Source of the DNA: a virus
Strand: one strand, 5' to 3'
IMG/VR virus record: IMGVR_UViG_3300032288_000983
Location: 1-28,971 of that record
DNA: 28,971 nt
Shown here piece by piece: positions 1 to 28,971 of this stretch. Made by a program: the position numbers and the translations under genes. The first letter of the stretch is position 1. Each line of letters starts with the position of its first letter. Under the pieces are notes generated by a model. It was given only the letters and a program-made list of their open reading frames with translations, did no database searches and was not told the origin of the DNA.

Positions 1-110
1 AGCAGCTCTTCGAGTTGGCGCTCCATTTTGTCGACCTTGCGATCCATGTCCTGGACTTTTAGCCAGAGCACGCCGTACTTCACCAGGACGATCTCGTTCC
101 CATCCGCCAT
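1..110 (-). CDS. Partial small coiled-coil protein (N-terminus only)
   Basis: The first 36 codons of a gene that runs off the left edge. It starts at ATG 108-110, with a GGAGG eight bases upstream, 17 bases after the stop of the preceding gene. The visible protein begins MADGNEIVLVKYG and becomes charged and heptad-like (DMDRKVDKMERQLEEL), consistent with a short coiled coil. The position after the tail fibre genes would suit a lysis-module or tail accessory gene, but nothing seen assigns a function. Confidence 0.6.
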   Translation of the reverse strand, partial: MADGNEIVLVKYGVLWLKVQDMDRKVDKMERQLEEL

Positions 111-127
111 GACGTCAGCCTCCAACA

Positions 128-481
128 TCAAAGGCCTTGGCCTGGGGTGACGTAAACGGTAGTGGCCGAGGAGGCCAGACCGCTGAAGAACGTGTCCTTG
201 TTGAAGCGCAGGATTTCAACTGCACCAGGCACAAGAACGACGGCAGGCGAAGGGTTTCCAGCCACTGGAGCCACGGCATTGGCTGTTGCCTCTGCTGCGC
301 TTGCCCCAGTGCCCAAGAACACGGTGTTTGTGCCAGCGTTCACAAAGCGATACTGGCCAGCGTTCTGAGGATTGAACTTCTCGTAGACAGGAGCTTGGAC
401 GCCAGCAGGCGCGACAGCTGCAGCCGCAACGACGATGGTTTCGCCTTGTGGATTGAATGCGATTTGTGAATTGGTGGACAT
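128..481 (-). CDS. Small Ala/Val-rich phage protein, likely structural
   Basis: 117 aa, ATG start preceded by AAGGAG at good spacing. The protein is rich in Ala, Val, Gly and Thr with alternating short beta-like stretches (ETIVVAAAAVAP, RFVNAGTNTVFLG, TTVYVTPGQG) and few charges, a composition typical of small virion or fibre-associated beta proteins. It lies in the tail fibre cluster, 14 bases after a 54-aa gene. No signal peptide or membrane segment is convincing. I do not recognise a named family; decoration or tail protein is an inference from composition and position. Confidence 0.7.
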   Translation of the reverse strand: MSTNSQIAFNPQGETIVVAAAAVAPAGVQAPVYEKFNPQNAGQYRFVNAGTNTVFLGTGASAAEATANAVAPVAGNPSPAVVLVPGAVEILRFNKDTFFSGLASSATTVYVTPGQGL

Positions 482-495
482 GGTTTCTCCTTAAA

Positions 496-660
496 TTACA
501 AAATGATTTCCGAGCCATCTTCTTGCAGAAGAGCGCCGCCATTTTCAAGAAGCAACACCCCATACAAGACAATTTGACTTTGCAGCGGAACAACTTTAGG
601 TCTCGATGTTATCCAGCTGATGATGCCTGTCGTAATCGATGAGCGTACAGCTTTAAGCAT
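496..660 (-). CDS. 54-aa small protein between fibre and tail genes
   Basis: A short reading frame filling most of the 209-base space between its two neighbours. ATG at 658-660, an AAAGG element about seven bases upstream, stop TAA at 496-498. The protein begins MLKAVRSSITTG and ends in a repetitive Leu/Glu/Gly stretch (LLLENGGALLQEDGSEIIL) made of two near repeats, LLENGG and LQEDGS. Similar tails occur on small phage proteins downstream of tail fibres. Function unknown. Support comes from its fit to the gap, its RBS and its protein-like composition. Confidence 0.6.
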   Translation of the reverse strand: MLKAVRSSITTGIISWITSRPKVVPLQSQIVLYGVLLLENGGALLQEDGSEIIL

Positions 661-690
661 GACTTTTACCTTTTCAGTCTCTTGTCAAGA

Positions 691-1620
691 TTAAAGTGCG
701 GAAATCACAAAGGCAAGCAGTTCTTCGTAACGGATACCGAATCTATCACCTGCAACTTGTGTCTGTGTTTTTTCACCAGTGTCGACAGTTGCGGTTTTCT
801 CGTTACCTTCTTCATCAACAGTGACCTCTTGACGATACACGGGAGAGAATTCATCTTCCCACTTGTCGTAGCAGAACAGCGCGTAATCTTCAGGGTTCAA
901 TCCATTTGCAATAAATGCAGCTTGAACTTCCTGAGCAATCACGCCAAAGTGAATACGAGCCTTGTCGCCTTTTGCTTCAACAGCATCTTTGAAACGAAAT
1001 GCCTTGAGCAATTTTTTGATATCTTGCGCTGTCAGTTTTTCAGCTTCAGACAGGTCACGAATGTCCTGCTTGTGTCGTGCGTCAGATGTGTTAATCGTGC
1101 CAGTGGCTGCGTACACTGTTGACCAGCGGTTTCCTGCTGTTCCGAGGGTGTAGGCGTTGTCGGTAGCTGGCCCGAATGCGGTGCCCGATGAAAAGTTCCT
1201 GTCTGCACCGCCTGCAAATAGTATCGCGGCACCACTAGAAGCAACGCGAACACCAGCGCCAGAATAAGCGCCACCGCAGGTCAAGACAACAGCAGCAGAA
1301 CTACCACCCTCAATACCTAGTGCTGGGTCTGATAGCCACCCTGTCGGATAAAAACCAAAACCCGCCACGTTACTGAGCGCACCCGCACCGTTGCCATAAG
1401 GGATTCGATTGCTTGCGAGAGTGGCCAACCCTGTGCCACCACTACCGACAGCCAAAGGGGTTGTCGTCAAAGACAAAGAAGCTGCGCTTACAGCGCGTCC
1501 AGCAGTCAAATCAGAAACTGCGACTTTTTTCGTCACGCCACTTTGTACGACTGGCACAAGTTCTGTGCCAGCAAGTGGTGTCGTTGATGCTGGTAGTGCT
1601 GAAATTTTTGCGTCTGCCAT
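691..1620 (-). CDS. Tail fibre with C-terminal S74 self-cleaving chaperone domain
   Basis: 309 aa. The start is placed at ATG 1618-1620 (MADAKISALP), which has an AAAGG element at good spacing; a TTG five codons upstream lies inside that RBS. Residues 1-90 are a fibre N-terminus with the common phage pattern LAVGSGGTGLATLA and IPYGNGAGAL. Residues 91-175 look like beta stalk. From about residue 179 comes an intramolecular chaperone/peptidase S74 domain: SDARHKQDIRDL (S179, K184 as the expected catalytic pair), HFGVIAQEV at 224-232, and a helical end YEELLAFVISAL. In this family the chaperone trimerises the fibre and then cuts itself off just before the serine. The gene lies 15 bases after the tailspike gene, so it probably encodes a second host-recognition fibre. 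Confidence 0.85.
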   Translation of the reverse strand: MADAKISALPASTTPLAGTELVPVVQSGVTKKVAVSDLTAGRAVSAASLSLTTTPLAVGSGGTGLATLASNRIPYGNGAGALSNVAGFGFYPTGWLSDPALGIEGGSSAAVVLTCGGAYSGAGVRVASSGAAILFAGGADRNFSSGTAFGPATDNAYTLGTAGNRWSTVYAATGTINTSDARHKQDIRDLSEAEKLTAQDIKKLLKAFRFKDAVEAKGDKARIHFGVIAQEVQAAFIANGLNPEDYALFCYDKWEDEFSPVYRQEVTVDEEGNEKTATVDTGEKTQTQVAGDRFGIRYEELLAFVISAL

Positions 1621-1635
1621 GATTTGACCTTTCAA

Positions 1636-3564
1636 TTAAGCGCGGTTCACAGGAACCCAAGTGAAAAACGGTGGCCCTGCTACAGCAGACCCGACATAGA
1701 GAACAGGTGTGCCAGCAGAGCCATAAATTGGGAATCCCTTTTGTTTGTAGGTGTCGTTAGGGTTTCCAAAGACTGGTGCTGTATTTGGGTTAGCGTCAGT
1801 TCCGAAAACGGTCAGGTCAGACTTGTAATACCAGCTTGTCCCACCAATGCCTGTCGTCGAATAATCTGCTGCCTCAATGCTGCCAGACACATACAAATTT
1901 ACGCCGGTATTGTTGGATTGTTGATTCCACAAGTGAGTGTTGTATGCGCCAACGGTGCAGTCCACCATTTCACCGTAGAACGGGAAAGAACCACTGCCAC
2001 CAAAGACCATTCCGGTGTCACAGTTGATAAAGCAGTCGTTCATCGAAACGTAACCGCCTTGAAGACACGCAACAGCTGCATCAAAGCTAATGTCAAAATA
2101 GCAGTCTGAAATTTTTGCCTTATGGTCACTGCTGTTGCCAGCCGTAAACTCAAGCGCGTAAAACGTAGGGCCAAGGTTTGACCCTGTGGCAATGCCAAAT
2201 CGGCAGTTGTTTATCATCAAGTTTCTGAAATCCTCTGCGTACACCAACAGCGAAACCGTGCCTGTGGATGTTGCGTTGGTGTACAAGAAACTGCAATTGT
2301 CGAATCTCAAATCCTCAGAGAATCGAATCTGTCTCAAGTTCGCACCACCGACCAGAATGAATGCAGAATTCGAGATATTTAGAATGGCCGCCCCAATGCT
2401 TTGAATGTTGAATCCTGCATACTCAGAAACATCACCGTAGGTTATGTTTGTGATGGTGACGCGGCTCTGGTTTGGCACGGAAACATCAAAACACGCGTTG
2501 GTTTCAATATTGCTTAGTGTTCCTTGTGTGTAGTAAGTCCCACCAAAACCTGGGCCATCGATTTCAAAGTCAATACCACGAGACTTGACTGTGCCGCGAA
2601 TGACTAAATTGTTGACCCTGAACTTCGTATAGCCACCAGTCAACACAAAGCCGCCACGAAAGCAATTGCTTACGAAACAGTCATTCACTGCAACATCGAC
2701 GTTGTGGTAAACGCTGATGGCATCCGCAACGCAATTGATAAGTGTGCAGCCCTCAACAATAGCTCGCAATCTTCCGGCCTTCGCTGCATCTCCGACAAGA
2801 AAAATCAGGTGTGATTGCTCTTGCTGATATGCGTCATATGCGCCTTGATTGTCGCGGTTTCCATCAATAATCAAATCAAGGAACTGAACTGGTGGACTGT
2901 CGTAGCTTTCAGACCAAACGGTAGTAGCATCGAAAGTGAAAGTCCTTGTGAAGTTCGGCTGGTTTGGTGGTCGCTTGATTACTGCTGCGCCATTTCCCTG
3001 AAAAATTATTCCAGCATAAGCATTGACCATAGTGATCATGTATGTGCCAGTGGGAAAGAAAATCGTTCCACCACCAGTTGCATGAACGGCATCAATTGCT
3101 GCTTGCAATGCAGCAGTGTCGTCGGTCACACCGTCACCCAAAGCACCGAAGTCCTTAACGCTTACGTATTGCGCGAGTTTCTCTTCGACATTTGTAGAAA
3201 CGGCATTGCTGTACGGTGGGTCATAAACAACATTTTCAGCATTAATGCTGAGCACGACATCGCTGTAACGCTCAGTCGCAGCAGGTGCGCTGTAAACCGT
3301 GCTGCCGTTTTTGTTCATCACGCGGATGCTGTAGTCGCTGTTGACGTACAAGCGCCCAGGCGTTCCGTTGCGTGATGGGTAGCCGTTGAGTGTGCGGATG
3401 GGCTGGGCTGCTGAGATGGTCAGAGCAGCATCCCAATAGACGTTGATGGGGTTGCCTTGGGGATCAAGGTTGGCCGCGCCAATCCAGATGTAACCGTTCT
3501 CCAATGGCAAGCCGTCCGTCTCGGTAAAGATCGGGTAGGTTGGCTGGATGCTGAGTGCGGACAT
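1636..3564 (-). CDS. Tailspike: P22-type head-binding domain plus pectate-lyase-like beta helix
   Basis: 642 aa. Residues 1-100 match the P22 tailspike head-binding domain pattern (PTYPIFTETDGLPLENGYIWIG, then NPINVYWDAALTI, PIRTLNGYPSRNGTPG and YSIRVMNKNGS). A linker to about residue 130 leads into a classic pectate-lyase superfamily opening, VSVKDFGALGDGVTDDTAAL, then GGGTIFFPTGTYMI, followed by a long Asn/Cys/Val-rich repetitive region typical of a right-handed parallel beta helix. The protein should be a trimeric receptor-binding spike, probably acting on a surface polysaccharide; the substrate cannot be read from sequence. Start ATG has AGGAG nine bases upstream. It follows the ejection protein genes, the same relative place as P22 gene 9. 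Confidence 0.9.
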   Translation of the reverse strand: MSALSIQPTYPIFTETDGLPLENGYIWIGAANLDPQGNPINVYWDAALTISAAQPIRTLNGYPSRNGTPGRLYVNSDYSIRVMNKNGSTVYSAPAATERYSDVVLSINAENVVYDPPYSNAVSTNVEEKLAQYVSVKDFGALGDGVTDDTAALQAAIDAVHATGGGTIFFPTGTYMITMVNAYAGIIFQGNGAAVIKRPPNQPNFTRTFTFDATTVWSESYDSPPVQFLDLIIDGNRDNQGAYDAYQQEQSHLIFLVGDAAKAGRLRAIVEGCTLINCVADAISVYHNVDVAVNDCFVSNCFRGGFVLTGGYTKFRVNNLVIRGTVKSRGIDFEIDGPGFGGTYYTQGTLSNIETNACFDVSVPNQSRVTITNITYGDVSEYAGFNIQSIGAAILNISNSAFILVGGANLRQIRFSEDLRFDNCSFLYTNATSTGTVSLLVYAEDFRNLMINNCRFGIATGSNLGPTFYALEFTAGNSSDHKAKISDCYFDISFDAAVACLQGGYVSMNDCFINCDTGMVFGGSGSFPFYGEMVDCTVGAYNTHLWNQQSNNTGVNLYVSGSIEAADYSTTGIGGTSWYYKSDLTVFGTDANPNTAPVFGNPNDTYKQKGFPIYGSAGTPVLYVGSAVAGPPFFTWVPVNRA

Positions 3565-3595
3565 TTACTGGTTCTCCTGGATGGTGGATTGTCGC

Positions 3596-5527
3596 TCAAG
3601 GCTGCACTGGTGGCAATGCGTTGAGGGCTTCATTGATTCTGGCCTTGGTGCGCCCTTCCTGACGCATCTTGATGATCTGGCGCAAGCCAGAGGCCACTGG
3701 CAATGGCAGGCCTGTGAGTGCGCCTGTGGCCCCAGCTTCTGCCATGGCTGCGAGAAGCGTGCCTGCTGTGCCTGAGCTGTTGACCAATGTGCCTGGTGGC
3801 ACTGTGGTGACGTAGCGCACCACGTCGTCGAGATCACGCACGATCTGTGCGTTTTTCTTTCCCAGAATGACATCGAGTCGGCCATTGGCGTCGAGAGCCT
3901 GCACAGACTGGTGCAGCTTGGCCGGTGAGATCAATGGACGGTCTTGTGAGTCCATGCCCATGCCTTTGGTAGCCTCGTCTCTGAGGTGGCGCACGGTGGC
4001 CCCTTGCAGCTCTTTGAGGGCTTGCTGGCCATCTTTGCCACTGGTGACCAAGACACGCTTCAAGAACGTGATTTCCTCTGGCGACGAGTTCAGAATGGAC
4101 TTGCGGAAAACTTGGTCGGCTGCGACCTGGGGATCTTCCATGCCTTTGCGGTTCTTGATGAGACGGGCAACGATGGCGCGGTTCTCGAACTTGCGTGCCT
4201 GGTCGATGCGAGTCTGGCGGGCTTTCTTGTAGAGGTCGCCTCCCATGCCTTCGGTCTCAGCATCAAAGACCCGGCGCAAGCTGCCGCCGTGAAACTGGTC
4301 TGCACCTTCAAAGCCTGCACGCTGGAATGTCTGACGCAGGCTTTCGGCCTGGCGCAGTGTGATGGGCTGGGCCACCAGTCTTCCGTCTGCGTCTGGGGCT
4401 GCTGCACCGATTGCGATGGCCTTCTGCTGGGCTGCCTTGAGGACAGGGGCCAAATCGCCCTCTGGGATGTTCTCGTTGATGTAGTCCACCACCGAGGTGA
4501 GGGTGACGTTGTTCTCCAGCTCGCCAGCTTTTTCGGCTGCTTTGTAGGCTGCGCGAGTCCGGTTCTTGGCTGCTGTGAGGCCTTCGGTCAAAGACTTGAC
4601 GACAGCGCCGCCCGTGGACGACAAGTCCATGAGCTGGGCGTCTGTCATATCGACCAGGGCGTCGAAATTCTGCAAGGCTTGCAGGTTGTTTTCCTCAGCA
4701 CGCTGGCGCAAGGGTCCACCCAGATCACTCTTGATCTGTTCCTTCTCGAATGCAAGTTGCTGTGCGTCCCTGGTGGCCGCGCCTTTGGTGAGGGTGACTG
4801 GCACTGGCAGGCTTTCTGCCGTGGTAGCGCGTCGCATGGCCTCTGGTGTGGCTGCCGCACCACCAGATACCCGTGCACCGGCTGCTGGGGCTGTGGTGGC
4901 CACGGCTGGGGTCTCCATGCCCAAGGTCTCGCGCACGGCTGTGGTGGCCGCCTGCACTGGCCTTGCGATGGCTTGGCCTGTTGCTGTGGCTGCCCGCTGG
5001 CCTGCTGCTGTTCCGATCTGACGGGCCGCGCCTACGGTTGGGGCTGCGATGCGTGCTGCTTGCATGACTGCGCCTGGGGCTGCGATTGCAGGTAGGACTG
5101 GTGGCAGGACGTTGGCCAGGACTTGGCCAACGGCTTGCACCTGTTCCTGGCCAGCTTGGGTGCGTGGCTGGTAGGTGAGCGCCTGTGCGCCCTTTGCCGC
5201 GGCTTGCTCGACTGCACGCATGGCTTCTGGCGTGCCGAACTGACCGGAGAGGATCTGCTGGGACAAGCCCTGGAGAGTTCCGGCCAAAGTGCCGAGCGTG
5301 CCACCGACTGCGCCAGTGCCAAGGGTCAGGGCTGTTTCACCAGCACCGACAATTTGCTGGCCGATGCCTGGTTCTTGTGGTAATGGTGCGTTCTGCTGCT
5401 GGAAGGTGGCCGTGTTTTCTTCTGCTTTGGCAAGCTGATAGGCCTGCGCCACGGTGTCGAACTCAGGCGTTCCGCGCTTGGCGGAATTCTTGACGATCCA
5501 GGCTGCGTATTCGTCGGCTGTTGCCAT
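3596..5527 (-). CDS. Large ejection (internal virion) protein, gp16 position
   Basis: 643 aa. Ala/Gln-rich, with a hydrophobic Gly/Ala-rich stretch at about residues 60-95 (ALTLGTGAVGGTLGTLAG), another around 140-165, and long charged helices further on. This layout fits a podovirus internal protein that enters the host with the DNA, as P22 gp16 does; the identification rests on position (last of three ejection-type genes, just before the tailspike), size and composition, not on a catalytic motif. Its ATG overlaps the stop of the upstream gene as TAATG, indicating coupled translation. No lytic transglycosylase motif is evident. Confidence 0.7.
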   Translation of the reverse strand: MATADEYAAWIVKNSAKRGTPEFDTVAQAYQLAKAEENTATFQQQNAPLPQEPGIGQQIVGAGETALTLGTGAVGGTLGTLAGTLQGLSQQILSGQFGTPEAMRAVEQAAAKGAQALTYQPRTQAGQEQVQAVGQVLANVLPPVLPAIAAPGAVMQAARIAAPTVGAARQIGTAAGQRAATATGQAIARPVQAATTAVRETLGMETPAVATTAPAAGARVSGGAAATPEAMRRATTAESLPVPVTLTKGAATRDAQQLAFEKEQIKSDLGGPLRQRAEENNLQALQNFDALVDMTDAQLMDLSSTGGAVVKSLTEGLTAAKNRTRAAYKAAEKAGELENNVTLTSVVDYINENIPEGDLAPVLKAAQQKAIAIGAAAPDADGRLVAQPITLRQAESLRQTFQRAGFEGADQFHGGSLRRVFDAETEGMGGDLYKKARQTRIDQARKFENRAIVARLIKNRKGMEDPQVAADQVFRKSILNSSPEEITFLKRVLVTSGKDGQQALKELQGATVRHLRDEATKGMGMDSQDRPLISPAKLHQSVQALDANGRLDVILGKKNAQIVRDLDDVVRYVTTVPPGTLVNSSGTAGTLLAAMAEAGATGALTGLPLPVASGLRQIIKMRQEGRTKARINEALNALPPVQP

Positions 5528-7035
5528 TAGCGGCCCCCTGCAAGGATTGCGTCAGCTTGTGATCGGATGTTTGCTGCCGGAGCTGCTGGTCGTGGGGTGC
5601 GATCTGTGGGGATCTGCTCGACCAGCGGGGTTTGGGTGGCTGGGTTGTAACGCTTGCTGACGTCTTGCACGACGCGCTGTGTGAAGTCGTTAAATGACTC
5701 TCCCGGCTTGGTGGCGTAGTCGCCAGCCTGGAAGGTGTTTCGTGCACGGGTCAACACGCCGTTGTTGTTGGCCAGCCAATCTGTCTTGGCGTTGGCCACA
5801 GATGCCTCGATGTCTTGCATCTTTCCCATGCCACGCAGGAAACTGGCCATGGTGCTGGCGTTTGCGTTTTCTGGTGGGATGCCCTTCAAAGCAAGCTCGA
5901 TGTCCTTGTCGGTGGCCACGCCTGGTGGCAATGACTTGATGGCTGCCGAGTTGCGAATGCGTGTGTATTCCTGACGCAGTTCGGTCAATGGGCTTTGTGC
6001 GCCAGTTGCTTTGCGCAGGTAGTCGGCGAAGCTAGTGGCAGCACCGAAGCCACCGCCAGCTGCATCAAGACGCTTGGCCAGATCGTTGTATTGGTTTGCG
6101 GATTGCTTGGATGCTGCTGCCGCGACTGCGGAATCGTTTACCAGCTTGCGAGTGTCGGCTGGCAGTTCTGTCAAGTTCTTTTGAATGCTCGACAGCTTTT
6201 CAGCGACCGTGGCTTGCATGGTCTGCGTGTCAAGATTCAACTTGGCTGCTCGGTTTCCGATTTCGCTGTTGATGTTCTTGATCTGTGCAGCGTTAAGGTT
6301 CAGGCTGGCTTGCGCCAATGGGCCTGCGAACTGTGCTTCGACCTTGGCTTTGTCTGCCTGGGCTTTGGCCAGTGCTGCTTCTGCTGCTGCTCTTTCTGGC
6401 GCGTTGGTGGCCGTGGCCAATGCTGTTTTTGCATCGGACTCGGCTTTGTCTGCTGCTGCAAGTTTTTGACGCAACTCTGCTGGGGCTTGGGCCTCTGCTC
6501 TGCGTTCACCGCCGAACTTGACTGCGCTCTCGATTACCTTGTCACCACCTGGCATCTGCGAGATGGTGAAGCCGAAATAATCTTCGGTGGCCTTTGGGTT
6601 TTCCTTGGCCACGTCGCGCCAGGTCTCCAGGAACATGGCCCCTTCGTTGTCGCCGCTGTTGCGCTTGGCTTCGATCTGGCGATCAAGAAGGCCGATGGCG
6701 ATCTCGGGCTTGCCTGCTTTGAAGGCAGAGAAAACCTGGCCAGATTGTTGTAGTGCGTTTTGCTGGCGCTCGCCAGACAACATGCTGAAACTTTCGCGCA
6801 CGGCTTTGGCCTGTGTCTCTGGCAAGACCATGGCAAGGTTGGCGTAATCGGCTGCTGTTGCACCTGGCTGGCGCAGCTTTGCAAAGCCCTCTTGGATGAG
6901 CTTTTGATTGGCCATCTGCTGCTGTTGCTGCTCTTGCTTGAGCCTAGCGTCTTGGATGGCCGCGCCAGTTTGGAAGGCGCTCAAAAACGACTGCGTTGGG
7001 TCTTGGATCTCGACACCGTAGTTGATGGGTTGCAT
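5527..7035 (-). CDS. Ejection (DNA transfer) protein, gp20 position
   Basis: 502 aa. Starts MQPINYGVEIQDPTQSFLSAF, then a Gln run (QEQQQQQM) and long Ala/Lys/Gln-rich helices; residues about 190-240 are strongly coiled-coil-like (EAALAKAQADKAKVEAQ). The opening resembles other podovirus DNA transfer proteins, which leave the head through the portal to extend the short tail across the envelope. The ATG overlaps the upstream stop as TGATG, with GGAGG eight bases before it. Placement between a gp7-like and a larger ejection-type protein matches P22 order 7-20-16. Confidence 0.75.
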   Translation of the reverse strand: MQPINYGVEIQDPTQSFLSAFQTGAAIQDARLKQEQQQQQMANQKLIQEGFAKLRQPGATAADYANLAMVLPETQAKAVRESFSMLSGERQQNALQQSGQVFSAFKAGKPEIAIGLLDRQIEAKRNSGDNEGAMFLETWRDVAKENPKATEDYFGFTISQMPGGDKVIESAVKFGGERRAEAQAPAELRQKLAAADKAESDAKTALATATNAPERAAAEAALAKAQADKAKVEAQFAGPLAQASLNLNAAQIKNINSEIGNRAAKLNLDTQTMQATVAEKLSSIQKNLTELPADTRKLVNDSAVAAAASKQSANQYNDLAKRLDAAGGGFGAATSFADYLRKATGAQSPLTELRQEYTRIRNSAAIKSLPPGVATDKDIELALKGIPPENANASTMASFLRGMGKMQDIEASVANAKTDWLANNNGVLTRARNTFQAGDYATKPGESFNDFTQRVVQDVSKRYNPATQTPLVEQIPTDRTPRPAAPAANIRSQADAILAGGR

Positions 7036-7682
7036 CAGAATTTACCTCCAAGGCCACTAAATAATCCGAGGCCGCCTGAAATTGCCGATGGGATTGCGCC
7101 GAATGCTCTGCCCTGGGCGATCTCAGCGCCAGCTGCTGCTGCGCCTTGTTGTCCGAGCAGGTTGGTCACGTTTGTGCCCATGGTTTGTGCTGCCGCACCA
7201 GTGCCTGCTGCTGCGTTTTGGCCAAGAGTGGTGAGACCACCCAAGCGTCCATATTGCTGCTCGATCAGATTGGAAAGCAGAGCTGGTCTGAACTGTGCCA
7301 GTGCGCCTTGTAGGTTGCCACCGCGCAAGCCACCAGTGGCCGATGCGGTTTGCAAGAGGGCGTTTTCACCCTGCTGTTGCAATGCCTGGAAGGTTTGACC
7401 ACCTTGGATGCGCTCGATGGCTGCACGTTCTGCCTCTGGGCCTTTCAAGCCCAAGAAGGCTTGCTGCGCTGAGAGTGCGCCTGTGCCTGCTTCTGCGTAG
7501 GGCTTGAGCAACTCTTGAACTTTGTCAAACTGACGACGCTGTTCTTGGATGCCTGCCTCTGATGCCTGGCCCTGAATGGCGGCTGCGTCTTGCGCTGCCT
7601 CGCCTTGCATGTAACCAGAAACGAGAGTCGCACCACCGACGGCAATTCCTGCCAGTGCTGCGCCAGATAGTCCGAATGTCAT
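7035..7682 (-). CDS. DNA transfer (ejection) protein, P22 gp7-like
   Basis: 215 aa. Starts MTFGLSGAALAGIAVGGATLVSG, a Gly/Ala-rich hydrophobic segment at residues 5-24, followed by Gln/Ala-rich helices. A stretch at about 105-150 (ALLQTASATGGLRGGN, LAQFRPALLSNLIEQQY, GRLGGLTTLGQNAAAG) is a signature I recognise from many proteins annotated as phage DNA transfer protein. Role: packaged internal protein ejected ahead of or with the genome. GGAGG precedes the ATG, which overlaps the cupin gene's stop by four bases (ATGA). Confidence 0.85.
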   Translation of the reverse strand: MTFGLSGAALAGIAVGGATLVSGYMQGEAAQDAAAIQGQASEAGIQEQRRQFDKVQELLKPYAEAGTGALSAQQAFLGLKGPEAERAAIERIQGGQTFQALQQQGENALLQTASATGGLRGGNLQGALAQFRPALLSNLIEQQYGRLGGLTTLGQNAAAGTGAAAQTMGTNVTNLLGQQGAAAAGAEIAQGRAFGAIPSAISGGLGLFSGLGGKF

Positions 7683-8137
7683 TTTGATTCCTCCAAGTGC
7701 GCTGTTTTATCAACCCCGAGGGCTGGTGCTGGCGCTGGTATGGTGAACATATCCCACAATGCTTGCGGGTCTTGTTCGTTGGTGGGGTTTGCGTGGAAGG
7801 TGGTAACTTCAACATCAGTCAGAGCAATGCCTGCACGCTTGGTGTTGATCTTGGAGACGCTCATGTCGCCAGGTCCAAGTGTGCGTGGGCCATTGTCTGT
7901 GCTGACAATCAGCTGGCCTTTGCGCACCAAGAAGAATGATTCCTCTTTGTGTACTGCGCCAGTCAGGACTGTTCCGGCTGGGATGTGCATGGTGCGAGCG
8001 TAAAGGCCATTGCAGAAGGCGTGATCGACCGGCATCTCAACCTGTGGGATCTTGAGCAGCTCGGCTTCGAGGCGATAGATCGGCAAGTGCGCTGCTGGCA
8101 CTTGCTTTTCGATTTCCTGAGTCGTGATGTTGCTCAT
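7679..8137 (-). CDS. Cupin-fold protein within the virion gene cluster
   Basis: 152 aa from ATG 8135-8137 (MSNITTQEIEKQ), chosen because AGGAG lies seven bases upstream; the frame stays open upstream but only into the antisense of the neighbour. The core is a single cupin domain: HIPAGTVLTGAVHKEE (residues 51-66), FFLVRKGQLIVSTDNGPRTL, GPGDMSV, and a late His in VTTFHANP (H115). H63, E66 and H115 could form a metal site, though the set is incomplete relative to classic enzyme cupins. The C-terminus ends NPTNEQDPQALWDMFT plus a Pro/Ala tail. Similar proteins occur beside structural genes of other podoviruses; a structural or metal-stabilised virion role is inferred, not shown. Confidence 0.75.
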   Translation of the reverse strand: MSNITTQEIEKQVPAAHLPIYRLEAELLKIPQVEMPVDHAFCNGLYARTMHIPAGTVLTGAVHKEESFFLVRKGQLIVSTDNGPRTLGPGDMSVSKINTKRAGIALTDVEVTTFHANPTNEQDPQALWDMFTIPAPAPALGVDKTAHLEESK

Positions 8138-8216
8138 TGGGCACTCCTGTGAAGGGTGAGCCACTGGCAGCTCGGTCAGCTCAGTGCGACGATTGTCCCA
8201 CATTTGCATGGCCTGT

Positions 8217-8615
8217 TCAATCTTCTTCAAACTCGCGCTCTTCCCAGGCCTGGCAGGAGCGAAGGTCGTGGCAGATGAAGTCGAATTTGTTGCAGTAGCC
8301 ACGGAAACCGGCATCGGTGTCCCAAGCATTGCGCGGAATGCGCTCCATCTTGGCCTGGGTCATGGTGCTGTTGTCGTAATACTCGCAGTTCGAGCAGCGA
8401 CGACGACGGGCTTCTTTTTCGTCGACTTGCATGGCTTTGCCGAGCGCCACCCAATAGACCTTGTTGGCTGTGGGCTCGTTGCTGGGTTTTTCTGGTCCGA
8501 GCATCCAGTCGTCGATCACCACCTGGGTGTTCTTCTTGTTCTCGGTTGCGGTGATGAATTCCTCTTCGACCGGCAGGCCCATGAAGCCCTTGGGCATCAT
8601 CATGAATTTGTCCAT
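8217..8615 (-). CDS. Cys-rich protein in the tail gene cluster
   Basis: 132 aa with an AAAGGAG RBS. The C-terminal half carries five cysteines: C74-x2-C77 (RRCSNCEYY), C108 (GYCNKF), C115 (FICHDL) and C121 (RSCQAW). Four or five cysteines in this spacing suggest a bound metal, either zinc or an iron-sulfur cluster. The N-terminal half has MDKFMMMPKGFMGLP and a YWVALGKAM segment. I have seen similar proteins in podovirus structural blocks but know no assigned function. Lying between a beta-structured virion protein and the cupin, it may be a minor tail component; that is inference. Confidence 0.75.
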   Translation of the reverse strand: MDKFMMMPKGFMGLPVEEEFITATENKKNTQVVIDDWMLGPEKPSNEPTANKVYWVALGKAMQVDEKEARRRRCSNCEYYDNSTMTQAKMERIPRNAWDTDAGFRGYCNKFDFICHDLRSCQAWEEREFEED

Positions 8616-8627
8616 GCTGTTTCTCCT

Positions 8628-8963
8628 TTAAGTGATTTCGCGGCCAGATGCGCGGATGGTCAGTGATGTGGCTGCACTGGCGATGGTGCTGATGAAGCCA
8701 CCAGAATCCAGAGCTTGGCCGACCAGTTCTGGAAAGGTATAGGTTTCGTCGGGTGCGATGGCGCGGGTGTCAACAATCAGGTTGGACACGCCAGCCGTGC
8801 CGCCACTGGTCACCAGGTTGACGCTGATCGTGACGTTGCCTGCTGTGGTGTTGGTGGCCGTAAATTTGTCGATGATGGCCTTGCAGTTGGTGGCCGTGTA
8901 CTGTGTGGTCTGGCTGTTCTCGGCCTGCTTTGCTGGGATCAGTACTTTGATGGATACGGTCAT
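8628..8963 (-). CDS. Conserved small beta-rich virion protein
   Basis: 111 aa, RBS AAGGTG before the ATG. The protein is beta-rich with alternating Thr/Val/Ser (NVTISVNLVTSGGTAG, SNLIVDTRAIAPDETYTFPELVG, FISTIASAATSLTIRASG). This pattern recurs in small phage proteins next to tail and fibre genes. It lacks signal peptide, membrane segment and catalytic motif, so it is probably structural. The gene sits between the C1q-like tail protein and the Cys-rich protein, in the same operon. Confidence 0.75.
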   Translation of the reverse strand: MTVSIKVLIPAKQAENSQTTQYTATNCKAIIDKFTATNTTAGNVTISVNLVTSGGTAGVSNLIVDTRAIAPDETYTFPELVGQALDSGGFISTIASAATSLTIRASGREIT

Positions 8964-8972
8964 GGTTTCACC

Positions 8973-10205
8973 TTATTGTTGAACTTGAGTGACGGCCAGG
9001 ATGAGTGCTGGCGAACCTGGGGCAAATGCTGTGGATGCTACAGCGTCCAGCGTTACAGCGGTTGAGTCTGAGGCCCACATCAGTTCGACGTACTGATTGG
9101 CATCCAGTGAGAAGAAGTCGCTACGAGCGACTGCCTTGTATTCGTTGTTGCTGCTGAGTGTGGCCAGAATCGACGAGTTCGGCACATCAGTTCCGTTGAC
9201 ACGAAACCAGAGCCAAATGTTCTTGGTGCTGCTGCTGGTGGATGTGAGCTGGTAGGTGGCCGCAAAGTTGTAGAGGCCAGACTCGGACACGACGATGCGC
9301 GATGCCGGTGATCCGATGCTGATGCCGTTGGCAATTGGCGTGCTGTCGAATGTGATGGCGTATGCCGTGTTGGTGGCTGCTGGTGTTTGGTCTGTGGTCT
9401 TGAGAAACTGGCCGTAGTATTGCTGCTGCTCAATGGTGGGGCGAACAAAAATCTCGCCGTCAGTCGTTCCTACTTTAAGCACCGCAGCCACGGGCACCAC
9501 GTTGTCGGGTGCTGTTGGCTTGGTGGCTGTGAATGCGCCTGCGACTGTGGGCGAGGCATAAAGCACATCACCGATGCTGAATGCGCTGGTGTTCACGTCA
9601 CGCACATGGCCCCAGACTGTGCAATAGCCAACCTCTCCGCTGTCTGGAAGGTCATGCGTCATAACGCCCAAGATGTAGAGCGTGGGCGTTGAGCCGTCGG
9701 CCAAGTAGGGGGCGACCGATAGCGTGTTGTTTGCGCCGACGCCAACGAAGCCGACCACTGTGCCATTAGGGATGGTCACGCCTGTGGTGTTTTCCACCCT
9801 GGCGTATGTCTCCATGCCGATTTGCTGGATGACGCCATACTCCATGCCAATTTCGATGGTCTGGTCGTCGCGATTCCAGGCCATCCTGCGGATGCGGTCT
9901 ACGTGTGGGGCTTTTGCATCGAAGTCGATGTAGTCTGTCACTACCGAGTTGTTGTTCTCGATTACTGGTGCGGTGGCCAGCAACTCCAAGGACTGAGCAA
10001 TCCTGCTGATCTGGGCCAGCGCCTCGTTTGCGGTGGCTGCTGCTGTGTCTGCCTGGTACTCGAAATCAGTCCCGACGATGACCTGGAGCTGATCGACGGC
10101 AGAGAACAGCAGCTCGAACTGGCGGATCTGCTGCTGGTCGGTCAGGAACGCCGCGAGCTGGTCGCGGGTCAGGTTGAGCCTGCGGGAGACGGGTGCGGTT
10201 GCCAT
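8973..10205 (-). CDS. Tail-tip or fibre protein with C-terminal C1q/TNF-like domain
   Basis: 410 aa. Residues 1-80 are helical (LTRDQLAAFLTDQQQIRQFE). Residues about 135-255 form a beta-rich domain (TGVTIPNGTVVGFVGVG, YLADGSTPTLYILGVMTHD, VWGHVRDVNTSAFSIGDVLY). Residues 270-410 have the pattern of phage C1q/TNF-like jelly rolls: AYAITFDSTPIANGISIG, RIVVSESGLYNFAATYQL, IWLWFRVNGTDVPNSS, YVELMWASDS. Such domains trimerise and bind ligands. The gene directly follows the gp10-like gene, where P22-type phages encode the tail needle gp26; the Sf6 needle knob is also TNF-like. A needle or tip role is therefore possible, but the long coiled coil of gp26 is not seen. Start overlaps the upstream stop as TGATG. 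Confidence 0.75.
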   Translation of the reverse strand: MATAPVSRRLNLTRDQLAAFLTDQQQIRQFELLFSAVDQLQVIVGTDFEYQADTAAATANEALAQISRIAQSLELLATAPVIENNNSVVTDYIDFDAKAPHVDRIRRMAWNRDDQTIEIGMEYGVIQQIGMETYARVENTTGVTIPNGTVVGFVGVGANNTLSVAPYLADGSTPTLYILGVMTHDLPDSGEVGYCTVWGHVRDVNTSAFSIGDVLYASPTVAGAFTATKPTAPDNVVPVAAVLKVGTTDGEIFVRPTIEQQQYYGQFLKTTDQTPAATNTAYAITFDSTPIANGISIGSPASRIVVSESGLYNFAATYQLTSTSSSTKNIWLWFRVNGTDVPNSSILATLSSNNEYKAVARSDFFSLDANQYVELMWASDSTAVTLDAVASTAFAPGSPALILAVTQVQQ

Positions 10206-11608
10206 CAGTATGCCAATGCCTCGATCTGTGCCTCAAGGCGCATAAAGGAGATGTGAGCATCGCTGTCGCCACGGAAACGCTGGATGCGCCAGTTGCGCAT
10301 GTGGCCCTGCTGAAACCATGCGAGGCGCTTGGCCGTGTCTCCTGTGGTGCCGACTGCTATGCTGCGATCCTGACTCCATGCAGTGCCGTTGACGCTGTAG
10401 CTGGTGCTGATCTGTGGGTTGGTGCCAAGTGCTACGCTGCCGGTCAAGCTGACCAGCTCAAGGCGGTTGAAAATTGCGCCGTTGCCTTCGTTGTAAGCGA
10501 TGACTGTGCCGAATTCCCAACGGACTTGCTGGCCCCAGTGGTGGCCGGTGTCTTGCACCAGGTAGCCGATGGCGTTGCTTTGTGGATCGCCCACCAACCA
10601 CTTGTCATAGCACCAGACTAGGTTGCGTGCGCGGTACTGGCTGAAATCAACGATGGTGCTGGTGAGAGTAAACCAGACCTGATCGCCGAGCGCCTCGGAT
10701 GCCGATGCGTCGTAGACGATGGTGCGATCTGGCAGGTGGACGTAGAGGTGTTGGTGGTTCTTGTCGTTGCGTGCTTCCAGCTTGGTGGTGGCCAGCTGGG
10801 CCTCGGTGTAGGTCAGGAGCAGGTTGTCGATTTCCTGCGTGCTGATCTTCTGGGTGGTGGCTGCTGCGCCGAGGTAGATGCCTGGGGCTTCGTTGCGACC
10901 GCTGCCCAAGAAGGCAACTGTCTCGATGAACACGCAGCAGCCAAAGGTGCCGATCACACCCTTTTGAATCTGAGCACCATCGACACGCTGGAATGGGAAA
11001 AAGTCGCCGCCGACGTTGTCGAACACCTCGATGGTGTTGCGGTTCAGCGCATAGATCTCGTTGCGCAGCTTGAGCAGGGCCACCACTGGGTCGGGGTCAA
11101 CTTCGGAGCTGCCGTACTTCAGAGGGTTGACGGCCAGCGGGTCGGCCAGTTCGGTGACGACCAGGCTTGTGCCGTCGGTTGTCATGAAGTAGCCGTCCAC
11201 CCAAACAACATCAAGCACGACGCCAAGGTCTGGATCGGTCACTTGAGTAAGTGCGCCGTTCCAGTAGTACAAGCGCCCACCGGATGCAATGGCCAGGCGG
11301 TCGAAGCTGTAGTCCATGGTCACCAGAGTGTTGACGGGGCCGCCAACGTCACCGAGCACTGTCACAGCGCCATTGCTGGCCACGGTCACGAGCTTTGTAC
11401 CCATGACGCGGTAGCAGACGCCGTTCCAGTTGATGCCGCCACGGTCGGTGCCTGGGCCTGTGCCGTTGGCCACAATGCCGTCGCCAGGACGCAAGAAACC
11501 GGCACTGATGCCGGACTGCTTTGGCACTGGCACCATGTTCACCGGGTAGCTCGTGCGCAGGTCAGGGCCGTTGTCGGTGTAGATGCCGTTGAGGATTTGA
11601 ATTTGCAT
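10205..11608 (-). CDS. Packaged-DNA stabilisation / tail accessory protein, P22 gp10-like
   Basis: 467 aa, close to the 472 aa of P22 gp10. Starts MQIQILNGIYTDNGPDLRTSYPVNMVPVPKQ with the early Tyr/Pro/Asn pattern of this family, then repeated short beta blades (SFDRLAIASGGRLYYWNG, DVVWVDGYFMTTDG, LKLRNEIYALNRNTIEVFDN) consistent with a beta-propeller-like fold, and a C-terminal RNWRIQRFRGDSDAHISFMRLEA. In P22 gp10 binds gp4 below the portal and carries needle and tailspikes, closing the filled head. Located downstream of the gp4-like gene as expected. Confidence 0.88.
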   Translation of the reverse strand: MQIQILNGIYTDNGPDLRTSYPVNMVPVPKQSGISAGFLRPGDGIVANGTGPGTDRGGINWNGVCYRVMGTKLVTVASNGAVTVLGDVGGPVNTLVTMDYSFDRLAIASGGRLYYWNGALTQVTDPDLGVVLDVVWVDGYFMTTDGTSLVVTELADPLAVNPLKYGSSEVDPDPVVALLKLRNEIYALNRNTIEVFDNVGGDFFPFQRVDGAQIQKGVIGTFGCCVFIETVAFLGSGRNEAPGIYLGAAATTQKISTQEIDNLLLTYTEAQLATTKLEARNDKNHQHLYVHLPDRTIVYDASASEALGDQVWFTLTSTIVDFSQYRARNLVWCYDKWLVGDPQSNAIGYLVQDTGHHWGQQVRWEFGTVIAYNEGNGAIFNRLELVSLTGSVALGTNPQISTSYSVNGTAWSQDRSIAVGTTGDTAKRLAWFQQGHMRNWRIQRFRGDSDAHISFMRLEAQIEALAY

Positions 11609-11611
11609 GGC

Positions 11612-11899
11612 TTACCACTTCACCTTGTTTGCCCAGTACGCTGCGCTCATTTTGCCTTTGGAGATGTTCTCCGCGTGTCTGGCTTTGAAAGATTCTCGCC
11701 GGGTCTTGTCGGCCTTGCTCTCGCCTTCACGCTTTGGAGACCCAGACACGCCTTGCTGGCCAAAGCGGATCGTCTTGATCTGGTCGCCAGCCTTGGCCAC
11801 CACGACGTGCGACTTGGTGGGGTGCGATGGCGTGCGCTTTGGCTTGTTGAAGCCTTCAACGCCAACGCGCTCCAGTCGTGGGTCTTTCTTGGTGGCCAT
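11612..11899 (-). CDS. Small basic phage protein, DUF6321-type
   Basis: 95 aa, very basic. Contains a conserved-looking middle (GFNKPKRTPSHPTKSHVVVA, IRFGQQGVSGSPKREGES, RRESFKARHAENI) and ends MSAAYWANKVKW. I recognise this pattern from the phage family DUF6321, of unknown function, frequently found near head and tail genes. There is no clear Shine-Dalgarno before the ATG, which lies two bases after the previous stop, so translation is probably coupled. Nucleic-acid or capsid-interior binding is a guess from charge. Confidence 0.8.
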   Translation of the reverse strand: MATKKDPRLERVGVEGFNKPKRTPSHPTKSHVVVAKAGDQIKTIRFGQQGVSGSPKREGESKADKTRRESFKARHAENISKGKMSAAYWANKVKW

Positions 11900-11901
11900 G
11901 G

Positions 11902-12357
11902 TTATGCGATGCGATACCAGCTGTTTGTGGCCTGCACAAAGCGCATGCGGAAGTAACCGCTTGCAGCCAGTGTGGTTGGTGCGCCATAGGATGCGCTTGC
12001 ACCGTTCAGCGCCAGAGTAAACGAGGTAATGATCTGCGTGGTCGTGATGAGCACCTCAGTGCCGTCTGGCGTCTGGGTGTTCAGTGGCAGCGTGATCGTG
12101 CCAGCGGCCAAAGTTCCTGCAGGCTGAAGCAGCATCCATTGCTGCTGGCTGACAGGTGTCGGAACCGTGATGTTGAAGCCAGTGCCAGGCGTCGAGATGC
12201 TGGTGGCCAGCGTCGGGCTGGCAAAGTTCTGCTGGAAAAACTGCAACAGCGCACCGATGGGCAAACGACGGGCGTCGCCGTTGTTTGGGGTGTAGACGGG
12301 AATCTGGTCGCCTGGTGAGGCAACAGCGAGCAGCGGCAGTTGGTTGATGTAAGCCAT
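11902..12357 (-). CDS. Beta-rich structural protein between gp4- and gp10-like genes
   Basis: 151 aa, RBS AAGGA. Residues 1-45 (MAYINQLPLLAVASPGDQIPVYTPNNGDARRLP) resemble the adaptor segment found at the N-terminus of phage fibre-like proteins; the rest is beta-rich (TGFNITVPTPVS, MLLQPAGTLAAGTITLPL, EVLITTTQIITSFTLALNG) and ends FRMRFVQATNSWYRIA, as in many short phage beta-barrel proteins. Likely a minor tail or head decoration protein. No motif allows a firmer call. Confidence 0.75.
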   Translation of the reverse strand: MAYINQLPLLAVASPGDQIPVYTPNNGDARRLPIGALLQFFQQNFASPTLATSISTPGTGFNITVPTPVSQQQWMLLQPAGTLAAGTITLPLNTQTPDGTEVLITTTQIITSFTLALNGASASYGAPTTLAASGYFRMRFVQATNSWYRIA

Positions 12358-12366
12358 GGTGAATCC

Positions 12367-12849
12367 TTAGTTGAACTGTAGTGGGCCGTCTGGGCCAGCG
12401 TCGACAGGATCGACAGGCGGACGGATGAACGGGTTGTCGTAGACGCGCCATGGCTTGTTGCCAGCGCCAGCAGGCATGGTGGCCGGGAGCTGTTGCTCGG
12501 GCGGCATGGTGGCACGTTGCAGCAGGGTGTTGTAGCTGTCCTTTGCCACGGCCTTGGTCTCAGGCATCACCACCTTGCCGTAGCTTGGCGCAATGCGGAT
12601 GGCCAAGTTGGTCAGGATGGCCTGGTTGGCAGAATCTGGAACAAGCGTCGGCTCGTCCAGATCGCTGTCCTGTGGACTGCCTGGCAGTGGGTAGCCCAAT
12701 CGGATGCCCTTGCCGTTCCAGTCGGCAATCATGGCATCAAGGCGACGCAAAGCGGCTTGAAGCTGCTCAGGCGACAGGTCAAAGACATAGGACGCAAGGC
12801 CGATCTCTTCAAAGGCTGCCGCGACGAATTGGCGCTTGCTGTAACCCAT
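12367..12849 (-). CDS. Head-to-tail tail accessory factor, P22 gp4-like
   Basis: 160 aa against 166 for P22 gp4. Begins MGYSKRQFVAAAFEEIGLASY, then LSPEQLQAALRRLDAMIADWNGKG and LGYPLP, followed by a helical core (ANQAILTNLAIRIAPSYGK, ETKAVAKDSYNTLLQR) and a Pro-rich C-terminus; this is the recognised P22 tail accessory factor pattern. Twelve copies of gp4 bind below the portal after packaging to start tail assembly. A strong AGGAGG precedes the ATG and overlaps the end of the upstream gene. Confidence 0.9.
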   Translation of the reverse strand: MGYSKRQFVAAAFEEIGLASYVFDLSPEQLQAALRRLDAMIADWNGKGIRLGYPLPGSPQDSDLDEPTLVPDSANQAILTNLAIRIAPSYGKVVMPETKAVAKDSYNTLLQRATMPPEQQLPATMPAGAGNKPWRVYDNPFIRPPVDPVDAGPDGPLQFN

Positions 12850-12850
12850 G

Positions 12851-13153
12851 TCAGGCCTCCTGCTTATTGAGTGCTTCTGTGATCATGGCCAGCAACTTTT
12901 CATCGCTGGTGCGCTTGGTGAATGTCAGGCCGAGTTCTTTGGCCTTCTCGACCAGCTCGATGCGGGTCGGCGCTTCGCTGTCGTCGGGCACGGTGGTTTC
13001 CACGACTTCTGGCGATTGAGGTGCGGCTGCAGCTGCGGCTGCCTGCTCGCGCAACAGACGGTGATTGATGCCGTCGATTGGCCGGGATGGCTTGCGAACC
13101 TTCACGGGCTTTTTGTTCTTGCGGTACTTGGGCATGAGGATGTTGTCTTGCAT
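12851..13153 (-). CDS. Small protein with C-terminal HeH/SAP-like helical motif
   Basis: 100 aa from ATG 13151-13153 (MQDNILMPKYRKNKKPVKVR), preferred over a GTG one codon upstream because GGAAGG lies seven bases before the ATG. The N-terminus is basic, the middle is Ala-rich and then acidic, and the C-terminus (RIELVEKAKELGLTFTKRTS, EKLLAMITEAL) has the helix-extended loop-helix look of HeH/SAP-type motifs that bind DNA or protein. Such proteins are frequent near phage head genes. Function not assigned. The ATG overlaps the preceding stop (TGATG). Confidence 0.7.
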   Translation of the reverse strand: MQDNILMPKYRKNKKPVKVRKPSRPIDGINHRLLREQAAAAAAAPQSPEVVETTVPDDSEAPTRIELVEKAKELGLTFTKRTSDEKLLAMITEALNKQEA

Positions 13154-13329
13154 CACTTGGCCTTCCTTTTCATGGGCTTTGCTGTTTTCGCAGCGGCTTT
13201 GAACGCTGCAGATGTCGGTGCGCCCTTGGTGCCAGGCTTGCGCATGCGCTCAGGCGTCTTGCCTGCAGCTTTCTGCTTTTCGATGCGCTCACGCTTGGCG
13301 TGAATGTTGGCGTACAGACCGGCCTTCAT
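13153..13329 (-). CDS. 58-aa basic phage protein (MKAGLYANIHAKRERI-type)
   Basis: A short gene lying exactly between its neighbours: the ATG at 13327-13329 overlaps the preceding stop by four bases (ATGA), and the TGA at 13153-13155 overlaps the next ATG by one base. The protein starts MKAGLYANIHAKRERIEKQK, continues ERMRKPGTKGAPTSAAF and ends in a Lys/Ala tail. This sequence type is widespread in phages next to the major capsid gene, function unknown. Very high Lys/Arg content suggests DNA or RNA contact inside the head, which is inference. Confidence 0.85.
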   Translation of the reverse strand: MKAGLYANIHAKRERIEKQKAAGKTPERMRKPGTKGAPTSAAFKAAAKTAKPMKRKAK

Positions 13330-13508
13330 TTCTTGGCCTTCTTGGGTGCTGCTTTTGGAGCCTTGCCGGGCTTGCCAGCAGCTTTGGCCGCCTTGCGAGC
13401 GACGTTGAGTGCAACGGCCACGGCTTGCTTTTGAGGCATGCCGGACTTCATCTCCTTGGAGATGTTCTTGCCGATGGACTTGCTTGAGTAACCTTTGGTC
13501 ATTGGCAT
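13326..13508 (-). CDS. 60-aa basic phage protein after the coat gene
   Basis: 60 aa, starts MPMTKGYSSKSIGKNISKEM, then SGMPQKQAVAVALNVARKAA and a Lys/Ala/Pro-rich tail. Start ATG at 13506-13508 has GGAG six bases upstream. Small basic proteins of this exact type are common in phage genomes and in some environmental bacteria, with no established role. It is the first gene after the coat protein and a hairpin, and its stop overlaps the next gene (ATGA). Confidence 0.85.
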   Translation of the reverse strand: MPMTKGYSSKSIGKNISKEMKSGMPQKQAVAVALNVARKAAKAAGKPGKAPKAAPKKAKK

Positions 13509-13528
13509 TTGGGTCTCCTATGCAGAAA

Positions 13529-13546
13529 GGGGGGCCGGAGCCCCCC
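13529..13546 (-). terminator. GC-rich hairpin downstream of the coat gene
   Basis: A perfect 7-bp stem of six G and one C paired with its complement around a 4-base loop, in the 52-base space between the coat stop and the next gene. On the minus strand it is followed by only TTTCT, so it is a weak or partial intrinsic terminator, or an RNA-stabilising hairpin at the 3' end of the coat message. It would reduce expression of downstream tail genes relative to coat protein. Confidence 0.6.
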
Positions 13547-13560
13547 AGTCTTTTGCCAGA

Positions 13561-14844
13561 TTACTGGTTGAACAACAAGATGCCGGACATCTCGGGGTTC
13601 TTGTTCACCACACCGAACAGCGTGTCCATACGGTACTTGGTGGTCATGCTGTCAATGTCGTAGAACTTCTGCATGACCAGCTCGATGCCTTGGTCGGTGG
13701 TGGCACGCATCACTGCGACGCCAGCGTCCGAAGGCACGGCATAACGGCCGGGCAAAATTTCCAGCGAGTCACGCTGCCAGAACACGTTTACCGAGGCGGC
13801 ATTCACGTTCAGGAAGGTGATGGCGGCAGCGTCAGCAGCGATGGCCACTTCCACGTTCTTGTACTGCAACTGAGCGTCGGTTGGGGCAACGCCCTGGGCA
13901 CCGATGATCGGAGGAGTGATGGTCATGGTGGTGCCGGAATCAACCGAGACAACGCGGAAGGTCTTGAGTTGACCAGTGCTTTGCTTGGTGATGTGGTGCA
14001 CAGCGTAGACCTCAGCGATTGTGAAGGCGTCGCCTGCACGAACGTTGGTGGTGGCAGACACGGTGACGGTCTGGAAGCGGTTGTCCACGTTGATCTGGCC
14101 GCCGACGGAAGTCGAAGTGGCCTGAGGCGTGTAGTTCGCTTGGCTGTTGGAGCCGTTGGTGTCGATGGTCAAAGATGCGCCGCCGCCAGCAGCCAACAGG
14201 CGGTTTGCGTAGTCCATCTTGTAGGTGTCGAAGCCAGCGACCATGCCGACGTAAGAGCGCTCATAAGCCTTGTCAGACTTCTGATTGCCGAACGAACGGG
14301 CGGTGCCAACCAGGTTACCAGCCAGGCCGTTGTAGTCGCGGCTGGACAGGGCCATGAAGCGGTCGTAGTCAGGCACACCTTGCTCGTTCATGATGGCGTC
14401 GCACAGGGCCACGTCGTCATAGTCACCAGCGGCAGCGGCAATCGGCACAACCAAAGAACCCAGGCCAGCAGCGGAGTTCATGATGGCGATGTTGATGTCG
14501 GATGCCAGCTTTTGCTTGGCGCTTTCGCCCAGGCGGCCTTCTTGCAAAGCGTCGCGCAGTTCGAGGGAGGTCATTTCCCAAGGCACGGTCTTGCTGAAAC
14601 CCAAAGTCGCAGGGACGGCCAACTGAGTCATGCCCTGGTAGCCGGGGATTGGCGTGCCAGGAGTGCTGTTGATCGACTGAGCGATGTAGGGCTGTGGACG
14701 CCAGATGGTGTTGTTGGCGCGTTCCATCATTGTCTGGTCTGTGTTGTAGACCGAGACGTTGCGGGACAGCACGAGAGCGTCTTGGAAGCCTTCGAGGAGG
14801 TCTTCAAACGCGACGCGTTCTTCTTTCGAGAAACTATTGGACAT
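13561..14844 (-). CDS. Major capsid (coat) protein, P22 gp5-like
   Basis: 427 aa, against 430 for P22 gp5. Order after portal and scaffold, length and sequence pattern agree with the P22 coat family (HK97 fold with inserted domain): N-terminal helix (EERVAFEDLLEGFQDALVLS), RPQPYIAQSINSTPGTPIPGYQ, VPWEMTSLELRDALQEGRL, DYDDVALCDAIMNEQGV, and C-terminal PSDAGVAVMRATTDQGIELV and TKYRMDTLFGVVNKNPEMSG. RBS AAGGA at good spacing. The residues about 225-345 (Thr/Val/Gly-rich) probably hold the inserted domain. It is followed by a hairpin that may isolate its message. Confidence 0.92.
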   Translation of the reverse strand: MSNSFSKEERVAFEDLLEGFQDALVLSRNVSVYNTDQTMMERANNTIWRPQPYIAQSINSTPGTPIPGYQGMTQLAVPATLGFSKTVPWEMTSLELRDALQEGRLGESAKQKLASDINIAIMNSAAGLGSLVVPIAAAAGDYDDVALCDAIMNEQGVPDYDRFMALSSRDYNGLAGNLVGTARSFGNQKSDKAYERSYVGMVAGFDTYKMDYANRLLAAGGGASLTIDTNGSNSQANYTPQATSTSVGGQINVDNRFQTVTVSATTNVRAGDAFTIAEVYAVHHITKQSTGQLKTFRVVSVDSGTTMTITPPIIGAQGVAPTDAQLQYKNVEVAIAADAAAITFLNVNAASVNVFWQRDSLEILPGRYAVPSDAGVAVMRATTDQGIELVMQKFYDIDSMTTKYRMDTLFGVVNKNPEMSGILLFNQ

Positions 14845-14864
14845 GATTTTTCCTTAAAAAATGG

Positions 14865-15758
14865 TCATTTTGAAGCTGCACGCTTCTGCGCCTTGTACTG
14901 GATGACCTTGGTCATGTTGCCAGTACGGGCGGCTTCTTCGCGCAGCCGTTCGAGGGTTGAGTCCACCGCGCCAGACACTCGACCAGTTGAGCTGATCATG
15001 CGTTCGGGTGCAGGGGCTGCCTTCCGGTTCGTAACTTTCAATTCCTTCTCCAGTTTCGCTACCGCAAAGGCAAACTTTACGGGGTCTTCAATTTTGGCCA
15101 GCTCTGCTGCCTTCTTCGGGTTTTTGCCGAGTGCGTAAATCACCAGAGCAGGATTGTCCGCGCCTTGCAGCACGACGCCTTGTTGCGTGATGTTGAAGAG
15201 TTCCTGGGCCACGGCCTCGGCGTCCTCAAAATCTCGCACCTTCAGCTCAGCTTTCGCCTTGCCGTAGCCTTCGAGCTTTTCCTGCCAGGCTTGCTTTTGC
15301 GCTTGCTCGGCCTGCTGCAGCTTGTTGGCTTCAGTGTCGGCTTGGCGTTTGCGCTCGAACCAGTCTGTCAGGGCAGATTCAAACTTGTCAGCGTCATAGT
15401 CGAAATCTTCCAGCTTCGGCTTTGCCCCAAGTGCGACCGGCTTTTTCTCAGTCGTCTGGGTCAGCTTTGCTTCGAGTTCTCGAATGCGCTTTTCCTTCTC
15501 GCGGTTTGCTTTACGCAGCTCTTTCACCCAACCAGGTGCGTGAGCTTGCTCATCGGGAGGTGGCGCGTCCTCACCAATGGAAACGATCACTTCGTTGTCG
15601 TCGCCTTCTTGATCGTCGCCGGATTGCTGGTCGTTCTGGTCGGTGCCGGAATTTTGCTCGTCACCCACGTTCTCAGAATCGTCCTGGCTTTCCTGATCGT
15701 CGATCACCAAGGTGTCGTCGTCAAGGTTTTCATCTCCTGTTGCTGCCTTTTTAGTCAT
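14865..15758 (-). CDS. Scaffolding protein, P22 gp8-like
   Basis: 297 aa, close to P22 gp8 (303 aa). Residues 1-75 are extremely acidic and Gln/Ser-rich (DENLDDDTLVIDDQESQDDS), followed by a long charged coiled coil (LRKANREKEKRIRELEAKLT, then about residues 120-175) and a basic C-terminal helical end (RLREEAARTGNMTKVIQYKA), where P22 scaffold has its coat-binding helix-turn-helix. It directs coat assembly and leaves the procapsid. Located between portal and coat, as in P22. The RBS is weak (GGGG eight bases upstream). Confidence 0.9.
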   Translation of the reverse strand: MTKKAATGDENLDDDTLVIDDQESQDDSENVGDEQNSGTDQNDQQSGDDQEGDDNEVIVSIGEDAPPPDEQAHAPGWVKELRKANREKEKRIRELEAKLTQTTEKKPVALGAKPKLEDFDYDADKFESALTDWFERKRQADTEANKLQQAEQAQKQAWQEKLEGYGKAKAELKVRDFEDAEAVAQELFNITQQGVVLQGADNPALVIYALGKNPKKAAELAKIEDPVKFAFAVAKLEKELKVTNRKAAPAPERMISSTGRVSGAVDSTLERLREEAARTGNMTKVIQYKAQKRAASK

Positions 15759-15835
15759 TCAAATACCCCATTTAACTCATCCACTTCAAACGGCTGGATG
15801 GATACCGTGTACCCACATTCTCCACCATATCGATG

Positions 15836-17902
15836 TCATCTGACAACAGGCTGCACTTGTTCTCCAATTGCTGCCTGTTCCAGCGCTTCGATTGTGGTCA
15901 ATGCGATGTTCTGATCAATCTCGCTGGCCTTGGCGATGGTCTCGGCCGTCTGGGCGCGTTTGAGTTCTGCGCTTGCGATGGTCTCCACCGTGTCGGCACG
16001 TGCCCTGGCGGCCTTGGCCACGGCTTCTTCGGCTGCGGCTTGCAGGAAGATGGCGTTCGGGTCTTGCTGCTGGCCAGCGGCTTGCATCTCGGCCATGAGC
16101 GCTTCGGCTTCTGCGTCGGTCGGCTTGACCACGCCCATGCGAATCAGGCGCTTGCGGAAGTAATCCTGCACGTCGCCAACGCCCTCGCCTTCCATGTTCA
16201 TCATGGCCATGGCGCCGAGCACTTGCAGGGTCTCTGGGTCTTGGGTGATCTGCATCATGCCGGTCAGGGCGCGAACGGTGGCCGCACGCTTGGAGCTGGA
16301 GGACGGGCCGACGTCCACATCCACGTCGAACTTGGCCGCGCCCAGATCGTTGGCCATCTTGACCTCGCCGGTCTCCTGGTCGATGGTCGGCTGCATCAAG
16401 GTGACAGAATCGGTATCGCCATTGTCGGTGATCACCTTCATCTGGCGGCCTTCCTCGACATAAACGTCCTTGGCCATGCTCAGCCAGATTTCGCCGCAGC
16501 GCTTCATGGCCTTGGCGAAGTTGCTCATGTAGATGAACGTCTGCATGTCCAGGCGCTGCTGGATCATCTCCACGGCCTTGCCTGACACGTTGCTGACGAC
16601 CTTCTCGCCTGCCTGCGGGTTGCCCAGAATGTCCTGCATGTCCTGCTCGGTCACTTGCAGCAGGGCTGCCATGGCCGGAGGGATTGCCGGGCTGCGGGTG
16701 TAGGCCACCGGGCCGCTGATCGCCTGGCTGCCGTCTGCATTGGTGATCGGGTTGATCAGCAGGTAAGGGTAATCCTTGAGGTTGTCCTCGGCCCACATAA
16801 GCTGGTGGCCAGCGATCTGCTCGGGCGTGAGGATGGGCTTCTCGACGCTAGACAGGGCGCTGATCTCGCCCAACTTGGACAGCTGCATGTTCTTGAGGCG
16901 CTGCGCGTCCTTGGCCAGGCGCACGTGGCCCATGCAGCGCTCGACGTTGTCCACAAACCAGCGCTTGCCGTAGACCGGCACGATGGGGATGCACTTTCCT
17001 GCGATGTAGCCGCAGTCTTCCAGCACCTTGCCACCGGACATGATGTACTTGTGAATCTTGCGGGACTTGATCTTGCGCTGGCGCACCTCGACGCTGCCAA
17101 TGGCGGCCAAGGTTTCTTCCAGGGCCGGGTCGTCGGTGAACTCGCTGGACTTGTAGCGCTCCTCGGTGCCATCAATGGCGCGGAAGATGCGGATTGTCTC
17201 GGTGACGTCCTCGACCTTGTAGTATTCCGCGATGTAGACCACATCGGGCGTGCACCAGTCGAACTCGTACTGGTGGATTACCTTCGGCCAGTCGGTCGGG
17301 TCGTCGTTCCACTCTTCCTTGTAGGACTCGTAGGTCATCGAGTAGATGACGTAGCAGAAACGGGCGTCGGCCTTGTCCTGGCGCTTGGCGTTCAGGTCAA
17401 AGAACACGGAGCTGTCGGCATCAAAGATCGGCTCGATCTGGATGCGCTGGCGCTCGTTGTCCTCGTCCTCGTCGTCCTCGTAGGTGGTGCGCAGTCGCCA
17501 AGCACCAAAGCCACCGCCGACGGCCTCTTCAAAGGCGTTGTCGTAGGCCTCGTTGGCCACGCTGTCATGCTCGTCGGCACGATACAGGCCGTCACAGGTG
17601 TCGGCCAGCTTGTCGTTCTCCGCGCCGTCCTTGGACACAAAGTCCACGGTGATGCGGTTGTTGCGGTATTCCGAGATGATGCGCATGACCGCCAGGGCGA
17701 TCTTGTTCACCTCGAACTTGGGCTTGTTCTCGTAGATGTCCCAGAGTGGGCCTTCCCATTGAGCACCAGCCAACGAGTAGAAGCGCCGGTCTTGCAAGCA
17801 CTGAAGGCGCTCGTCACGCAGCGCCGTTTGGACGTTGTCAAACTGTGAGAGCGCTTCTGAGTGAAGATTCGCCAGTCGCTGCTCTTTGGAAATGCGTGCC
17901 AT
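15836..17902 (-). CDS. Portal protein, P22 gp1-like
   Basis: 688 aa, a little shorter than the 725 aa of P22 gp1. Starts MARISKEQRLANLHSEALSQ, followed by FYSLAGAQWEGPLWD, KFEVNKIALAVMRIISEYRN and RITVDFVSKDGAENDKLADT, a recognised P22 portal pattern. The C-terminal region (about 590-688) is Ala/Glu/Thr-rich helix (EEAVAKAARARADTVETIAS) and corresponds to the barrel that projects into the head. The dodecamer forms the DNA entry and exit channel and contacts terminase and gp4. RBS GAGGG seven bases upstream. The reading frame stays open past its TGA for 26 more codons to the scaffold start (see findings). Confidence 0.92.
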   Translation of the reverse strand: MARISKEQRLANLHSEALSQFDNVQTALRDERLQCLQDRRFYSLAGAQWEGPLWDIYENKPKFEVNKIALAVMRIISEYRNNRITVDFVSKDGAENDKLADTCDGLYRADEHDSVANEAYDNAFEEAVGGGFGAWRLRTTYEDDEDEDNERQRIQIEPIFDADSSVFFDLNAKRQDKADARFCYVIYSMTYESYKEEWNDDPTDWPKVIHQYEFDWCTPDVVYIAEYYKVEDVTETIRIFRAIDGTEERYKSSEFTDDPALEETLAAIGSVEVRQRKIKSRKIHKYIMSGGKVLEDCGYIAGKCIPIVPVYGKRWFVDNVERCMGHVRLAKDAQRLKNMQLSKLGEISALSSVEKPILTPEQIAGHQLMWAEDNLKDYPYLLINPITNADGSQAISGPVAYTRSPAIPPAMAALLQVTEQDMQDILGNPQAGEKVVSNVSGKAVEMIQQRLDMQTFIYMSNFAKAMKRCGEIWLSMAKDVYVEEGRQMKVITDNGDTDSVTLMQPTIDQETGEVKMANDLGAAKFDVDVDVGPSSSSKRAATVRALTGMMQITQDPETLQVLGAMAMMNMEGEGVGDVQDYFRKRLIRMGVVKPTDAEAEALMAEMQAAGQQQDPNAIFLQAAAEEAVAKAARARADTVETIASAELKRAQTAETIAKASEIDQNIALTTIEALEQAAIGEQVQPVVR

Positions 17903-17929
17903 ATTTTTGCCCTCGTTTCAAGTATTTTC

Positions 17930-19396
17930 TCACCATTTCGACACGGTAGGCAATGGCTTGACCATCGCTGCCTTGTTTGCTGGTAGGCGCTGCACCAGGT
18001 TGATCGCGTCAAACATTGGGTCAAGCTGGTCGTCGTGAGCGCCAGACGGGAAGGCCGCAACCTCGGCCAGAAAGTCCGAAAGCCAGGGTGCGTCCTGCGG
18101 CAGCAGCACGTTGCCGGTCTCGATGAACGGTGCCGCGTCGTAGCCTCGGCTGATCTTGTCCTTGTTGCGCTGCACGGCAATGACCGGCAGGCCTTCCCTG
18201 CGCAGGGTCTGAATCAGGCCGGTGCCTGAAACCTTGTCTTCGACGTACATGCCGCGCATGGTGGCCGCGTTGGCCAGAGGCCTTGGGTCGTTCAGGTGCT
18301 TGAGCCAGAAGGCACGGGCCTGCACCAGCAGTTCGGGGGCTTCCCACTTGCCGCGCACCTGGTCGAGCTTGACGGCCTTGCCAATGGATGATCGTGCCCA
18401 ACATTGCAGCACCGACCAGTCGTTGTGGTCGGCGGTCTTTTGGGCCGTGTCCACGGTGATGAAGCGGAACTCCAGCTGCGGGACGTGCGACCAGTAGCCG
18501 AACCAGTCGGTGTTGATGATTCCGCCACCTCGGGGTGCTGGCCGCTGTTGGAGCTGTCCGGCCGTGCCGTAGGTTCCCAGGGTCTTTTCCAGTTCGGCCA
18601 CCTGCGTCTCACCAAAGCGCTCTGGGAACATCAGCTCGCCTTCCACGGTGCGCGGGTCAGTCCAGCCGATGCTGGTGGTGCACCGGAACTCAGGCTCGAA
18701 GCGCATTGGGATGCACAGGTGCGTGTACGGAAGGCCCATTTCCTTGATGACGCCGGAAATGTCCTTCTCGTTCAGGCGTTGCATGATCACAACAATGGCC
18801 GACTTGTCGGAGTTGACGCGGGTCGGCAGGGTCTCGGTGAAAGCAATACGGGCGGCCTCCAGCTTGGCCGCGCTGTTGGCGTTGTCGGCGCTTATCGGGT
18901 CGTCCAGGATGACGCGGTCGCCACGCACGCCGGTCATGCTGGTGAAGGCACGAGCCTGTCGGATGCCCTTGCGGGTATTCCCGAACTCGCGCTTTCCGTC
19001 CAAGTCGGCCAGCAGGTCAAGCGGCCAGAGCTTTTGAAACCACTCGGACTTGATCAGGTCGCGGCAGCGTCGGCTGTCTCGGATGGCCAACTGCTCCTCG
19101 TGGGCTGTGCCGACAAAGCGCATCTCAGGAAGGCCAACTGGCCCCCACTCCCAGGCTGGCCAGATCACGCCGGTCAGCAGGGACTTCATGGAGCCGGGCG
19201 GCACATTCATCAACAGGCGGGTGATCTCGCCCTTTGTCACCGCCTCAAGGTGCAAGCAAATGGCGTCCAGCGCCCAACCCCACTTCAGTTGTGCAGCCGG
19301 TTCAAGCACGCGCCAGGCACGCTTGGCAAACTCGGCCAGGCTGCGCTTGCACAGTTCGCGCTCGATGGCCAGCAGGTCAGCTTGCGTCAGTTGCAT
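17930..19396 (-). CDS. terL: Terminase large subunit (ATPase-nuclease)
   Basis: 488 aa from ATG 19394-19396 (MQLTQADLLAIEREL), inside the last 20 bases of terS. ATPase domain: Walker A-type VPPGSMKS at 65-72, Walker B VILDD at 162-166, and a coupling-like MQR at 205-207. Nuclease domain, RNase H fold: D316 in ITVDTAQ, E386/D387 in YVEDK, and D455/D456 in GAHDDQLDP, giving the expected acidic cluster. This motor pumps DNA into the procapsid through the portal and cuts it. A GTG at 19474 would add an unlikely Pro/Trp-rich extension inside terS. The RBS is weak, so translation is probably coupled to terS. Confidence 0.95.
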   Translation of the reverse strand: MQLTQADLLAIERELCKRSLAEFAKRAWRVLEPAAQLKWGWALDAICLHLEAVTKGEITRLLMNVPPGSMKSLLTGVIWPAWEWGPVGLPEMRFVGTAHEEQLAIRDSRRCRDLIKSEWFQKLWPLDLLADLDGKREFGNTRKGIRQARAFTSMTGVRGDRVILDDPISADNANSAAKLEAARIAFTETLPTRVNSDKSAIVVIMQRLNEKDISGVIKEMGLPYTHLCIPMRFEPEFRCTTSIGWTDPRTVEGELMFPERFGETQVAELEKTLGTYGTAGQLQQRPAPRGGGIINTDWFGYWSHVPQLEFRFITVDTAQKTADHNDWSVLQCWARSSIGKAVKLDQVRGKWEAPELLVQARAFWLKHLNDPRPLANAATMRGMYVEDKVSGTGLIQTLRREGLPVIAVQRNKDKISRGYDAAPFIETGNVLLPQDAPWLSDFLAEVAAFPSGAHDDQLDPMFDAINLVQRLPANKAAMVKPLPTVSKW

Positions 19397-19859
19397 CTTT
19401 TGCGGCCATGATCTGCGCCAGCACCTCGGTGCCAAGTTGGGAAACGTCCAGGGTGGCCACGGCAATCGGTGCACCGTTGGCTCCGGTGTGCTCCAACTGC
19501 CTGGGCGGCTCTTTCCAGCCCATCTGGCACTTCGACCACCAAATCTGCGCAGTCGTGTCGCCTGCCATGGCTTTTTGGAAGATGCCCTTTCCGATCTGGG
19601 CGTTGGCCTTGGCCTTGCCGTTTACCAGCTCCGTGGCGAACTTGTCGCGCAGCGTGTCGATGCAGATGCCGTCCCGAATCAGGGCAGCGATCTGCTCAAA
19701 CGGCACGCCATAACCCGACATTGCCTCCACCTGCTTGCGCTCGGCATCGGTCGGTTCAAAGGGTTTGCGGCCAGCGCCTGGACGTGCTCCGCCGTTCTTT
19801 TTGGGTTGAACTGCCTCTTTTTTAGGCAGCCGGGTGGATTTTTCAGGTGTTTTTGCCAT
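19377..19859 (-). CDS. terS: Terminase small subunit
   Basis: 160 aa, strong GGAGG six bases before the ATG. A basic N-terminus with the GGARPGAGRKP motif (23-33) leads into a DNA-binding helical region (AERKQVEAMSGYGVPFEQIA, LIRDGICIDTLRDKF) and a helical oligomerisation part (GKGIFQKAMAGDTTAQIWWS) with WKEPP. It should recognise the packaging site and regulate TerL. It overlaps the methyltransferase gene by 17 bases upstream and terL by 20 bases downstream. Any pac site may lie within it, as in P22, but I cannot point to a sequence. Confidence 0.9.
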   Translation of the reverse strand: MAKTPEKSTRLPKKEAVQPKKNGGARPGAGRKPFEPTDAERKQVEAMSGYGVPFEQIAALIRDGICIDTLRDKFATELVNGKAKANAQIGKGIFQKAMAGDTTAQIWWSKCQMGWKEPPRQLEHTGANGAPIAVATLDVSQLGTEVLAQIMAAKDATDAS

Positions 19860-21082
19860 TTGTAACCTCCGCGAAAGGTTCGCCAGTTTCTGCGTGAATT
19901 GCTATTTTGCCTGTGAAATCCTGCCAGCGCTTCACAATCACATCGCAATACTTCGGGTCGAGTTCCATCAAGCGAGCGACGCGGCCGTTCTTCTCGGAAG
20001 CGATCAGGGTGGTGCCAGAGCCTCCGAAGCTGTCCAGGACTTGGTCGCCGCCTTTGGTGTTGTTCAGGAGCTGATACTCGAATAGGGCCACCGGCTTCAT
20101 GGTTGGGTGCTCTCCGTTGCGGGATGGCTTCTCGAACTCCAGGATGGTGGTCTGCTTGCGGTCGGCTGCCCAGAGGTGCCCGGCTCCCTCTTTCCAGCCG
20201 TACAGGCACGGCTCGTGCTTCCAGTGGTAGTCCTGGCGTCCCATGACCATGCTGGACTTCTTCCAAATCAGGCACTGGCGGACTTTCCAGCCTGCGTCCT
20301 GGGCAGCGCCTCGGAAGTTGTAGCCCTCGGAGTCTGCGTGCCAGATATAGAACACCGCGCCGGGCTTCATCACAATGTCGGCTGCCGTGTAAGCATCTCG
20401 CAAGAACTGGCGGAACTGATCGTCGCCCATCTCGTCGTTCTTGATCTTGAGCGCGTCCTTGGTCTTGCCCTCATAGGCCACGTTGTAAGGTGGGTCGGTC
20501 AGCCACATGTCGACTAGCTGGCCATCGGTGAGCTTTTCCAGATCGCTGACGCTGGTGCTGTCGCCGCACAGAAGGCGGTGCTTACCCATAACCCAAATGT
20601 CGCCGGGCCGGGTGCGCGGGTTCTCGGGCAGCGGTGGGGCATCGTCGGGGTCGGTCAGGCCTTCGGTGCCAACGGGTGCCAGCAGATCCTTGATCTCGTC
20701 CAGATCAAAGCCGGTCAGCTCGAGGTCGAAACCAAGCTCCTGCAGGTCGGCAAACTCAACCTTCAGCATTTCGGTGTCCCAACCGGAGTTCAGCGCCAGC
20801 CGGTTGTCGGCAATCACATAAGCGCGTTTTTGCGCGTCGGTCAGGTGGTCGAGTCGGATGCACGGCACGTCGGTCAGGCCCAACTTGCGTGCAGCAAGCA
20901 CTCGGCCATGTCCGGCAATGATGCCCCCCCCCCGCGTCAATCAGCACCGGATTGGTGAATCCAAATTCCTTGATGGATGCCGCAATCTGTGCCACCTGCG
21001 CATCCGAGTGCGTCCGGCTGTTGCGTGCATAAGGGATGAGCGAATCGATCTGGATGGCTTCGAGTGTGTCTGGAAGTTTCAT
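19843..21082 (-). CDS. ParB-like domain fused to beta-class DNA methyltransferase, frameshifted in a G10 tract
   Basis: One gene in two frames. From ATG 21080-21082 (MKLPDTLEAIQIDSLIPYAR) the ParB/Srx-type domain reads ..GFTNPVLIDAGGG, then ten G at 20924-20933 move it out of frame and it ends near 20756. The next frame continues exactly as expected: GGGIIAGHGRVLAARKLGL, then a methyltransferase with DPPY (WLTDPPYNVAYEG, motif IV) before FGGSGTT (motif I), the order of beta-class N6-adenine/N4-cytosine enzymes. With nine G the product would be 412 aa. The lesion falls in the ParB motif. It precedes terS, overlapping it by 17 bases. The role may be protection from host restriction or marking of phage DNA. 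Whether this is error, mutation or slippage control is open. Confidence 0.85.
20924..20933 (-). repeat. Ten-base G homopolymer inside the ParB-methyltransferase gene
   Basis: Ten C on the given strand, ten G in the coding strand. It encodes the Gly-Gly-Gly of the ParB motif DAGGGIIAGHGR. Nine G keep the frame; ten break it. Runs of this length are prone to replication and transcription slippage, and also to sequencing error. Confidence 0.95.
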
Positions 21083-21096
21083 TTTTCTGGCCTTGG

Positions 21097-21225
21097 TCAA
21101 AAGCCGCCGTTGCGGGTGGTGGTGCAGGTAACGCTGCCGTCCCAGTTCTTGACGCACCTGGTGGTGGTCTGCGCCTGGGCAAAGGTGGCGGCCATGGTGA
21201 TGGCGAGGATGATGATGGATTTCAT
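21097..21225 (-). CDS. 42-aa secreted peptide with two cysteines
   Basis: The ATG at 21223-21225 overlaps the rusA stop (ATGA), with GGAG six bases upstream. The product starts MKSIIILAITMAATFAQAQ, a complete short Sec-type signal peptide with an AQA-Q cleavage site, leaving a mature peptide of about 23 residues that contains RCVKNWDGSVTCTTTR; its two cysteines could form one disulfide in the periplasm. Short exported peptides with this TTTRC..TCTTT pattern occur in other phages, function unknown. The gene is unusual among cytoplasmic DNA-processing genes. Confidence 0.75.
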   Translation of the reverse strand: MKSIIILAITMAATFAQAQTTTRCVKNWDGSVTCTTTRNGGF

Positions 21226-21572
21226 GGGTTCTCCGGGTTGGTGATTTCGACTTGGACGAAACTGCCGACGGTCTCGCCTTTTTGGATTGTCAGCGTCCAG
21301 TGCTTGTCGTCCACCTTGAGCACGTCGGACAGGCCATCGAGGCCAGCTTTGATGCGTGCCAGGGCGTTGTCCAGGTCGTAGGCGCGTCGGGTTGGCGGGT
21401 AAAACGTGAGCGTCAAGTGCAGTTTTGCGGCTTGCATTGGGCGTGCGCCTTGCTCCATTGCCTGCCAAAAACAGGCCTCGCGGTAGGATTTTTTCAGCTT
21501 GGCCAGCTTTGCCCAGTGGTTTCTGGCATTCGGGCTAAGGCCAGTGGGTGGCCATGGCAGCTTGATGATCAT
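21222..21572 (-). CDS. rusA: RusA-like Holliday junction resolvase
   Basis: 116 aa. Starts MIIKLPWPPTGLSPNARNHW, then FYPPTRRAYDLDNALARIKA and DVLKVDDKHW. The acidic residues D66, D68 and D88/D89, with N69 and K75, match the RusA catalytic arrangement. RusA-type dimers cut four-way junctions, so this enzyme can resolve recombination intermediates and trim DNA for packaging; phage RusA genes commonly lie in the nin-like region before late genes, as here. Translation is coupled on both sides by ATGA overlaps. Confidence 0.9.
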   Translation of the reverse strand: MIIKLPWPPTGLSPNARNHWAKLAKLKKSYREACFWQAMEQGARPMQAAKLHLTLTFYPPTRRAYDLDNALARIKAGLDGLSDVLKVDDKHWTLTIQKGETVGSFVQVEITNPENP

Positions 21573-21847
21573 GCGTCATCCTGCTTGGCCTCTTCCAGGC
21601 GTTCGGCAACCAGAGTGGCATAGCCTGCAATGTCCACCCAGTTGTCGATGTATGTCGGGTCGCCGTTCAAAACGCGTGCGATCTTATGGGCGATCATTTC
21701 CAGCGCTTCACGCCCAGTTGCACCGAGGTTGTTCCATCCGTCTGTCTTTTTCATCACGCGCTTGATCTCTTGAGAGATGCGAGCGTGGTCTTTGAATTGG
21801 CCATACCGTGCTCCGCGCTCGGCCAGGGTTGCTTTGACGTCCGTCAT
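21569..21847 (-). CDS. DUF6378-type phage protein
   Basis: 92 aa with the recognisable pattern ERGARYGQFKDHARISQEIK, REALEMIAHKIARVLNGDP, and YIDNWVDIAGYATLVAERLE. I know this as the phage family DUF6378. The helical layout (conserved E, H and D residues in EALEMIAHKIARVLNGD and NWVDIAGY) recalls nucleotide-handling all-alpha folds such as MazG-like proteins, but no activity is established. ATGA overlaps link it to the Ref-like gene upstream and rusA downstream. Confidence 0.8.
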   Translation of the reverse strand: MTDVKATLAERGARYGQFKDHARISQEIKRVMKKTDGWNNLGATGREALEMIAHKIARVLNGDPTYIDNWVDIAGYATLVAERLEEAKQDDA

Positions 21848-22131
21848 TTCAGTCTCTCCAGTGTGTCGGCCAGCAGGTCGGCCTCGTTGAATCCGTAGTG
21901 CTTGGCAAAGCCCTTGGTGCCCAGGCCGTGCACGCCGGTTTTGCCACGGTGATGCTCAGGGCAAAGGCCGATTACATCCATATGTTTGGCACGCTGGCCC
22001 ATTCCGGTGCCATGCCTTGGGTGGTGCAGCTCGACCGGGCCGGGGTCGTGTGGGCCGTGCAAGCGCCAGCATACAGCGCAGCCCAGATCGGCCACCTTGT
22101 TCATGTGCTTGCGTTCTGCGATTGTGGTCAT
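21844..22131 (-). CDS. Ref-like HNH nuclease (recombination enhancement)
   Basis: 95 aa. C18-x2-C21 (LGCAVCWR), the H36-H37 pair in VELHHPRHGTGMG, KHMDVIGLCPEHHRGKTGVH with C57, H60 and H61, and a C-terminal helix. This is the compact HNH/zinc layout of the Ref family, a RecA-dependent nuclease first described in phage P1, and of related phage proteins. It probably nicks DNA at recombination intermediates. Its partners here may be host RecA together with NinB and RusA. Start overlaps the previous stop (ATGA). Confidence 0.8.
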   Translation of the reverse strand: MTTIAERKHMNKVADLGCAVCWRLHGPHDPGPVELHHPRHGTGMGQRAKHMDVIGLCPEHHRGKTGVHGLGTKGFAKHYGFNEADLLADTLERLK

Positions 22132-22835
22132 GCTGCCTCGATCTTGTAATCGTGAAATATTGCGCCCTTGCTGGCGTCACCGACCTTGCAGGCCTTGACC
22201 CAGACGTTTTTCCCGGTGGTCAGCCTACGAAGGTGTCCTCGGCGGTCGTGCAGCCTGGGTGACGCGTGTGTTCCGCCTTTGCTGTCCGATCGAGGTTTTG
22301 CAGGCTCAATGTAGACCGTCGTCCAGTCGTATGTTGGTGCTTTGCCTTGCTGCATTTTCCGTCGGTTTGTGAAGGTGTCACGCACTATTGGGACGTATGC
22401 CTCGATTCGACGGTCCATCAAGCCGTACCAAACGCCGACCTGCGCCAGCATCAATTCTGCCAATTCTTTGTCCACTGGCTCGTCATCATTGACAGCGCCG
22501 TAGCGGATTTGGTCGCCTTCGATGAAGTAAAACATGGCCGGAATTGGCCGCAGCCTAGTTCCTGTCGGGCCTTTCCACATCGAAACAGTGATTCCGTCCT
22601 CTGGGTCATTTCCAGCCACCAGCATCAGAACTTCGTAGCTGGCGTGGGTTTTTGTCTTGCCTTTCCAGACAACGAAGCATCTATCAAATGGCGGTCGGTG
22701 TGTCATCACCGTGTCCAGGTCTGCGCGTTGCTGATCGGTAAATCCGCCGCTTAGGTCAAACCATTTGATGTCCACAATGTCCACGCCTGCATCAGCCATG
22801 AGCTTCATGGATTCTCGGACCAGTTGCGTCGTCAT
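22128..22835 (-). CDS. Conserved phage protein of unknown function, C-terminal HxRRGHxR motif
   Basis: 235 aa from ATG 22833-22835 (MTTQLVRESMKLMADAGVDI), with GGAGAG five bases upstream and ATGA overlap with ninB; the frame stays open upstream without a better start. The N-terminal two thirds are mixed alpha/beta (RCFVVWKGKTKTHASYEVLM, MFYFIEGDQIRYG). The C-terminus carries SPRLHDRRGHLRRLTTGKNVW with VWVKACKVGDASKG, a His/Arg-rich motif present in a family of phage proteins of unknown function. The conserved H and R residues hint at nucleic-acid binding. No function claimed. Confidence 0.75.
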   Translation of the reverse strand: MTTQLVRESMKLMADAGVDIVDIKWFDLSGGFTDQQRADLDTVMTHRPPFDRCFVVWKGKTKTHASYEVLMLVAGNDPEDGITVSMWKGPTGTRLRPIPAMFYFIEGDQIRYGAVNDDEPVDKELAELMLAQVGVWYGLMDRRIEAYVPIVRDTFTNRRKMQQGKAPTYDWTTVYIEPAKPRSDSKGGTHASPRLHDRRGHLRRLTTGKNVWVKACKVGDASKGAIFHDYKIEAA

Positions 22836-23269
22836 GTGATCTCTCCGGTGTCTGGGTCGATGAACTCTGGCGCGGTGAACTTTACGCCTTGCTGGGCACC
22901 GAAGGCCTCGATCAGTTCTTGAAGCTCGCACATCTCGGGCTTGGTCATGTTGCTGGTGGATTTGCCAAGGGCAACAAAGCCGCCGTCAATGCCTGGCACG
23001 ACGTCCTGCTTGGTCAAGGCTGCGGTCAGCACGTCCTTCCAGTTTTCAGGGGTCAGCTTCCTGCCGTACCAGTTCACTTGCTTGCTGACGTCGGTCAGCA
23101 TGGCCCACAACCGTGAGTTCTGTGCAAGCGTGCGGGTCTCTGGTCTTACCTCGACGACCATCCTGTGGCCAGCCATCAGAGATGCTTTAATCAGTGGCCA
23201 GATCTGCTGCGTCAGGATTTTGTGCGCTTGGACTGGCTCGAACAGCGTGATCTTTATGCGGTCGGTCAT
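22832..23269 (-). CDS. ninB: NinB-like recombination mediator
   Basis: 145 aa from ATG 23267-23269 (MTDRIKITLFEPVQAHKILT); GGGAG is eight bases upstream. The pattern RPETRTLAQNSRLWAMLTDV, NWYGRKLTPENWKDVLTAAL, GGFVALGKSTSNMTKPEM and ELQELIEAFGAQQGV matches NinB (lambda Orf), which binds SSB-coated single strands and substitutes for RecFOR. The position beside Ref and RusA genes forms a nin-type recombination block, and it could pair functionally with the phage SSB encoded on the opposite arm. Confidence 0.9.
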   Translation of the reverse strand: MTDRIKITLFEPVQAHKILTQQIWPLIKASLMAGHRMVVEVRPETRTLAQNSRLWAMLTDVSKQVNWYGRKLTPENWKDVLTAALTKQDVVPGIDGGFVALGKSTSNMTKPEMCELQELIEAFGAQQGVKFTAPEFIDPDTGEIT

Positions 23270-23270
23270 G

Positions 23271-23525
23271 TCAAGCACTCCCGGACTGCGATCCAGCACT
23301 CGTCGGTGCTGAGGGGGGTTTCGTCAAGGTCTGGCGCACGCACTCCAAGATGCGCTCCCGGCCAGGGTTGTCGGGAAAGCGCTCGATGGCCGCCAGCATG
23401 GACGCAGCCAGGCGCTTGTCTGGCCTGGCGCTCAGTACCAGCCTGCAGCAGCACTCCACGCATTTGAACGAATACGCCCCACTGTGCGGCCGTTGTTTCG
23501 ATGATTCGCATTGTTTGCATGTCAT
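23271..23525 (-). CDS. Small zinc-ribbon-like protein
   Basis: 84 aa with an N-terminal Cys cluster: C3-x2-C6 (MTCKQCESS) and C22 plus C25-C26-C27 (FKCVECCCRLV), enough for one zinc site with two spare cysteines. The remainder is a helical segment (DKRLAASMLAAIERFPDNPG, RERILECVRQTL). Likely DNA- or protein-binding; no family is assigned. The ATG overlaps the stop of the P-like gene (ATGA), and ninB starts two bases after its stop. Confidence 0.7.
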   Translation of the reverse strand: MTCKQCESSKQRPHSGAYSFKCVECCCRLVLSARPDKRLAASMLAAIERFPDNPGRERILECVRQTLTKPPSAPTSAGSQSGSA

Positions 23526-23917
23526 GCCTCACCTTTGTATTGCCTACGCAGCTCTGCCAGTTTTGCAAGTGCGATTTTTTTGTTTCGCTCAATCTCGTCT
23601 TTCTCTTTTTGTGTCAGTTGCTTTTCGATGGCCAGAACTGGCTTCTTTGGGATTGCAGGACCAGAGTTGCAAAGGTTGCGAAATTTAATTGCGCTTGGCA
23701 CAAAATCCCCACCCATGTTCTCAATGGCAAAGTCCATGCTCGGTCTGTAAGTCAGAAAAGATCCGACCTGCTTTTGCCACTCTTGCCGAACAAGGCCTGC
23801 ATCAATTCCATCAAAATGCCTGGCAAATGTCGCACCGAATATGGCCATCATTCGGCCGAAGATGTAATCCAAACCTTCTTCTGGCTTACAAAAATCAGTT
23901 TCCGAGTAATTTGACAT
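23522..23917 (-). CDS. Replication protein P-like (candidate helicase loader)
   Basis: 131 aa from ATG 23915-23917 (MSNYSETDF), which has GGAGG eight bases upstream; an in-frame GTG lies three codons before. EGLDYIFGRMMAIFGATFAR, LVRQEWQKQVGSFLTYRPSM, and FVPSAIKFRNLCNSGP recall the lambda P / DnaC-loader family, in which a W..L core is followed by PS..FR.LC. The C-terminus is a charged helix. It follows a DUF1376 gene at the O position, as in other phages. The family call is from pattern and context, not full-length similarity. Confidence 0.65.
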   Translation of the reverse strand: MSNYSETDFCKPEEGLDYIFGRMMAIFGATFARHFDGIDAGLVRQEWQKQVGSFLTYRPSMDFAIENMGGDFVPSAIKFRNLCNSGPAIPKKPVLAIEKQLTQKEKDEIERNKKIALAKLAELRRQYKGEA

Positions 23918-24611
23918 TGTTGCCACCTCCGATCAAGCCACGGGTCAAGCCGGAAATCACGGATTGATTTGTTTGTCCAGTCTTACTGAGGTTGGTGTCT
24001 TTCACCCAGTCGGCTTTGAATGACTGCCAGTTGCGGGTGATGCACTCACGAAGGGCTGCATCCAGTGGCCATCCTGCCTTGTCTGCTTCGCGCTGGATGC
24101 CATCAATGACGGTCTGAGTGACCTGGGCCTTCTTTGCCTTGCGATGTTTCACAAAGTCCTGCCAAACAGAATCATCCACGCCGTAAGGCGTTGCAACGAC
24201 AGTTGCCTTCTTCTTGTGTTCTGTGTCTTGTGTATTGGGTATTGTGTCTTGTGTAGCATTGCTTTCGCTATGCGTTCGCATTGCGTCTGCATCTTTGTGC
24301 TTGCTCCACCTGGCTTTGGCGCTCTCACTGGCCTTGGTGGACTTCTCACCAGCTCTGGCAATTTCTTGATCTGCTCGGTGGCTTGTCCATCCGTTCTCAT
24401 TGCGGATGAAGAACTCCTGCAAAACGACCGCAATGCAGTCGGTATGCGTTCGCATCCTGATCAGACGTGCGATCTCGCTGGTTTCCAAAGGCAAAGGGGA
24501 TTCGTGAAGGTAGTACCAGTCCAGCATGCGCCGGTAGGCCAAGTCTTCAAGGTCTGATAGGTGTTCAGTGTGGCTTTTGTAGTCGCCAATATTGAACTGG
24601 TAATAGTGCAT
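23895..24611 (-). CDS. DUF1376 replication protein (O-like position)
   Basis: 238 aa. The N-terminal 90 residues carry the DUF1376 (YdaU-like) pattern: MHYYQFNIGDYKSHTEHLSD, LAYRRMLDWYYLHESPLPLE, NGWTSHRADQEIAR, a winged-helix-like domain thought to bind the phage origin. A low-complexity linker rich in Asn/Thr/Gln/Asp follows (ATQDTIPNTQDTEHKK), then a C-terminal helical domain (GVDDSVWQDFVKHRKAKKAQ, GWPLDAALRECITRNWQ). It probably initiates replication with the P-like protein, which overlaps it by 23 bases. RBS AAGG six bases from the ATG. Any iterated origin inside the linker is not obvious. Confidence 0.8.
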   Translation of the reverse strand: MHYYQFNIGDYKSHTEHLSDLEDLAYRRMLDWYYLHESPLPLETSEIARLIRMRTHTDCIAVVLQEFFIRNENGWTSHRADQEIARAGEKSTKASESAKARWSKHKDADAMRTHSESNATQDTIPNTQDTEHKKKATVVATPYGVDDSVWQDFVKHRKAKKAQVTQTVIDGIQREADKAGWPLDAALRECITRNWQSFKADWVKDTNLSKTGQTNQSVISGLTRGLIGGGNNVKLLGN

Positions 24612-24632
24612 TTTTTACCTTACTTCGTCGGT

Positions 24633-24707
24633 TCACTTCACAAAAGAAACAGCGGCAGGACGGTGAAGAATCGTCTTTTCAGGAGCTACCCTAGCCGTGT
24701 TCAACAT
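24633..24707 (-). CDS. Possible 24-aa leader peptide
   Basis: A short frame in the 106-base space between the HTH gene and the DUF1376 gene. ATG at 24705-24707 with GAGG eight bases upstream, overlapping the HTH stop region. The product begins MLNTARVAPEKTILHR. It could be a tiny peptide or a translation leader for the replication gene. Support is only RBS and spacing; treat as tentative. Confidence 0.3.
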   Translation of the reverse strand: MLNTARVAPEKTILHRPAAVSFVK

Positions 24708-24717
24708 TCACTTTGCC

Positions 24718-24930
24718 TCAAGCAATCAGATCGCTCAAGGACTTTCGGAAAGCCGCGCCAAACTTCTTTTCAAGCACTGGCCGCCACTTGTGGGCAACGC
24801 CATTACGTGCCCAGGCTTGGACGGCTGGACCGTTGGCAACGCCAAGGGCTTTGGCCAGCTTGGTGTAGCTGCCAGCTTGCTTGTGAGCGAAGGCATAGAC
24901 CTGCTCGTAGTACTGATCGTCTTTGTTCAT
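24718..24930 (-). CDS. Cro/YdaS-like HTH regulator
   Basis: 70 aa. Helix-turn-helix at about residues 20-50: GSYTKLAKALGVANGPAVQA followed by WARNGVAHKWRPVLEKKFG, the YdaS/Cro-like pattern (LAKALG..PAVQAW). It is the first gene of the leftward operon, facing the early rightward operon across a 119-base AT-rich gap, where a Cro- or CII-type regulator belongs. No good Shine-Dalgarno is seen. No CI repressor gene lies in the gap, so if the phage is temperate its repressor is elsewhere. Confidence 0.8.
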   Translation of the reverse strand: MNKDDQYYEQVYAFAHKQAGSYTKLAKALGVANGPAVQAWARNGVAHKWRPVLEKKFGAAFRKSLSDLIA

Positions 24931-25049
24931 GGTGCTGGACTATAACAGAAAATCACAAAGCCTATAAAATTATTTTTCCAGCCAACTATAAAATTTTGTT
25001 TTTATGGTGTATGATTCGTTTCACCAACAACCACCCACGAAAGGCAAAC
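24931..25049. promoter_or_regulatory. Divergent AT-rich control region with CTATAA repeats
   Basis: Separates the leftward HTH/replication/late genes from the rightward recombination genes, so at least one promoter in each direction is expected. CTATAA occurs at 24940, 24962 and 24986; the last two extend to the 10-base direct repeat CTATAAAATT (24962-24971, 24986-24995) with 24-base spacing. TATGAT at 25010-25015 resembles a rightward -10 box, but no matching -35 at 17 bases is convincing. The repeats are candidate operators for the neighbouring HTH protein. Confidence 0.5.
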
Positions 25050-25238
25050 ATGATGCAAGACGACTTTTACATAAACGCGGTGGACGGCAATGCCGCCATC
25101 GTCAGCCAAAACGAGGAGCACATCTCGCTTGGTGTGCACATCCGAGGCGGAAGCTGCCGCATAGACCTGACGCCAGCGCAGGCCCAGGAACTGATCAACG
25201 CAATAACCCAGACTTTGAACCAGGAGACAACAGCATGA
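25050..25238 (+). CDS. 62-aa early protein of unknown function
   Basis: First gene of the rightward operon. ATG at 25050-25052, with AAAGG five bases upstream. Product: MMQDDFYINAVDGNAAIVSQ, then HISLGVHIRGGSCRIDLTPA and a short C-terminal helix (AQAQELINAITQTL). Alternating beta strands followed by a helix suggest a small folded domain. It overlaps the ERF gene by ATGA, so the two are translated together. No family recognised. Confidence 0.75.
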   Translation: MMQDDFYINAVDGNAAIVSQNEEHISLGVHIRGGSCRIDLTPAQAQELINAITQTLNQETTA

Positions 25239-25813
25239 AAGAGATCGCCGCCGCATTGGTCAAGGCCCAGAAAGCCTTTGGCCCAGCCCTCAAGACAAAA
25301 ACAAACCCACACCTCAAAGCAAAGTATGCCGACCTTGGCGACTGCATCGAGGCTGTGATCGATGGCCTGAACAACAACGGCATCGCCCTGATGCAACAGA
25401 CGCACGAATGCGAATCTGGCGTCCTGGTGGAAACGGTCTTCATCCACGAATCTGGTGAAACGTACTCGGCCGGCAAGTTCCACGTTCCAGCCGTCAAGCA
25501 TGACGCCCAAGGGTACGGCAGCGCCCTGACCTACGCACGCCGCTACAGCCTGATGGCCGCCTGCGGTATCGCCCCAGAGGACGACGACGGCCAAGCCACC
25601 AGCAAGAAAACACCAAAGCAGCTGGACGGTTATCCAGAATACGAGGCCGAGACACTTCCAGCCATGCGAGAAGCCGCGCTGCAGGGCAACGAAACGCTGG
25701 TCTCAGCGTTCCAGGCTTTGCCCAAGTCGGCACACAAGGCCGCATTCTGGCAAGCCCAAGGGCCAGCCCTCAAAAAGGCCGCCAAGGCCGCAGACGAGCA
25801 GGTGGCAGCATGA
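25235..25813 (+). CDS. erf: ERF-family single-strand annealing protein
   Basis: 192 aa. Family signatures: HLKAKYADLGDCIEAVIDGL with GIALMQQ (27-55), GYGSALTYARRYSLMAACGI (93-112) and EDDDGQAT (115-122), as in the P22 Erf family. The C-terminal part (about 125-192) is variable, with charged helix at the end. Erf proteins form rings on single strands and anneal complementary DNA, working with the exonuclease and SSB encoded next to it. AGGAG eight bases before the ATG; ATGA overlaps at both ends. Confidence 0.93.
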   Translation: MKEIAAALVKAQKAFGPALKTKTNPHLKAKYADLGDCIEAVIDGLNNNGIALMQQTHECESGVLVETVFIHESGETYSAGKFHVPAVKHDAQGYGSALTYARRYSLMAACGIAPEDDDGQATSKKTPKQLDGYPEYEAETLPAMREAALQGNETLVSAFQALPKSAHKAAFWQAQGPALKKAAKAADEQVAA

Positions 25814-26436
25814 GGGTCATCACCGCAGATCAAGGCACCGAAGAGTGGAAGCAGGCACGCGTCGGTGTTCCATCCGGCTCAAAGTTCAGCGACATCATGG
25901 CCAAAGGTGGAGGAGCAACCCGCGCCACTTACCTGACCGCCTTGGCCTTGGAGCGCATCACCGGAGTGCGCGAAGAGTTCAAGACAACCTTTGCAATGGA
26001 TCAGGGCACCGAGCGCGAGCCGTTTGCCAGGCTTGCCTACGAGGCCAGCACCGGCCAGCTGGTCACCGAGATCGGCTTCTGCATGCACGACACGCTGCAG
26101 GTCGGTGTCAGCCCTGACGGCCTGGTTGGCAAGGTCGGGATGACCGAATACAAGTGCCCGATGCCAAAGACCCACCTAGAGTATTTGCGGCTTGAGCCAG
26201 GCAAGTGCCCGACGGCTTACCGCTGGCAAGTGCAGGGCCAGCTTTGGGTGGCCAAGCGCGAATGGTGCGATTTCGTGTCCTACAACCCAGATTTTCCAGA
26301 AAACGCCCAGCTCATCATTCGCCGGGTGATGCGTGACGAGAAGGCCATCAAAGAGCTGGAGATCGAGGTGCTCAAGTTTCTTGGGGACATTGAGCGCGAG
26401 GTCGAATTCATCCAGTCTTACAAGGATGCAGCATGA
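25810..26436 (+). CDS. YqaJ/lambda-exonuclease-family 5'-3' exonuclease
   Basis: 208 aa. N-terminal TADQGTEEWKQARVGVPSGS, MDQGTEREPFARLAYE (E70), then the catalytic core VGVSPDGLVG (D103) and MTEYKCPMPKTH (E113, K115), and YRWQVQGQLWV (Q140, Q142). This matches the PD-(D/E)xK recombination exonucleases (YqaJ / lambda Exo). It would resect double-strand ends to make substrates for Erf. Overlaps erf by ATGA. Confidence 0.93.
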   Translation: MRVITADQGTEEWKQARVGVPSGSKFSDIMAKGGGATRATYLTALALERITGVREEFKTTFAMDQGTEREPFARLAYEASTGQLVTEIGFCMHDTLQVGVSPDGLVGKVGMTEYKCPMPKTHLEYLRLEPGKCPTAYRWQVQGQLWVAKREWCDFVSYNPDFPENAQLIIRRVMRDEKAIKELEIEVLKFLGDIEREVEFIQSYKDAA

Positions 26437-26699
26437 ACACACAACCAGAAGCCCTGCGGATGGCCGAGATGCTCATGATGAGTCGTCACCACATTGACCA
26501 CGAGGCCGCAGCAGAACTGCGCCGCCTTTTTGAGTTGGCGCATGAACAGCACTCGGAAATCTACGGGCTGCGACTTCAGGTGCGTAATTTAACTGCAACA
26601 CTAAAGCAGATACGCGCAATGTGCGCCGACTTCGGTGCATACACAGCGTGCGATGTGGCAAGTGCAGCAATTGAAAAAGCAACAGGAGATCAAGCATGA
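26433..26699 (+). CDS. 88-aa helical early protein
   Basis: Starts MNTQPEALRMAEMLMMSRHH and consists largely of predicted helix with heptad-like hydrophobics (AAAELRRLFELAHEQHSEIY, LQVRNLTATLKQIRAMCADF), suggesting a coiled coil. Small proteins of this type are frequent in phage recombination operons; no function known. Overlaps the exonuclease gene upstream and the next gene downstream as GCATGA. Confidence 0.75.
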   Translation: MNTQPEALRMAEMLMMSRHHIDHEAAAELRRLFELAHEQHSEIYGLRLQVRNLTATLKQIRAMCADFGAYTACDVASAAIEKATGDQA

Positions 26700-26983
26700 A
26701 AGGCCGCGACCTCCGAGACGCTGGCATCGCTGCCGTGTCCATTGGCCGAGAGGACTGGATTGCCAAGGCACGCGACATGGCCATCTGGATTGCCAAAGAG
26801 TCTGGCCAAGTGAGCATCAACGACGTCCGGCATTTGATCGACTTGCCGGGCGATTACCACCCAAGCACTTGGGGTGCTGTTTTCAAGAGCAAAGATTTCG
26901 AGGCAGTCGGTTACTGCCAAGCCACCCACCCATCGGCCCACGCTCGGGTCGTTCGGGTTTACAAACTGAAGGAGCAAGCATGT
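26696..26983 (+). CDS. 95-aa winged-helix-like protein; stop codon altered
   Basis: Begins MKGRDLRDAGIAAVSIGRED and runs through WIAKARDMAIWIAKESGQVS, VRHLIDLPGDYHPSTWGAVF, GYCQATHPSAHARVVRVYKL. A helical start, a helix-turn-helix-like middle and the HPSAHARVVRVY end resemble a common phage family with winged-helix character, function unknown. The expected end is EQA followed by TGA in a GCATGA junction, but position 26983 is T, giving TGT; as written, the frame runs to a stop at 27470-27472, through ssb in the wrong frame. The end given here is the inferred ancestral stop. Confidence 0.75.
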
Positions 26984-27396
26984 AAGCACAAGGATTGGCA
27001 CGCATCGGCAAAGACGCCGAGGTGCGATTTACACCAGGCGGAACGGCCGTGGCCAACGTCTCGCTGGCGTTCACCTACGGCAAGAAGGGCGACGATGGAA
27101 AGCGCCCGACGCAGTGGGTCGATGCCTCAATCTGGGGCCAACGCGCCGAGCCGATGGCACCTTACCTGCTCAAGGGCAAGCAGATCGTGGCGTACCTTGA
27201 GGACGTGCACCTGCAGACCTACACCAAAGGCGACGGCACGCAGAACACCAAGATGGTGGCACGCCTGGCTGATCTTGAGTTTGTGGCTGGTGGCGAACAG
27301 GCAAGCAGTCAGCCAAAGCAGCAGCCAAAACCACAAGCAGCACCACAGTCGCAAGGCTCAGGCTTTGACGGCATGGGCGACGACATTCCATTCTGA
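26980..27396 (+). CDS. ssb: Single-stranded DNA-binding protein with TAA at codon 2
   Basis: About 138 aa if intact. The AAGGAG five bases before ATG 26980-26982 marks that as the start, but the next codon is TAA (26983-26985), followed in frame by AQGLARIGKDAEVRFTPGGT, the correct SSB N-terminus. The OB-fold body continues VANVSLAFTYGKKGDDGKRP, PTQWVDASIWGQRAEP, YLLKGKQIVAYLEDVHLQTY and TKMVARLADLEFV, with a Gln-rich linker and the acidic tip GDDIPF that binds partner proteins. Translation could start at TTG 26995-26997, lacking a positioned RBS. An A at 26983 would give MKAQGLARIG and restore the upstream stop. Partner of Erf, exonuclease and NinB. Confidence 0.85.
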
Positions 27397-27405
27397 GGAG
27401 ACAAC

Positions 27406-27912
27406 ATGGAAGAGCAACAACCAAAGCGGCCACCGTTTAAGGTGTCTGGGTCGGCAGCGATCAAGCACCTGAACGTGCGCAAGGAAGGCCCAGACGAAGA
27501 GAAGATTCTGGCCGTGGACATCAAGATGGAGATAAAAGGCATCGACAAGGCGCTGTGCGGGTACTTTGACGACGCCCTGGAGGCCTTCTTGTGGCGAGGT
27601 GATACCAACGCCATGATCGTCCGCAATCTCTGGCTGACGCCGGTGCAGTACGGCAACCTGGTGTCGTCGGCCACGGCGGAGATCGGAAACCAGACGTTTG
27701 TCGGTGCTGAGATCAAGAAGTTCAGCATCGCACCGCGTGACGGTGGCGTAATCGCGCTGACCTGCAGCGTGACCATCTACCCCACCGCGCAAGAAGTCTC
27801 GCAGCTGGCCAAGCTGGTGCAAGACGAAACCCGTGTCCTTCTTGAAGGGCCACCAGACCTTTTCGATTCATCAACCACAACGGAGCAACCATGCACGAAC
27901 AACGTCAACTGA
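27406..27912 (+). CDS. 168-aa early protein of unknown function
   Basis: GAGGAG before the ATG, nine bases after ssb. Starts MEEQQPKRPPFKVSGSAAIK, then a beta-rich body (KILAVDIKMEIKGIDKAL, GYFDDALEAFLWRG, VRNLWLTPVQYGNLVSSA, GAEIKKFSIAPRDGGVIALT) and a variable C-terminus. Genes of this size and opening follow ssb in other phages, so an accessory role in recombination or replication is plausible but unproven. Its end overlaps the next gene by 22 bases. Confidence 0.75.
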   Translation: MEEQQPKRPPFKVSGSAAIKHLNVRKEGPDEEKILAVDIKMEIKGIDKALCGYFDDALEAFLWRGDTNAMIVRNLWLTPVQYGNLVSSATAEIGNQTFVGAEIKKFSIAPRDGGVIALTCSVTIYPTAQEVSQLAKLVQDETRVLLEGPPDLFDSSTTTEQPCTNNVN

Positions 27913-28127
27913 CTTTTGGAGAAAAGGCCGTCGGCCTGACATTCAACCCAAGCGGAGACCCAACGGTCGAAGCCATCAAACGCAAGTGCGCAGACCTGAT
28001 CGACGAGATTCACGAACTGCGCACCAATCAGCCAAACGCTGAGATCGCACGAATGGCGAGTTTGGCCATCACTGAAATTCAGGCTGGCCAGATGTGGGCA
28101 GTCAAAGCAGCCACTTGGAAATTTTGA
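27891..28127 (+). CDS. Probable Acb2/Tad1-type cyclic-nucleotide sponge
   Basis: 78 aa, GGAG five bases before the ATG. The pattern LTFGEKAVGLTFNPSGDPTV, IKRKCADLIDEIHELR, and a helical end EIARMASLAITEIQAGQMWA with VKAATW is one I know from small phage proteins placed in the Acb2/Tad1 hairpin-domain family. Members such as Acb2 and Tad1 trap cyclic oligonucleotide or cADPR-type signals and block CBASS or Thoeris immunity. The family assignment is from memory of the sequence type; many members are untested and may lack binding. It overlaps the 168-aa gene and lies nine bases before the next. Confidence 0.6.
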   Translation: MHEQRQLTFGEKAVGLTFNPSGDPTVEAIKRKCADLIDEIHELRTNQPNAEIARMASLAITEIQAGQMWAVKAATWKF

Positions 28128-28136
28128 GGAGCAACC

Positions 28137-28364
28137 ATGAGCACACGCATCTACCTGGTCACCGACGTGGAGACCAACAAACACCGCCTGATTCGCGCAG
28201 GCAACCAAGCGCAGGCCATCCGGCACGCCGCCCAGACCCGATTCGACATCGAGGTGGCTGGCCAGGACGATCTGGTGAGCCTGCTGACCAGTGGTATTCC
28301 GGTCGAGATGGCTGGCGCTGGCGCCACGGTTGACATGTTTGAAGAAGCGCAGGAGGCAGCATGA
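28137..28364 (+). CDS. 75-aa phage protein of unknown function
   Basis: GAGGAG before the ATG. Starts MSTRIYLVTDVETNKHRLIR, then AGNQAQAIRHAAQTRFDIEV and ASQ/AGQDDLVSLL-type sequence: beta, helix, beta, a small folded domain often seen in phage early operons. No function is known to me. Placed between the sponge candidate and the RyR-domain gene, in a cluster that may serve host takeover or anti-defence, by association only. ATGA overlap with the next gene. Confidence 0.75.
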   Translation: MSTRIYLVTDVETNKHRLIRAGNQAQAIRHAAQTRFDIEVAGQDDLVSLLTSGIPVEMAGAGATVDMFEEAQEAA

Positions 28365-28726
28365 AAAACGAACAAATCGCACGCGTGTGCCACGAAGTGA
28401 ATCGCGCTTACTGTCAGGCGCTTGGTGACATGAGCCAGCCAGCATGGGAAGACGCGCCACAGTGGCAGAAAGACAGCGCCATGCTTGGCGTCAAGTTGCA
28501 CACCGAGAACAACGTCGGGCCAGAAGCAAGTCATGAGAGCTGGATGGCTCAGAAGGTCGCAGATGGTTGGGTGTACGGGCCGACTAAAGACCCAGAAGCA
28601 AAAACGCATCACTGCATTGTTCCATTTGACATGCTTCCACGCGAGCAGCAGGCCAAGGACTTCATCTTCCGCGCTGTGGTGCACGCCCTGCGCCAAACAG
28701 CACCAGCAACAGAGGTTTCAGCATGA
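28361..28726 (+). CDS. RyR-domain protein
   Basis: 121 aa, almost entirely one RyR repeat: IARVCHEVNRAYCQALGD, PQWQKDSAMLGVKLHTEN, ASHESWMAQKVADGWVYGPT (W61, W70, Y72), DPEAKTHHCIVPFDMLPRE and QQAKDFIFRAVV. RyR repeats form helical hairpins first described in ryanodine receptors and occur in many phage and bacterial proteins, where they may bind ligands or proteins. The function in phages is not settled. ATGA overlaps at both ends tie it to the operon. Confidence 0.85.
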   Translation: MKNEQIARVCHEVNRAYCQALGDMSQPAWEDAPQWQKDSAMLGVKLHTENNVGPEASHESWMAQKVADGWVYGPTKDPEAKTHHCIVPFDMLPREQQAKDFIFRAVVHALRQTAPATEVSA

Positions 28727-28875
28727 CCGCCGGCAATAAACGCCAATACGTGACCGTCCGCCTGCCTGACGACATCATGGCCAAGCTCAAAGCCGAGGCC
28801 GAGCGCAACACCCGCAGCCTGTCTGCCCAGGTGCTGCATTACCTGAAGCAAGGCCTGGAAAAGGTGAAAGCATGA
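28723..28875 (+). CDS. Arc-like ribbon-helix-helix regulator
   Basis: 50 aa. RQYVTVRLPDDIMAKLKAEA gives the beta strand and first helix of a ribbon-helix-helix, and TRSLSAQVLHYLKQGLEK the turn and second helix, as in Arc/Mnt. A dimer should bind DNA with the strand residues; early-operon location suggests it represses this operon or another phage promoter. Too short to have a further domain. ATGA overlaps before and after. Confidence 0.8.
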   Translation: MTAGNKRQYVTVRLPDDIMAKLKAEAERNTRSLSAQVLHYLKQGLEKVKA

Positions 28876-28971
28876 AGCGAGGCTGGCAGTTTGACGTGGA
28901 GTGGTTCACGCACCGCTGGCCGCTGTTTGTGTGCGGCATTCACCAAGGCCAGTTCTGCCTGTGCCTTTGGG
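28872..28971 (+). CDS. Partial ORF at the right edge
   Basis: Starts at ATG 28872-28874 in an ATGA overlap with the RHH gene and runs off the window after 33 codons. The visible start is MKRGWQFDVEWFTHRWPLF, followed by VCGIHQGQFCLCLW, rich in Trp, Phe, Cys and His. Not recognised. Confidence 0.55.
   Translation, partial: MKRGWQFDVEWFTHRWPLFVCGIHQGQFCLCLW

Follow-up and report, generated by a model that had tools for sequence, protein, structure and literature searches.

The phage contig analysed here carries an in-frame TAA as the second codon of its ssb gene, and this raises the question of whether the stop is part of a regulatory arrangement, a real lesion of the gene or a fault in the assembled sequence. 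The record is a virus contig of 28,971 bases, classed as linear, and its whole length is referred to below as the window. The phage carries P22-type coat, portal and stabilisation proteins as well as NinB, and the neighbours of ssb in the operon were recognised by Pfam as an ERF annealing protein (PF04404) and a YqaJ-type exonuclease (PF09588). The features on which the question turns are the following:

26696..26983, plus strand: upstream gene, function not assigned (phrog_27658); its normal stop overlaps the ssb start and is TGA in the 43 relatives with the junction
26969..26974, plus strand: AAGGAG, the ssb ribosome-binding site, 5 nt before the ATG; kept in most relatives
26980..27396, plus strand: ssb, encoding the single-stranded-DNA-binding protein; frame interrupted only by the TAA at codon 2; C-terminal end GMGDDIPF
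26983..26983, plus strand: private base T, through which the upstream gene loses its stop and ssb codon 2 becomes TAA; A in 74/74 aligned relatives
26984..27472, plus strand: continuation of the upstream frame across ssb, a chance opening; 13 to 212 codons in relatives
26995..26997, plus strand: TTG, proposed restart codon; not conserved

The stop/start junction upstream of ssb

At window positions 26978-26985 the letters are GCATGTAA, so that the ATG at 26980-26982 is followed directly by TAA at 26983-26985, while TGT at 26981-26983 occupies the position expected for the stop of the upstream frame. All seven other junctions of the operon (25233, 25808, 26431, 26694, 28359, 28721, and 28870) read GCATGA and are in this respect like the ATGA stop/start overlaps of translationally coupled phage genes, whereas the ssb junction has lost the overlap through one base; beyond 24900, GCATGT occurs only once in the window. 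The first-pass annotation of this DNA, made from the letters, had described the altered junction, the seven regular ones, the placement of AAGGAG and the TAA at codon 2, and each of these points was borne out. It had also stated that the upstream frame stays open for 163 codons further. Counting from the TGT this is correct, and the resulting ORF (26696-27472) encodes 258 aa. Because the length of the run-on past TGA varies from 13 to 212 codons among relatives, we regard its opening as accidental. A meaningful fusion of the upstream protein with the SSB region was considered and rejected for the same variation.

An intact SSB reading had been claimed to follow the TAA, and this was confirmed by profile searches. 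The open reading at 26986-27396 matches the OB-fold profile PF00436 with an E-value of 2.2e-11 (44.2 bits vs. a curated cut-off of 26) and phrog_44 with an E-value of 1.4e-26, and phmmer aligns it with PDB SSB chains of bacteria. The acidic C-terminal tip expected of an SSB is present. A continuous frame from the conserved start is found in 74/74 relatives, and the TAA interrupts it in the window only. As judged from its sequence, the SSB is without decay: the frame is open up to the tail, 62% of the ssb differences from relatives lie at third codon positions, and besides the stop there is one private amino-acid change. It shares the common OB fold, the operon neighbours and the acidic DDIPF tail with the phage SSB family (PF00436, phrog_44) of Erf/YqaJ-exonuclease operons; the private codon-2 stop of this contig is the only difference.

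The ssb start in relatives and alternative readings of the stop

With the SSB reading as query, 80 loci were retrieved from viral_contigs, and 74 of these align to the first SSB residue. The ATG is followed by AAA in 70 of them and by AAG in 4, and none (0/74) has TAA. The six more distant loci have different starts, and their genes are also intact. These counts uphold the premise of the first-pass annotation that one base breaks a stop/start overlap which is intact in relatives, and the observation that would have told against it, relatives likewise carrying ATGTAA, was looked for and made in no case. For programmed recoding or a conserved start-stop regulation we asked if the stop is kept among relatives, and it is kept in none of the 74. 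When 2.9 million viral contigs, from which records very near the window have possibly been left out, were scanned for exact copies of GGAGCAAGCATGTAAGC, there were 0 matches. Megablast found no close phage records in GenBank, and bacterial genomes yielded a single distant match with 35% identity.

The ATG AAA start and its own ribosome-binding site are kept in relatives with quite different upstream sequence (L005, L022, L046, and L056). Since the start persists even where the upstream sequence differs, we take ATG 26980 as the true ssb start. An SSB start elsewhere was rejected, as the ATG AAA/AAG and the ribosome-binding site are retained in these same loci. Within the scope of these comparisons, T26983 is a private, isolated single-base change in one contig of a P22-like phage, and it is part of no conserved mechanism.

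Restart of translation at TTG 26995 had been put forward as a way around the stop. This explanation takes the T as real and has ribosomes restart after ATG-TAA, so that SSB continues to be produced, minus its first five residues. An in-frame TTG does lie 10 nt past the TAA codon, and bacterial ribosomes are known to re-initiate close to a site of termination. However, 65 relatives have CTG as codon 6 and only 2 have TTG, next to 3 with ATT, 4 with TTT and 3 that are unaligned there, and both relatives with TTG have an intact ssb start, so the codon is not under selection as a start. CTG prevails at this position, so the TTG lacks conservation as a start; nor is it a compensatory change made in response to the stop. 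Its spacing to both purine-rich stretches is also poor; AAGGAG is ~20 nt away, while an AAGGA directly abuts the TTG with no spacer. Finally, the match to E. coli SSB begins at query residue 6 and chain residue 13, so the residues removed would belong to the first OB-fold strand of SSB structures, which again argues against a restart. As an evolved feature the restart is thus not supported, and synthesis of such a shortened SSB appears very unlikely. We give still less credence to a lineage in which low-level restart after ATG-TAA is the only source of SSB and the upstream protein is extended.

Recoding of TAA to a sense codon in this phage is more improbable again, to the point of being negligible. 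The open frame after the TAA is consistent with it, and nothing further points that way. On the other side, TAA is an ordinary stop that terminates 8 of the conserved window genes (TGA ends 33), and no tRNA genes were found within the window; recoding was rejected because of these two observations. In addition, relatives encode Lys at ssb codon 2, and reading the TAA as sense would leave the stop of the upstream gene unrestored.

Integrity of the contig and a poly-G methyltransferase gene

The window was aligned with 19 larger relative contigs and with all the loci. Within 26850-27120, T26983 is the sole base shared by no relative. Private changes were counted in conserved genes, at columns with full agreement among the relatives (at least 12). 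The window departs from them at 39 invariant columns, 24 times silently and 15 times not, and T26983 is the sole nonsense change; the remaining 38 consist of the 24 silent and of 14 ordinary amino-acid changes. In a screen for broken frames, done by known gene frames, every clearly conserved gene of the window apart from ssb and the methyltransferase gene described below was intact. At the junction the closest relative is G006 (L030), which agrees with the window at 147/150 bases upstream and 143/150 downstream. An assembly chimera at the junction is not supported, given that the same relative is the closest on both flanks.

The operon (25235-28875), compared with the loci L002-L073, is strongly mosaic; the closest relative (up to about 95%) changes by gene, and small genes of the recombination operon are exchanged in and out at ATGA junctions. 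One product of this operon, a 121-aa protein encoded at window 28361-28726, matches the RyR domain (PF02026, E 1e-10).

The methyltransferase gene lies on the minus strand from 19843 to about 21080, and in the window its frame is broken by a ten-G run at 20924-20933. The in-frame copy in contig G002 has ParB_N and N6_N4_Mtase domains according to Pfam. A pattern scan for the tract region gave 42 stretches (L120-L161), and the counts were made on distinct contexts. Runs of 8 to 14 G occur in 30 distinct contexts, window included, 18 of them in frame and 12 out; the chance probability of at least 18 of 30 contexts being in frame is 0.002. Alleles without a long G run are in frame in 8/8 cases. 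From this distribution, the poly-G tract looks as if it switched a phase-variable phage DNA methyltransferase on and off by slippage, with homopolymer assembly error as the alternative. A non-exhaustive search of the literature found such tracts in bacterial methyltransferases and no phage example. To us this observation looks more interesting than the ssb stop.

Origin and meaning of T26983

We attribute T26983 to an error in the consensus of the contig, with a probability of roughly 60%. The base would have been miscalled, or amplified at low coverage, while the contig consensus was made, and the phage population itself would keep an intact ssb. Uniqueness of the base, integrity of the rest of the gene and conservation of the preceding ATG as the start are shown by the comparisons above; that the base is an error, and not a fresh mutation, is what we infer. 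We prefer the error because loss of the gene is seen in 0/74 relatives and because nothing downstream has decayed. Yet the contig shows no other obvious load of errors and no chimera at the junction, which counts against a consensus error, and a single real mutation would give an identical sequence picture.

It is possible, though less probable, and we keep it as a second explanation, that T26983 is real, either as a very recent nonsense mutation in the lineage or because assembly happened to pick up a defective genome or molecule. No other gene of the contig is broken without explanation, which gives no obvious sign of a high error rate, and both flanks of the junction match one closest relative. 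Set against this, the complete lack of gene loss among the relatives suggests that loss is not often tolerated, and the downstream ssb bears no sign of decay. Should the lesion be real, a possibility to which the same reserve applies, SSB would be lost or strongly lowered, the upstream protein would carry a nonsense tail, and the host SSB may substitute. The first-pass annotation had offered three options, an assembly error, a real knockdown of ssb and the restart at TTG 26995; its interpretation of the site as a lesion is correct as far as the sequence goes.

There is nothing unusual about the ssb stop: it is an error or a mutation private to this contig, no mechanism underlies it, and beyond annotation its significance is slight. 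A gene caller would overlook where ssb begins and call the upstream ORF as a fusion of 258 aa, which would be wrong for the phage group. If T26983 is real after all, it would suggest that the phage SSB is dispensable, presumably as the host supplies one.
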